Shown piece by piece: positions 1-64,000 of a stretch of 64,000 nt of DNA (position 1 is its first letter; every line of letters starts with the position of its first letter). A model generated the notes under the pieces. The model was not told the DNA's origin and ran no database searches. It worked only from the letters and a program-made list of their open reading frames with translations. The stretch is from NCBI RefSeq assembly GCF_023159225.1, contig NC_063188.1:10189086-10253085 (forward strand), in the 5' to 3' direction. Made by a program: the position numbers and the translations under genes. The stretch comes from Perognathus longimembris pacificus (Eukaryota > Chordata > Mammalia > Rodentia > Heteromyidae).

Positions 1-1149
1 CGTTCATCATACACAGGAACCATCTGCCTCATCATCTATTCTAATATGCCAGCAAAGATTGTGGTCACTGAAAACAATTTGGCTATTGATAGTTTGTATG
101 CCATCCAGTATTACATATTTTTTCCTTTAGTTTCTCAAAATAAACTTCCACTTATTTGCACACAAGAAACAGAGGGCAGAGTTTTGAACCCAAATTGGCA
201 CCTAAATAAAAGCACCCAATAAATACTTGTATTTGGCCAGCATTTCTAACTACCATCTGGAAGGGGTAAAGTGGGTAATTTGCAAAGCTGTGTTTACGCT
301 GAACAAATCGGAGACATTCTTATTTAAGTCCAATATATACTTAATAATGAAACATTAGATTAGACAAAGTGAAGATTACTGGTAAAGATGGTTGTTACAG
401 ATTAGCCATCTTCAAGCATGGTTTCAATAGTCACAGTTAGAAGGAATAATAGCTCGCAGTGGGGTGGGAGGAGGAAACCACTAGCATTGGGAGGACTTAG
501 CTGGGCTCTTGTGTTCCTGTCATCCAGTACAGCTACCCATTACTAGAGAACTCCCTTACTTGCATTTCATTGCAAGTTCTTCACATATTTCCTATGTGTC
601 GGGCACTAGAGTGGTCTGCTTCATTTTTGCTGCTCACAATGAGTTTTACTTCTCACAATCTCATATGGTCCTCACAGAGCCTCCATTTAACAGAAAGGAT
701 CAAACGATACCTCTCCAGTGGTAGCAAAGCAAATTCTATCTCCTCTCTGAGTTATTGCAGTTACTTTACTTTCTCCCATTCAAATGCAATCACTTAAACT
801 AGAAGACATTTCAGAATAAGGTAAGAATACTTACAGACTAAAGGCAAAAGGAGGGTGCCACAGTTATGAAGGCTGTCTCTCTTAGGCCTAGGAATCAGAC
901 AGATGTATCTCTAGAAGCATTATTGAAAGGATGAGCTGTCTATGAGAATTGTCAGAGAATGCCAACTCATTTCTCAGGGAGTCACATGGGTGACTTGTCT
1001 CATCATATATTTCCTCCTATAAAAATAATCCTTTGATGGTTTTCTTTTGGACTTTATATGTCAGTACTGGGGCACTGAGAGTTTGTATTGCACTATCCAG
1101 GTCAGGATCTGAGTCTACTTCTTGTAGAGTATTTACTATGCCCTGCCAC
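1..1149. other. Non-coding segment, no feature recognised
   Basis: I see no repeat family, RNA gene or exon here. Two overlapping frames of 71 and 75 codons (509-797, plus strand) have no recognisable domain and mixed composition, so I treat them as chance. Confidence 0.5.
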
Positions 1150-1262
1150 AACCTCCAGCTCCCTTGTCTATATAAACACCAAGCTCTCTGACAGGGACTA
1201 AGTCTTAGTCACCATTGTATCTAGTGCCTACCATGAAGCTAACACTTGATGAACGCCGTAAA
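1150..1262 (+). repeat. L2 LINE 3'-end fragment
   Basis: The order 'caagctctctgacagggact ... gtctta ... cattgtat ... agtgcctacca' follows the L2 3'-end consensus (ctccttgagggcagggact ... tcttgt ... cactgtatc ... agtgcctggca). It is heavily diverged, as expected of an old element. Confidence 0.6.
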
Positions 1263-1473
1263 TTTTAAGTAACCTATCCATCAATTGATTACTATTGCTT
1301 ATTGCCTATCCTCATTGTTGACCTTTCCATTTGCTTGACACTGGTTCCTTCTTTTTAAACAAACCTTGAAGAGCTAGTGAGGAATATAGATTTCAGAGAG
1401 AAATACAATATTCCAAATATCTTCAATTAACGTCCATTAAGCACACTTTGGATAGTCTGTCCAAAAAATCTAG

Positions 1474-1476
<3 letters not shown>

Positions 1477-1549
<73 letters not shown>
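1477..1549. repeat. (GT)n microsatellite
   Basis: About 36 GT units are interrupted by two CGTG steps near 1506-1512. The array directly abuts the tail end of the minus-strand SINE at 1550, so it probably grew from that SINE's tail. An apparent minus-strand frame of poly-HT residues across it is an artefact. Confidence 0.97.
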
Positions 1550-1551
<2 letters not shown>

Positions 1552-1760
1552 ATGCTGGTCCTGGGACTTGAACTTAGGACCTAGACTGTATGCCTGAGAT
1601 CTTTTACACAAGGTTAGTGCTCTAGCTCTACTTTATGGCTCTGTGATAGTTAATTGGAGATAAGAACCTCACAGACTGCCAGAACTGGCTTTGAACCATG
1701 ATTCTCAAATCGCAACTTCCTGAGTAGCTATAATTACAGGCATGAGTCATTATCCAGCTG
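1550..1760 (-). mobile_element. B1/ID-type composite SINE
   Basis: Read on the minus strand it has the B1-like left unit ('ggctcatgcctgtaat' relative, with 'tgagtagctataattacagg' visible on plus). The linker 'gttaattggagataaga' follows, then a tRNA-like right unit ending near 'aagtcccaggacc'. The tail is replaced by (GT)n. Divergence is moderate. Confidence 0.85.
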
Positions 1761-1769
1761 TGTGTGGAC

Positions 1770-2860
1770 TTTTACCCTATATTACTTTCTGGCCCAATGA
1801 TAAGGAACCCTCACAACTTGTTTTGGGGTTGGTGTTGGGGGGGGGATATTTCTCCTTGTTTTAGACTACATGTATGCTCTATCATATAGTAACTTGCCAG
1901 TGACTTCATTATATCTGTGGGAAGAACACAGGGACTCTTGCTTCTTTTTCGGGGGATGGGTGAAGATCATCTCCCTATTCTGCTGTTACTTCAACTGAGG
2001 CTGGCCTTGCTCTGTCTCTTCTCATATGGGTAAAAAGTTTCTCCATCTAGTTCTGATGTAGTCATCATTCTTTTTATCTCTAAACCATAGAGTGGGTTAG
2101 CATCCTGGAGTAGGTTGACTCCTGCTGGTGGTGGTGGATGCTTTTACACTATTTGCTGTCTTCCATATAACAGGACACCTTCCCTGGAGGTGTTAGCAGG
2201 TATCACTTGCTCAGCAGTCCTGCAAGCACACAGTATTTTCTGGGCATTGTATAAATGAGTACTGGGGAGTGATTTAAGCCTGCTCTGTTCATTTTAAGAG
2301 GCTCACAATTTATTAGGTAATACAAGTACATAAAATAATGGTCTTCATTTACTAAATATGTAGGCATTGTTGGAGAGCACAGCTAATACTTGGCAGAGCT
2401 GGGTTTTATCAGAACCACAGCTCTTCATTCCACCTAGGATAGAATTACATGTCCTGCTTTCTGTAGGACAGTCCTAGTTTTTTCTTGTTTCAGTTAAATG
2501 ATTAATGGCACCTTCTTTCACCCTCAAAAGTGCCTTGATTTGAGCAATAAATTATATAGTCAGCCTAACTAAGGCATTTGGGCTCTCAAATATTCTGTGA
2601 CAGGACGACAACAAGGTGCTGTGGGAGTAAAAACAATTAAAGCTCTCTTGAAATGAATTGGGGAAAAGCATCATCGAGGAGGTAGAATTGGATAAAATCC
2701 AAGAGACTTTTTGAGAGTGGAAGTGATAGTTATTGATAGGCTCCTTTCCTTTATTGTGAGTTCCTCTGTACTTCAACATCCAAAGCCAGAATTAATAAAT
2801 TATGATAAATCCCAAAGATTTACATTTAAATAAAGAAAAGCGCATGAATTATAAAAAAAA
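1770..2860. other. Non-coding segment with a G run
   Basis: There is no recognised repeat apart from a run of about 10 G at 1836-1846. A faint MIR-like stretch may lie near 2275-2330 but is too weak to call. The 75-codon minus-strand frame at 2552-2779 has no recognisable features. Confidence 0.45.
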
Positions 2861-2864
2861 GAAT

Positions 2865-3085
2865 ACCTAGCATATTTGTCAGGCATGTGCTAAACATGTA
2901 ATTGGCACTATCTCATTGAATTCTTACAAATTACCAGATAGTACTTACAAATCCTCCTCCTCTAGGGATTAAATCACTTGTTTGGAATCACAAAACTACA
3001 AAGTCATGGAGCCCCGAGTCACAGACCAATCTGACTTCAAGATTAAATCAATCACTACTACCCTGCTTCTAGAACATTACATCGT
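2865..3085 (+). repeat. MIR SINE
   Basis: The motif order matches MIR: 'catgtgctaaacatgtaattggcac', 'tctcattgaattctta', then 'aaatcacttg', 'tcacaaaactac', and 'gagccccgagtcacagacc' near the 3' end. It is an old, tRNA-derived, mammal-wide element. Confidence 0.7.
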
Positions 3086-3124
3086 CTAGATCAGATTTGT
3101 CTTTCAGTTTATCACGGTGACAAT

Positions 3125-3305
3125 GCTAGAGACTACCACTTATTGTGCATCTGTAATGTGCCAGGGAATTGGTGGAATTAATTTTGACTCTTCCTGATGG
3201 CCCTAACTCATAGTTCATTCTTACTTCATGAGTGAGGAATTGCAAGGCACAGAGATAAGGTACAATCTCTTAATTGTTAAAGTTCACAGCCTTCAAGCTG
3301 GAGAA
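3125..3305 (+). repeat. MIR SINE
   Basis: It carries 'attgtgcatctgtaatgtgccaggg', 'gagtgaggaattgcaaggcacagaga' and 'aagttcacagcc', the usual MIR core and 3' order. It is diverged, and the central part is poor. Confidence 0.65.
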
Positions 3306-3439
3306 GATCAGTGAGCATAAGAATGTATTTGATGAGCTCTAGGGATCTTCACTGTTGGATTTCATTAGACACTTTCATAGCTGCTAAGAAAGGTAGAAAG
3401 TCTTCTTTTTAATTAGCAGACCTCTGAGAAACAACAGGA

Positions 3440-3590
3440 AAGGTAGACTCTTATCTTTTTCCTTTCTCAGACTCAGCTATGTCACCCTGAGCAAATTGAT
3501 TCCTCCCTGTGAGTTTGTTTCATTTGTAATGTGGAGATAACTTTGGTGTGACACATTTGCCATGAAGATTAGAAGAGAAAGTACATGCAG
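3440..3590 (-). repeat. MIR SINE
   Basis: The plus-strand text is the MIR antisense pattern ('gactcagctatgtcaccctgagcaaattgattcctccctgtgagtttg...'). Compare the MIR consensus '...tgtgaccttgggcaagttacttaacctctctgagcctcagtttc'. Confidence 0.65.
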
Positions 3591-3845
3591 AGTATGTTCA
3601 GTCTCTACCTGTTCATTACCCATTCCTTCTCCATGATTATAGCTTTAGCCTTGTTTGGACACTTGGCAGGTTTCGGTTTCACCTATGCAGCAGTGAGGGA
3701 TGACATTTAGCCTGATTATTTCCAAATTAGAAATATATCATTTTTCTACATTAGAATTTGGATAAATTGAGAAACTTAGCTGAAGCAATTTTGTATCCAT
3801 TTTCCCCTCCCTAAAATATTTATGTATTCTGTTTTCTGGATGTTT

Positions 3846-3984
3846 ACATGGGAATTCTTTTTTTTTCACATATGTTTTTTTTTTTTCTCAAATTTTTATT
3901 ATCAAACTGATGTACAGAGAGGTTACAGTATCATACGTTGGGCATTGGATACATTTCTTGTACTGTTTGTACATGGGAATTCTT
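3846..3984 (-). mobile_element. Very short LINE-1 3' end with target duplication
   Basis: The core at 3860-3970 is the terminal ~110 bases of a rodent L1 3' UTR on the minus strand ('tattatcaaactgatgtacagagaggttacagt'). It is flanked by a perfect 14 bp duplication, acatgggaattctt, at 3846-3859 and 3971-3984. The tail is two T runs separated by 'cacatatg'. It is a severely 5'-truncated insertion. Confidence 0.9.
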
Positions 3985-4028
3985 AACTCTCAAACAATTA
4001 GGGCCTCATGCAGGGTTCAAAACTTTGG

Positions 4029-4259
4029 CCTTCCTTCTTTTTTTTTTTTTTTTTTTTGGAAAGTCCTGGGCCTTGGACTCAGGGCCTGAGCACTGTCCCT
4101 GGCTTCTTCCCGCTCAAGGCTAGCACTCTGCCACTTGAGCCACAGCGCCGCTTCTGGCCGTTTTCTGTATATGTGGTGCTGGGGAATCGAACCTAGGGCC
4201 TCGTGTATCCGAGGCAGGCACTCTTGCCACTAGGCTATATCCCCAGCCCCTTCCTTCTT
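4029..4259 (-). mobile_element. Dimeric ID-type SINE (IDL-Geo-like)
   Basis: On the minus strand: left unit 'ggggctggggatatagcctagtggcaag...' (ID/tRNA-Ala-like, with A- and B-box-like segments). The linker 'acatatacagaaaa' follows, then a right unit 'gtggctcaagtggcagagtgctagccttgagc', and an A-rich tail (the T run at 4039-4057 on plus). The flanking 11 bp duplication is ccttccttctt (4029-4039, 4249-4259). Low divergence suggests a recent insertion. Confidence 0.93.
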
Positions 4260-4369
4260 ATTTTATAGTTTTAATAGTATGTGCCCCTGGGGAGAAAGGC
4301 AAACTACCAAAGGTTACATTGAAGAATAAATTGCTATTTTCTACCATCCCAGCCCCCAAGACACCCTTT

Positions 4370-4995
4370 GTAGAACTAATCACTGCAATTATATCCTGTG
4401 TCTTTCAAGAGATATTCTGTTCATATATAAAGCTGTCTGTTTTATATACATGATTGCATACTCTCTACCCTGTTGTGAACCTTGTTTTAATCATTTGGCA
4501 ATGTATTTTGGTAATCACCCCATTTCAACATGCCTAGATTTCTCTCATTGTTAGATTTTGAGCCAGGGTCTCCCCGTGTGAGATGGCCCTAAACTTGTAA
4601 TCCTCTTGCCTCACCCTCTCAAGCATTGGGATTACAAATGTTCATCAGCACACACTTTATTTGTAATGACTGCATGATATTCAAATATATGGATATTCCA
4701 TAATTCATGTAGACATTCCCAAGGAGGTTTGCAGCTTTTTTCCAATTATGAATAATTTTGAAAATGTCCTTGTTCACACGCATGTAGAATCATAGCTAAA
4801 TGTTATTACTGGAATTACTCAATCACATGTGTATGCACTTACAGTGCTGATAAATATTACCAAATTGTTCTTCAAAGAGGCTGTCTGGGTTTAATTACCA
4901 CCAATAAAGAAAAGGATGTCTGTTCACATCCCAAGCTAACACATTATACTTTTGTCCTTTTAAATCATGATTGGAAAGTGGCATTTGTTTCAGTT
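4370..4995 (-). mobile_element. Ancient L1M-type LINE relic
   Basis: The plus-strand text follows the antisense of an old eutherian L1. The landmarks are 'tgcatgatattcaaatatatggatattcc', 'ttttttccaattatgaataattttg', 'ttactggaattactcaatca' and 'ccaaattgttcttcaaagaggctgt'. The B1 copy at 4555-4660 interrupts it. The boundaries are approximate. Confidence 0.5.
4555..4660 (-). mobile_element. B1 SINE (7SL-derived)
   Basis: The plus strand reads 'gagccagggtctccccgtgtgagatggcc ... caagcattgggattacaaatgttc', the antisense of an old B1. It sits inside the L1M relic, so it inserted later. Confidence 0.7.
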
Positions 4996-5317
4996 AAATT
5001 TTTAGAAGATTGTTATCAGTACATATTAGTTATACAAGGGGAATTTCATTGTAATTATCCATATATGCATATAATGTACTCTAGTGAAATTCATCCCCTC
5101 TCTTTCCCTCATTTGCTCTCTTCTCTATAAAACAAATTTTGATAGGTATTCTATTTTCATACATGCATATAAAGTGCTTCAACAATATTTATTGCCATTT
5201 ACTATCTCTGTTAGCCCTTTCCCTTCCACTGATACCACCCCACAGCATAGCCCATTTTACTTTCTAGTCATTTAAAAAAATTCTAGTGTGTATTACTTTT
5301 ATAAAGAAATTCCACCA

Positions 5318-5545
5318 AGCTGGGTGCTGGTGGCTCATGCCTGCAATTCTAGGTACTTAGGAGTCTGAGATCTGAGAATCCCAGTTCATAGCTAACCCAG
5401 TCAGGAAAGTCTGTGACACTCTTGTTTCCAATTAACCACCAGAAAACTGGAAGTGGTGCTGTGCCTCAAAGTGGTAGAGTGCTCGCCTAAGCAAAAGGGC
5501 CCAGCTCAGGCTCTGAGTTAAAGCCTCAAAGCAAACAAAAAATGA
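5318..5545 (+). mobile_element. B1/ID-type composite SINE
   Basis: It starts 'gctgggtgctggtggctcatgcctgcaat', continues through 'ccaattaaccaccagaaaactgg', and ends with the tRNA-like unit 'agtggtagagtgctcgcc...ctgagttaaagcctca' plus an A-rich tail. I could not find a clean target duplication. Confidence 0.85.
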
Positions 5546-5742
5546 TGCACCATGGTAATTCACAATTCATATGTTATAATTCAGTCTGACTCACCTCCCA
5601 TACTTTCCTATTGTTTATCAGCTTTCAGTGAGTTTTCTTATGCTGTTTCTATATGTAGACACAAAACATTTTGATGTTATCTTTTCTCCATTACTCTCTT
5701 TCCTTTTCATTTTTGTAAGCTGGACTTAAAGATATAAATCTA

Positions 5743-5870
5743 ACGTGTGTGTACACACACATATACACACAAATATACTATATATACATATATGTATGTA
5801 TTGAATACTATGTATGTATGTACAAGCATATACATATGTATGAGTGTGTGTACACACACATTAGATAGAT
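5743..5870. repeat. Mixed (CA)/(TA)/(TG) alternating tract
   Basis: About 130 bases alternate purine and pyrimidine (tgtgtgtacacacacat ... tatgtatgta ... gtgtgtgtacacacacatt). The two ends are near mirror/inverted copies (gtgtgtacacacaca), so cruciform or Z-DNA formation is conceivable. Confidence 0.85.
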
Positions 5871-5999
5871 ATCTTTAAATATAGCATACACAAATGGAAA
5901 AATGTGTCCCTTTCTTTAGCTTGGTTTATTTCATTTAGCATGGTGATTTCCAGTTCCATCAATATTCCTGTAATGACATAATTTCATTTTCTTTCTTTC

Positions 6000-6160
6000 T
6001 TTTTTTTAATGCTAGTATTAGGGCTTGAACTTAGAGCATGCAGTCTTCAAAAGTTTTTTTTTGTCTCATCGCTGACACTCTACCTCTTGAACCATGATTC
6101 CAGTCCAACATTTTGCTGGTGACTTGGAGATAAGAGTCTCCTCTGGCTCTGAAACCTGCA
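6000..6160 (-). mobile_element. Truncated B1/ID composite SINE
   Basis: T tail, then 'tgctagtattagggcttgaacttagagc' (antisense right unit) and 'ctggtgacttggagataagagtctc' (antisense linker). The distal B1-like part is missing. Confidence 0.7.
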
Positions 6161-6186
6161 CATTTTGTTACCACAAAATTCTGCCT

Positions 6187-6430
6187 GACGCCAGGCACCA
6201 GTGGCTCACGCCTGTAATGCTAGCTACTCGGGAGGCTGAGATCTGAGGTTCAAAGCCAGTCCAGGCAGGAAAGTCCATGAGACTATTATCTCCAATAAAC
6301 AACTCAGAAAACACCGGAAATGGGACTGTGGCTCAAGTGGTAGAACACTAGCTTTGAGCAAAAGAAGCTTGGGGACAGTGCCCAGGCCCTGAGATTAAGC
6401 CCCAGGACAGGTTAAAAAAAATAATAAAAA
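6187..6430 (+). mobile_element. B1/ID-type composite SINE
   Basis: It is full length: 'gccaggcaccagtggctcacgcctgtaat', 'tactcgggaggctgagatctgagg', 'aggaaagtccatgagac', linker 'ttatctccaataaacaac', right unit 'gtggctcaagtggtagaacactagctttgagc', and an A-rich tail 6412-6430. It is one of the least diverged copies of this type here. Confidence 0.9.
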
Positions 6431-6639
6431 TCGGCCTCCATGTGTGACCATTCAAGTAAGTTCAATGAAAATAAAGCATTATGAATAACACAAGAATAAA
6501 ATGATACAAATCTGTTAACCTATAAATATCCATTGCATATGGTATATTTCCTTCAAACCTTCATGGTTAGGTAGATTTTTTAAAAATCATATGCTTTATT
6601 TCTGCACATTGATTTTAACACTGAAGCTATTATTTTTTT

Positions 6640-8205
6640 CTTCTTTATTGTAAAAGTGAAGTACAGAGAGGTTACAGTTTCATATGTAAGGTGAGTACAT
6701 TTCACATGCAACTTGTTGCTTCCGCTCTCATTTTTCCTCTCCACCCTGCAACCCCATGAGTTAGTTTACACCAAATGGTCTTGTAAGTATTGCTTTTGCA
6801 ATGGTTTGTCTTTTTATCCTTTGTCTCTCAATTCTGGTATTTCCTTTCCCGTCCCTAGTTCCAATACACGTATATACAGTATCCAGGGTACTAAGATCAG
6901 ATACAATGATAGCAGGGGTAAAACCACGGGAAGGGAGTATGAGAGAAAAAAAAGGGTATGGTTTCACATGGCATGTTGAAATTAATTACAATAATGATAT
7001 ACCACTTGTTTCCATAACTTGGAGTTCATTTTGCTTAGCATCATCTTATGTGTTCATAAGGGCATAGCTATTGGGCTATTGTGAGCTTCTGCTATGACTA
7101 TTCTAGACATGCACTAATTATTCCCTATGAGGAAAACCATAGAGTCCATGTTTCTTTGGGTCTGGCTCACATCACTTAGAATGATTTTTTCCCCAAGTCT
7201 TTCCATTTCCTTATGAATGAGGCAATGTCATTCTTTCTGATAGAGGCATAGAATTCCATTGTGTATATGTGCCACATTTTCCTGATCCACTCATCTACTG
7301 AGGGGCATCTTGGTTGGTTCCATATTTTAGCAATGACAAATTGTGCTGTGATGAACATAGATGTGCTGGTGGCTTTAGTGTGGTCTTGCTTGTAATTTTT
7401 TGGGTAGATGCCCAAAAGTGAGGCAGCTGGGTCATAGGGGAGCTCTATGTTTAGCCCTCTGAGGAATCTCCATACCACTTTCCAGGGGGGCTGAACAAGT
7501 TTACATTCCCACTAACAATGTAGTAGGGTTCCCTTTTGGCCACATCCTCTCCAGCTTTTGTTATTATTAGTTTTCCGGATAATGGACATTCTTACTAGGG
7601 TGGAATCTCAGTGTTGATTTGATTTCCATTTCTTTTATGGCCAGTGAAGTAGAGCACCTCTTCATGTGTCTCTTGGCAATTCTCTCTTTTCTCTTCAGTG
7701 AAGTCTCTTTTTAGGTCTTTAGCCCACTTGTTGAGGGGGCCGTTGGTTCTTTGAGGATTTGTTTTGGAGGAATTTGACTTTTTGAGTTCTACTTATATTT
7801 TAGAGATGAGGCCTTTGTCAATTGTATGGCCGGTAAAGATCTTCTCCCAATCTGTGGGCTTTCTGTTTATCTTGCAAGCTACGTCCTTTGCCCTGCAGAA
7901 GCTCTGTAGTTTGATGCAGTTCCATTTTTCCATCCTTTCTTTGATTTGTTGTGTTTCTGAGCCTTTATTAAGGAATTTTCATCCTGTGCCGAGGAGCCCA
8001 AGTTTTTCTTCTATTCCTTCTTGTAGTGTTCTAAGGGTATCTGTTTTTACTTCAAGGTCTTTGATCCATTTGGAATTGATTGTGATCATATTTCCAGATC
8101 ATTTAGTTTGGTTGAAAACATTTCATGGTTTTAAGTCTTTGAAGTCCCATATTACTGGACATTTGTCTCCTTTTATTGTTTTGGCCTTACAAAACCAATT
8201 ATAAA
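6640..8205 (-). mobile_element. LINE-1 3' end, about 1.5 kb, 5'-truncated
   Basis: On the minus strand this runs from inside ORF2 (8205) through the ORF2 C-terminus (stop near 7175) to a 3' UTR and tail near 6640. The plus strand shows the standard landmarks 'attccattgtgtatatgtgccacatttt', 'ggccagtgaagtagagcacctcttcatgtgtctcttgg' and 'aatctgtgggctttctgtttatcttgcaagc'. It is the longest L1 piece in the window. A 146-codon plus-strand frame across it is a shadow. Confidence 0.92.
7176..7478 (-). pseudogene. L1 ORF2 C-terminal remnant (open 100 codons)
   Basis: This minus-strand frame stays open for 100 codons and matches the carboxyl end of L1 ORF2p. It shows 'LPYDPAASLLGIYPKNY', then 'MFITAQFVIAKIWNQPRCPS', then 'WIRKMWHIYTMEFYASIRKN'. 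These correspond to the conserved LPYDPAIPLLGIYPK...WIKKMWYIYTMEYYSAI region downstream of the reverse transcriptase domain. The endonuclease and RT domains are absent here, so it is not functional. The intact frame suggests a moderately young insertion. Confidence 0.93.
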
Positions 8206-8396
8206 CAATTTCACCATAAATCAATTTGACTATATTTTGATCAATGACTAGGCTGTTATAAAATCCTTCTGAAACTACTGTTTTAAACATATGTTACGGC
8301 CCTTGATGCAAATTGTCAAATATAATGAAATGAATTCTTGATAGCGTGTATTTTATTCAGCTGTAATTGACTTTAGTATACTGATTCTACTCAAAA

Positions 8397-8683
8397 TCAC
8401 TGAATACTTTTTTTGTGTATGTTAGTCCTGGGGCTTGAACCCAGGGCCTAGCCTGGGCACTGTCCCTGAAGAGGGTGTTTTTTTCCCCTCTCAAGTTCAA
8501 CACTCTTAAAAGCCACAGCTTCATTTCTTCATTTCTGTCTTTTTGGTTACTTGATTGGAAATGACAGTCTTATGTACTTTCCTGCCCATACTGGTTTTGG
8601 TCCATACTCCTCCAATGTTAGCCTCTTGAGTAGCTAGGCTCACAGGCATGAGCCACTGGCACATGACTCACTCAATACTTTTT
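8397..8683 (-). mobile_element. B1/ID composite SINE with target duplication
   Basis: The antisense order on plus is T tail, 'gtcctggggcttgaacccagggcct', the right unit, then 'gatt-ggaaatgaca' (linker region), and 'tgagtagctaggctcacaggcatgagccactgg'. It is flanked by a 16 bp duplication with one mismatch, tcactgaatacttttt (8397-8412) and tcactcaatacttttt (8668-8683). Confidence 0.88.
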
Positions 8684-8689
8684 ATTGTG

Positions 8690-9240
8690 ACCACTGAATA
8701 CAAAATAAATTTGGATTCATTTTAATATAATCTCTACTTTGTCATCCAAGAGCTACAACTTAGAAATAAGAAGAGATATAAAGGGATGGGCTACAAGCTT
8801 ATCCTATCAGAAAGGCCTGGGACATCTGAACTGGGACTGGGTGGCATCTACGCCAATATGCCTTCCAGAAGACAGAGCCTGAGAGAGTTTTGCCTAGTGG
8901 AAAGATTTTTCCCGGATGGAACATTTTCAGCTCTATTCCATTTGCAGGATTGGTGTTCTTGAGTAATGAAGAGATCCTTCTAGCTTAGGGACTGAATTTA
9001 AAATACTACTCATTTGAAGCATTCGTGAAATTGTCCATGTAGAATCCTTGCAAAAACCCAATTAGAAACACAAGATTAAGTACTTTTATCCACACATTAG
9101 AGAACGTAAAAGTCATAATGGAAATTCGTTAAGCATATACCATGGGATAAGCTTTGTACTAAGTTTACTCTCTGCCTTAGTTCTTAAAAGAACACCATAG
9201 ATTCTACTGTTTATGGAAAAAGACAAGAAAATATAGACAT
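8690..9240. other. Non-coding segment, nothing recognised
   Basis: This is unique-looking AT-rich sequence between a SINE and L1 relics. No open frame or motif stands out. Confidence 0.5.
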
Positions 9241-9242
9241 TT

Positions 9243-9415
9243 TATTTCATTTTTTATTATTCTTAAGCATTTGTACAAAGGAGTTTCAACTGAACATGTC
9301 AGTTTGTGACTACAGTGCATGTTAATCAATGTCAACCATTTCATCATTCTCTTCCACCTTTCCCAACCTCACCTAGCCCCTCAATTTGTATAGTTCCTTT
9401 TCCACATCTGTCCAA
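9243..9415 (-). mobile_element. Old LINE-1 3' UTR (second 3'-UTR type)
   Basis: The plus strand reads 'tttttattattcttaagcatttgtacaaaggagttt ... tcaatgtcaaccatttcatcattctcttccacc', the same 3'-UTR type as 31196-31375 and 42755-42900. It differs from the 'gatgtacagagaggttacagt' type. Confidence 0.6.
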
Positions 9416-9419
9416 TTAA

Positions 9420-10630
9420 TATTTTTTATTTTATTGTTATTGTAAAGGTGATATACAGAGAGGTTATAGTTGCATAAGTCAGGTAATGAGTACATTTATT
9501 TTTGAACAGTGTCACCTCTTTCCTCATTTTCTCCCAGTTTTTCTCTCTTGACCCCACTTCTCCACAAGTTGCACAGTTCATTTCCCAGCATCGTGTCTAG
9601 TGGGCATGGCTGCTGCATTTGTTCACCCTCTGTCCCACCATTTCTGTGCTCACCCTTACCCTCCTCCAAACAGAGAAACTTACATATAAGGCAAAAGGTG
9701 CAGAAATAAAAAAAACAGTGACAAAAAGGAAAAAAAAAACATACACCAGAGCAAAAGAACACAAAACTTTTTGTTTCTATTCCTTGGAGATAATTTCGAT
9801 AAGCATCATTTTATATGATCGTCTGCACATAGCTGTTGCCCTTTTGTGATCCTCTCCTAAGAATGTCTGCCTTTACTCTCATTGTGTGAATGTCTAGAGT
9901 GCTGTATAATTTATCATGTCCAAGTGTATTTTTTTGTCTTGTACCACCCAGTGTGTTTACTTGTAGATTTATTGGCACTTTCTATTACAACAAATGAGAG
10001 AAATCATGCAACCTATGCCTGCATTTGCAAATCCTTCCTCCCTCCATTAGTCTGTTCTTCCCTTGATCTCACCTTCCCTTGGCAATGCACTTTCTACATT
10101 CCTGATATCAATTTTGTTACACTCTAAGTTAGTTGTTCAAAAGAGCTATATCATTAAAGTTCTCCCTTGCATAAACTATGTTTTAATTAATATGTTTTCA
10201 TATGCCTGCGTATATGTTTACATATATAATTTAAGTATAACTTACAAATATGAGAGAAAACATATTTCCTTTGTCTCTCTGTGCCTGACTTACTTTATTA
10301 AACATAATTTTTCCAGGTCCACCTATTTCCCTACAAATGACATAGGTGAGTAAAACTGTATTACATACTACATTTTCATAATCCATTCATCCCCTGAGGG
10401 GCGTCTGAGCTGTTTCCATACCTTGGCTATGGTGAATAGTGCAGCAATGACCATGAGTCCATATAGCTTTACTGTATCTTGATTTATATTTATATTATTT
10501 ATATGTGTCCAAAGTGGTATTGATGAATCTTAAGGCAGTTCTATGTTTAGTTTTTTGAGGAATCTTCAAACTGCTTTCCCAAATGGTTGAATTGAACTAG
10601 TTTACAATCCCGCCAGTAGTGTGAATAGCT
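9420..10630 (-). mobile_element. LINE-1 relics, two or more pieces
   Basis: 9420-9960 is an antisense 3' UTR ('ttattgtaaaggtgatatacagagaggttatagtt', 'aagcatcattttatatgatcgtctgcacatagctgttgccc'). 10230-10630 is antisense end of ORF2 in an older copy ('ttcataatccattcatcccctgaggggcgtctgag', 'ttctatgtttagttttttgaggaatcttcaaactg'). The join in between is unclear. Short plus-strand frames here are shadows. Confidence 0.65.
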
Positions 10631-10639
10631 TATTTAAGT

Positions 10640-12330
10640 CCACAAATTTAGCAATTGGTAGGCCTGGGATTCAAATCCAGTTACTCTTAATCCTGAATAA
10701 CCTCAGGGTAGGTAAGGGCCTTGTTTAAAGCCCCATAGAGACAAAAATCCATGGGTATTTCTTTGCTCAGAGATCTTTCCTCTATACTAAGAAGCTACTG
10801 TTACAATTTATAGGGGATTCACTCACTGGGTGTCCAATACTGTCAAGTTTGTCAAACACTGACCAGGTTTGTTCATATACAAGTAGTAACAAATCAAAGG
10901 TATCTGTGTTTGCCCTTGTGTACATTTGAACCTGTGGGGTAAAAAGTTCCCATAGACACATTTTCCCAATTAATAAGTAGGAGAACTGAAAGAGACAATA
11001 ACAAAATAATATGTCCAAAGTACAAAGAGAATGAGTAGAGATCATCATACTCATCTCAGAGTTGGAAAGTGCCTGTCACACAAGTATGTGGTAAAATGGT
11101 TGCAAGTGTTAGCACTGATGATGATGACAATTATTTTGCTTTAATAGAGCAATGAATCTTTTACCGCTTTAATTTTTGCATCCTCAGATGAGGACTTTAG
11201 AGGAAGCATTCATTGTCTTGCTGAAGCAAGTACTACCTGAGCTATTTGCAAATATTGATTCTTCACATGAAGAATGCCTCTCAAAAAGTAGCTGATATTC
11301 TGGAACAAGTTGGTATAACTCAGACTCTAAGTCTTGTGCCTAAACCACAAAGGCTTATAGGTAGAAACATAATGTTCAGTGTATCAATCTTGCACACATT
11401 TTCCATAAGTGGAGAAACTTCTACTCTTACATACTATGCTTGGTGAAGAGCCTGCTTCAACATGGTATGAAGCAATGAACTGCCCAATCCCTGCTATTTT
11501 AAGTATGTAATAGCAAAACCCTGTGACAGTCTAGGAAACTTATCTCTGCAGAATATGCTGACACAGTAGAGTGAAATTACATGGGACCTCATACCTAGAT
11601 TATTTCACAACCAGCATGTTTTATTCATCCTGGCTTGGCTGTATGAATGGGTAATTCTCCTTCTGGATGAAGAGGCACTGTAGCAACAGAATTATAATTT
11701 TTCAAGGAGCATTTTTGAGTCCCTGTTTTGAAATAAGAGGTCATTGGAACTGGAAGAAATTAACAGCTTGCTGGTGTGGCATTCTTTTCACCACTAAAAT
11801 ACAGGCTATGCAGATTCTGGTTTTATTCATCTGTGAACAGTGAATGCAAATAGTGAGCCTTTCCAACTCTCCCATAGCAAAGTAAAGGTAGAACCATTCA
11901 TGGCTCTGAGGTAAAGTTCTAGCTGTAATGGTCCTATGGTTGAAATTGAATAACTGTTGTGTACCTTAGTCTTCTCCTTGAAAAATGGGAAAGCAGAACA
12001 AGATATGGCCTTTAAAGAGGAATAATGAAGAAAGTGCATTTGTCTTACCCCCTACACCAATACTGAGTATTCCCTATTGTCAGGCATAGGGTCAGGCATT
12101 ATTCTGAAAACTAGCAGGAAAGTATGATGAATGCTAAAAATGCATTCTGATTATATTAATATCAATTATGATGCAAAATTCTTGAGAACTGATGAATTAC
12201 TGGTCATAAACTGTACAAAAGAAGAAAGTATACAATATGCTGTTATATTGTGATAGATGTTTTATGCATAGTAGTGGAAAATGTCAAAGTAATCACATGG
12301 AAAAGGGACTGTCTTCTCCATTATGACTAT
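10640..12330. other. Repeat-free non-coding block, 1.7 kb
   Basis: I recognise no rodent repeat. A weak MIR-like stretch may lie near 12050-12130. The 90-codon minus-strand frame at 10782-11054 and the 66-codon plus-strand frame at 11246-11446 lack domain signatures, and I cannot support them as exons. Confidence 0.45.
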
Positions 12331-12337
12331 TCTTTTT

Positions 12338-12568
12338 TCTATTTTTGCCACTACAAAGGCTTGAACTCAGGACCTCATGTATTGTTCAGCTTGCTTGCTT
12401 AGCTGACACTATCCCTTGAGCCATGCCTCCAGCCTACCATTTTACTGGTTATTTTGGAGGTGGAGACTCCTACACTTTTGTGCCTGTGCTGTCTTTCACC
12501 CCAAATCCTCCAAATTTCATCTTCTTGTGTACCTAGCACTATGGTCTGGAGTCACTGGCACCTAGCTC
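12338..12568 (-). mobile_element. Diverged B1/ID composite SINE
   Basis: The antisense order is preserved ('acaaaggcttgaactcaggacct', 'cccttgagccatgcctccagcc', 'tactggttattttggaggtggagactc', 'gtacctagcactatggtctggagtcactgg'). Divergence is high. Confidence 0.75.
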
Positions 12569-12809
12569 AATTTTCACTATTAACACTGTTTTATAGATAT
12601 GAAAACTGAGCTTAGAGAAGTTAATTTTTCCAAGAATATATAGCATGGTGGAAAAACTATGAATCAAATAACTAAATTTCAGAGTGTATGCTTTTTACAT
12701 TGTGAATTTATTGTATTTTTTCCTTTGCTCAATATTCTGTTGCATTTGAAGTGTTAAATGTTTCATTTTATTTTAAATTTTTACATTGAGATGTTTTTAT
12801 GAATATTTA

Positions 12810-13065
12810 AAATAATAATTATTTATTGTCAAAGTGATGTACAGAGGAGTTACAGTTTCATACGTAAGGCAGTGGTACATTTCTTTTACAATTTGTTACC
12901 TCCTCCCTCATTTCCCCCTCCCCCTCCCCCTTTCCCTCTCCCCCCATGATTTGTTCAGTTGGTTTACAGCAAATGGTTTTGTTAGTATTGCTTTTGGAGT
13001 CGTTTGTCTTTTTATCCTTTATCTCTCGATATTCATATTCTCTTTCCCTTCCCTAGTTCATATAT
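12810..13065 (-). mobile_element. LINE-1 3' UTR fragment (copy A)
   Basis: On plus: 'tttattgtcaaagtgatgtacagaggagttacagtttcatacgtaaggc', then the C-rich stretch 12903-12946 (antisense of the L1 polypurine tract). It ends abruptly at the GATA array. Confidence 0.92.
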
Positions 13066-13094
13066 AGATAGATAGATAGATAGATAGATAGATT
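13064..13094. repeat. (GATA)n microsatellite at an L1-L1 junction
   Basis: About seven GATA units lie exactly between two same-orientation L1 3' ends, followed by the T run that is copy B's tail. The array probably derived from an insertion tail or its target duplication. Confidence 0.95.
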
Positions 13095-13365
13095 TTTTTT
13101 ATCAAACTGAATTACAGAGCGGTTACAGTTTCATACATTAGGCATTGGATACATTTCTTGTACTGTTTGTTACCTCGTCCCTCCCCCTCTCCCCCATGAG
13201 TTGTTCAGTTGTTCAGTTCATTTTCACCAAACAGTTTGTAAATATTGCTTTTGTAGTTGTCTTTTTTTACCTTGTGTCTCTGGATTTTGGTATTCCCTTC
13301 CAATTTCCTGGTTCTAATACCAGTATACCCGGTTTCCAATATACTCAGAGAATATACAGAGATAG
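13095..13365 (-). mobile_element. LINE-1 3' UTR fragment (copy B)
   Basis: It is a second 5'-truncated 3' end in the same orientation as copy A ('ttatcaaactgaattacagagcggttacagtttcatacattaggcattgg'). Detail differs: it reads 'atcaaactga' rather than 'gtcaaagtga', which matches the subfamily at 3860 and 41485. Confidence 0.9.
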
Positions 13366-13369
13366 TGTA

Positions 13370-13605
13370 GGTAAGGCATTGGCCTCCTTCCCAAGTTCTA
13401 ATACCATATGGCCTAGTGGTAAAGTGCTTGCCTCATATACATGAAGCCCTGGGTTCAATTCCTCAGCACCACATATATAGAAAAAGCCAGAAGTGGTGCT
13501 GTGGCTCAAGCGATAGAATGCTAGCCTTGACCAAAAAGAAACCAGGGACAGTGCTCAGGCCCTGAGTCCCAAGCCCCAGGCCTGGCTATAAAACCAAACC
13601 AAACA
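13370..13605 (+). mobile_element. Dimeric ID-type SINE
   Basis: Left unit 'tatggcctagtggtaaagtgcttgcctcatatacatgaagccctgggttcaattcctcagcacc', linker 'acatatatagaaaa', right unit 'gtggctcaagcgatagaatgctagccttgacc', and an A-rich tail. The first bases of the left unit are lost or replaced. Confidence 0.88.
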
Positions 13606-13904
13606 AACAAAAAACCCAAATCAATGTTTTTATGAATCTTTATGGAGTAAAATGCAACAACTTTCTACACCCCTACAATTTACAATGATGTAAACATAAT
13701 AATATGCACTTTACGCCCTTAAAAATTAGTCATCTGTATGTATCAGAAACCTTTGTACTCCAAGTTATTTTAAAATATATAATAGGTATAACTATTTATG
13801 ATAAGTAATAGCAATAATTGCTGTTACTACTAAGTTGTCCTATTTTACTATAGAAAATTGGAACAATTTCTTCTTAATAGCATTTTGTTGCCTCTTACTT
13901 CACT

Positions 13905-15010
13905 TCTCTGCCATTCTAAGGCACTATTGGCCATCCTATCATTCCATCCTTATATAATTGACTCTGTAGTTTACACAAGTGCGAGAACCTATGATATTTG
14001 TCTTTCTGTAGCTGAAATATATAATTTAACATAATAACCCACACTTTCATTATTGTTGCTGCAAAATGACAGGATTTAATTATTTTTAATGAAAAAAACC
14101 AATAATATTTCATTATGCATTTATACAAAATGTTCCATATCCATTTATCCATTGGTGAACATTTTGGTGAATTTCATATTTTGACTATCACTAATAATGC
14201 TGTAATCAACCCAGGAGCATATACAGTTCTTCAAATACTCAATTCATTTCATTTGAATATATACCCAGTAGTGGGTTTGCTTGCTTTATAGAGTAGCTTT
14301 ATTTTCAGTATTTAGGGAATCTCCATTACTGTTTTCTGTAGTAGCTTTGCTAATTTACATAAATTTACATCCTCCCCAACCATGTATAAGGATCTTTTTT
14401 CTCCACATTTTCACCAGTATTTATTTATTTTTGACTTTTTGACAGCCATCCATCCTTACTGGAGTGAGATGTTTATTTCATTGTGATTTTGATTGACATT
14501 TCCCTAATGACTAGTGATATTGAGTATTTTTCGCATACCTATTGGCCATTTGTATGTTTTGTTTGGAAAAGGGCCTATTCAGATCTTCAACCCACTTTAG
14601 AGCTGTATTATTTGTTTTTTGATGTTATGTTTTTGAGATCCTTATGTATTCTGAATATGATTCTTCTTTTGGATAAAGAGTTGGAAAATATTTTCAATTG
14701 TCTTTTCACTCTATCAATTGTTTCCTTTGTTGTATAGAAGCTTTTTAATGGGATATACTTTCATTTTCTACACTTTTGGAGTCCTGTCCATATTTTGCTT
14801 ACATTAATATCTTGAAGTGCTTTTCCCTATGTTTTAATATAGTGATTTTGTGGTTTCTGACAATATTTATGCCTTTGATACATTTTGAGTTGATTTAGTA
14901 TTTGGTGAATCGAAGGGCTCTAGCTTCTTCTGCAAGTTCATAACCAATTCTGCTAACAACATATCAGTTAGCTACATAACATGTTCTCTATTTTTCACCC
15001 TCAGTTTAGC
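13905..15010 (-). mobile_element. Old LINE-1 ORF2 relic
   Basis: The plus strand shows the antisense ORF2 end: 'ccattggtgaacattttggtgaatttcatatt', 'atacccagtagtgggtttgc', 'acattttcaccagtatttattta', 'actggagtgagatg', 'acatttccctaatgactagtgatattgagta', 'attggccatttgtatg'. Many indels have destroyed the frames, so this is an older insertion than 6640-8205. Confidence 0.75.
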
Positions 15011-15171
15011 TATTGGTTTTAATGTCAGTAACATGGAGTTTTCTTACAGTATATTTTTTCATGTAAAACATTACTTTTAATCATAATATATTAATTTTAA
15101 AACTAAAGGGTTTCACCATGACATTTCTATACATGCATTTTGGTATTATTCACTCCATCAACGACTCTGTC

Positions 15172-15411
15172 TTATTCCTTCCCTTTTTCTCTTCTACCCT
15201 TCTCCTTCCATATCTGCATTGTCTCTATTTTGCTTTGATTTGAAAATAATTTTTCTTTACACAAGAAATAAAATGTGCAGTAGTTCTCTTCAGGACATGG
15301 GTTTATTTTACCTTCTATGGTGATCTCCAGCTTCATCCATTTTCCTGCAAACAATATAATTTCATTTTTCTTTATGGCTGAGTAAATATCCATTGCATAT
15401 CTATATATCAC
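15172..15411 (-). pseudogene. L1 ORF2 extreme C-terminus remnant
   Basis: The frame on the minus strand begins 'YRYAMDIYSAIKKNEIILFAGKWMKLE', the ORF2p motif YxxTMEYYSAIKKNE...W(M/T)xLE. It continues into untranslated sequence, giving a 79-codon open stretch only partly homologous to ORF2p. It has no function. Confidence 0.85.
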
Positions 15412-15520
15412 ATTTTCTTTATCCTTTCATCCATTAGTGGGCACCTAGACTTGCTAAATAATTTTATTATTATTAGAACTGCTATGATAAACATGAACAC
15501 AATGGTGTCTATATAGTAAG

Positions 15521-15794
15521 CTGATTTTGATTCTCCTTTATGTTGTCTTGATGCTGGTATGGGGCTTGAACACAGGGCCTCATATATTTGCTTAGATTTT
15601 TTGCTTAAGGCTGGTGCTCTACCACTTGATCCTTGCTTCTATTTCCTAATCTGGATTGTTGCTGGTCCACTGGAGATAAGTCTCTTAGATTTGTCTGCCA
15701 GGACAAGCCATGAACCTCAATACTCCAACACCAGCCTTCTGAGTAACTAGGACAACAGATGTGAAACACTGATGCCTGGCCTGATTTTGATTCT
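15521..15794 (-). mobile_element. B1/ID composite SINE inside L1, with target duplication
   Basis: The insert 15535-15780 is the antisense composite SINE ('tgctggtatggggcttgaacacagggcct', 'gatccttgcttct', 'tgagtaactaggacaacagatgtgaaacactgatgcctggc'). The flanks are a 14 bp direct repeat, ctgattttgattct, at 15521-15534 and 15781-15794. It interrupts the L1 ORF2 relic, so it is the later event. Confidence 0.92.
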
Positions 15795-16184
15795 TTTATA
15801 TTTTTAGGTAGATACTCAGAAATGATAAGGCTGAATCATGAGAAAATTCTACTGGGAGTTCTATATGAGCATCCATGCTGATTTTCATTGTTGCTAGACT
15901 TATTTACATTCCCACCTATAGTGAATAACGGCTCCTTCTTCCACCTCCGGAATCCTCACCAGCATTTGTTGTTATAGGTTTTCTTGTTGATAGCCATTCT
16001 GACTGGGGTGAGACAGTATAGATTTGATTTGCATCTCTCTTATGGGTAAGGATGTTGTACATTTTTCATATACTTATTAGCCATTTGTGTTTCTTCATTT
16101 GAAAAGTTTCCCCTGTGTTCCATTGTCCATTTATTGATTGAATTGTTATTTCTATATTCCATATATTAACTCTTTCTTTATTGA

Positions 16185-16527
16185 ATATCTTGCACCTGTT
16201 TTTCCTCATTCTATACTATCTCCTCAATCCCCTCCTGTGATTTTCCTCCTCTGACCCTCCCCCGAAATTGTAAAGTTCATTTGCAACATAGTGTCTTGTG
16301 AGTATTGCTGTTGCATTGGTTCACCCTCTTTCCTTTGTCTCACCATTTTGTTATTCCCCTTCCTTTCTCCAAATCAGATAAACATATATACAAGACACAG
16401 GGTACCAACATCAAAAACAGTGACAACAGGGGATAAACCAAAGGAAAAAAATGAAAGAAAAAAGAAATAACTTTACATAGTATATATAAGAAAAAGGCTT
16501 GTAGAAGGTTTCAATTTTGTGCAATCT
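16185..16527 (-). mobile_element. LINE-1 3' UTR fragment
   Basis: The antisense 3' UTR lacks its final tail part. It shows 'gtaaagttcatttgcaacatagtgtcttgtgagtattgctgttgcattggttcaccctc', then 'aagacacagggtaccaacatcaaaaacagtgacaacaggggataaacc'. It probably resumes past the SINE to about 16850. Confidence 0.8.
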
Positions 16528-16765
16528 CATTGGTCAGTTCTTCTTTTTTTTTTTTTGGCCAGTCCTGGGGCTTGGACTCAGGGCCTGAGCACTGTCCCTG
16601 GCTTCTCCTTTGCTCAAGGCTAGCACTCTGCCACTTGAGCCACAGCGCCACTTCTGGCCATTTTTCTGTATATGTGGTGCTGGGGAATCGAACCCAGGGC
16701 CTCATGTATACAAGGCAAGCACTCTAGCCACTAGGCCATATCCCCAGCCCCATTGGTCAGTTCTT
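16528..16765 (-). mobile_element. Dimeric ID-type SINE with perfect target duplication
   Basis: The insert 16543-16750 is a low-divergence antisense dimer ('ggccagtcctggggcttggactcagggcctgag' ... 'aagcactctagccactaggccatatccccagcccc'). It is flanked by a perfect 15 bp duplication, cattggtcagttctt, at 16528-16542 and 16751-16765. It is recent on the scale of this window. Confidence 0.96.
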
Positions 16766-17192
16766 GCTGTTATTTACTTAGGTACTGGAGTCCTCTTTCT
16801 GTCTAGAGCCTGGTAGTGCACTGGCTATTGTAAACTCATTATTACTGTGTTTCACAAGAATAATCTCATTGTTTCCTCTTTGTAGATGAGAAAACAAAGG
16901 CTAAGAAAGATAATGTAGACAGATATGGGGAGATGGAATGAACAATACATAAAGATAGACAAAGACAAAGCCTTGCCCAAGGGCCATGTAGTTGGAAGAG
17001 AAAATTTCACAGTAGTATCAGAAAAACCCACTGAGGTAAGACTACAGGGGTTCTGGGATTCTATACTCCTGACAATCAAGAGTTAATCAAATTTCCTGAG
17101 TAGGCAGAAAGGAGATAAATCGAACTGTGTGTGAGGAAGATTTTCAGGCAATAATGTGCAAGTATGGACTGAAGAGAGGAGGCTGGAATAAG
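16766..17192. other. Non-coding segment with a possible MIR scrap
   Basis: 16835-16900 ('ctcattgtttcctctttgtagatgagaaaacaaaggctaag') resembles the MIR core in plus orientation but is short. The rest is unremarkable. Confidence 0.4.
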
Positions 17193-17266
17193 TTAAGTTG
17201 CTATTTCTTATAAATACCACATGCTAACTGATTGCGCCACTGGAGCTCCATTAAGTTGCTATTTCT
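17193..17266 (-). pseudogene. Retro-inserted 5' half of tRNA-Ile(UAU)
   Basis: A 42-base insert (17209-17250) lies between two perfect 16 bp copies of ttaagttgctatttct (17193-17208 and 17251-17266). On the minus strand the insert reads 'tgga', then 38 bases starting 'gctccagtggcgcaatcagt' and ending 'ggtatttata'. From memory this matches the 5' part of mammalian tRNA-Ile(UAU) at about 33 of 38 positions, with differences mostly of the C-to-T/G-to-A type. It covers the acceptor 5' strand, the D arm and the 5' anticodon stem. It stops after the base following the UAU anticodon, which is where nuclear tRNA introns lie. No A tail is present. It cannot make a tRNA because the 3' half is absent. 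Confidence 0.82.
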
Positions 17267-17479
17267 ATAGTCCAAACATTGTGCAACAGGGCACAAACCA
17301 AAGATCTGAGTTAGAAGCCAGATACTTTTGTCCTTGTTATTCTCCCTTTCTTGATCATCAATTCTATCTACTGTAGAATGAGAATGATAATAGAATGTGG
17401 CTATCTATCAAGGATACTGTGGAAAGTGCACAAAACAAAATTGGTAAAAATGTTTGGCCCAGTGCCTAATTTCCAGTAG

Positions 17480-17950
17480 TCTTATTGAGATTGCTTTAGT
17501 TTGGACTGCTCTAACAAAAAATACTTTAGACTATAGCCAGGTACTGGTGGCTCATACCTGTAATCCTAGCTCTTTGGGAGGTTGAGATCTGAGAATCGTG
17601 GCTTGAAGCCAACCTGGCTTCACAAACCAGAAAGTTTGTGAGACTCTTATCTCCAATAAACTACTCAGAAAAAGGTGGGAGTGGTGCTGTGGCTCAAGGG
17701 GTTTTGGTCTAGCCTTCAGTACACAGAAACTCAAAGCCAGTGTCCAGGCCCCGCGTTCAAGCCCTGGGACCAGAAAGTAAAGCCCTCAAATACCCTTTAT
17801 AATTTACCCATAATATAAATTTATTTGTCATAGTTCTGAAGTGTAGTAATTCCAAGATCAAGGCACCAGCAAATTTGACGTCTTACAAAAGTTTGTTCTT
17901 TCCTTTTAAGATAGCTCCCTATGGCTGTATTCCCATACTGTAGAAAGCAC
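17480..17950 (-). mobile_element. MLT1-type MaLR LTR relic, split by a SINE
   Basis: The plus strand carries the antisense MLT1 3' end: 'agtttggactgctctaacaaaaaatactttagac' before the SINE. After it comes 'aatataaatttatttgtcatagttctgaagtg...ccaagatcaaggcaccagcaaatttg'. Compare consensus 'ctgctataacaaaataccatagac...aatttatttctcacagttctggagg...ccaagatcaaggtgcc'. It is an old endogenous-retrovirus-like LTR with no coding capacity. Confidence 0.7.
17536..17795 (+). mobile_element. B1/ID composite SINE inside MLT1
   Basis: It begins 'agccaggtactggtggctcatacctgtaatcctagc', has the linker 'ttatctccaataaactactcag' and the right unit 'gtggctcaaggggttttggtctagcc', and ends 'cgttcaagccctgggacc'. It contains a small tandem-like expansion 'cctggcttcacaaaccag' in the left unit. 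Confidence 0.87.
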
Positions 17951-17977
17951 CAAAAGAAAAAATAGATAAACTTGTTT

Positions 17978-18175
17978 CCTTTTTTTGCCAGTCCTGGAGC
18001 TTGGACTCAGGGCCGGTGCACTGTCCCTGGCTTCTTTTTGCTCAAGGCTAGCACTTTACCACTTGAGCCACAGCATCTCTTCCAGCTTCTTCTGTTTGTG
18101 TGGTGTGAGGAATAGAACCCAGGGCTTCGTGCATGCTAGGCAAGCTCTCTACCACTAATCCACATCCCTAGTCCT
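17978..18175 (-). mobile_element. Dimeric ID-type SINE
   Basis: T tail 'cctttttttgccagtcctggagcttggactcaggg', right unit, 'cttctgtttgtgtggtg' linker and left unit 'gaatagaacccagggcttcgtgcatgctaggcaagctctctaccactaatccacatccc'. Moderate divergence. Confidence 0.88.
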
Positions 18176-18185
18176 CTTTCTTTTT

Positions 18186-18325
18186 AAAGACAGTCTCTCA
18201 CTATGTAGCCAAAGCTGATCTGGGACTCATTATATGGCCTTGGTTGGCTTGGAATGAAAAATAATCCTGCCTCTGCTTCGTAAATGCTGAGATTGCAGGT
18301 GTGTGCTACCAGGTTTGGTTGAAAC
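18186..18325 (-). mobile_element. B1 SINE
   Basis: The plus strand reads 'taaagacagtctctcactatgtagccaaagctgatctgggactc ... ctgcctctgcttcgtaaatgctgagattgcaggtgtgtgctacca', a clear 7SL-derived B1 in antisense, including the internal duplication region of rodent B1. It follows the preceding SINE directly. Confidence 0.88.
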
Positions 18326-18399
18326 TCTTTCATAAAAGCATTGATCTCATTTGTGAGGGTAGCACCTATCCTTTTGATTTCATTCTCCAAGGGCCCTAT

Positions 18400-20335
18400 G
18401 TCTTAATACTATTGTAGAGAAGATTGTTTCAGCACAAATTTGGAAAAAATACAAATATTAATATAGTTTTTTCATTAAAATATGCTGAAATCTGCTTCAA
18501 ATTTTTACATTAATACAGGTTTGGCATGGTTAGAGTTTAGCCTGAAAGTGGCAAGGGATATGGGAAAACGTGGAATAAGTATTTAACTATAAAATAGTGA
18601 TACACAGAAGGTTTTGCCAATTAATGCAGAAAGATTTACAAAAGAAATACACATATCATGTGAATTATAGTCTTTCTAGGGTTTTGTTAGAATACAAAGA
18701 CATTGATGTTGGGTTTGTAATATCAGTATTTATTATTTAAACATTCAGTGTATTGATTTCATATCTCCAAAAAACTTTCTATTCAGTAAGCAGTGAGATG
18801 AAAGATTTTTAGGTAAAGCAAGAGTTTTGAGAATACATCAAAATGAGTCCTAAAATGAAAGATCGATTTTCATATTTACAATCTTTTATGCTATGATTCT
18901 GGAAGATTTACATTTTCATCATATTTTGTGAACTGACATTAATATATTAAGTCTGATATTTAATTAAAGGGAGGTTGTCTGCTCATGTAATTGCTGTCCA
19001 GGGTAATTAGTCACTTGTCTTGATAGATAAAGCTGTACATTGCTATCCCAAACCCATGTCATCCATTTGATACATAAATCAGGCCCTGGAGAAAATGAGC
19101 TCAGAAATTCAAAACATTGAACATGCTTTTGATTTCGACATTCATTTCATAATATAAAAAGTGTTGGAGGCTTAAAATGTGAACCTTTGAGTTTTTTTTC
19201 TTAACATGAGGTCATTAGTTGATCATTGAAAGTGCTGTATATGCTACATAGTTAATTTTATAATAAAGTTGGCTAGCGCCTGGATATATGGCTAATTATT
19301 CTATTTTCTAAAACAAGACTTGTTATTATAATTACTAAGGCAAACAAAATTCCCGTACAAATATAAATCCAAATTAAATCTTTCCTGTGTCTTAGGTATT
19401 TATTACAGAAGCAATTGGTAGTATCCAATGGGACTAATTCACTTTACTTTTTCTTCTTTTTCACTTTACAGTAGCAATCAAGCTTTCTTATGGATAACTC
19501 CAGTCTTGATTCTATTTAATCCTCTAGGTCGTATTTCAAATCTAAAGCTTGAGCCTAATCCTGGAATGTGTTATTAGTTAGATTTCAAATATATAAATAA
19601 AAAACAGAGCATATTTATTTCCTCAGGAGGTTTATGGTGGTGATAACCATAATAGATTAATCATTTATGATGTCTCTTTACACTCATTTGTTATGTATTT
19701 CTGAATAAAATATAAGAAAAATGATGCATCCCTTGAGATGATAAAGTTTGGTAGCTACTGCACTACAGATGATAGTGTTGATGGGAAAGATAAACAAAAT
19801 GATACATCTAGTCTTAGATAGAACACAAACATCCCAACAGATAAGATTCAGAAGCGAAAAGCTAAAGTGCGATTAGGGGTAAGTGTTGGCAAGCTTTTGT
19901 TGATGATAAACAATGATCGCCTATGATTTAGTCCTCTAGGGTAAGGTACCTAAAGTGTGTCATATATGAGGAGGAATCAGGATACACTCAAAGCTCAAAA
20001 TAAGAGCTGGGAATGATGAGCATAGAAGTTTATCTGGCTTCACGCAAGGAAGCTTCAACATATCACCTGAGACCACAGCCTTCCAAGATATCTGTATAAG
20101 GAGGACAGAAATACAGCCTCCTGACAAAGGAATAATCCAACTTGTCCATTTGTTCGATGAAATGATCTATCATATCTTCAAGACTATCACTGTGTAGAGA
20201 CTTCATACTGACCATATAAGATCTAGTTATAAAAATAAGGAATTTTATGGCTCAATGGAGAGGAAAACAAAAAAGTACACGAGAAATAGGAATAGTAAAA
20301 GAAACACAAATGGTCCGTTGGCATACTATGCTTTT
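18400..20335. promoter_or_regulatory. Repeat-free AT-rich block; candidate conserved non-coding element
   Basis: This is nearly 2 kb without any recognised repeat, in a window where repeats otherwise recur every few hundred bases. It carries clustered ATTA/TAATTA homeodomain-type sites, for example at 18961-18966, 18988-18994, 19004-19010, 19249-19255, 19290-19296 and 19329-19335. No open frame of note exists. Regulatory function is inferred from repeat exclusion and motif content; AT richness alone produces many such sites. The best core by eye is about 18880-19700. Confidence 0.4.
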
Positions 20336-21292
20336 TATTGCATAAAATATTTTTATTAATATGCTGCCTATTAATGGGCAGTGCGACACTCCCTCTCATC
20401 TATATTGTATCCAATTATTAAGTCCAATTACCTTATTCCCCCCCCCCCACATTCTTCCTAATCTCTAGTAGTCACTAGTCCATGTCCAAGTCGACTTATC
20501 TTTGCTTGCAGTTATAAAAGAGAGCATCCAGCAATTGAATACATATGTGACCTGAAAAACTTACATTCACAGAGCAAGCTGGAATGAGTTGAGATCAGAA
20601 CCAGAACTAGAACTTGAATCATCTGATACTGGTATTAGCTGAGCTTGGCTGTTCTGCCACTCCAAATAGAAAGAGGCATTGGAGACAATTTCCTTTAATA
20701 TCACCATGTAATAAGTTTTGTACTGTATTCTGTTTATTCCCATTTTGTTTTCAATTCAGGAAAACATAAGGTCCAAATCCCAATGGGAAATGAGAACTAT
20801 GCTGGCTTCAAGATCATTAGTGCTGTTAGCACGGAGGCAGGCAATAAAATGGCCCCTTAAATAGTTTGCTGACTTGCTTCCTCTTGAGCTAGAACAGCCT
20901 ACTCATACCGTTGACTTCTGTCTGGTTAGTTGTTAATCCAGCCAGGTTAGATAATGGAGTAGAGAAGAATAAGCTTTCACACATCCTTCTCAGATCATTA
21001 ACTTACTAGCAATGGATTGATGGGGTAGGTCAGTGCTATTAAGAGGAAAATTGGATGCATCCTTTGAGCTATACGTGAAGCAAAAGACAATCAGCTTCTA
21101 GACAGAGGGAGAGAGACAGTGGCTACAGGTGGATTCCTGTCAAAATCCATCCTTTGTACCTAGAATTCTACCTTGTACCTAATAATCTTCATTCAGTGCC
21201 AAGATTTGAGGACCCCTACCAACCATCATGGAAGATAGTTCTCTGAGAAAAGTTCTCTATACCACTAGATTAAAGGAGGCCTGCCACTGGTT
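20336..21292. other. Non-coding segment, nothing recognised
   Basis: This is unique-looking sequence, apart from a C run at 20440-20450. No repeat, RNA gene or exon could be supported. Confidence 0.45.
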
Positions 21293-21803
21293 AAAGCTGT
21301 TGGGGTCTGGACAACCCCTTTCTCCCGCCACGGGGAGAATGGTAACCACAAACTATGTGAAAGAGCACTCAGCCTGGCCCTCCGCCAGCGGAAGGCCAAA
21401 GGCGTGCTCACATGGGCAAGCGCTAAGTTGAGGAAAGGTTGCTGAAGCCTCCCCTCCCCCCAGTCCCCTCACATGTTACCAAGGGCAGAGGCGAAAAGGA
21501 AGGCATCAGGGACACGCTGCAGTGGTGGGATGCGTCTCAAAGACTTTAATATGGAAGGGTACTTATATAGAAGTAATGGCGGGAAAAAAAGGGGGCTGGC
21601 CAAAGGGCCAGTCATAGGCTAGGGACCACGTTCATCAAGTGACATCACGAAACTTCCCTTTGTGGGCGGGACAACCCCATCATGGTGGCACGCACGTGTT
21701 CACCTCCCAAGGGGCGGAGGCCAGAAGGTGGGAGGGACTTCCATTGTCCCAAAGCTGGCGGAAGGGCAGCCTTCCCAAGGCCATAATAATCCCCAACAAA
21801 AGC
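21293..21803 (-). mobile_element. Solo LTR of an endogenous retrovirus, 501 bp
   Basis: The LTR spans 21298-21798. Its ends are a perfect 8 bp inverted repeat, TGTTGGGG...CCCCAACA, and it is flanked by a 5 bp target duplication, AAAGC (21293-21297, 21799-21803). On the minus strand there is a TATA-like 'ctatataagt' (21570-21561). A polyadenylation-like 'attaaa' lies about 20 bases downstream (around 21548-21543), fixing the orientation. It is much richer in GC and CpG than its surroundings. There is no internal retroviral sequence on either side, so it is a recombination-derived solo LTR. The 60-70 codon frames inside are incidental. Confidence 0.93.
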
Positions 21804-22945
21804 GGTCTCCAAACATCATATGTTCTATTCTAGTGTATTACTGTATTTCTTTTCTGTAGCCAATCATTATGCATGTAGAGTCTAAAATGAATATATTTAT
21901 TATCTTCAATTCTGAGTGTCAATAGGCCAAGCTGGATCCCTCTGGAATAAAATTGAGGTATCCTCAGAGTTGTTCTCTATCCTGATGCTGTAGAAGAAAA
22001 CCCATTACTTGTATGTCTCAGCGTCTAGAAGTACCAACACTGCTTCCCAGTGTTGTAAGACTCAGACCTGTTCTTCCATCACCACACTGCATTCTTGCTT
22101 TCTGAGCATCCTATCTCTCTCATATGGGGATCCTTTGATTACACTGGTTCTGCTCCTATGATCCAGGATTATCTATTCATCTCAGAATCCTTAATTACAG
22201 CCCATCTGGCAAATCCCCTTTGCCCTATAAGGTAACATATGCACAGGCTTCAGAATTAAAGCATGCATATCTTTGGGTGATAGGATCATTTTTCAGCTTC
22301 GTACAACTGGTAAAGCTATTTTTAAGTGAAATCATTTTAAAGAATCCTCATATGTACATTGCTATGTATCTAACACTTCACTACTCTATGCCCACCACTT
22401 CTTACCCACCATAGTCCTAGATACATCCAAAATAGAACCCTGTCCCTCCAGATCCATTCTGGACCCAACTCATTTGGAAGACACCAGACACTCCTCAGCT
22501 AGCACTTCCCCACTATTCTTACCTGATGCTTCTTGATGCTTGTCAATAAGCTTTTCCAGAATAGATACCTTAATTATTTATCCCAGGAGCTGAGTTACCT
22601 AATGTTTATTGAATGAAAGAATATGGAATAAGTGGATGGCAAATAAAAACTGCTTAGCTAGAATATATTTGCTATTTCTCTGCTCACAATTATTCATGAT
22701 TCACATCTATATATTAACATCATGGATGAAAGCCCAAAGTGAAATCTTGCCACTTTCCCCCTCCTTACCATGTGCAGTCCTTAAACCATCTATACATGGG
22801 TGTATATATTGAGTTTCAATAGAAGGCATTCCTTCAAATCTTTAACATGGACAACTTATTTTTAAGAATATAACTGTATTTTAATACTAAATTCTTTCAT
22901 TAATACTTTGGTGTACATTTCAATTCCTTGAGGGCAGCTCCATGG
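21804..22945. other. Non-coding segment, nothing recognised
   Basis: This is 1.1 kb of mixed sequence with no recognised repeat. Short plus-strand frames (22220-22414, 22609-22812) show no protein family signature. Confidence 0.45.
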
Positions 22946-22949
22946 TTAA

Positions 22950-23165
22950 TCAGTTCTTTTTTTGCCAGTCCTGGGGCTTTAACTCAGGGCCTGGGCACTG
23001 TCCCTGAGCTTCTTTTTGCTTAAAGCTAGCACTCTACCACTTTAGTCAAAGTGCCACTTCTGGCTTTTGCTGTATATGTGGTACTAAGGTATGAACCCAG
23101 GGTTTCATTCATGCTAGGCAAGCACTCTACCACTAAACGACATTCCCAGCCCTCAGTCAGTTCTT
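22950..23165 (-). mobile_element. Dimeric ID-type SINE with target duplication
   Basis: The insert 22959-23156 is antisense ('tttgccagtcctggggctttaactcagggcctggg' ... 'gcaagcactctaccactaaacgacattcccagcc'). It is flanked by tcagttctt at 22950-22958 and 23157-23165. Confidence 0.9.
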
Positions 23166-23675
23166 AGTTTGTGTGTTAGTGCTGAGAATGGAAACTAGGG
23201 CCAAGCTAGCCTAGAGTATCTGTCACTGAGTAACAAACACAGCATCTCCGGTAGGTGAATTGTAATGTTAATTTGCTAGAGAAAAACTTGGTTTTTTTAA
23301 ATTACCAAAACTAAAAAGACTGTGAGCTTTCCTAGTTCAAAAGCATGCCCATTCACAGCTTTACTAGCCATAAATGCGAAGGAGATGCTGTTCCCTCTTA
23401 AGATGAGGAGATGAGCATTTTTCTCTAGAAGCCACTCCCAGAGAATCACTGATCGTTCATCTCAAAGACTGGTAACATCATCTGGTGACCATTCTTTGCT
23501 GTTTATTTCATACAGTAATTTCATGGCATCAGCCAAACTTTTCAGACTGGATTCATCTATCATGGACAACTTACAATCACAATCCAGAAGAAAATACTGA
23601 TATTCATTTCTTGTTTCACAGAACAGCATTCCTGAGGACTAGATTAGAAGTGAAAGAAACAACATTACACATGAT
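23166..23675. other. Non-coding segment, nothing recognised
   Basis: No repeat or exon signal is recognised. A 64-codon plus-strand frame (23485-23679) runs into the following SINE and has no domain signature. Confidence 0.45.
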
Positions 23676-23679
23676 TTAG

Positions 23680-23910
23680 GTAACAGTGGCTCATGCCTGT
23701 ATTCCTACTTACTCAGGAGGCTGAGATCTGAGGATTGCAGTTAAAAGGCACTCTGGGCTGAAAAGCCTAAAAGACTCATCTCCAAGTAACAAGCAACAAG
23801 CTAGAAGTAGAGATATGGCTTGATTGGAAGAGCAGTAGCCTTGAGAGAAAAAAAAATACAAGTAAAAATGTGAGGCCTTGAGTTTAAGCACTAGTACTGT
23901 CACAAAAAAA
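23680..23910 (+). mobile_element. B1/ID composite SINE
   Basis: 'gtggctcatgcctgtattcctacttactcaggaggctgagatctgagg', linker 'catctccaagtaacaag', right unit 'gatatggcttgattggaagagcagtagccttgag', ending 'gagtttaagcactagtactg' and an A-rich tail. Confidence 0.85.
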
Positions 23911-25490
23911 ACAACAACATGAAGTATAGTGTTTAAAAGACCATATACTGTAGGCAACTAAGAGAAGAAAATTTAGTGCAAGTTATGTAATGCATGCTGT
24001 AGTGGTTATATTTAATAATATAATTGAAATTTGCTGAGAGTAGACCACACACAAAAAGTAGCTATGGGAAGAGATGGACATATTAATTAACATGGTGGTA
24101 GTAATGAGTTCACTCTGTGTGTGTGTGTGTGTGTGTGAGTGTGTGTGTGTAACACAGTGCACTTCACATCTGGGAAATAAAACCTTTCAATATGCAATTT
24201 ACAAGAAAGAAGACAAAGGATTTACCTATTATTACATAGCAAAGTTTTAGGAGATGTAAACTACAGCCTGGGTCTTCCATTCCCTGAATCTAATATACTT
24301 TCCGTTCTATCCAGAAAAACATTACTATGGAGATCAGATCACTGAAATCTGGATAATGCTACAAATTATCTCTTTGTAGTTTTACAGCCTAGTAGCTCAT
24401 AGTATAAATTGAGACTGTAGACCTGCTTTCTTGGTGCCATTGTCTATTTGCTTTAGTAGTACTTGTAAGTCTTTAAGGAGAACAGGCACACTCCATTTCA
24501 CCAGATTCATCACCACTCCATATTATGTTCCATTAGCCATTTTCCATCAAGTTCTAAGTTTTAATAGAATTTGTAACCATTTGAAAGTTTAACCTCAATC
24601 ATAAGTAATCAAAACAAACAATCAAACTGTCAGCGTTTGAGTTTGCAAATATTTCTAAGTATCTTTCACATTTTAAGTGGTATAAACATTTGTTTGACAG
24701 ACCATGTGTCTTGAATATTTATAGCTCACAAACTGATTACCATAATGAACTCATCTTGTCCAATGGGCTAGAATGGAGAGATGATAGAGCAGACCTTATC
24801 ACTTCTTCCTCTAAAGAAACCATCACTAAATTCTTACCTATGCATATCCACTATTAACCCTTTAGGATCCTTACTTCTGACTTTGAGATCCATTCAGGTC
24901 ATAAGTGACTGTACTATCAGCAGTCTAACCACATAGCATATGAAAAGACAACAAAAAGCTAGTGTGAAATAAGTGAAATAAGTGTGATTACTGGGAACAC
25001 AGCAGAGTTCCAGTTCTAGGAGTGAGCTGTAATTATAAGTAGAAATTATGTTTGGATAAATCCAATGAGGCTTGGAGGATAAGCTGCATTTCAATTGGTG
25101 TATGAGTGACCGAAGTCTTTTTTATACCCAAGAGCAAGTTTCAAGCAGGAAGAATGAAACTAAGCCTAATAGAGAGAGTGTCTGCTATCCTGCTCTGAAC
25201 GACTAGGCTTTGACCTGAAAAGAGTTGAGACAAACAGTTGTAGGTCACATTTGGGACACATTTTTGGTACTTAGCCCAAAAAATGTTGTTTATTAATGGT
25301 TGTGCCAACATATCCAGGAAAGTTATGCATGTAGCCCTTGGAGAAAAGGTAAATTCAGTTCTAGACCACAGCACTGAAGTAAACAGCCAAATCAAGTGTT
25401 TTTGCTTTCTGGATAGAAAATGTTTTTGTACTATACATAGTCTATTATTTGCACAATAATATGATTTCTAAAATAACAGGATATACCTTA
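23911..25490. other. Non-coding block, mostly repeat-free
   Basis: Apart from a (GT)n array at 24116-24150 nothing is recognised. The 66- and 84-codon minus-strand frames (24894-25395) have no recognisable features. Confidence 0.45.
24116..24150. repeat. (GT)n microsatellite
   Basis: About 17 units, interrupted by one GA step, with no SINE attached. Confidence 0.95.
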
Positions 25491-25494
25491 ATTT

Positions 25495-25646
25495 AAAAAT
25501 ATTTTGTTGTTGTTGGGCTGGGAATGTGGCCTAGTGGTAGATTGCTTGCCTAGCATGCATGAAGCTCTGGGTTCAATTCCTCAGCACCAAATAGAAAAAG
25601 CCAGAAGTGGTGTGCCCCACGACTGGCAAAAAAAATACTTTGTTGT
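25495..25646 (+). mobile_element. ID-type SINE with truncated right unit and target duplication
   Basis: The insert 25511-25630 has a left unit 'gggctgggaatgtggcctagtggtagattgcttgcctagcatgcatgaagctctgggttcaattcctcagcacc', then 'aaatagaaaaagccagaagtggtg'. It jumps directly to 'ccacgactggc' plus an A tail, so most of the right unit is missing. It is flanked by aaaaatattttgttgt / aaaaatactttgttgt (25495-25510, 25631-25646; one mismatch). The loss was therefore already in the inserted RNA, or happened later inside the copy. Confidence 0.92.
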
Positions 25647-25745
25647 GCTGAGCACTGGTGACTCATGCCTGTAATCCTAGCTACTCAGAAGGCTGAGATC
25701 TGAGGATCAACCCTTGACCAAAAAGCTCAGGGACAGGATAATGAA
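25647..25745 (+). mobile_element. Internally deleted B1/ID composite SINE
   Basis: 'gctgagcactggtgactcatgcctgtaatcctagctactcagaaggctgagatctgaggatcaa' is followed directly by 'cccttgaccaaaaagctcagggacagg'. The linker and most of the right unit are gone. It abuts the previous SINE's target duplication. Confidence 0.8.
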
Positions 25746-26024
25746 GTACTTACCCTGAGATAAAGGTAATTCATTTGGGAAGCTGGCAAACAGAGGTTAC
25801 CATTGCAAGTGAATATGAGAGATCAGCTAATATTTCCTCCAACATGAAACTGGATGAAAACAGATTTATTAAGCCAAAGCAAGTTTCATGCTGTTTTGCT
25901 TTGCTTTGTAGAACACCTGGTAATGTCAATTTATTTCTGGCCATGTTTTTCTCAGAACTATTTTTTTTTCTGAAATAATTTTAAAGTCAAGAGCTTAGTG
26001 CTATAAAAGGGAGAACATAACAGC

Positions 26025-26370
26025 CCAGATTGGTGTCAAATGCGTGTAATCCCAGTACTTCAGAGGTGGAGGTAGAAGGCTCTCACACTCAAGACCAGCA
26101 AGTAAGCTCCATCTTAACCAATGACTGGACATGGGAGCATTTATCTGTCATCTGAACAACATGGAAATCCCATGGCTGGGTATAGTGGCAAACATTTGTC
26201 ATTCTAACCACACAGAGAAGCACAAATAAGTGGATAACAGTCCAGGCTAGCTCGAGCATCAAGTTACAATTTATCTCAAAAGCAATCAACAAGAAAGGGC
26301 TGGCACAGTGACTCAAGTGATAGATAGCCACCTCTCTAGCAAGCATGAGGACCTGATTTCAAACCTTAGA
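26025..26370 (+). mobile_element. Three-unit SINE (B1-B1-ID arrangement)
   Basis: The first B1-like unit is 26025-26160 ('gtgtaatcccagtacttcagaggtggaggtagaagg'). The second is 26170-26290 ('ggctgggtatagtggcaaacatttgtcattctaacc'). The third is ID-like, 26297-26370 ('gggctggcacagtgactcaagtgatagatagccacctctctagcaagcatgaggacctgatttcaaacc'). The same order recurs at 49335-49645. The arrangement resembles MEN-type trimeric SINEs of rodents. Confidence 0.65.
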
Positions 26371-26502
26371 ACTGTAGGACCTCAGAAATGAGTTTCTAAA
26401 ATCCCTCTAAATGGCAGTCACGTGCTTCAATTGAAAACACATGTACTTTCTCCAGGATGTTGGATACCTTTTAGTTAATAAGTACAGTAAGTTGTTCAGG
26501 GA

Positions 26503-26530
26503 CTCTTATTTTCCCCCCTCAGGTAAGTTG
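26503..26530 (+). promoter_or_regulatory. Candidate recursive splice site
   Basis: A pyrimidine tract (ctcttattttcccccctcag, ending 26522) is followed with no gap by the consensus donor gtaagt (26523-26528). A 3' splice site fused to a 5' splice site, Yn-CAG|GTAAGT, is the form of recursive splice sites in long introns. It lies outside recognised repeats. Use in splicing is not shown by the sequence alone. Confidence 0.4.
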
Positions 26531-27040
26531 TATGTAAAGAAGTAAGACTTGATGCTCTGTATACAGATTATATGTGTTTATTTAACATTCTATGCATTTT
26601 TCTGAACAACTAGTTTATAACCTGGCTTTCTTGGTTTTCACTGTAATTTTCCTTAGTTTGTACTTATGGTTTAAGGTTAAGTTTTTCTGCTTGCTTAAAA
26701 AATGTCTTCAAAAACAATAAACTCTAAATCTTTACTAAAATAAATTAGCAATCCCATGGCAATAGAAAGAACTGTCTGTCTTGCTATTCATAACAAATAC
26801 CCACATTTTACCCAATTCTGCTTTTGCTCTTAGACTTTGATTTCACTCTCCCTATTAACTCATTGTAAATGTTACTCAAGAATCAAATCCTTCCTGGGCC
26901 TAACATTCACATCGAAATCCTAGTGACATAATTAGTTTTATGTTACAATTATAGACTCTCTATTGACCTGGTATAAGCTTTAGGAAGAATTAAAAGGACA
27001 GCCTTAGTTTGAATGTTAATATGTACTCATTCATAACATT
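26531..27040. other. Non-coding segment, nothing recognised
   Basis: This is AT-rich unique-looking sequence following the splice-like motif. I see no paired downstream donor of comparable strength. Confidence 0.45.
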
Positions 27041-27044
27041 AACA

Positions 27045-27190
27045 TTTATCAAGTGCCTATTATATGCCAGGGCCTGTACCCTAAACTCTTCTCACGCACA
27101 GATCCTGCCAGGTTGATGGTATTCTCTTTGTTTCTGAGATGAGGAATTATCTTGGTGGATGCAGATGCACTGAGCTGCAAAGCTTTATGG
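27045..27190 (+). repeat. MIR SINE
   Basis: 'atttatcaagtgcctattatatgccagggcctgtaccctaaactcttctcacgcacagatcc' then 'tctgagatgaggaatta' follow MIR in order. Confidence 0.7.
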
Positions 27191-27199
27191 ACTCTTTCT

Positions 27200-27600
27200 A
27201 ATAATATGATTCCTGCTATCTGTCTACCTCATCTCCAGAGCAGGGCACCTAAATCCATGAGTATGTGATGTTCATTTGGTTTCTCTCTGGCTCTCTCCCA
27301 CTTGAAATAGAAAAAGAAGCTTTTCCAGTATAGCAGGATGTGTCAGTAAATGGCAAGGTTGCTTGTTGATTTCCTCTTTGGGGAATGAGAGAATGATCCT
27401 GCTTTTTATGTTATTTGCTTCTTGCTCTGGAAGCCACTGAGTGGGAAGAAATATAATATCATTAAAATGTGTTTTTGAGCTTCCTTAAATAACTACTTAA
27501 ACAAATGGCTTTGTTTGACAGAGCTCTCAGTCACACATTGGGACTTTACCAGAAAGAAATCCTTTGTGGGTATTTTAAGCCAATCATTACCAAATACTTT
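27200..27600. other. Non-coding segment, nothing recognised
   Basis: A 65-codon minus-strand frame spans 27493-27690 and overlaps the SINE's GT-rich tail; I treat it as chance. Confidence 0.45.
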
Positions 27601-27602
27601 AA

Positions 27603-27850
27603 TGGTTTCTTTGCATGTGTTGTATGTGTTTGTGTTTGTGTAGGGGAGGCTTGAACTCAAACCCTGGGTGCTATCTCTCAGCTTTTTCACTCAAGGCTAA
27701 CACTCTACCACTTGAGCTATAGCTCTACTTCGAAATATTTGGTGGTTAATTGGAGATAAGAATCTCATAAATCTTCCTGCCTGGACTATCTTAAAGCTGT
27801 GATCTCCACATCTCAGCATCCTGAGTAGCTAGGACTATAGGTGAGTGGTA
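27603..27850 (-). mobile_element. B1/ID composite SINE with GT-rich tail
   Basis: The antisense order is GT-rich tail (27615-27642), 'aggcttgaactcaaaccctggg', 'ctcaaggctaacactctaccacttgagctatagc', 'ggttaattggagataagaatctcataaatc' and 'gagtagctaggactatagg'. Confidence 0.88.
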
Positions 27851-28735
27851 TGATTCCTCAAACTTGGTATGATACAAGATTAGGTTAGAACATATTTCCA
27901 AGTTAAAATATCCCCAAAGATTTTTCTCACTACAACCTTGCACACAAGTACAGCCAGAAAGAGATAAGGAGAGTGGCAATTTGAGAAAGACGAGCACAGA
28001 ATTACTCAGTGGATTCCAGGGCCCTAGTAAAGTCAGCCAGCACATCCTCAAATGTGGGTTCCATCCCAGGTGACCCACAAAAACTCATTGAACAGAGGTT
28101 AGATTTTGTATTACCCATTAGAATTCCTCCAACTCTGGTACTAACTGATGCTTTTATTTTGCAAAATATAAATCTTGTACAGATGCTGTCATTAAAGAAG
28201 CCTTGTGAATCTCTTTGGAAACTGAAGAGGTCTTTTTATAATGCAAGTAAGTCCTCTCTAATCTATCCACATTGTTCTGAGTTTTATGGGCAGATTTTCT
28301 TAAAGGAGGTGTATTCATAATTTTACAAAATACAAGCATATTGTTTACTTATTCATTATTAGTTATTCATTGTAGAATACAGCTCACCTAGAAATTCATA
28401 TCCCATTGTTTCTTTTCATCTGTTAATGATTCTTGAGAAAATCTGACCGTAGGCTGCTTAACCTTGTGTCATCAAACTTTGGAAATTTCCCAGGAGATTT
28501 TCAGAACTCAAAATTATAATGATGAAGCATATTTTGAAGAAAAGAAAGCCAGGTTTCAAAACTTCAAGATAATGGCACTAAGATCTTTTGTTTTTGTTTT
28601 ATTTACTTTACAAAATAGAATATTACAGTTGGTCCTGATCTTTCTATATAGCAGAGGAGGGCTTTTTCTTTGTTCCTTTTTGCTTCTTTTGGGGTAGTGT
28701 TGCTAATTAGCCAAGAATGCCCTTAAATTATTAGT
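27851..28735. other. Non-coding segment with a 103-codon frame
   Basis: The plus-strand frame 28009-28320 (103 codons, from an ATG) is the longest open stretch here not explained by a repeat. It has no domain, signal peptide or low-complexity signature I recognise, and no splice or promoter context. I treat it as probable chance. Confidence 0.4.
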
Positions 28736-28739
28736 CTCC

Positions 28740-28795
28740 ATTTTTTGGCCTCTTGAATGCTGGGATTTCAAGCTTGTACCACCAAACATGGTTTT
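28740..28795 (-). mobile_element. B1 fragment
   Basis: 'ggcctcttgaatgctgggatttcaagcttgtaccaccaaacatgg' is the antisense 5' third of B1 only. Confidence 0.65.
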
Positions 28796-28904
28796 CTTTT
28801 TCATTTCCTTTTTTTGCCCCATCAATTTATTTAGCAAAGAGAAGGTAAAGGCCACTCAGAAGAGTTAGCAGTGAGACTCAGAAACCAGTTGTCTCCTTCT
28901 TCAT

Positions 28905-29102
28905 TTCCTTTTATTCTGCTAGTCCTGGGACCAGATCGCAGGTCCTAGGAGCTATCCCTGAGCTTTTGTGCTCTAGGCTAGCACTCTACCACTTGAACCA
29001 CAGCTGCCATTTTGGCTTTTTGGTGGGTAATGGGAGATAAGCATCTCACAAACTTTCCTGCCTGAGCAGGACATGAGCCAGACATGAGCCACTAGCTCTT
29101 GG
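28905..29102 (-). mobile_element. B1/ID composite SINE, partly deleted
   Basis: The antisense right unit ('gctagcactctaccacttgaaccacagctg') and linker ('gtgggtaatgggagataagcatctcac') are clear. The B1-like part is reduced to 'tttcctgcctgag...catgagccactagctc'. Confidence 0.83.
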
Positions 29103-29186
29103 CTTCCTTTTCTGTTTCCTTATACTGAAGTTAGGGTAATGAAGTCTTTTAAAAAGGAGACAGTAAAAATCATAAAGTTGACACTT

Positions 29187-29418
29187 AAAAATACTTCAAA
29201 CTGGGCTGGGGATATGGCCTAGTGGCAAGAGTGCCTGCCTCATATACATGAGGCCCTGGGTTCGATTCCCCAGCACCACATATACAGAAAATGGCCAGAA
29301 GTGGTGCTGTGGCTCAAGTGGCAGAGTGCTAGCCTTGAGCAAAAAAAAGAAGCCAGGGACAGTGCTCAGGCCCTGAGTCCAAGCCCCAGGACTGGCCAAA
29401 AAAAAAATACTTCAAACT
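29187..29418 (+). mobile_element. Dimeric ID-type SINE with perfect target duplication
   Basis: The insert 29203-29402 is near-consensus: 'gggctggggatatggcctagtggcaagagtgcctgcctcatatacatgaggccctgggttcgattccccagcacc', linker, right unit 'gtggctcaagtggcagagtgctagccttgagc', end 'aagccccaggactggcc' and an A tail. It is flanked by a perfect 16 bp repeat, aaaaatacttcaaact (29187-29202, 29403-29418). It is one of the youngest elements here. Confidence 0.97.
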
Positions 29419-29545
29419 ATGCTAATTGGTCATGCCTATAATCCTAGCTACCCTAGACACTGACATTGGTGGTTCAAACTTAGCCTGAGTTCATTTTCCA
29501 GTATTAGCAAAACACAGTAACATGAAACAAACAAACAAAAAACAA
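29419..29545 (+). mobile_element. B1-like SINE fragment
   Basis: 'ggtcatgcctataatcctagctaccctagacactgacattggtggttcaaacttagcctgag' lines up with the left unit of the composite SINE. The tail is (CAAA)n at 29523-29545. Confidence 0.65.
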
Positions 29546-29559
29546 CCCCCTAAAAATCT

Positions 29560-30435
29560 CTGGTGGGTGTTGGGTGCTCTTTGTTTCTTTGTTGTTTAAT
29601 TGTGTTGTATGTTTGTGGTTTCTTCAAGGTAAATGGCACCGTTCCAGGAAGAAGATTAGAATCATGTAGCCCAGGGCATTTCCTGTACCTGCACATGTCT
29701 ATCTAGCTGCCTACAGTAACGTTTGTCTTCAGGAGAAATTTAGAAGTGGTGATTGCCATGAAGTTGGCCTCTTCCTCAGATGACAGTTTTCCATAAGGTA
29801 ACTAGAAGTAACAAAGATACAAACCAACCAACCTCAGGATTTCCCAGGGAATCAGCCAAGGAGAAGCAGCTCTCCTAGAATAAGACTAGGCCCAAGAAAA
29901 TGGAATTGAAACCATTAACCTGTTGTAAGCACGTGGCAATTATTTAACGTTATTCATAAACTTCCCTATGGGTAGTAAGTACCCAGATGAATGCAAGGCT
30001 TCATTCTCCAAGTTTCTGAATAGTAAGGAGAGCCCAAGACAGCAGGTTAAAAATTTTGAAGTGATGCTAGGCTACTTGTATTAAAGGTATAATACTGAAT
30101 TTGCACATATTATGTTTGTTTCTGTACCCTCGATTTTATGGTGCTTTCGAGATGTCACCCTTGGTAAATACCACTTGATTTATTACTAAATAGTTGCAAG
30201 CATAATTAGAGAGTAAGAGGGAAACATTTTACCCAAATGCTAAGTAGTCACAAATGGCATCTTTGAAAACCAAACCTAATGAGAATCCTCAAAGGAGATG
30301 TTAATGGCTGAATTTCTACAATGAGATAAATCTACTCTCAGTATATTTTGCTTTCCTGTATAAAAAAATGACTACTAACTTTCAGACCGAATTTGAATTA
30401 TGATTCTACATTAGCCTGAGTTATTTATGGATTAA
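29560..30435. other. Non-coding segment, nothing recognised
   Basis: No repeat or exon is recognised. Confidence 0.45.
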
Positions 30436-30439
30436 AATA

Positions 30440-30645
30440 TTATTTTTTGAACTCTGGGCCTGGGAGTTGTTCATGAGCTCTGTTGCTCAAAATTATGCTT
30501 TAGCACTTTGAGCCACAGAACCACTTTGGTTCTTGGTAGTTAATTGGAGATAAATGTCTCATGAGCTTTCTTGCCTGGACTGACTGAACCACAATCCTCA
30601 GATCTCAGCCTCCTAAATAGGGACCAACCACCAGTGTCCAGCTCA
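30440..30645 (-). mobile_element. B1/ID composite SINE
   Basis: Antisense: 'ttttttgaactctgggcctggga', 'gagccacagaaccactttggttcttggtagttaattggagataaatgtctcatgagc', 'cagatctcagcctcctaaatagg...accagtgtccagc'. Confidence 0.87.
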
Positions 30646-30649
30646 ATTT

Positions 30650-31130
30650 ACTTATGAATTTTTGTGGCTTTGAATAACTTCTCATTTCTAAATGACTTCA
30701 GCATGGTCAAGTTTCCTATATAGAGGCTCCTTACATGTTTTGCCTGTTGTTTCCATAATGTCATCTTGTACTTTTGTGCAACCACATAGAGGGGAAGGAG
30801 ATTATTGGATGATACCTGTTGTACTAAAGAATAAGATAACATACTTGGAGGTTAGTGGTATTTTGGTTTGGACAATTTATTCATTCACATATTTATATAA
30901 TTATCTGATTGTACTGACCTTGAAAATACATCTTATAGTTTCAAAACTACTATCATTGCTGAACTCCCTAAAAATAAATTGCAGCTAATGTAAAACTATT
31001 AGCTTTCAAATGGAAAAATGTGTGAAGATGGAATTAGGACCAAATTAATGATAAGTAGTAGTTATAAAAATGATGCCTGGTATAGCAATCAGTTGGGGAC
31101 AACCCAGAGCCATAAAATTGCAGAAGAGGA
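30650..31130. other. Non-coding segment, nothing recognised
   Basis: Two overlapping frames on opposite strands (30648-30988) cancel each other as evidence. No repeat is recognised. Confidence 0.45.
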
Positions 31131-31132
31131 GG

Positions 31133-31200
31133 GTGTCTCCTCCTCCTCCTTCTCCTCTTTCTCCTTCTCATCCTTCTCTCTTCCTCTTCTCCCTTTTCTT
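31133..31200. repeat. (TCC)n/TC-rich tract
   Basis: This is a pyrimidine-only run of tcctcc and ttctcc units directly upstream of an L1 tail. Confidence 0.9.
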
Positions 31201-31375
31201 AATATTTTTAATTTTTAAATAGGTGTGCAAAAGGGTTTCAGTTCAATATGTCAATATTTTGTGTACATGCATCTTGATCAGTGTCAATCCTTCTATCATT
31301 ACCTCCCACCCATCAATCTCAACCTCACCCATCTGAAGGTACTTGCTTCCATTCACATGCTTTTATTCATGACTG
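31196..31375 (-). mobile_element. Old LINE-1 3' UTR
   Basis: 'taatttttaaataggtgtgcaaaagggtttcagttcaatatgtcaatattttgtgtac ... gatcagtgtcaatccttctatcattacctccc' is the same 3'-UTR type as 9243-9415. Confidence 0.65.
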
Positions 31376-31379
31376 GAAT

Positions 31380-31505
31380 TCTACCTCTTGATTGATGTTT
31401 CAAGTTCTGATTAATTGGACATAAGATTCTGTCAGATTTGTCTTCCTAATTCTCAGATCTCAGCCTTCTGAGTACCTAGAGTTATACTTGTGAGTCACAA
31501 GGTCA
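31380..31505 (-). mobile_element. B1-like half of a composite SINE
   Basis: 'gattaattggacataagattctgtcagatttgtcttcctaattctcagatctcagccttctgagtacctagagttatacttgtgag' is the antisense linker plus left unit. The right unit is absent. Confidence 0.75.
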
Positions 31506-31519
31506 CCAGATTTTCTGCA

Positions 31520-31771
31520 AACTTAATTCTGATCATGTCACCATCTGTTTAAAACAATTCAACAGCTCCACATTGCTCAAAAAAGAAAATTTGAATTCCT
31601 CACTATGCCCATTACACCAGTTTGTACCACTCTTTACTGGTCACCCGTGACACCTATCAACTGTCTTAAACTGTCAAATCCTTAAGCTTTCCATGTGCTT
31701 TGCTTTCTTGGAGCCTTCCCTCATCTTTCCTCTGGCTCTTTTTCTACTACTCTGTTTCCTCCTGTCTTTCC
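31520..31771 (+). repeat. L2 LINE 3' region, part 1
   Basis: 'ctgatcatgtcaccatctgtttaaaacaattcaacagctccacattgctcaaaaaagaaaatttgaattcc' matches the L2 pattern (tgatcatgtcactcccctgcttaaaaccctccaatggctccccattgc...). The MaLR LTR interrupts it. Confidence 0.72.
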
Positions 31772-32193
31772 CTAGTACTATGGTCTGGATGTGGTTTGCC
31801 CCCAATGGCATATGTGTTGGAAACTTGGTTAGTTATGCAATAGTATGAGTGAGGTTAAGCTTTTATGAGATGATTGGATCATGTGGCACCACCATGGGAA
31901 AATATTAATTTATTTCTTATAATAAGACCAAGTTATTTTTATCAACAGAAGTTGTATGAAATAATAAATGTGGCCTCTTCCTTCTTCTGTTGTACACATA
32001 CCTGGTTCTGTACATGGCTGGTTCTTTTTCTGACCTTCAGCCATGTTGTTATATAGCTTATCCAAATGCCAGCACAAAGCTGGTTGGTATTAACAATCAT
32101 GAAATATACAAAACTAATTAAAAAACTCTTTACTGTATAAAATACTTAGCCTCAGGCATTTTGTTATAGCAACAAAATGATAAGGCCTCTATA
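31772..32193 (+). mobile_element. MaLR LTR (MST/MLT1-type)
   Basis: It starts 'actatggtctggatgtggtttgcccccaatgg', carries 'gagatgattggatcatgtggcaccaccatggg' and 'aataaatgtggcctcttcc', and ends 'tcaggcattttgttatagcaacaaaatgataagg'. These are the typical start and end of MaLR LTRs. It has split an older L2. There is no internal region. Confidence 0.82.
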
Positions 32194-32199
32194 TAATTC

Positions 32200-32510
32200 T
32201 ATTCTTTAGAGGTTAGGCTAAATGTTATTTCTTTGGGTAACATACCTGATCCCCCTAGTCTGAGTAAGACAACTCCTAACCCTCATTATATACTCTTAGC
32301 AAACCACATCTTTTCTCCTCATCTTGTCAAACAAGATGTCAAGCAAGTAGTTCCAACAAGAAGTATGTAATTATAATTGCATAGTCCTTGTTCCTAGACT
32401 ACAAGCACAATACAGTCAGTGGCATTACCCTATTTTGAATCATTGTATACCTAAGACTTTTCATGAAGTATGGGCTCAATTCCATTGACCAAATAAGTGA
32501 ATGAATAGCT
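32200..32510 (+). repeat. L2 LINE 3' region, part 2
   Basis: It continues the L2 in register after the LTR: 'acctgatccccctagtctgagtaagac', 'tacaagcacaatacag', ending with the L2-like 'gtatgggctcaattc...aataagtgaatgaatag'. Confidence 0.65.
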
Positions 32511-32532
32511 CTCATAATTTCATATTCTTTTA

Positions 32533-32763
32533 TTTTTCTTTTGGACCTGTCCTGGGGCTTGAACTCAGGGTCTAACTGCTGCCTGAGCTTTTTTGTTGCT
32601 CTCTATCACTTGAGCCACAACTCTATTTCCATTTTTCTGATGGTTAATTGGAGATAAGAGTCTCACGACTTTCCTTCCTGGGCTGGAGCCAAACCATGAT
32701 TGTCAGATCTCAGCTTCCTGAGTAGCTAGGATTACGGACAGGCAAGAGCCACTGGTAGTGGGC
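32533..32763 (-). mobile_element. B1/ID composite SINE
   Basis: Antisense: 'gacctgtcctggggcttgaactcagggtct', 'tatcacttgagccacaactc', 'tgatggttaattggagataagagtctcacgac', 'ctgagtagctaggattacggacagg'. Confidence 0.9.
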
Positions 32764-32794
32764 CACATTGTATTCTTCTTTCTTGTTTAATTGA

Positions 32795-32880
32795 TGGTCA
32801 TTTCAGCTCCCTGAGAGAGCATACTCTGTCTATCTTACATACCGCTGTATTTTCATGTCCAGCTCTATGCCTAGTGAAAG
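32795..32880 (+). repeat. L2 LINE fragment
   Basis: 'agctccctgagagagcatactctgtctatcttacataccgctgtattttcatgtccagctctatgcctag' follows the L2 3' end. Confidence 0.6.
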
Positions 32881-33205
32881 GGTAAGTCTGCTTCACAGGC
32901 AGGCAATTTGAGAAAGGTTGTTGTCACAACCTGCTATGGAACACTGAGTCTGCAGGAGGAATATTCCATATTGTCAGCAGAAGCCATAGCTGCTAAGGCA
33001 GGCCTATCCTAAGTAGACTCTTGGAACTAATCTTTCTGGGGCTTAGCTGCCATTTTTTTTTGTGTTGGAGAGGCTCCCAGAACAGAAACATTGAGGTAAG
33101 TCCTCCATTTGCCAGGGTCACTCAGAATACACACCTTGCCAATGAGGCTATCAGTGGTGAGGGCCTGACACAAGTAATTGAGGTGAGGGTTTCATGGACA
33201 TTCTT
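32881..33205. other. Non-coding segment, nothing recognised
   Basis: A donor-like 'gag|gtaagtcc' at 33090-33098 lies after a T run, but no convincing acceptor pairs with it. Confidence 0.4.
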
Positions 33206-33209
33206 TCTC

Positions 33210-33355
33210 ATTTAGTACTCAAAAATGATGTGGAGTACATGTTTTGTTACAGATGAGGAAACCAAGGTATAGAGGAATCAGGTCATTTTATCATAATCAA
33301 GCAATTAGTATGAGGCACGGCTATTTTGAATTCCAATATAGAGATTTGCTCTCTA
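33210..33355 (+). repeat. MIR SINE
   Basis: 'gttacagatgaggaaaccaaggtatagaggaatcaggtcattttatcataatcaagcaattagtatgaggcacgg' matches the MIR core and 3' part. Confidence 0.72.
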
Positions 33356-33684
33356 GGTATTAAAGAAAACTGATTATTCTTAAAAGTATATGAATTACAA
33401 CCACAAGGCCTTGGTAACTCCTGTGTGGAAGTTGAAGAGGTCAGACAAAGTTATCCTTGGAATTTATTTTTGGTTATACCATCTGATGATAATAAATATT
33501 CTCCAAGATGAGGCCAGGCCCCATTCAGACCCATTGTCACCTTCCTGGGTGTCTTTGTTCTGTGTTGTCACTCTGTAGCACAGTATGTGCATCAGTACTT
33601 TCCATGAAACCCTGTAGGTATAGAGTTATTGCCTGCATCACAGACCTTTCATCCTTAGTACTCTTTTAAATCCTCAACAAAGGC

Positions 33685-33775
33685 TGCTTTAAGGAATAAC
33701 AATATAGCTCAAGTGATAGGGCGCATGCTTAGCAAGCATGTGGTCCTGTGTTCAAACCCCAGTACTGCCAAAAAA
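33685..33775 (+). mobile_element. ID element (single unit)
   Basis: 'tatagctcaagtgatagggcgcatgcttagcaagcatgtggtcctgtgttcaaaccccagtactgcc' plus an A-rich end is a tRNA-Ala-derived ID core with A- and B-box-like segments and no second unit. Confidence 0.82.
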
Positions 33776-35220
33776 TTAAGTTGACTTGAATTTCCAGGTT
33801 TTCTTTGCAGGTCAACTTTCCTGCCTCCTGTGGTCTCCCAACTGGGCCTAAAGGATAGGTAGATGGGATACAGGGGTGCTGGTTCTCCCTGGGTTTACTA
33901 CCTAGCTTCACATTTGAATGTCAACATGCACATTGTTTCCCCAGTAGGGTTTGTCTTATATGCAAATGCTTTATTTGTTTTAATCAGTCCTCATCATGAT
34001 CTTATAAACATATATGTAATTATAGATCTTTTACAGACAACCAAACGAAAGCCTAAGGAAATAAATCCGAAGGATTCATATGTAAGAAGCACCCAAGAGG
34101 CAATTCCGAGTCTAGTCCCTTTCCTCATATTGTGATTTTCTATCACATACTTATTATTTGAGTTTTGGAAAGTGACTTAACATCTGTGAGCCATATCATA
34201 GAAATGAGGATGATATAAAGTGTCCATGTCAGTAGGTCATGGTGGTTACATCATTATCATAAGCCTCCTCACTGGGCTCTTCCATTCATGGGTCTAGAGT
34301 GGAAGAGAAAAAGCACAAGTGCTTTGTGGCAGATGAGCATAGTGGCATTTTGTATCTCAATAGTCAACTCTCCCTTGTTTCTTCTTCCCCATGAGAGCCC
34401 ACAGCAGGTTCTGAATCACGACTCTGCCCAGATAATAATAATGAGGTGATAGATATAATAGGCATGCTTAATAATGAAATAAAGTAAAATTCTTGAGGCT
34501 AGGCAATCAGTGCCTTTAAATAAAACTGAAAAGAAATGGAGGAAGATAAGCATGGTTACAATGGTTAAAATCACCACATCCTGCACCTGCAGAAGGGAAT
34601 TCGTAGCACTCATGCACTGAAATCTAATATGCGAGCTCCCAATCTCTTAGAACTGATTACTTTAATGAATTTTAAAGGTAGGGCTTTAATGAAAACAGGT
34701 CCCTGTGGACAGAAAGCATGCTATTTTGTGAGCTCTGTAAATATTGTCATTTAAACTAATAAGTTTGGTTACCCAAAATACTACTATGTGTAAACAGTTG
34801 GGTATTTTTTTCTTTCTTCCTGTGCTGTAGAAACATAACTAGATATTGAAGTGAGGCAGACTGCTTTGCAGAGTCTGGCATTTGTCTTCCAAAATAATTG
34901 TGAGTTAAATTTGCAGGACATATTTCTTCTAGGGAGCACAGACAATTTAACAGGCATGATCTCATCTTCATGATCCATCTTTAGCTATCCCTTCTATGAG
35001 ATAGGACTGAGAAGACAACATTCCCCATGGCAGCATCTCCAGGGCTTTGTGACTCACTTCTAACCCTCCATGGTACCCCTCCCCACCCTCTACATGACTG
35101 ACCAGCCTGAAGCCACCCAGAAGAGATCCACAATTTTCTTTTCCTTTCTCCTCACCCAGTTAGTACCACTGTCATCATTTCAGAAGAGAAATGATAGCTC
35201 CCAGCATAATGATATTAGCT
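33776..35220. other. Non-coding block with a possible MIR scrap
   Basis: 33960-34060 resembles MIR weakly ('cttttacagacaaccaaacgaaagcctaagg'). The rest is unrecognised. Overlapping minus-strand frames at 34756-34978 lie in two registers, with no recognised family. Confidence 0.4.
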
Positions 35221-35224
35221 CTGA

Positions 35225-35350
35225 TGATGTGTAGATGTGAGAGACATTGGGCTAAACATTGATATGTTATTTTACTCACTCACAAACAAACCTAGGAAGT
35301 AGGTACTAGCATTACCAATGCTCTCTCAATGTTGATGTCACGCCAAATAA
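35225..35350 (+). repeat. MIR SINE fragment
   Basis: 'gagagacattgggctaaacattgatatgttattttactcactcacaaacaaacctaggaagtaggtactagcatta' is the MIR 5' half and core. Confidence 0.62.
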
Positions 35351-35489
35351 CAAGCTAAGCCCTTCAATGGCCTGTAGATTCCTATTAGCTCCCTGAAGTC
35401 GTTGTTTTCTCCTTTACATGGTTGAGTATGTGAGAGAAGGTAAGGCTAAAGAAGCAGGCTCCATGTTTACAAATAATCCTATGAACATA

Positions 35490-35573
35490 TTGTGGAGTGC
35501 TTACAAGGTTTTGAACTCAGAGTCTTGGGCTTGTTAGGTAGGGACTGTACCACCTATACCTTGCCGCCAGCCC
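35490..35573 (-). mobile_element. ID element fragment
   Basis: 'tttgaactcagagtcttgggcttgttaggtagggactgtaccacctataccttgccgccagccc' is a diverged antisense ID unit. Confidence 0.7.
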
Positions 35574-35708
35574 TTTTTACTTAGGTTATTTTTAGGATAG
35601 GATCTTGCATGCATGCCTGGAGAACTATCTTCCTATGTATGCTTCCCATTGTACCTGGGAAGGAAGGTGCATGACAACATGCCCATCTTTATATTGGTTG
35701 AGATGTAC

Positions 35709-35945
35709 ACTTGTCAACGCTTTTTTGTTTTCTTTTGTTTTTGCCAGTCCTGGGGCTTGAGCTCAGGGCCTGAGCACTGTCCCTGGCTTCTTTTTTGCTC
35801 AAGGCCAGCACTCTACCACTTGAGCCACAGATCCACTTCCAGCTTTTTTCTATATATGTGGTGCTGGGGAATCAAACTCAGGGCTTCATGTATACGAAGT
35901 GAGTACTCTTTCCACTAGGCCATATTCCCAGCCCGACTTGTCAAC
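35709..35945 (-). mobile_element. Dimeric ID-type SINE with target duplication
   Basis: The antisense insert 35719-35935 is flanked by acttgtcaac (35709-35718, 35936-35945). Both units are complete and divergence is low to moderate. Confidence 0.93.
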
Positions 35946-36100
35946 TTTTTGTCCCACCTGGCCTTCAACTGTGATTCTTCTGATGTCCACTTGCTGAATA
36001 GCCAGGATTATATTCATAAACCACCATACCCAGATTAACTTGCTAATTTTTTAAGTAAAGATTGTCTATTGTGGATGTCACACTATACAAAAATATTTTG

Positions 36101-36138
36101 CCAGTCACTTTTAATATTACCAGTCACTTTTAATATTG
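36101..36138. repeat. Tandem duplication, 19 bp x 2
   Basis: The unit ccagtcacttttaatatt(a/g) is present twice head to tail (36101-36119, 36120-36138), with one difference at the last base. Confidence 0.9.
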
Positions 36139-36139
36139 C

Positions 36140-36855
36140 TTTCTTTCCATTGAACCCATTGGGAGGCAGAGAAATCTGCTTAGAAATCTGTCTGCAGAAA
36201 GACAAGCAATGCTGCAACCTCTCCCACTGCACATCTGGCATTGGCCTCATTTTATTTAACTTGCCCTAAGTAGCAACATGGTTCTCTAGACTCAGAGGCA
36301 GCATGTTTGGCTTATATCACCTGTCATTCACCTCTAATTAAGTGACTCAGCTACTGAGTGCCTTACTGTCAGAATGCAGCAGCTTTCTGTCAGTAGAACA
36401 TTCTGTCTTCATTCAAATAACCTCTTATTTGTGGGCTACATATTCCCCTTGGGTTATTTAGAGTCAGTAATAGTCATGTGGTGGTCAGATGCAGGATTCT
36501 CATTTATTCTCCTTTAGTTTTTACTCATCCCCAGATTGATTGTAATGGCAGTGGTTTACATTCCTCATTAAAAACAACAACAAAAATGGAGACCTTTGAC
36601 TCTGCAGGTTGTCACAGATACCCCTGACACTCTCTAATATCCAAGCTCTCTTCTGAGGCTCACAGCTCAACTATAGTTCCAAGGCTCCCCTGGAATAATA
36701 GTTGTCTATGATATCATTAAAAATCTGCATGGAAGACAGGTACTGTGTGATCCCTGCTCCCTATTCCTCTATACCATGTTAATGGAGAGAATTTGGAAGA
36801 CTTAGAGAAGCATAGGTTTGGGAAAAATTACAACAGCTGGCCAATCAGAAATACT
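36140..36855. other. Non-coding segment, nothing recognised
   Basis: No repeat, RNA gene or exon signature could be supported. Confidence 0.45.
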
Positions 36856-36857
36856 TT

Positions 36858-37269
36858 TACTGGGCTGGGGCAGGTATTAGAAACAAGACTAAACATAGAG
36901 GTCCCTGATGACCCAACAATCCCACTCCTGGGCATTTACTGAAGTGATCACAAATAAGACCATACTAAAGCTACCAGCACAACCATGTTTGTTGCAGCAC
37001 TATTTACTATAGCTAAGGTATAGAAGCAAATCAATGTGCCTCAGTAGATGAATGGATCAAGAAAATGTGGTAAATATACACAATGGAATTCTATGCTTCC
37101 ATCAGAAAGAATGACATTGCCTCACCTGTAAGGAAATGCAAAGACTTGGAAAAAATCATATTAAGTAAAGCGAGCCAGACCCAAAGAAACAGATTCCATG
37201 GTTTCCTTCACTGGTTATAATTAGTATATGTCTAGGATAGTCCTAGCAGTGGATCACAATAGCTCAATA

Positions 37270-37313
<44 letters not shown>

Positions 37314-37740
37314 ACTATATAGGATGATGCTAAGCCAAATGAACTCCAGGATATGGAAATAAGAGGCTTTTCATTGTTGTTGTTATTTTTAATGTACTAT
37401 ATGAAATGATTTCTTTTTTCTTTATCTCTTGTTGTCACTCTATTTGATTTTATCCTGAAAAAAATATATGCTTATCTGCATCAGAGAAAGGAAAGGGAAC
37501 ATCAAAAACGTGAGACAAAGGACAAAGGGCAAACCAATGCAACAGTGATACACACAAGACAATATGTTGGAAATTAACTGAACAATAACATGGGGTGGGG
37601 GTGGGGGGAGTGAAAGTGGGAGAAAAATGAAGGAGGATGTAACAAGTTTGACAAGAAATGTACTCACTACCTTATGTATGTAACTAACCCCTCTGTACAT
37701 CACCTTGACAATAAAATTAAATTAAAAAAATAAAAATATA
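36858..37740 (+). mobile_element. LINE-1 3' end, plus strand
   Basis: The ORF2 end ('ccaacaatcccactcctgggcatttactgaagtgatc', 'gatgaatggatcaagaaaatgtggtaaatatac', 'agaaagaatgacattgcctc') is followed by the 3' UTR. The UTR has the G-rich tract 37592-37613 and ends 'ctctgtacatcaccttgacaataaaattaaat' plus an A-rich tail. A (GT)n array at 37273-37310 has grown within the 3' UTR. It is one of few plus-strand L1 copies here. Confidence 0.92.
37273..37310. repeat. (GT)n microsatellite inside L1 3' UTR
   Basis: Nineteen uninterrupted units. The L1 copies at 6640 and 41771 lack the array at the corresponding position. Confidence 0.95.
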
Positions 37741-38515
37741 GCTATTTCCTCTTAATCTAATGACATGTGCATTATAGAGGATATGCTGTTTTACTTTAAC
37801 CAATCTAGAGGAAAATGGGAATTTATGCATGGGGATTTATAGATGAGAAAGAAGGAGAGTGAAGAAAACCATGAGAAATGAATCACTGATCATGAATATT
37901 CAGACCTATACTGGGATGAACGAGCCTACTTGTTCCATTTTCTCATATCCTTCCTATTATTCCTCTTCTCCCTCCTAAATGAAATCAACAGAGCTGTTAC
38001 TAAGACCATTTTCTTGCCATTTAGAGTTGATTAATGCAGTAGACACCAATGGGCTAGTGCCTTCTGTGTGTGTCTAAATGTACTGATCTACCCAATAGTA
38101 CCCTTATTTGTAGAACAACAGGAAAAGATTTCTAAAGAACAATCTATCATGGTCACTACTGAGGCTAGAAAGGGCCAATATTCTTTCCCCACTATCAGAA
38201 TTCCTGGAACTCTCTGAAGCTGCATCTGCCATCTCAAACCTGCAGCACAGCCTTTGACCTATGACAGTCAACACAAGCAGAATTGGCCCCCTGGGGGGAA
38301 AACATTTGTATGTTCAGTATCAGAAATACAATTAAGATAGTACAGAAATACATAGGATTCTCTATAACAGGAACCACTGAGGTCATCTAGTTGTGAATTC
38401 ATTCTGTGCAATTCTGAAAGAGGATTTTACAGATGGGCGCTTCAGCAGGTGGAGTAGACATGACCTATTTGGTAGCCCTTGGCTGATCAGTGCCAGAGTG
38501 GCTAGATTAATGTTA
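37741..38515. other. Non-coding segment, nothing recognised
   Basis: No repeat or exon is recognised. A 76-codon minus-strand frame at 38383-38613 overlaps the duplicated 79 bp unit and a (gttaat)n stretch. Confidence 0.45.
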
Positions 38516-38520
38516 GTGTT

Positions 38521-38599
38521 AATGTTAATGTTAGAAGATAAGTTATAATAGTGTGTCTTACTCATGCAATATACTATATTTTCTGATAACAATGATGTT
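38521..38599 (+). repeat. 79 bp duplicated unit, copy 1
   Basis: It matches 40985-41063 at 76 of 79 positions by eye, without gaps, in the same orientation. The flanks do not match. It is preceded by 'gttagtgtt', so it sits at the end of a short (gttaat)-like run. It resembles no repeat family I know. Confidence 0.9.
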
Positions 38600-38670
38600 C
38601 TAGACTTTTTCAAAGCAACCTTGGTTTTATCATTCCATAAAGATGAGAAGTAATTTTAATGCAATAAACC

Positions 38671-38790
38671 TTTTTTTTTTTTTTTTTTAGCATACTAGGC
38701 TTGGAGGCATATCATCTCCTCCTCCCCGCCCCCCACCTTCCGCCCTGCTGAAACTCAGGGGAAATTGTGGAAAGACAGTCAGGTAAGTAA
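38671..38790 (+). other. Candidate exon 38691-38782 (92 bp)
   Basis: An 18-base T tract plus AG (38671-38690) is followed by 92 bases, then the consensus donor cag|gtaagtaa (38780-38790). A branch-like 'ttaat' lies just upstream at about 38655-38660. In phase 0 the segment is open for all 30 codons with 2 bases left over; the other two phases contain stops. It is C-rich against AT-rich flanks, encoding a short proline-rich stretch. Alternatively the T run is the reversed A tail of a minus-strand retrocopy, though I see no target duplication. Function is unknown. Confidence 0.4.
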
Positions 38791-39390
38791 TCTTCTCTGT
38801 GTATATAGTTATATGAAGATATCATACTGTTGTAAATGAAGTGTTTCTTTCTGACATATTAATTTGGAGATTTGCCTGAAATCATAGAGTTGTTGCATTT
38901 GCTATGTTAAGTAAAAGATTGTTTCTTAATGAGTGACTAATAGCTGTGTATCTGTTTATCTTTCATCATTCATTAAACACTTATAAAGAACTTTTATGGG
39001 GGTGTCATGTGGGTACAAGATTTTGCCTTTGGGCAAAAGCTACCCCTGTGTTCTTGAGCAGAGTCTTCTAGAAAATAAGTACAGATTTTACTGAAACATA
39101 GCATTCCATCTTTCCTTGGCCAGCAATTCTCAGTTTGTTCAAGACCCATCTTTTCATCCTCATGGATTAATTCTCACATTCTTCATGGCTTATCAACCTC
39201 TTCTGCTCTAAATGATCTTTCTTTTTAGTAAAGCACTCAACTCTTTGTAGTAGTTAGATGAAATACAGACAAATAAATGTAGGAAAAGTTATATTTGGCA
39301 TTTGGTGACCATGGATTTCTCATCTTTTCCTGTCCACATAAAGATATATATTTTTTAAATTTACAAACATGGCATTATAATTCGAATTCA
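38791..39390. other. Non-coding segment, nothing recognised
   Basis: No repeat is recognised downstream of the candidate exon. Confidence 0.45.
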
Positions 39391-39394
39391 CATA

Positions 39395-39490
39395 GTATTT
39401 GGGCTAAGGGACTGAAAAAAAGTCTTGCTGTCCTTGAATCTCAAGTCCTCTAAAATGGTGGGATTACAGGTGTATACCACCATGCTCAGA
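39395..39490 (-). mobile_element. B1 fragment
   Basis: 'gtcttgctgtccttgaatctcaagtcctctaaaatggtgggattacaggtgtataccaccatgctc' is B1 antisense. Confidence 0.72.
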
Positions 39491-39499
39491 TCACATGTT

Positions 39500-39720
39500 A
39501 TTTTTTTAAAAGAAGCCGAGATATGAGAGTCACAGTTCAAAGCCAAATAAGCAGGAAATTTGTAAGACTCTTGTTCCCAATTAACCACCAAAAAGCTGTA
39601 AGTAGAGTTGTATCTCAAGTGATAGACCACTAGTCTTGAGGGGGAAAAAAAAGCCAGGGACAGTGCCTTGTTCCTGAGGTCAAGCCCTAGAATGTCATAC
39701 ACACAACAAATAGTCCTTCT
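39500..39720 (+). mobile_element. B1/ID composite SINE lacking its 5' end
   Basis: It starts within the left unit ('agaagccgagatatgagagtcacagttcaaagcc'). It then has linker 'ttcccaattaaccaccaaaaagc' and right unit 'gtatctcaagtgatagaccactagtcttgag', ending 'gtcaagccctagaatg'. A 123-codon minus-strand frame over both SINEs is an artefact. Confidence 0.85.
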
Positions 39721-40395
39721 GATCAATTGTGAAAATGTTTCCATTGACATTAAATACATAGTATTATTTTAATGATTACATTTTATCATGTAAAGGAATT
39801 ACCAATTTAATCAGAAGTTTCTGAATATTAAATTATTTTTTGTAATAAGTTTTTCTGTATTCTTCCTTGTATATATATATTTTTTTAAGTCTGTCTTATT
39901 ATTTCCAAGGACTAAATTCCTAGAAGCCACATGTCAATGTCAAAGGCTAGGTCCTTTTGCAAAATTCTTAATCCTTCTCTGTTTAACACATAATCGTGCT
40001 TCACCACATAAGATTCTTTTACCAATTCCTCATTTTTAATTGCAGAAACTTCAAGGTCTATATTGTCCTACATGAGACTAAAACCTGAATTCCCTTATCC
40101 AATGGCTTGTGAACATTTGCATTCCCACAGAGGGTTAATCAAGACTGCTGCTGGTTGGCCCACCCCTTCCTGTCAACAGTGATCTGGCTGGTGCCTGGAA
40201 AGAGAATCTGGTTTTCTTGGCATTTTTAGTCATTTACAAATGGGAATCACATTACTTAAAATACAAATGTGATTTGGTGATTTGGAAAATATGTAGCTGT
40301 CTCCATTCAAACTGTTCATTAAAGTGGGGACAATGCCTTTAGAATGGTTTGGAAAATAATATGCAAGTAAATGTGAAGCTGAGAGAAAAGGTATA
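39721..40395. other. Non-coding segment, nothing recognised
   Basis: No repeat is identified. Confidence 0.45.
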
Positions 40396-40550
40396 AAAAA
40401 GTCACCCAGGCCTTATTCTTCCTCTCTCTTTTTCTCGCTTCTTTCTTCTCCCTTCCCTTCGGTCTCCCCAAGCCTCCATCTTATGTGGGCTAGCAGTTTG
40501 CTCTCCCCCCAATAAACTCTTTCCTGCCTGAAAAAGTCACCCTGGTCTTA
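40396..40550 (+). mobile_element. Retrocopy of an LTR R region, with target duplication
   Basis: The 115-base insert 40416-40530 is homologous to the R region of the LTR at 48623-49000: a pyrimidine-rich stretch, 'tctccccaagcctccatctt', 'gcagtttgctctcccccc', 'aataaactctttcctgcctg'. It ends at the expected cleavage site shortly after AATAAA. The flanks are 20-base direct repeats with two mismatches (40396-40415 and 40531-40550), starting with five A and sharing gtcaccc. U3 and U5 are absent. It looks like a 3' end of an LTR transcript copied by L1 machinery, not a viral integration. Confidence 0.8.
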
Positions 40551-40559
40551 CAGAAAGGA

Positions 40560-40705
40560 ATAGTAGACCATAGTTCTAATTCTGCTCACTCTGTCACTAA
40601 CGGCATAACTTGAGGCACTCTTACCAAGCTGAGCCTCAGTGTCTCTGTGTGTACTAAGATGAGGCTGGTGGATGATCTCTACACGTTTTTTCCAGTTTAA
40701 TGATC
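40560..40705 (-). repeat. MIR SINE
   Basis: The antisense MIR pattern 'tctaattctgctcactctgtcactaacggcataacttgaggcactcttaccaagctgagcctcagtgtctc' is clear. Confidence 0.75.
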
Positions 40706-40984
40706 TAGACAACCAACAAATTAAGATTTATAATCAATCTTCACCTTTTTTTCCGGGCTATAAGGTAGTAGCAAGGGAATGAATTAGATAATCTAACTAC
40801 ACGTCAGACTGATCAAAGTCTTGTAGAAAAGAAATCAGATAGTATCCATTCATCCTAATCAAAAAGCTTGAATCACTTTCCATGACTGGCATGAAAATCT
40901 TCTTAATAGGACTATCTTAATGTACTTCATTGACTATAAGATGCTACTTATGTAAGGTACTCTCTTTGCTGTACACCACTTAGA

Positions 40985-41063
40985 AATGTTAATGTTAGAA
41001 GATAAGTTATAATTGTGTGTCTTACTCATGCAATATAATATATATTCTGATAACAATGATGTT
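40985..41063 (+). repeat. 79 bp duplicated unit, copy 2
   Basis: Same orientation as 38521-38599, 2464 bases downstream, with three substitutions. The flanks differ on both sides and no target duplication is evident. Confidence 0.9.
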
Positions 41064-41480
41064 AAAATTGAAAAAGTATATCCTAGAAAAAATAGAGTAT
41101 TAATGTAACTTCTTGTAACAAGTTAAAAGTGTGTTCACTAGGTAGGAAAAATGAGCTTGAGAGTATGCAGTCTTCATGCTTCCAGACATATAGGCATAGG
41201 ATAAGTCCAAAGAAATTATGTGGATTGCCCAAGTTCAGTGACAGTGTGGATCTACAGCTAAACAGTAATGGAAAAGAAGGAATGCTTGAAGAATGGTAGA
41301 GTAAGGAACAAACTCAATATATGCTACCCATGAAAGCACAAATAAAGTTGATTGAAATTTTTGAAACAAACTTTTTCAAAACTTGGGAAATTAACATAAT
41401 GCTTGAAAAAAATTGATGAAGCATTTAATTTAAGAAAGCATGGAAATGTAAACAGGAACAGCTTTGTGGCGTTTTAACAT
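41064..41480. other. Non-coding segment, nothing recognised
   Basis: AT-rich, with no recognised repeat. Confidence 0.45.
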
Positions 41481-41484
41481 TTCT

Positions 41485-41770
41485 CAATGCAACAGTAACG
41501 TTGTATACTGGTATTAGAACTAGGAAACTAAAAGAGAATACCAAAATTGAGAGACACAGGGTAAAAAGACAAACGACTACAAAAGCAATACTTGCAAAAC
41601 TGTTCAGTGTAAACCAACTGAACAACTCATGGGGGGAGAGGGAAAGGGGGAGGAGAGAGGGGGGAATGAGGGAGGAGGTAACAAACAGTACAAGAAATTT
41701 ATCCAATGCCTAACGTATGAAACTGTAACCTCTCTGTACATCAGTTTGACAATAAAAATTAAAAAAAATA
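41485..41770 (+). mobile_element. LINE-1 3' UTR, 5'-truncated
   Basis: 'gtatactggtattagaactaggaaactaaaagag' opens the piece. A polypurine, G-rich tract lies at 41631-41681, the 3' end reads 'ctctgtacatcagtttgacaataaaaatt', and an A-rich tail ends at 41770. It abuts another L1 in the same orientation. Confidence 0.94.
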
Positions 41771-42550
41771 AGACCACAAACATAATCACACTAAAGCCAC
41801 CAGCACAACAATGTTCATCACAGCACAATTTGTCATAGCTAGAACCAACCCAGATGCCCCTCAGTAGAAGAATGGATCAGGAAAATGTAGTACATATACA
41901 CAATGGAATTTTATGCCTCTATCAGAAAGAATAACATTGCCCCATTTGTAAGGAAATGGAAGGACTTGGAAAAAGTTATACTAAGTGAAGTGAGCCAGAC
42001 CCAAAGAAACATGGACTCTATGGTCTCCCTTATAGGGAATTATTAGCACAGGTTTAGGCAAGCCACAGCAGAGGATCACAGGAGCCCAATAGCTGTACCC
42101 TTATAAACACATAAGATAATGCTAAGTGAAATGATCTCCATGTTATGGAAACGATTATTATACCACAGTTGTAATTACTTTCAAGATGCCATGTGAAACT
42201 GTAGCTTCAATTATTGATGATCCTCTTGTATCCCCTTCCTGTGGTTGTACCTATACTATCTCTGTATCTTATCTGAGTATATTGGAAACCGGGTATACTG
42301 GTATTAGAACTAGGAAATTGGAAGGGAATACCAAAATCGAGAGACACAGGGTAAAAAGACAAACGACTACAAAAGCAATACTTGCAAAACTGTTTGGTGT
42401 AAATGAACTGAACAACTCATGGGGGAGGGGGGAAAGGGGGACGAAGTAACAAACAGTACAAGAAATGTATCCAATGCCTAATGTATGAAACTGTAACCTC
42501 TCTGTAATTCAGTTTGATAATAAAATATATATAAATAAAAATTTTAAAAA
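41771..42550 (+). mobile_element. LINE-1 3' end abutting the previous one
   Basis: It begins inside ORF2 ('accacaaacataatcacactaaagccaccagc', 'aagaatggatcaggaaaatgtagtac'). It then carries a full 3' UTR whose last 260 bases are nearly the same as 41495-41770, including the polypurine tract at 42419-42446. The tail runs to about 42550. It is from the same young subfamily as its neighbour. Confidence 0.94.
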
Positions 42551-42754
42551 AGAAAAGCAGTGGCTTAGAAGCCACTGGAGAAAGAATGATTGGAGCTCCA
42601 CTGAAGGCTGTTTGACCTTGCTGGCAATATACACAAAGCTGCCACTCCGAGAGTCTGTTTTTCTTTGACTTGACTCAGGTTTTGTTCATTGTAAATAAAA
42701 GTTAGCTATTATAAAGTTATCTCACAAACCTATATGAAAGTATAAATCAGTATT

Positions 42755-43315
42755 TTTAAATTTTTATTTTTTATTATCTTTAAGTAATTGTACAAAGGAG
42801 TTACCAATTAACACAGCACTTTATGAATATAATATGTCTTGAATAGTGTCACCTCTTTCAACATTCTCACCCATCCCTTCCCCTACCCACCCTTTCCTTC
42901 AGTATCTTTTATTAATATAGATGCCAAAATCCTTAACAGTGAAATGTTAACCAACCAAATCCAGCAGTGTATTAAGAGGATTATAAGCCATGAAAAACTG
43001 AGATTTGTGTAAGCAATAAAAAAAACCTCATTAGTTCTAGCCAGAGCCATGAGGCAAAAGAAAAGAAGCAAGAGATATCCAGCAGGAAGCAAAGAAGAAA
43101 AAAATTCTTTTCAGATGGCATAATCATGTATCAATACTACATTATATCTAATAAATTCAGAATTATTAAAGGACATAGATCAAAATAGAAAGATCAGTTT
43201 GCATTTCTGTATAGTAGTAATGAACTATCCATAAAGGAATTTAAGGACCTAATTTTATCCACAATAACATAAAAAATTTAAAAACCTTAACACTAATTTA
43301 ACCAAAGTAGTAGAA
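42755..43315 (-). mobile_element. Twin-primed (5'-inverted) LINE-1
   Basis: 42755-42900 is a minus-strand L1 3' UTR ('ttttattttttattatctttaagtaattgtacaaaggagtt'). Directly after it, 42901-43315 is ORF2 in plus orientation. Its translation begins 'DAKILNSEMLTNQIQQCIKR' and corresponds to the DAKILNKILANRIQQYIK region of the RT domain. Read on the minus strand this is an inverted ORF2 piece followed by the 3' end, the standard product of twin priming. The frames are broken. Confidence 0.78.
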
Positions 43316-43319
43316 GACA

Positions 43320-43425
43320 TTTCAGGAATCCCAGCAATCAAGCAATTGAGGGGAAAAGATTGTGAATTTGAGGCCAACCTAGGGTACATAGAAAGATTCT
43401 GTTTAAAAATGAACAAACAAACAAT
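43320..43425 (+). mobile_element. B1-like SINE
   Basis: 'aggaatcccagcaatcaagcaattgaggggaaaagattgtgaatttgaggccaacctagggtacatagaaagattctg' plus an A-rich (aac)n tail. Confidence 0.75.
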
Positions 43426-43429
43426 TCTT

Positions 43430-44860
43430 ATAGCTGCTATACCTTAGTACCAAGCATAGAGACACATTCCTGTAGAAGAGCCAAGTAAGTTGATATCTCT
43501 ATTAGGCAGATAATAATAAGAAATTTAGAGATGGTTGCACAACATGCCGACATTCCTAATATTATTGAATTAGACATTTGAAAAATGTAAATTTATGTTA
43601 TGTATGTTTACTATTCTAAAAGTCATTCACAACAACAACAACTGAAGAAAATACATATTAAAGAGTTGAGTGAAATAATGTGTCTTACAAATGGTTGAGC
43701 AGATGAAGTAATGTGTGTGAGGACACACTCACACACATGTAAAATACATACAGGGAAGACCATGTGAATCAATGATAAAACCACAAAACCAGTGGGAAAA
43801 TCTGAACAACTGGTGAAGTGAGGAAAAGGAAGACAGAAGTTTTCCACATGATTCTTACTATTTTCTTGTAAGTTTGAAGCCATAACTCATTGAAGTAAAT
43901 CTGTATATGTGGTTGGTATATTGCTCACATACTCTTGCATGCTGCACACTGCACAGAAGACAAAGAGAAAAGATGATGGGAAGACTGAATCTTTCTTCCT
44001 GCTCCAGCTGCTAGTGCTCTGGCTGCTTCTGTTATTATTTTAGGGGTTTCTAGAGGTCAAGGGCAGTTGTTTTGAGCAGCCTGCAGACAGTGTGACTAAT
44101 AGGTGTGACCCTTTCTGGGACACAAGCAGACCTGTCAGGTCCATGAATTGCTTTGAAAGGCAGCTTGCTGTACTGGAGTCAGAGGAACTAGTTTACGTGT
44201 CCTTATACCCTTTCTGAATTGCCAGCTTTAACCACAGCAGTTAGTCTATCCCTCTAAAGACTGCTGAGATGGTGCTGATTATGACACACTTATTTTCCCA
44301 GATCACCTGAGGGGCAAGGGAGGACGCAGAGGACACATCAAGTGTGGTCCTTGTCTTCAAGGGAGAGACCACACTAACATCAATTGTATGCTCAGGGCTC
44401 TAAATGGTAGACATGGAGCTAGTAGTTCTTGTCACTAAAGAGGATACCAGGCACTTGTGAGGAAACTACAGTCAAGTGGAATCCTTTCTTCTGTAGGGCC
44501 AGGAATCATATCATGGTAGGGACAAGAGTTTAGGTGCAGTTGAAAATCAGCAGCTCTTGAGTGATGCGATACACAGGAAGCACCTGGGCATCATTACCAA
44601 ATGCAGATTTCGATTGTGTACCTTTAGGGAGGGGACTGCAATTCTGCATCCCTATCCAGATCTCCTGGTAACACTGGGTTGTTAGTGTCCACAGAACTAT
44701 AAAGCATTGCTTTTCTGACTTGCCTGTCAGTGAAACTATTTACCAACATTTTAGAGAAACGACTGAAATAGAAAATCATGTAGTATGGTTGTATATTTTT
44801 TTTTACAGAGTAAGACTTGTTATAAAGTTGTGCATGCATTTGTGCATGTCCATGTCCACG
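43430..44860. other. Non-coding block, nothing recognised
   Basis: 1.4 kb without recognised repeats. The 86- and 89-codon minus-strand frames are cysteine- or valine-rich through CA/GT repeats and are not credible. Confidence 0.45.
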
Positions 44861-44893
44861 CACAGACACACACACAGACACACACACACACAC
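44861..44893. repeat. (CA)n microsatellite
   Basis: Short array with interspersed CAGA steps and no SINE attached. Confidence 0.93.
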
Positions 44894-44914
44894 GATGAAG
44901 GCACAGTGGTAGAG

Positions 44915-45070
44915 CCTTACATGGATAATCCCTTTTTAATCTTTCTAGCAATCCTATGAGAGGCACTATTAATAGCTGAAGCACTGATGACAGAAATGTG
45001 AAATGATTTGTCCTTGTTTATATCCAGAAGTGACAGAGACAGCAGAGATACGAGTCACACCCAGCCAGTT
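44915..45070 (+). repeat. MIR SINE
   Basis: 'cttacatggataatccctttttaatctttctagcaatcctatgagaggcactattaatagctgaagcactgatgacag' followed by a MIR-like 3' part. Confidence 0.65.
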
Positions 45071-45169
45071 GAACAGTAGAATTCACTAACCAGTGTACTG
45101 GCCCATGCCCATAAAACTCATCCCCAATAGACAATTCCAGGTATCATACCCATGATTACCTGAATGATC

Positions 45170-45350
45170 CTGTTTATTTAATTTAATCCTCACAACAGTC
45201 TTTTCAGATGAGTGCTGTTAATTCCTATTGTACAAACAAATGTACTAAGCCTTGTAGAGTAGAGATTATGCAAAGTAGTCAAGATCACTGGGCTAGCACC
45301 TGGCAGGAGAATTAGAATTTGAACCCAGATCACCCTGACTTCTGGGCCTA
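45170..45350 (+). repeat. MIR SINE
   Basis: 'tttaatttaatcctcacaacagtcttttcagatgagtgctgttaattcctattgtaca' and 'aatttgaacccagatcaccctgacttctgggcc' match MIR well. Confidence 0.78.
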
Positions 45351-45570
45351 TACTTTTCCTTACCAAATAGGCTGATTTTGCAGCCCTGATACTGTAGTTA
45401 CTCAATGCACACTTTATGAGTCAGTTGTATTTTGTCCACATAACCCATGGATGGGATCAAGAAACCAAGCTTAGCATTTACTATTTATGCCACTGCCTAA
45501 AGGGTAGATATGAAACCTTGCCTTAACTCAGTCAGGTCCCAGGCTAAATGTTTTGTCTTTTGTGAATTTA

Positions 45571-45795
45571 AAAAATTTATTTTTGGGGCTGGGGATATGG
45601 CCTAGTGGCAAGAGAGCCTGCCTCGTATACATGAGGCCCTGGGTTCGATTCCCCAGCACCACATATACAGAAAACGGCCAGAAGTGGCGCTGTGGCTCAA
45701 GTGGCAGAGTGCTAGCCTTGAGCAAAAGGAAGCCAGGGACAGTGCTCAGGCCCTGAGTCCAAGGCCCAGGACTGGCAAAAAAAAAAAAAAATTAT
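45571..45795 (+). mobile_element. Dimeric ID-type SINE
   Basis: The near-consensus copy 45585-45775 has both units and an A tail of about 15. The flanks 'aaaaatttatttt' and 'aaaaaattatttt' look like a target duplication blurred by the A tail. CpG positions are still intact (gtggcgctgtgg, tcgtatac), suggesting a recent insertion. Confidence 0.95.
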
Positions 45796-46017
45796 TTTCA
45801 TTTGCCAAAATGTATCTCTGTGACTGACAATGAAACATTAAATTTGGTTGGTAGTAGAAAGTTTAACTTAGTAATCATTTTTATAACAAGCATACAAGAG
45901 GGCAACACAGATTCCAGAGAGATGCAATCTCCATAACTATTATAAAAGCAACAAATTCACTCTATAGTCTGTCTCTTCACTCTGGCTCTTGTTTTCTTTG
46001 CTGGGTGAACAGTTCTT

Positions 46018-46475
46018 TTTTCCTAATTTAAATTTTATTGTAAAAGTGGTGTACAGAAGGGTTACAGTTACATAAGTAAAAGTGATAAGTATATTTCTTT
46101 TTTAACAGTGTCACCCCTTCCTTCATTTTCTCCTGCTTTCCCTCCCTACCGACTCCCCTCCCCCTGAAGTTGTAAAGTTGTTCATTTCCAACATAGTGTC
46201 TAGTGAGCACCTCTGTTGCATTGATTCACCCTTTGTTCCACTATTTCTTCAAGCATCCATTTATTAATGGAGTCGTTACCTCATACACTGGTTGCAATAA
46301 ACATGGCAGTAAAAATGTCTCTTGGACATATAAATTTTCTTTGGCTATATACCTTGTAGTGGGTTTATTAGATTATATGCTAATTGAATTTTTATTTTTT
46401 GAGGGACCTCTATGCTATTTTCCATAAGGGCTGTACATAATTTATGTGCCCAGTAATAATGTGAAAAAACTATGA
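46018..46475 (-). mobile_element. LINE-1 3' end with internal deletion
   Basis: The antisense 3' UTR (46018-46240) is joined directly to the ORF2 end ('caagcatccatttattaatgg', 'atataccttgtagtgggtttattag'), skipping most of the 5' UTR-proximal 3' UTR. Confidence 0.8.
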
Positions 46476-46479
46476 TAAG

Positions 46480-46709
46480 GGCCTGGCACTACTGGCTCAC
46501 ACCTTTAATCCTAGCTATGCATGGGGCTGAAATCTGAGGATCATGGTAAAAGCAAGTGGAGACAGAAAATCCATGAGATTCTTATCTCCAGTTAACCAAC
46601 AACAAAAACAAAAGCCAGAAATAAAGCTGTGGCTCAAGTGGTAGAATGTTGGCTTTGGGTGAAAAAAGTCAGGGACAGTGCCCACGCCTTGAGTTCAACA
46701 TTCAGTATG

Positions 46710-46713
<4 letters not shown>
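46480..46713 (+). mobile_element. B1/ID composite SINE
   Basis: 'ggcctggcactactggctcacacctttaatcctagc', linker 'ttatctccagttaaccaacaac', right unit 'gtggctcaagtggtagaatgttggctttggg', ending 'gagttcaacattcagtatg'. The (CT)n array follows immediately. Confidence 0.88.

Positions 46714-46773
<60 letters not shown>
46714..46773. repeat. (CT)n microsatellite at a SINE tail
   Basis: Thirty uninterrupted CT units take the place of the SINE's A tail. Confidence 0.98.
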
Positions 46774-46776
<3 letters not shown>

Positions 46777-48040
46777 GAAATAAATGCATTTAAGAGATTT
46801 TGGCACTTAACTTGGGAGTCAAGGAATTGAGTGTCATTGTTATACCAAAATCATTCTAACAGTCATTTTTGAGAATAAAAATTGAAGCCTCATTTATTAA
46901 AAAGCATGAAGAACAAAATTGATAGTGATCTCAAACTCATTCTGCCCAAAGTAGTATTCATTCTGGGATCTATAGGTTAACAGAAAAGTTATATGCATCC
47001 AACACTTTAAAAGATTAATTTGCAGTGAGTTTACTCTCAGCTTTCATAATTTTTACAAAAATATTTAATTCATTTATATTGTTTTTCACTGTATAAAAAT
47101 AATCCCTGTAGTGATAACCAAATCTAGAAGAAAAATGAACACACACAGGCTGGTGCTCATAAAAATCTTAACCAAAGACTTTTTTTTCTTTCTATTTTTA
47201 TAGCTTCCCATCCCTAGTTCCCTAAATGGGCATAACAATATAATTAAATAGTATTATTGGCTCTCAGAATATATGAGTAATCATTTTCTTTTATCTATGC
47301 TTTCTTACAGTGTTCCCAGTGTTTAAAATATAGTTCTCTCCATCCCAATTAACAATAAAAGTTTCAGTTCACTAGGAAGATACTAGTAAGAAACTGTATG
47401 TGGCTGTTTTGTAGCATGCATAAGACCCTGTGTTAAATCCTCTGCACACATATATAAAATGTGTATATAACCAATTTCAGTTCATATATGTATATATTCA
47501 AGCATAAAGTGTACTACAGTATAAAAGTCAGAAGGGAGAATGAAATGTCTTTTAAGACTCCAAGAACAAAGGGAAATACGTGCACTTCATATAGATAATG
47601 ATTCATTTGTACAGGAAGATTTAACCATTTTATTTTATTCACAATATGTAGAACATTGCATTCCTCAAGTTTACACCTATCACATAAGTGTGAACTTAAA
47701 ATGCATTGTGTAGCCCATCGTTCTTACACATTTTTTTGTAAGAATCACCAAAATAATGACTTCACTGCCTACCTCTGTTAGAAACAATCTCAAATCAACC
47801 AGAAAACAAAGAAAAGAAAGAAAGAAACAAACAAAGAAATTAGGACCTAATGCTACTGTCGAGGAAACTAGGAGATAGCTGTTACCTGGAACCCAAATGA
47901 TTGAGGAAGTGCAAATGCAATGCCTACAGGCATGTATGTAGCTATGGGAAGATATGAAAGGAAATAAGTGCTCTGGCAGTAGGTTGCACACAATAAATTG
48001 CTTAAACTCTTTGGGTCTCAGTATTCTTGTTTTATTATCT
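46774..48040. other. Non-coding block with an ID scrap
   Basis: 47395-47450 ('gtagcatgcataagaccctgtgttaaatcctctgcacac') looks like the 3' half of an ID unit in plus orientation. The 103-codon minus-strand frame at 47680-47991 has no recognisable signature. Otherwise nothing is recognised. Confidence 0.45.
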
Positions 48041-48044
48041 TTTT

Positions 48045-48124
48045 TCTTTTTTGGTACTGGGGATTGAACCCAGGACGTTGCACTTGCTAGGCAAGCGCTT
48101 TGCCACTGAGCTACATCCCAGCCT
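48045..48124 (-). mobile_element. ID element, near-consensus
   Basis: On the minus strand: 'ggctgggatgtagctcagtggcaaagcgcttgcctagcaagtgcaacgtcctgggttcaatccccagtacc' plus an A-rich tail. It is the best single-unit ID here, with recognisable Pol III A and B boxes inherited from tRNA-Ala. Confidence 0.92.
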
Positions 48125-48615
48125 CTAGTATTCTTATTTTAAAGTAGGGTTATATCAACAAGTATCAAATAGGACAATGTCATGTTTTTATGAGATTGTC
48201 TGGCTTCTAGTAAATGTTATGTATTATATACTAATAGTAGAAATAATATTTCCATTTATAAATTTGTTTCATTCTTTAATTGTTTACAGTGCTTTTTGCA
48301 TCTAACACATTATTCCAGGTTCTGTATTCTTTTCTTGGTAATATATCACTTAATGATTCTGTTAATCGATGAGTAATAAGCTGAGGATTAATATGTGTAT
48401 AAAATTATTTTATACTCCTTCTAGGATGGCAGTTTAGATGTAGAGTTTATTAGATGGTTATGTCCTCTGAAAAGGGAATATTTTATCCCACTGTTTCTGC
48501 CATCTCTTCTTGGTGATGCAGCACCTTTGAGCAACGTGGCATTATTTCCTGTGTTATGTACCTGTCCTTCCTCTATGTCTACTAAAAATTCCTTCTATTT
48601 CACCAGTGTGTCTAG
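48125..48615. other. Non-coding segment, nothing recognised
   Basis: AT-rich, no repeat recognised. Confidence 0.45.
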
Positions 48616-48617
48616 TT

Positions 48618-49005
48618 GTTAGTGTAAGGTCCACCCCTGGGAGGGCTCCATGTAGGTGCCCCCCCAGTTACATACCTGGAGGCAGTTACCTCCCCCTTCT
48701 CTGAGGTCAGATCCAATCCACCTGGCCATACCTCCTATCTTTTCCTATATAATCTGGCTCAGCATGGTCCCTGCTCGTTTTCCTTTTCTCTTTCCCTTTT
48801 TCACTTTCCCTTTCTATCTTGCCTTTTCTCTCTTACTCTCTCTTGCTATCTTTCTGTCTTTTTTTTCTTTTTCCTTCCCCTCTGTCTCCCCACACCTCCA
48901 TCTTGTGGGGGGGCAGCAGTTTGCTCTCCCCCCAATAAACTCCTTTCTGCTTGAACCATATGGTGGGTTTCCTTTCCTCTCCTTTCTGGCAAACCTTACA
49001 GTTAA
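48618..49005 (+). mobile_element. Solo LTR, ERV1-like, 378 bp
   Basis: The LTR spans 48623-49000. It begins TGTAAGGT and ends ACCTTACA, an inverted terminal repeat. The flanks GTTAG (48618-48622) and GTTAA (49001-49005) give a 5 bp duplication with one mismatch. U3 has a TATA-like 'cctatataatc' (about 48745-48755). A long pyrimidine-rich R follows (48770-48900), then AATAAA at 48934-48939 and a short U5. There is no adjoining internal region, so it is a solo LTR. The 123-codon frame across it is a shadow of the pyrimidine tract. The family assignment is a guess from length and polyA layout. Confidence 0.88.
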
Positions 49006-49009
49006 TTGT

Positions 49010-50590
49010 TGGAATTTGTCTTTCTAAGGATTCAGGATTCTACCAGGTTGATTTGTGGAAAATAGGGTTGTTGTTGTTTTGTAATTCTGAACAATTTTGA
49101 CAGGTATTCCTTTGAAGAGTATTTTATAGTGTATATTTCTAAAATTCCTAATTGTCATATATTGATGTTTCACTTCTATTCATGTTTCTTCCTTTTTCAT
49201 ATTTGTATCTATTTCCCTCTTGGTGCTGCATTTTCAATGATGTCCTCACATTTCTCTTCCAATTCATTTAAATTTCTTCAACTATCTTTAACATATTGTT
49301 GAGCTACTCTTTTAGATTTTAGAAATGTACTAGTAATAGTAGTTCATGTCTGTAATCCCAGACAATCACAAGGCAGATATCAAGAGGATGAGAGTTCAAG
49401 GGCAACCTGGACATAAATGTGACAAGATCCCATCTCAGTCAGTAAGCTGGCATGGTGACTTATTTTTGCAATCCCAGTTACTTGAGAGGTATAGGTAGGA
49501 ATAGCACACTTCAAGGCAGCCAGTCCAGGCAAAACATTAGACCATATCTAAAAAATAAGTAAAGGGAAAGGGACTGAGACTGTGGATCAAGTGGTATAGT
49601 CCTTACCAGGGCCCTAATTTCAAATCCAGGACTAGCAAAAAATTTAAGTAGTCATATTCTTTTCTATTTTGGGGTGCATACACGTGTGTTTGTGTCTGTG
49701 TATCTGCATGTATTTAATTAAGACGGGATCTTACTATGTAGTGCTAGTTGGCCTCAACTTCCCAATTTTCTTGCAACCTTATCTGAAGAACTGCACCACT
49801 ATGTCCCAACAATTCTGAACTTCTTATTTTAGTTTTCTTCGAGCCCCATGATTCTTAATGTATTGCTGCTATTCGTCCCTTAATTTTAAAAAGCAGTTTC
49901 TAATTGTTGTTAAATATACTCTAAATGCAGATCATTTCTAGTTCTGAGAAATCCAGATTCTCAGTCATAGTGTTTTGTTTTCTTGGAATTCTTGAATGTC
50001 ACTCTGCCTTTAAAGGAAGTTATTTTCAGTTGACATTCCAGATCCTTTTGTTACAAATGTGACTACACAACTCAAATTGGCTATCACTTCGGCATGCGTG
50101 TACAATTCACTTTCTGCAAATTTATTTCAGTTTGCTTTATCAGTTTAGCTTCCTAAAACATGCAAGTATTGGTATTGGGGATCTCATATCTATAAGTGAT
50201 ATAAATTCTTGAATCCCTTCTTGTAGATGATATTTTATTTATTATTTACTATATCAAGAAGATGGTGATCTGCTTTGTTGTCTTCCTTAGCTGATAGGCA
50301 CAGTTTTCCTTTACCTATTTTATACTGTTTTGTGGCATGTGGCTTTCTGAAGTAAGTTCAGCCATACCATTGTACATGGCTTGAGTGTTTATTTGCTCTT
50401 TCTGAGTAGATATTAAAATCTAAATTTGTACATCTGTCCCTTCTATGTCCATGAGCTTCTAGAATTCAACAATCACTTGACATTTGCACATTGAGATCCT
50501 TCTTGGGTTTGGCACTTCTTGTTGTTGTTTCTTTTCCAATGTTGTCAGGCATTTTAAAAAATAATTCTGTCCTATTTTATGTAGCATTTA
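49010..50590 (-). mobile_element. Possible ancient LINE relic
   Basis: The plus strand has stretches reminiscent of antisense L1M ('cttggtgctgcattttcaatgatgtcctcacatttctcttccaattcatttaaatttcttc', 'gttttcttcgagccccatgattcttaatg'). Divergence is great. The 3-unit SINE at 49335-49645 lies inside it. Confidence 0.35.
49335..49645 (+). mobile_element. Three-unit SINE (B1-B1-ID arrangement)
   Basis: B1-like unit 1 is 'tagttcatgtctgtaatcccagacaatcacaagg'. Unit 2 is 'gctggcatggtgacttatttttgcaatcccagttacttgagagg'. The ID-like unit 3 is 'gggactgagactgtggatcaagtggtatagtccttaccagggccctaatttcaaatccaggactagc' plus an A tail. It has the same architecture as 26025-26370. Confidence 0.68.
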
Positions 50591-50599
50591 CTTGTGTTT

Positions 50600-51785
50600 G
50601 GGGCAGGAAGTCTACTTTGTGTTTTACTTTTATTTCACAATAACATCTTGATGAAAAGAAGTCCCTTTGGCTTGGCATTTGTAGGACTCAAAATGTTGAT
50701 AAGGGAGTTTTGTGATACATCTGGTCTCACATCAAGGTGGCAATGTGCTTTTATCTTTATGACAGTTAGTATTACTTATATGAAGTTATATTTGTGATGT
50801 GCCATTTGCTCCAAGGAACTTTCCCTGAGCACAAACGTAGACTAATTACAGCATATTCTTGTTTAGTTTTGAAGGTTTCTTGTAACTTCCTCAGAGGACA
50901 ATTCACATACAGCATAAATATTTTAAGGCTCAGACTGAAGCAAGGAAGCATTAGTCTTATCTTCCTCCTCTCATGTTCTTTTCCTCAGATATTTCTCTAA
51001 ATTCAGTATTCTTGCTAAAATGTCTCTCATGCCCTTTTGGACTTCTGAGATTTAATCTCCGAATCTTATAAATTTTTATCATGGTGCTCAAATAAAACAC
51101 AAACTCAGGTTGTATGGGTACCATTTTACTGTTGAAGTGATGAACTCTAAGGACTGAAATGAAGTCTTTATGTTTTGACCATCAAACTCAGACTATACCT
51201 TGCTAAGAGTATTCAAAGATGTCTGTAGGGGAAGAATGGCATGGAAAGAGCTGATTGGTTGCCCATATAGAAAGATTTCCTCATGAGTGTGGATTTTGAT
51301 ACTTACCTTTTCCTTTGGGAATACTTTCAAGAATGGAAGGCCAAAAGTCAAGTTCATGTCACCTTTGACTTAGATGAAATCACATTCTTATGTACCATAC
51401 TCCTTGGTAAAGCCTGCAAGAGAATTGGACCATATATGCTATATAATTGTTAACTATTTGAAAAACCTAAGAAGTTATTTAAAAATTATACAAACAGCTG
51501 TGCTGCATTTTGACAGAGCCATCATAACTTTCAACCTTGTATCTATGCTGACATGTTAGATGTTACGTAGAAGAAACACACTCCTGGCTCTTTACTCAAT
51601 CTCTAATTTAGACAATGTAAATCCATCTAAGACCTGTGGCCTTTTACAGTAGCAAGAGATTCATTCAGTTTGGCCAGAGATCATGATCATTTTAAAGATG
51701 ATGATCTCACTGAAAGCAAGAAAAGAGAATTGGATTTTTATAAATAGCAGAACAGAGCCAAATAAAGAAAGTGGAATAAAGAATT
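50600..51785. other. Non-coding block, nothing recognised
   Basis: Short plus-strand frames (50594-51000, 51374-51559) show no family signature. Confidence 0.45.
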
Positions 51786-51789
51786 GGGA

Positions 51790-52110
51790 TTTTTTTTCTC
51801 TTTTTCATTGTCAAGGTGATGTACAGAGTGGTTACAGTTACATATGTTAAGTAGTGTGTACGTTTCTTGTCCAACTTGTTACTTCCACCCTCACTTTCTC
51901 ACACCTTTTTTCCTCCCTAAGCCCCCCTCCTGAGTTGTACAGTTGGTTTATAGCATATTGTCTTGTAAGTATTGCTGTTACATTGGTTCGTCTTTTACCC
52001 TTTGTCTCACCATTTTAATGTCCCCCTTTCCTTCCCAAATTCAGATGAACATATATAAAATACTCAGGGTACAAGAATAAAATACAGTGGCATGGAGCAG
52101 GATATGAACT
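51790..52110 (-). mobile_element. LINE-1 3' UTR
   Basis: 'cattgtcaaggtgatgtacagagtggttacagttacatatgttaag', the C-rich tract, then 'aatactcagggtacaagaataaaatacagtgg' in antisense. Confidence 0.9.
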
Positions 52111-52139
52111 ACTGTCAATGAAAACAATGAGAGCTACAA

Positions 52140-52400
52140 GTTCTTAATAACTTGTGTGCCAGACACTGTGATAGCTTTACAAGATGGTAGCTAATCAAAT
52201 TTTCATAGTTAGCCTATGATCTTTACACACCAGGTATTGTTCTGAGTGCTTTCCAAGTAGTATGTCAGGCGGTTTTCATGGCATATCTCTGAGGAAGTCA
52301 CTGGTATTAGCTCTATTTAACAGAAGAGGAACTAGAACTCAAGCAGTTGGACTATAGAACTTGGTCCCCTAAATTCTGTGGCTATTTCACGATTATCAGC
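52140..52400 (+). repeat. MIR SINE(s)
   Basis: 'cacaccaggtattgttctgagtgctttccaagtagtatgtc', 'agaagaggaactagaactcaagcag' follow the MIR order. A second partial start lies at 52150-52190. Confidence 0.65.
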
Positions 52401-53480
52401 TTAGTTACCAGTATTTGATTTTCACACAATTCTACCATCAAAAGTTAGAGCCCAGGTCAGTTTTCTATTTCAAATCCAGTGACAGCAATACATAATGAGT
52501 CCCATAAACCTTTAAAGAAGAGGATGATTATGTGACTTTTTTATTTTTATTTATTTATTATGTATTTTTATTTTATATGTGGATATGTGACTTTTAGAGA
52601 AAGTATTAGGCAAAAGATTTTGTCAGCACATTGGGATCTGATTTCTGCTGGGAATATTTTATCATAGTAATAAAGATGTAAATTAGTATTTTTAAAGCAG
52701 ACAGCACAACTAAAACAGAAATTATGTTCCCTAACAGTATCTGAATAATATATACATATATATATACATGAGATGAATACTTAGTAGTATTTTAACATGC
52801 AAATAGAAATGTGATCGTTTATACTATTGTTTCACTAAAACGGGTTTTGAAATTAATAATGTGTCAATTATCACCATATTTTGACACCAAATACAAAGAA
52901 TAAAAGAAAATTCAAGACGGTAAAATTGTATGTGTGTCAAAATATAATTAGATCTTAAAATGTAATAAATATAATTGAAATTCTAGAGTGTTAAATATAT
53001 GAAGGTCAAATAGAACCACTTGTATTTTGACTTCTCTTGTTGGTAAGGATGGGGCTTAAATTTCCTTGATAAATATTAGAGGAAAATGGGATTGATGAGA
53101 AATTCAGAGATATGGGACATGTCTCTCTGTGTACCTTACTCTAATATTCCTTCTCAACCATACAACAGAGCTCATAGAGACCAATTTTAATATTTTGAAC
53201 TCTAATGAGAAATATTATTTTTATATAAATTATTGATGTTCTTATATAAAAATGAGAAAACAGGTAGCTAAATGGATAAAGAAGTTATGTATATCTGTAT
53301 TCTTGCCAGCCAGAGGTAATCATGACTTAAATCTTCGTCTGTATGTCAAAGTTCACTGTTATATAAGCATGTCTGTAGATTGTTTCACATCAAATTTTAC
53401 TGTGAATACATTTATAAAACAATGTTTTTTAAAGAGTAAATTGAAAACATGATTTGATAAATAATAATGTATAATGTGCT
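52401..53480. other. AT-rich non-coding segment
   Basis: It holds an AT-only stretch near 52535-52580 and a (TA)n-like run at 52748-52766. No repeat family or exon is recognised. Confidence 0.45.
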
Positions 53481-53484
53481 TTAT

Positions 53485-53940
53485 TTTTTAAATTTTTATT
53501 GTCAAGGTTATATACAATTACAGTTACATATGTTAGGTAGTAAGCACATTTCTTGTCAAACTAGTTACCTCCTCCCTCATTTTTCTCCCACCTCCTCTCC
53601 TCCTTAATCACCGCCCCCCCCACCCTGCCCCTGAGTTGTATGGTTAATTTCCAACATATTGTCTTGGGAGTATCGCTATTACATTGGTTGGCCTTTTATT
53701 CTTCGCCTCACCATTTTAATGTTCCTTCCCTTCCACAATGCAGATAAAAGTATATACAATACCCAGGGTGCCAAAATCAAATACAGTGACAACAGGGGAT
53801 AAACCATAGGGAAGATAAACAAAAGATAAAAGAAATAATTTCACATAGTACATTAAAAATAACAGCAATGGTAAACCTCTTGTTTCGATATGTACATAGC
53901 TTTTGAGCTATTGTGATTATCTATATAGTATGCTTTAAAT
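53485..53940 (-). mobile_element. LINE-1 3' UTR
   Basis: 'tttttattgtcaaggttatatacaattacagttacatatgttaggtag', the C-rich tract 53585-53632, 'caatacccagggtgccaaaatcaaatacagtgacaacaggggataaacc'. Confidence 0.9.
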
Positions 53941-54279
53941 CATTAATAGTGTTCCTTGATTTGGGGAAACCATATATCATTCATCCAGTCATTTATTATT
54001 AGCATTTATTTAATTTGTATTTGCTATCTAGTAAAAACAATGTTCCAATGAAAACGTATTTTCAGCGTAGAGATCTTGTTAGGTTATGTTTTTGTGTGAC
54101 TGTTACTTGGTAAGGCTTCTTTTTACAATTTCTAATTACTCACTGTCAAGAAATAGAAATACAACTGACATGTGTAACTACCCTATACCATGTACTTTTG
54201 ATAAATTACCTAGTTATCAAAGACTTTCAGTAGAATACATATAAACAATTAACAGAATCATGCTTTCCATGAGTGAAGG

Positions 54280-54821
54280 CTGTTTATGTCTTCTCTTAAG
54301 ATCCATAATCTTGTACTCTTATTACATTGATAGCTAGAATGGTGAGTGACCATCCCTGTATGCCCGGAAGTAGACGAAGTTGCAACTCTCTCATTTAGAA
54401 TGAAGGAGCAAATTTTCTAGAGAAAATCTGTTAACTATGTGTGTTTTTTTGGTAGATACTCTTTATTAGCTTTAGGAATTTTTCTTCCTGTTTTATATTT
54501 GAACATTAATGAATTTTGAATCTTGTCAATGTTCTTTCTACATCCACTGAGATGATTAATTTTTTACAAGAATTCATGTATCATAGTGAATTATATCACA
54601 GATTTTGAATTATTTTGTTTTAAAGAAACATAATTTTAACAAGTTTGAACTCCAGTAGTTAAGTATAATTTTTTTTAATTTTTATCAAAATGTATTATAA
54701 TGTCATGTGGGTTCTTTAAAGAAATCTATCTAATCTTGAATTGTATTCTTTTTAAGTAGAAACTCTTTTCTTTTGTCATGATGATATTTTTTAGTTTATC
54801 AAATTTTTCTCTGGTCATAGT

Positions 54822-54823
<2 letters not shown>
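54280..54823 (-). mobile_element. LINE-1 ORF2 relic (RT-proximal region)
   Basis: The plus text follows antisense ORF2: 'ttgtcaatgttctttctacatccactgagatgattaattttttac', 'gtatcatagtgaattatatcac', 'ctaatcttgaattgtattctt'. It is heavily diverged with no open frames, and is not contiguous in L1 coordinates with either neighbour. Confidence 0.6.

Positions 54824-54903
<80 letters not shown>
54824..54903. repeat. (CT)n-(GT)n compound microsatellite
   Basis: About 18 CT units (54824-54860) run directly into about 21 GT units (54861-54903). The array abuts the tail end of the minus-strand SINE at 54904. A minus-strand frame of alternating TH and RE residues across it is an artefact. Confidence 0.98.
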
Positions 54904-54906
<3 letters not shown>

Positions 54907-55121
54907 GGGCTTGATCTGAGAGCCTGAGCCATTTCCCTGAGCTTTTTTGCTCAAGGCCCTTGCTCTACCACTTGAGCCACAGTTCCACATCCAGTTTTCT
55001 AGTGGTTTCTTGGAGATAGAGTCTCATGGATTTCCTGCCTGGCTTGGCTTCTAGCAACAATTCTCAGATCTCAGCCTCCTGAGTTGCTAGGATTACAAGT
55101 GTGAACCACAGGCACCCAGCT
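54904..55121 (-). mobile_element. B1/ID composite SINE
   Basis: Antisense: 'ttagggcttgatctgagagcctgagcc', 'tctaccacttgagccacagttcc', 'tagtggtttcttggagatagagtctcatgg', 'cagcctcctgagttgctaggattacaagtgtgaacc'. Its tail is replaced by the compound microsatellite. Confidence 0.9.
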
Positions 55122-55127
55122 TAGATG

Positions 55128-56270
55128 TTTTGGGCTTTTTTTATTGTCAAAGAAATGTACAGAGGGGTTACAGTTACATATGTATGGCAGTGAGTATATT
55201 TCTTATCAAACTTGTTACCTTCTCCTTCGTTTTTTTAACCCCTCCTCCCCTCCCCTGTTCCTTCCCCATCCTTCCCCCAAGTTGTACAGTTGGTTTACAG
55301 GATATTGTCTTGTAAGTATTACCATTGCATTGGTTCACCTTTTACCCTTTGTCTCTCCATTTTGGTGTGCCTCTTCCTTAGTTCCGATAAACATACACAC
55401 AATACCCAGGGAAACAAAGTCAGTTACAGTGACATCAGGGGTAAAACCATGGAGAAGAAAGACAAAAGAAGAAGGCATAATTTCACATGGTATGTTGAAA
55501 ATAACAACACAGGTAATCTACTTATTTCCAAATCTTGTAGTTCATTTTGCTTAGCATCATCTTATGTGATCATATATACATTGCTATTGAGCTATTGTGC
55601 TCCTCTGGTAGGACTATCCTAGACAAGGACTAATTGTTTCCAATGAGTGCCACCATAGAGTTTATGTTCCTTTGGGTCTGGCTCACTTCACTTAAGATGA
55701 TTTTTTCCAAGTCTTTCCACACATGGGGCCAAGTCATTCTTTCTAATAGAAGCATAGAATTCCATTGTGTATATGTACCACATTTTCTTGATCCATTCAT
55801 CTACTTCCATATTTTAGTGATGGTAAATTGTGCTGTGATGAACATAGTTGTGCTGGTAGCTTTAGTGTGCTCTTGCTTGTGATCTTTTGGATAGATACCC
55901 AAAAGTGGGGTTGCTGGGCCATAGGGGAGCTCTATGTTTAGCCTTTTGAGGAACCTCCACACTGATTTCCAGAGTGATTGAACAGTTTACATTCCCACCA
56001 ACAGTGTGGTAGGGTTCTCTTTTGGCCACATCCCCACCAGCATCTGTTGTTATTAGTTTTCTTGATAATGGACATTCTTACTGGGGTGAGGTAGAATCTC
56101 AATGTTGTTTTGATTTGCATTTCTTTTATGGCCAGTGATGCTGAGCACTTCATTTGCCTTTTGGACATTCTCATTTCCTCTACAGAGAAGTCTCTCTTTA
56201 AGTCTTTAGCCCATGTACTTAGGGAGCAGTTGTTTCTTTCAGAATTGGTTTCGGGGAACTTACTTTTTGA
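55128..56270 (-). mobile_element. LINE-1 3' end, 1.1 kb
   Basis: Antisense 3' UTR ('tattgtcaaagaaatgtacagaggggttacagtt'), then the ORF2 end ('atagaattccattgtgtatatgtaccac', 'ggccagtgatgctgagcacttcatttg'). It carries several small indels compared with 6640-8205. Confidence 0.92.
55938..56174 (-). pseudogene. L1 ORF2 C-terminal-region remnant
   Basis: The minus-strand frame of 78 codons reads 'MQIKTTLRFYLTPVRMSI', 'IKKTNNNRCWWGCG' and 'PHCWWECKLFNHSG'. This is the conserved zinc-knuckle-like region near the ORF2p C-terminus (REMQIKTTMRYHLTPVRMAIIKK...CWRGCGE...HCWWECK). The conserved Cys and His residues are still present. The element is truncated, so it has no activity. Confidence 0.93.
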
Positions 56271-56680
56271 GTCTTAGATGTATTTTTAAAGATAAATGTT
56301 TGAAATAACTTTTATATTGTTACCTGTACTGTCATATAGGACTAAAAACAGAATTTCAAAGAATTTATTAGTACTAGACTTGAACACAAAATATTCTACC
56401 AGTAGCTAGAATGGTGTGAGCCATTGCATCTAGTTTCCAGCATTTTTTAATATGCCTCTCTATTTTACTGGTTATGCATAAACTAAGTTTCCATAGTTTA
56501 ATCAGGATAAATATTTTACTTAGTAATTTTTACTTTACATTATATCTACAGTAAAAAAAAAACCCTTGCCAGACAATAATTACCTGCTTCAGTTATCAAA
56601 AATATTTCTGAAAATCGAAGAAGAGAAGACTGTCTGTTATCAAATATTTACTGTATCTGTTGTCCTTTTTCTTTATTTAT
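56271..56680. other. Non-coding segment, nothing recognised
   Basis: A gap between a rodent L1 and an ancient L1M relic. 56360-56430 resembles a worn antisense SINE ('agacttgaacacaaaatattc', 'agtagctagaatggtgtgagcc'). Confidence 0.4.
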
Positions 56681-57660
56681 GATGCATCAAGTTCCTTTCA
56701 GGTATCAGTTCCCTTTGAAGAGCTTTCTTTGGTAGGTTTTTTATTTTTGTTTGTTGTTGTTGCTTTTGTTTTACATCAGAGCTAGTGACTATCTTTACTT
56801 TTTCCTTTTTTCTTCACCTAAGACTGTCTTTATGCCACTTTTATTTCTGAAGTAGAGTTATGCTGGATATAGACTTGTGGGTTGACAGTTATCTTTTCTC
56901 AGCACTTCAAAATACCATATCTCTTTCTTCTGATTACCATGGTCATGTTATTCACATTATTTTTTCCTAAAGGTGACATCGTCTTTATTTTTTAAAGGTA
57001 GTTTGTTTTTAGTGTTTAGTAACATTACTATAATGGGCTTAGGGCTCTTTTGACTTATCTTTAAAAGGCTCAGCCAACTTCCTGAAACTATAGTTTCATG
57101 TCTTCCTTCAAATTTGAAGTTTCCAAACACAATTTTTTCAAACTTTGTACTCTTCTTCTTCAACTGAAATGGCATAATTGTGAGATCTTTTGGCTATCCC
57201 TATGTACCTGAAACTTTATTTTTTATTTAAATTTTCACTCTACTTTTCATTTTGGATTATTTCCATCAGACTATTTTGAAGTCCACTGTTTCTTTCTCTG
57301 TCATCTCCATTCTGCTACTGAGCACTACAATTGTGTTCTAAAATCTGCATTTGTTTTTTGTAGATACTGTATCTCTTTTGCTGATATCCATACCTTTCTA
57401 TCATCTACCCTTATTTTTGACAGCCTTTTAAAAACAGGTCCTTAAATGAATATTTATTAAGAGCATGTTATTAGGTAATTTCAACATCTGTTATCTTGGC
57501 ACCGATGTCACATTTTCCTTTTCTTAGTTTCTTTTTATAGGCTGAGTAGTTTTGGACTGTTCCTTGGACATTTAGGCTATATATCTAGCTTGTAGGAAAT
57601 GGTGATATTTTAGCTCCTACAAGACATCAACCCTGTTAGTTTCAGGCCATATGTTTTAAA
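56680..57660 (-). mobile_element. Ancient L1M-type LINE 3' region
   Basis: The plus strand parallels antisense L1M: 'ttttatttctgaagtagagttatgctggatatagacttgtgggttgacagttatcttttctcagcacttcaaaatacc', 'tataatgggcttagggctcttttg', 'ctgaaactatagtttcatgtcttcc'. It predates the rodent L1s. Confidence 0.62.
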
Positions 57661-58710
57661 CTATATTTTATGTGTTATAGTTATATTTTGGGGGGTCCAT
57701 CTTCCACTGCACCACACAGAATGGAATATGAATGGCAGGCCACTGATAATTTAGTTCTCAAAGTCTGTATTATGCTTGGGGGCTGGGGGAAGGGTCTGAT
57801 TTACACAGACATATGATTTTATCAGTAGCTATATGGATTTACTCTCATGATCTATTTCTTCTTTTTTCCCTTTTCTGATCACTCAGCTACTTTCACAATG
57901 CTTTCAGCACCCTGTAACCTCTGCCTGTCTGGGCCTGTTTTACCAAGGGCTTCTGCTTTTCCTTTGGCATTTCTAGAAGGACAATGTTTCTGGAAAAGGG
58001 TACAAGTTTCGCAATGGAACTTATATGTGAATGGTGATAGCAGCTAAAATGGGTTGCTAACAAAGTTGATTCAAATCAGGAAGCAGGTCACAACTCTATT
58101 CCTTGGGGAATTCTTCTTGGGTTGCTGGGGAAAAGATGTAAAACTAAATTCAAACCTTTGTTAGTGTCAGAAAGCAATACCTCGATAAATTCTTTGTTTA
58201 GGAAAAGTGGTCAAAACCCTTGTGTTTGTGTTTATCCCTGCCTTTGTGTGCTATTTATTTTTAGTTTCAGTTATTCATGGGCAACCAGTGTGAAAATATT
58301 AAATGGAAAGTTCCAGAAATAAACTATTTCTAAGTTTTAGTTAACTTGTATTAGTTTATTATTATAATTATTTGAGTTCAGCATTAGTTAATGTGGTTAA
58401 TTTCTTCTTGTGCCAAACTTATAAATTACATTTCCGTATAGGCTTTCACATTTAGGGAAAAATATCATTATATAGATAGTTGAGTACTATCTGTGATTTA
58501 AAGTATGCAGGTGGGGTTAAAACGCATTCTACATGGATAAGGAGGAATTACTGTACTAAGTATCCCATTAAGCCTGTAGCTACCACTCTTAATTCCTTTG
58601 TCCCCAAGTATATTATATGGTAGAAGAGCTATGGGTTTGCTGATAAATACATTTCCAAGAGTGCTTTGTATTTCCCACTAGCATACGGTGAACTAATGTT
58701 TTATTGTTTT
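57661..58710. other. Non-coding segment, nothing recognised
   Basis: No repeat recognised. Two 66-codon frames (57847-58047, 58122-58322) lack features. Confidence 0.45.
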
Positions 58711-58714
58711 CTGT

Positions 58715-58765
58715 CTTGCTCATTCCATGAAGGCAGAAATCACATCTGTCTTCCTCACTATTTGT
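58715..58765 (+). repeat. L2 LINE scrap
   Basis: 'ttgctcattccatgaaggcagaaatcacatctgtcttcctcactatttgta' is the L2 end, cut by the adjacent LTR. Confidence 0.5.
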
Positions 58766-58880
58766 ATTCATTTCCTAGAGCTACCATAAAAAATTAACCT
58801 GAATTAGGTGACATCAAAATCATAAATGTATTTTATTTCACTAGGCAGAAATGAAGCAGTCAATAGGGATGAATTCTCTC
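58766..58880 (-). mobile_element. MLT1-type LTR fragment
   Basis: 'gtattcatttcctagagctaccataaaaaattaacctgaattaggtg' is the antisense MLT1 end (consensus 'cagtttcctagggctgccataacaaattaccacaaactgggtgg'). The rest is lost or replaced by the SINE. Confidence 0.65.
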
Positions 58881-59078
58881 CTGAGGCTCCAGTGGATAAT
58901 GTATGCTTTGCCCCTTTGAGCTCTGGAGTTCAAGATTCAAAGCCAGCCTGGGCAGGAAACCCTACAAGACACTTAGTATAACACGAGTAAAAGCCAGAAG
59001 TAGAGGTGTGAGCTTTTGGTGGAAAAACCAAAGGGCAGTGTTAAGGGCTTGAGTTCATGCCTGATACATACTCCCCCT
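58880..59078 (+). mobile_element. B1/ID composite SINE, 5'-deleted
   Basis: It starts within the left unit ('agattcaaagccagcctgggcaggaaaccctacaag'). It then has a worn linker, 'agccagaagtagaggtgtg' and a right unit ending 'gggcttgagttcatgcctgatac'. A (CA)n array takes the tail position. Confidence 0.75.
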
Positions 59079-59084
59079 ACACAC

Positions 59085-59125
<41 letters not shown>

Positions 59126-59131
59126 TGCGCG
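59079..59131. repeat. (CA)n microsatellite with CG-containing ends
   Basis: About 22 CA units, one CG interruption, then 'cgtgtgcgcg'. The whole is strictly alternating, so Z-DNA formation is plausible. Confidence 0.96.
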
Positions 59132-59134
59132 AAA

Positions 59135-59440
59135 GAAACTTATGGCTCTATCAAGTCCTCCCAGAATTCAGAGTAATATCTTTATCTAAAGATCCTTAGT
59201 TTAATCAGAACTTTGCCTCATAATAATATATCCAGAAGTTGCAGAGACTCACACATGAGCACGTCTTTGCAGTTACCCTCCAGCTCACTGCACTGCTGAA
59301 TTGCAGTCAATACCTGGGTCATAGTCAATGCTCAATAAAAACTGTGATGGTAATGGTTGAGAGAATAAACAAAGAGGCAAAAGGTGGTGGGATCATCCAG
59401 GCCACCTGATGTACTGATGAAGAACACAGCCTTGGGGACA
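59135..59440. other. Non-coding segment, nothing recognised
   Basis: No repeat or exon recognised. Confidence 0.45.
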
Positions 59441-59600
59441 GAGTGCATGAGTTTGTATTCCAACTCTGCCACTTCCTAGCAACCTTAAGCAAGTTAGTTA
59501 AGTTGTTTTGTGCCTCTCCTTCTTCATGGATGAAATGGGCACAAAACACCTTCTTTATAGAATTATTCTAAGAATTGTTTGACCTACGGTGCATAAAGCA
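59440..59600 (-). repeat. MIR SINE
   Basis: Antisense MIR: 'gtattccaactctgccacttcctagcaaccttaagcaagttagttaagttgttttgtgcctc'. Confidence 0.8.
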
Positions 59601-59875
59601 CTTAGACTGGCATCGGCCTTGTTATCCAATATGATTGGCTCTTCTGTGCACTATGCATTTTCCATATAGGACAAGCATGCTGATGGTACAGAGAATGGAT
59701 GTTGAATTAAACTGGGAAAGAAGATATAAACTCTGCTTTCCTAGCATTCTTGTCTTGGTAAAGACTTTAAAGACACTTGTTTTGATGGCTATCAAATTAA
59801 GAATGTGAAATATGCCCCAGAATTAGAGAAAGAAGGGTTCCTGAGTATTTGGGAGGGAAACATCCTTCATGAAAA

Positions 59876-59907
59876 GAAAGCCCTCTGAACTCTGAAAGCC
59901 CTCTGAA
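59876..59907. repeat. Short tandem duplication (18 bp period)
   Basis: gaaagccctctgaa occurs at 59876-59889 and again at 59894-59907, spaced by 'ctct'. Confidence 0.9.
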
Positions 59908-59909
59908 AG

Positions 59910-60325
59910 AGCCAGATGGATTTACACAGGGGCAATTTGGGTGGATGCCTATCTTCAGTAGAGAGTAGGCAAATTTGATATTGCTGGAATATGGACATGA
60001 GGTGGCAAGGGAAAGGAAGAGAAACATAAAAGTTGGTTAGGCTCACATTGTAAGCAGCCCTGAACGCTAAGTAACAAGTTAGTTGAGAAGCAATAGGAAT
60101 CTCTCAAAGATGTTTAGTGTGTAAATTACATAATCAGTAAGGGTGTGTTAGGAATATAGATTGGGATACAATGTGGTTCTATTACAGTAGTGTACTGGGA
60201 TGAGGAGAGGAGCTCCTAACATCAGCAGGAGACAGGAGTGGCAGAAAGTAAGGGCAGAGTAGGCTGCAGGTGGCAGAAATGAAATTAGTAATATTCAGTA
60301 GCACTGAAAGGAGGAAACAACTTCT
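59910..60325. other. Non-coding segment, nothing recognised
   Basis: No repeat or exon recognised. Confidence 0.45.
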
Positions 60326-60329
60326 AGAC

Positions 60330-60440
60330 TTTGTCAGTGACTAGCTGTGTAGAATTCACCTAATTGCTCTGTTCTTGTTGGGCTTACTTATCTGTAAAAT
60401 TAGGCTAGCTGACCCACAGTACTCTTAGGAGACCCTGCCC
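60330..60440 (-). repeat. MIR SINE fragment
   Basis: 'gtcagtgactagctgtgtagaattcacctaattgctctgttcttgttgggcttacttatctgtaaaatta' is antisense MIR. Confidence 0.65.
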
Positions 60441-60548
60441 ATGACCAAAACTATGGGAACTTATGATGACTTATAGGAATTTTGAATGTAGAACTTTGGT
60501 TTGGTTTAAAGTGACAGAAACAAAACTTAATTTGGATTAATCCAGGAA

Positions 60549-60678
60549 AGGAAGAGAGAGGAGAGAGAGACAGAGAGAGAGACAGAGACAGACAGACAGA
60601 CACACAGAGAGAGACAGAGAGGAAGGAAGTGGAGGAAAGGAAGGAGGGAAGGAAAAAAGGAAGGAAGGAAGGAAAAGA
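60549..60678. repeat. Purine-rich (GA/GGAA)n tract
   Basis: This is a run of about 125 mainly purine bases made of GAGA, CAGACAGA and GGAAGGAA units. Minus-strand frames rich in L, S and C across it are low-complexity artefacts. Confidence 0.93.
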
Positions 60679-60679
60679 A

Positions 60680-61290
60680 ACCATATATTAGTTGTAAGGA
60701 TCCAACCAGATGAAGACAAAAGTTGGAATGGCTTGGGGAAATAGCTGCAACTCAAAAAGAAAGCCTTCAGGCAGTCCTTTCTCTTGTGATCTCCACTTTC
60801 TGTGTTAACTTCATTCTTTCCTGCTGGAAACTGGCATTCTCCTCTTGGTTGGAAATCTGATCACAAGCTAGCCTGAAGCCTACATCTTCCAGGTTGCCGA
60901 CTTCTAAATAAAGAGTGCCTGTGTCTACCTCCTACCTGAAAAAATCCAGAAGATTGACCAGGCTTACAAACACTGTCTACTTGCACATACCCCCATAGCA
61001 GCAGCATGGATGACAAGTAAGGTGGTATGAATGGCAGCTTCCTATAGTCACATTGTCCCAATGGAAGAGGAATAATTTCTCAAAATGCAGGTGGGAAATA
61101 TAGGCATAGCCCCTGAGGCTACTTCTAGGACCAGGACCATCACTGAAATGTGAAGTCCAAAAGATGTAAAGGTGACGAAAGAGACAAAATAAGCTGAAGG
61201 CCTGATTATATCTTTCAAAAGGAAAAACTAGGTAGGCATGGTGATACACACGTGTAATGTTAGCTACTCAGGAGGTTGCTTTTTTATGTG
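60680..61290. other. Non-coding segment, weak SINE start
   Basis: 61230-61275 ('taggcatggtgatacacacgtgtaatgttagctactcaggaggttg') is the first third of a B1-like SINE, cut by the pyrimidine tract. Otherwise nothing is recognised. Confidence 0.5.
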
Positions 61291-61980
61291 GCTGTCTTTC
61301 AGTCTTTCTTTCCTTATGTCTTCCTTTCTGTCTTTCTCTCTTTTCTTTCTGGCTTTTTATCAGTCTTTATATCTGTGTCTTTTTGTGTGCCTCTCTGTCA
61401 GCCTTTCTGTCTGTTTCTTTGTCTGTGTTAGCTTCACTTTCTGTCTCTCTGCCCTCTCCATCCCTCCCTCTTTCTTTTTTTTCTTATTGTCAAAGTGATG
61501 TACAGAATGGTTACTATTTCATACGTTATGCCTTGGGTATATTTCTTGTACTGTTTGTTACCTTCTCCCTCATTCCCCCCTCCCCCTCCCCCTTTTCTTC
61601 TCCCCCCATGAATTGTTCAGTTGGTTTACACCAAATGGTTTTGCAAGTATTGCTTTTGGAGTCGTTTGTCTTTTTATCCCCTTCCCTCTTTCTTTCCTTT
61701 CCTCTTCCTTCCTTCCTTCCTTCTTTCCTTCCTCCCCCTCCATCCCTTCCTCCCCCCCTTCCTTCCTGTGTGTCAATCTTTGTCTCCTATGTTTCTGTGT
61801 TTCATCTGGTCTGTTGTTCTCTTTTTCTATCTTTGTCTTCTGTTTCTCTGTCTTTCTATCTCTCTGTCTTTCTGTCCATTTTTGCGCCTTCTAGTTTTTC
61901 TTTCTACCTATCTTTCTTACATTTACCAGGAATTCTTTCTTTTCTTTCCTTCTTTCTACTTTTCTTTGTCCTCATGTATC
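61290..61980. repeat. Long pyrimidine-rich tract, split by an L1 3' UTR
   Basis: 61290-61483 and 61681-61980 consist largely of TTTC, TCTG and CCTT units. Because pyrimidine-rich codons rarely form stops, the plus strand stays open for 268 codons (61257-62063) in one frame, with shorter openings in the other two. Composition is almost all F, L, S, P, C and V. This is not a protein gene. Confidence 0.92.
61484..61680 (-). mobile_element. LINE-1 3' UTR inside the pyrimidine tract
   Basis: 'ttattgtcaaagtgatgtacagaatggttactatttcatacgttatgcc' with the C-rich tract 61569-61605, ending near 'gtcgtttgtctttttatcc'. Its 5' truncation point passes straight into CCTT repeats. Confidence 0.93.
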
Positions 61981-62159
61981 TCAAACTTACCTGCAAAATA
62001 GAGGTGATCACAGGATCTTGTTCCTGCAACAATTTTGAGGATGAAATGAGGTACAAGATATAGTTTTATAGGCACCGTGCTATAGCATAGTTACCGATAT
62101 GTGACTAAATTGCATACTTGAAAAGATTTGATTTTAGTTAAGAATGTGGGCAGTACTCA

Positions 62160-62465
62160 ATGAAACAAGTGGCTCTCAAAAGTTATGTCTACATCCTATG
62201 ATATTGGATCTTATGAATGTGACCTTATTTGTATAAAAGAGTCTCAGCAGGTTTAACTAAGGAGGATCTCAAGATGAACTCATATCGGATTATCTGGATG
62301 CTTCCTAAATCTGATGATAGATGTACTTTAAACAAAAGGAGACAGAAGACGTGAGAAGGGGATATGAAGAAGTTTGCAGAGATTGGAGTGAACAATCTAT
62401 ACAATGACTGCCCAAAGTTTTGCTGCTTCTTTGTTACAGCAGCTCTAGGAAATGAATACAGACTC
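62160..62465 (+). mobile_element. MLT1-type MaLR LTR
   Basis: 'tgtctacatcctatgatattggatcttatgaatgtgaccttatttg' near the start and 'ctgcttctttgttacagcagctctaggaaatgaatacag' at the end match MLT1 in plus orientation. The middle is worn. Confidence 0.75.
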
Positions 62466-62925
62466 TAGATGGTTAACTAAGGGATTAGTTGTGGTGACGG
62501 TATTTTCTATGTAGCTTGATACAGCACCTCCAGGCTATCCCCAGGTCACCGCTTTGCCAGACTGATAATTGGTATATGGCAAAGAACTTCCAATAGCCCT
62601 AGAAGAAAAAGCATCAAAGTTATTTCAGGTAGAGAAATATTTCCCCAAAGGAAAGAACTGTCTCCTGCTTGATTCAGGACCATATCTCTTTTAGTATCCT
62701 AAGGGACGACAAATAATCTACAGGGTTAGCCATAAGTAGACACTTGGGAAAATGAGGCTAGATACACTAACCTGTGTCAAGAGGAGGCAGGAAGAAATAG
62801 ATTCTATATGAAACAAGAAAAGATCAATTTACTCTCTTGGCTATGTTGCTATTTCATTGCTTTTGAAAATTAAATTCCACTTAGGGAAAGGAAAAGAAAC
62901 TCCAACTTATTGATTGCCAAGTCTT
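62466..62925. other. Non-coding segment, nothing recognised
   Basis: No repeat or exon recognised. Confidence 0.45.
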
Positions 62926-62929
62926 TGCA

Positions 62930-63065
62930 GGTGCTTACCAAACAATTTTGCATTTGATTATCATAACTATTCCAAGAGGAAGACAAGTGCTATTGTTACT
63001 CTCAATTTTACTAATTACTTAACAAAGTCTCATAGTGAGTGATGAAAGTGGATTTTAAACTCACC
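62930..63065 (+). repeat. MIR SINE
   Basis: 'gattatcataactattccaagaggaagacaagtgctattgttactctcaattttactaattacttaacaaagtctcatag' matches the MIR core. Confidence 0.65.
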
Positions 63066-63169
63066 TCTGAAGAGGTAAAAGGAACACACAAGTACATATG
63101 TGCATTTATCTAGAGAGATGTAATTTTCATCAGAATCCCCAGGGGTGTTATGACATTAGAAGCTGAAGA

Positions 63170-63295
63170 TATTTTTGTTATTGTTTAAGACAGGGTCATT
63201 CTACCTTTCCTGGGCAGGCCTCAAACTTTTTGTCATCTGGCCTCAGTCTAATGAGTGTTGGGAATGCCAAAATGCAGTTTCATGCTTAGGTAGAC
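63170..63295 (-). mobile_element. B1 SINE
   Basis: 'ttaagacagggtcattctacctttcctgggcaggcctcaaactttttgtcatctggcctcagtctaatgagtgttgggaatgcc' is B1 antisense. Confidence 0.8.
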
Positions 63296-63299
63296 ACTT

Positions 63300-64000
63300 G
63301 AAGAATCCTTGCTGTGGTCTCCTATTATTGTTTTCTGGGTCTGCTCTGAGTTGTCACATTCCTGAGCTAAACTTCCTTGAAATTTTTTTCTCATAGATAA
63401 TCAAATTGGGTAAAATGCCTCTAATCCCAGCCTATTATAGGTGGATATCAACTCTATGGTTTCTTAATACTTATTCCTCCTGAACTACATTATGAACAAC
63501 TCAATCACAGGGACTATATCCGTGTCTGGGGCTAGTGTTTAGACTTAAGCACAGGGCTATATGGGAGGAACTAAAACATATTGAATAGATGGATGGACAA
63601 GTGGAGGGATGTAAAAGAGAAAGGAAGGATGTAAGGAAGGATACCTGGGTGGATGGCAGGATGATTGATGGTAGGAAGGCCATTCCAAGTTCAATAGGCT
63701 TAAGATTCTTTCATTAGTTGATGCTTGGGAGATATTAATAAAAAGAATAATGCCATAATAAAGTTATAGCACTTCTGCTGGTGGTACCACTGTATAGCAA
63801 GTACTATGTGCTGATTCTGCCACCATCCAAAGATTATGTCTGAAGTTTGATTTTAAGGCCTACTGAGGGCATGCTATGAGCCCTGAGTGGCTAGAGGAAG
63901 ACTATTTTCTTTGAGGAGCACTCTTTATTTAACTTCCATCCCTCATTTCTACAATCCCTTAATGAAAGAGGCTGTTTAGTTCACAGAGTACATTACACTT
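63300..64000. other. Non-coding segment with a GGAT-rich patch
   Basis: 63585-63680 contains scattered gatgga/ggaagga/ggatg units, a decayed tetranucleotide repeat. Nothing else is recognised up to the window end. Confidence 0.5.

Follow-up and report, generated by a model that had tools for sequence, protein, structure and literature searches.

Tailless half-copies of tRNA-Ile(UAU) in the Perognathus genome carry leader and intron-start bases of their source genes

Background

Tailless retropseudogenes of tRNAs were reportedly treated by Schmitz et al. in 2004, work that may hold cases similar to those presented here. The class is described under that name in Noll 2015 (PMC5322556) and also treated in Kojima 2010 (PMC2912911), and a further paper credits pre-tRNA retropseudogenes to Schmitz 2004 (PMC4476161). 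Its members are 3′-truncated copies of processed or unprocessed tRNAs that have no oligo(A), are accompanied by duplications and end in single-stranded regions, and their targets are complementary to the terminal 2–18 nt of the RNA, with the consensus TT/WAAAAWW (PMC5322556). The choice between cut RNA and internal priming as the origin of 3′-truncated tRNA insertions is argued by default in the available text of Noll 2015 (PMC5322556).

Two further reports lie close to the present case. Chimeras of tRNA and LINE-1 sequence, in which the tRNA segment spans bases 1–37, were published in 2026, with possible cut tRNA halves proposed for them (PMC13174262). In humans, a 38-mer of tRNA-Ile(UAU) on chromosome 7, labelled tRNA by RepeatMasker, was raised as a problem for read mapping (PMC4694795).

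Here we analyse a half-copy of tRNA-Ile(UAU) in a stretch of 64,000 nucleotides of the Perognathus longimembris pacificus genome (contig NC_063188.1; the window) and the genome-wide family to which it belongs. The window insert is a member of the tailless retropseudogene class and, as a single locus, is ordinary. As far as the published descriptions available go, the Ile(UAU) family and the class are alike in truncation, in the absence of a tail, in duplications, in ends at single-stranded sites, predicted ones for Ile(UAU), and in target complementarity; they differ in degree only, the Ile(UAU) endpoint being near-constant and the junction being readable as the intron start of identifiable genes. 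The tRNA/LINE-1 chimeras likewise contain a tRNA 5′ half inserted with duplications via L1 machinery, whereas the window insert consists of tRNA only and its family points to uncut precursors (PMC13174262). The human 38-mer shares the 38-nt length and the endpoint TTATA, but in the accessible part of its report it is described without a duplication and as a mapping problem (PMC4694795).

The initial annotation of the window, made from its letters, had been aware of no described family of such copies. That view does not hold for the class, which is already in print, nor for the tRNA, a human half of which appears in PMC4694795. A search of titles and abstract beginnings, with most subscription papers outside it, returned no description of a family of Ile(UAU) half-copies; the size of the family, its sharp endpoint and its source-gene signature are new here.

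Anatomy of the window insert

The insert consists of 42 bases (17209–17250) between two identical 16-bp copies of ttaagttgctatttct, at 17193–17208 and 17251–17266, as the initial annotation had described. Read on the minus strand, the upstream (5′) duplication copy (17251–17266; AGAAATAGCAACTTAA, preceded by ...GACTAT) is followed by TGGA (17247–17250), in which we see a single extra base and then GGA, the final three bases ahead of the tRNA-Ile(UAU) genes L018 and L032, two of three in this genome. The 38 nt that follow (17209–17246) start with GCTCCAGTGGCGCAATC and end in TTTATA, which directly abuts the downstream (3′) duplication copy (17193–17208, 16/16 identical), so that, again in agreement with the annotation, there is no A tail between TTTATA and the duplication. 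These 38 letters stand for bases 1–37 of the tRNA, presumably because an extra D-loop base falls outside the numbering. They equal the three genes at 33 of 38 positions, which bears out the reading of the insert as a tRNA-Ile(UAU) 5′ half that extends to base 37; the five differences are all transitions, four of them at CpG positions, as expected for a decayed dead copy, and the window copy most likely has no function. The name Ile(UAU) follows from the three complete genes in the genome and from papers that print this tRNA 5′ end as IleTAT (PMC4694795, PMC7555719).

With up to three mismatches permitted, the window contains the 17-base tRNA start a single time (shuffle expectation 0.07), and the fragment is reported neither by ARAGORN nor by Rfam at its gathering score. 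Its flanking repeat scores 16, compared with 3 to 9 when family flanks are mismatched (185 pairings), and its target, AT/AGAAATA, matches the consensus of the class at 7 of 9 positions by hand count. The tRNA source, the 3′ truncation, the lack of oligo(A) and the 16/16-bp duplication are those of a tailless retropseudogene. Judging from the length of the duplication and from the target, L1 machinery is the likely source of the insert.

At the 3′ junction, the three bases AGA (17206–17208, minus strand) are common to the target and to intron nucleotides 1–3 of a gene of the L032 type. We infer that they are the priming overlap; provided that the source was an L032-type precursor, this 3-nt overlap of target and RNA lies within the 2–18 terminal nucleotides of complementarity known for the class. 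An alternative register, in which the RNA end UAUA pairs with TATA at the nick as first suggested, was rejected: it needs one extra base, against the observed overlap by AGA.

Elsewhere in the window, ARAGORN and Rfam both report a tRNA-Ala at 33697–33771 that is followed by an A run and by eye looks like a SINE derived from a tRNA, not like a gene. Open frames at 7176–7511 and 15172–15426, both on the minus strand, have translations that we take to resemble the C-terminal part of L1 ORF2.

A genome-wide family with a sharp endpoint

Further half-tRNA inserts, for which a genome scan had been suggested, are abundant in this assembly (2.21 Gb, 6180 contigs). The exact 17-base start has 40 matches in the genome, all of which were read: three genes and 37 short copies, the window's included (the first set). 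The reversed sequence of this probe has no match in the genome. A CpG-tolerant 24-mer with up to two mismatches has 220 matches, and its reversed control none. The best 100 of these 220 matches were examined, that is, fewer than half of them, best-scoring first; besides the three genes they contain 29 first-set copies and 68 others. These 68, being all the copies outside the first set among the best 100 of 220, form a second set that was read afterwards as a check. Eight first-set copies lie outside the best 100, and the remaining 120 matches may include some of them. In total 105 copies were read, and the genome holds at least a hundred half-copies of tRNA-Ile(UAU).

In the first set, none of the 37 copies ends before base 37, and none runs more than about 15 nt past it. 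By a motif test (GTACTTATA, up to two mismatches) base 37 is reached in 65 of 68 second-set copies and in 102 of 105 overall, with the proviso that endpoints before base 18 (17-base probe) or base 24 (24-mer) would escape detection. The three copies that end earlier are L116, L153 and L154. When the genome was searched for the 3′ half of this tRNA, allowing up to three mismatches, nothing beyond the three genes was found, and the 37 exact-start copies have neither an A tail nor a LINE-like tail. Nine of these 37 are identical to the genes at 38/38 bases, and copying therefore continued until recently in this lineage; 34 copies were compared ungapped, two of which, L008 and L038, have small indels.

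The copies were taken as independent on the grounds that their flanks differ. L020 and L119, some 91 kb from each other on C9, are flanked by the same duplication and probably go back to a single insertion that was copied along with its surroundings; both were kept in the counts.

Many similar short copies, together with the duplicated locus of L020 and L119, are also what might be seen of a self-propagating short SINE, the half-copies descending from a few masters. A tRNA 5′ half is without the second promoter box, and a 5′ half is all that these copies contain; they show neither the two tRNA halves nor the tail of a tRNA-derived SINE. Moreover, the source genes can be told apart in the copies by leader and intron start (see below), and the nine exact identities to the genes also speak against descent from masters. 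We consider a SINE origin extremely improbable.

Duplications accompany most of the family. A repeat score of at least 9 is found in 36/37 first-set and 57/68 second-set copies, compared with 2/185 mismatched pairings, a null built on the first set with a search range slightly narrower than that used for the second. The other 11 of the 68 have a weak or absent duplication. Copies with weak duplications (L104, L125, L142, L144, L146 and others) were kept in the counts, as was L012, for which the duplication call is spurious. Three copies, L004, L097 and L161, interrupt a common SINE at one and the same place; the uninterrupted form occurs in the window at 13479 and, by sequence comparison, is a paralogous empty site for all three. 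Their insertion site lies near AGAAAAGGCCAGAAGTGG, a repeated target that is compatible with priming overlap.

Intron starts and leaders in the copies

The three intron-containing tRNA-Ile(UAU) genes differ next to the 5′ exon: L014 has the leader ..CCAGGGT and the intron TAACAG.., L018 the leader ..CGGA and the intron CAGCAG.., and L032 the leader ..CGGA and the intron AGACAG... This tRNA can decide the template of its own copies because each candidate predicts different bases after base 37. A cut exon would be followed by target only, a spliced tRNA by ATGCC, and an unspliced precursor by AGA, CAG or TAA, depending on the gene.

First, AGA, CAG or TAA directly follows base 37 in 79 of the 102 copies that reach it, compared with a pooled background of 0.063. 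The first set has AGA 18 times, CAG 9 times and TAA 4 times (31/37); the second set has AGA 32, CAG 12 and TAA 5 times (49/68, a count that includes L154 even though it falls short of base 37; 48/65 among those reaching it). As a control, these words were sought at shifted positions in the first set: one base further they are found in 9/37 copies, and 2 to 8 bases further in 0 to 5/37. AGA starts may be due in part to endonuclease preference, but CAG does not resemble the L1 target consensus, and this preference alone is therefore insufficient to explain the junction words. The spliced tRNA was rejected as template, the first base of ATGCC being matched in 20/37 first-set copies and two bases in 0/37.

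Second, the intron bases are not always supplied by the target. In most copies they are also part of it, as expected of priming overlap, and in some they extend beyond it. The clear cases are L001, with 15 nt of the CAGCAG intron and one change; L022, with TAAC (4 nt); L015, with TA (2 nt); and three copies with 3 nt each, namely L114 and L145, in which TAA stands ahead of a duplication starting with CAG, and L149, in which CAG stands ahead of CAG. Weaker cases are L011, L017, L088, L108 and L113.

Third, the bases before G1 match the leaders and go with the intron type. GGA precedes G1 in 26/37 first-set and 52/68 second-set copies, and GGT in 3/37 and 6/68. Every GGT copy that reaches base 37 (3/3 and 5/5) continues with TAA, with which the intron of the GGT gene begins (Fisher, second set 1.2e-7, both sets 4e-11). 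The only other GGT copy, L153, stops short of base 37, and the one TAA exception, L003, is preceded by GGA. The two GGA genes share a C at base −4, yet C stands there in just 5/26 first-set GGA copies, which implies that the transcript probably started at GGA, the preceding base being target or extra. The TGGA of the window copy is consistent with such a transcript and one preceding base.

Two copies fit none of the three genes. In L036 the half is followed by 13 nt unlike any of the three introns, with the intron start TGGCAGTGCATGC, and L033 has the leader GCAT. They perhaps derive from a fourth tRNA-Ile(UAU) gene, lost or unassembled.

These junctions bear on the template that the initial annotation had put forward: an RNA with its end at base 37, either a free 5′ exon (a splicing intermediate) or a tRNA half of the stress type, captured by L1 machinery. 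The window insert does end at base 37, the tRNA parts of the published chimeras span 1–37 (PMC13174262), and 23/102 copies reaching base 37 have none of AGA, CAG and TAA. With its AGA inside the duplication, the window copy taken alone would also fit an RNA ending at base 37; it is the family that argues against one. Intron-start bases come next in the 79 copies counted above, some of them not derived from the target, and the leaders match the intron type, so that the usual template kept leader and intron and was not a free 5′ exon. Halves of a mature tRNA should be without a leader, and the window copy carries GGA. In L073, a copy of another tRNA, Arg(UCU), six intron bases stand ahead of the duplication. 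We therefore regard a free exon or tRNA half as very unlikely.

An RNA cut within the intron loop, comprising leader, 5′ exon and a few intron nucleotides, would account alike for a retained leader, for intron bases at the junction and for the sharp endpoint. Some intron stretches are longer, 15 nt in L001 and, target overlap included, 6 nt each in L022, L114, L145 and L149, and Noll et al. report a search in human for matching truncated 5S and U2 RNAs that gave none (PMC5322556), tRNAs not being named there. Such a cut RNA thus appears improbable. We conclude that the window insert is, with high probability, a tailless tRNA retropseudogene whose template was a leader-bearing, unspliced pre-tRNA-Ile(UAU), internally primed at the very start of the intron. 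For Ile(UAU), the family supports internal priming on precursors over the tRNA-half reading.

Endpoint and proposed mechanism

In the predicted minimum-energy folds of the three precursors, UAUA and intron nucleotides 1–4 form an 8-nt hairpin loop (UAUA followed by AGAC, CAGC or UAAC), in agreement with the published single-stranded ends of tailless copies. The ensemble of L014 is mixed, with the loop unpaired at about 0.5, and Arg precursor folds show a less clear loop although Arg copies exist. That a single-stranded loop sets the sharp endpoint is thus no more than suggested by the folds.

Insertion could then have proceeded as follows. A primary pre-tRNA-Ile(UAU) in the nucleus, with its short 5′ leader and its intron retained, would serve as template at an L1-type nick, where the nicked strand, ...TTTCT-3′, would pair with AGA, the first intron bases, in the predicted single-stranded loop. 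Reverse transcription by an L1 enzyme would run from AGA to the 5′ end of the transcript, the leader GGA, with one extra base added, and repair would leave the 16-bp duplication. Loop position and the extent of overlap between target and intron, and not exon cutting, would then set the end at base 37.

Other tRNAs of the same genome

Exact probes of the 5′ 17–19 bases, with one CpG each, were run for other tRNAs, of which Arg(UCU), Tyr, Asn and Val bear names that we presume to be correct. The name Leu(CAA) is taken from PMC7555719. Arg(UCU) has six matches, two genes and four copies, and all four copies continue with bases like those of one of the two introns; ahead of the duplication there are six such bases in L073, three in L076 and one in L072, and L075 has a poor duplication call. 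Leu(CAA) has five matches, four genes and one copy, which ends earlier and has leader bases in common with the gene L083. The Asn probe finds its own gene only (one gene, no copies).

Tyr has 56 exact matches, on four contigs at a spacing of about 2.87 kb, in a tandem array (C10:31661566–31690174, C3583, C3608 and C3849; L040–L069), and none of the 56 matches genome-wide is dispersed. Four of the 56 were read; all are genes, identical through the gene.

For intronless Val, 17 matches comprise five genes and 12 short, tailless copies (L163–L167, L173–L179). By eye, the anticodon loop contains the end of 11 of the 12, and L166 stops just short of it, so that an endpoint of this kind requires no splicing. 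In unspliced Ile(UAU), the loop predicted by folding spans the splice site. With 12 copies from five Val genes, copying up to the anticodon loop is general, and the lead of Ile(UAU) is one of degree. Several Val copies carry leader-like bases (GCAGTT, AACTG) that are absent ahead of the five genes read.

Implications

The three Ile(UAU) genes have 37 exact-start copies and about 217 matches to the tolerant probe, whereas Tyr, with 56 matches, has no dispersed exact-start copy. Unspliced, leader-bearing pre-tRNA-Ile(UAU) could on this basis be a privileged L1 template, the loop of anticodon and intron being its accessible priming site; since Val copies also exist, we give this reading an even chance. 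If it is true, L1 reverse transcriptase encounters the RNA while it is still unspliced and has its leader, presumably in the nucleus, and some of the published 1–37 tRNA insertions would reflect internal priming on precursors, not captured fragments. In that case, tRNAs with introns would serve as natural reporters of template state. The Ile(UAU) family is also a record of encounters between the retroposition machinery and pre-tRNA still bearing its leader or intron.
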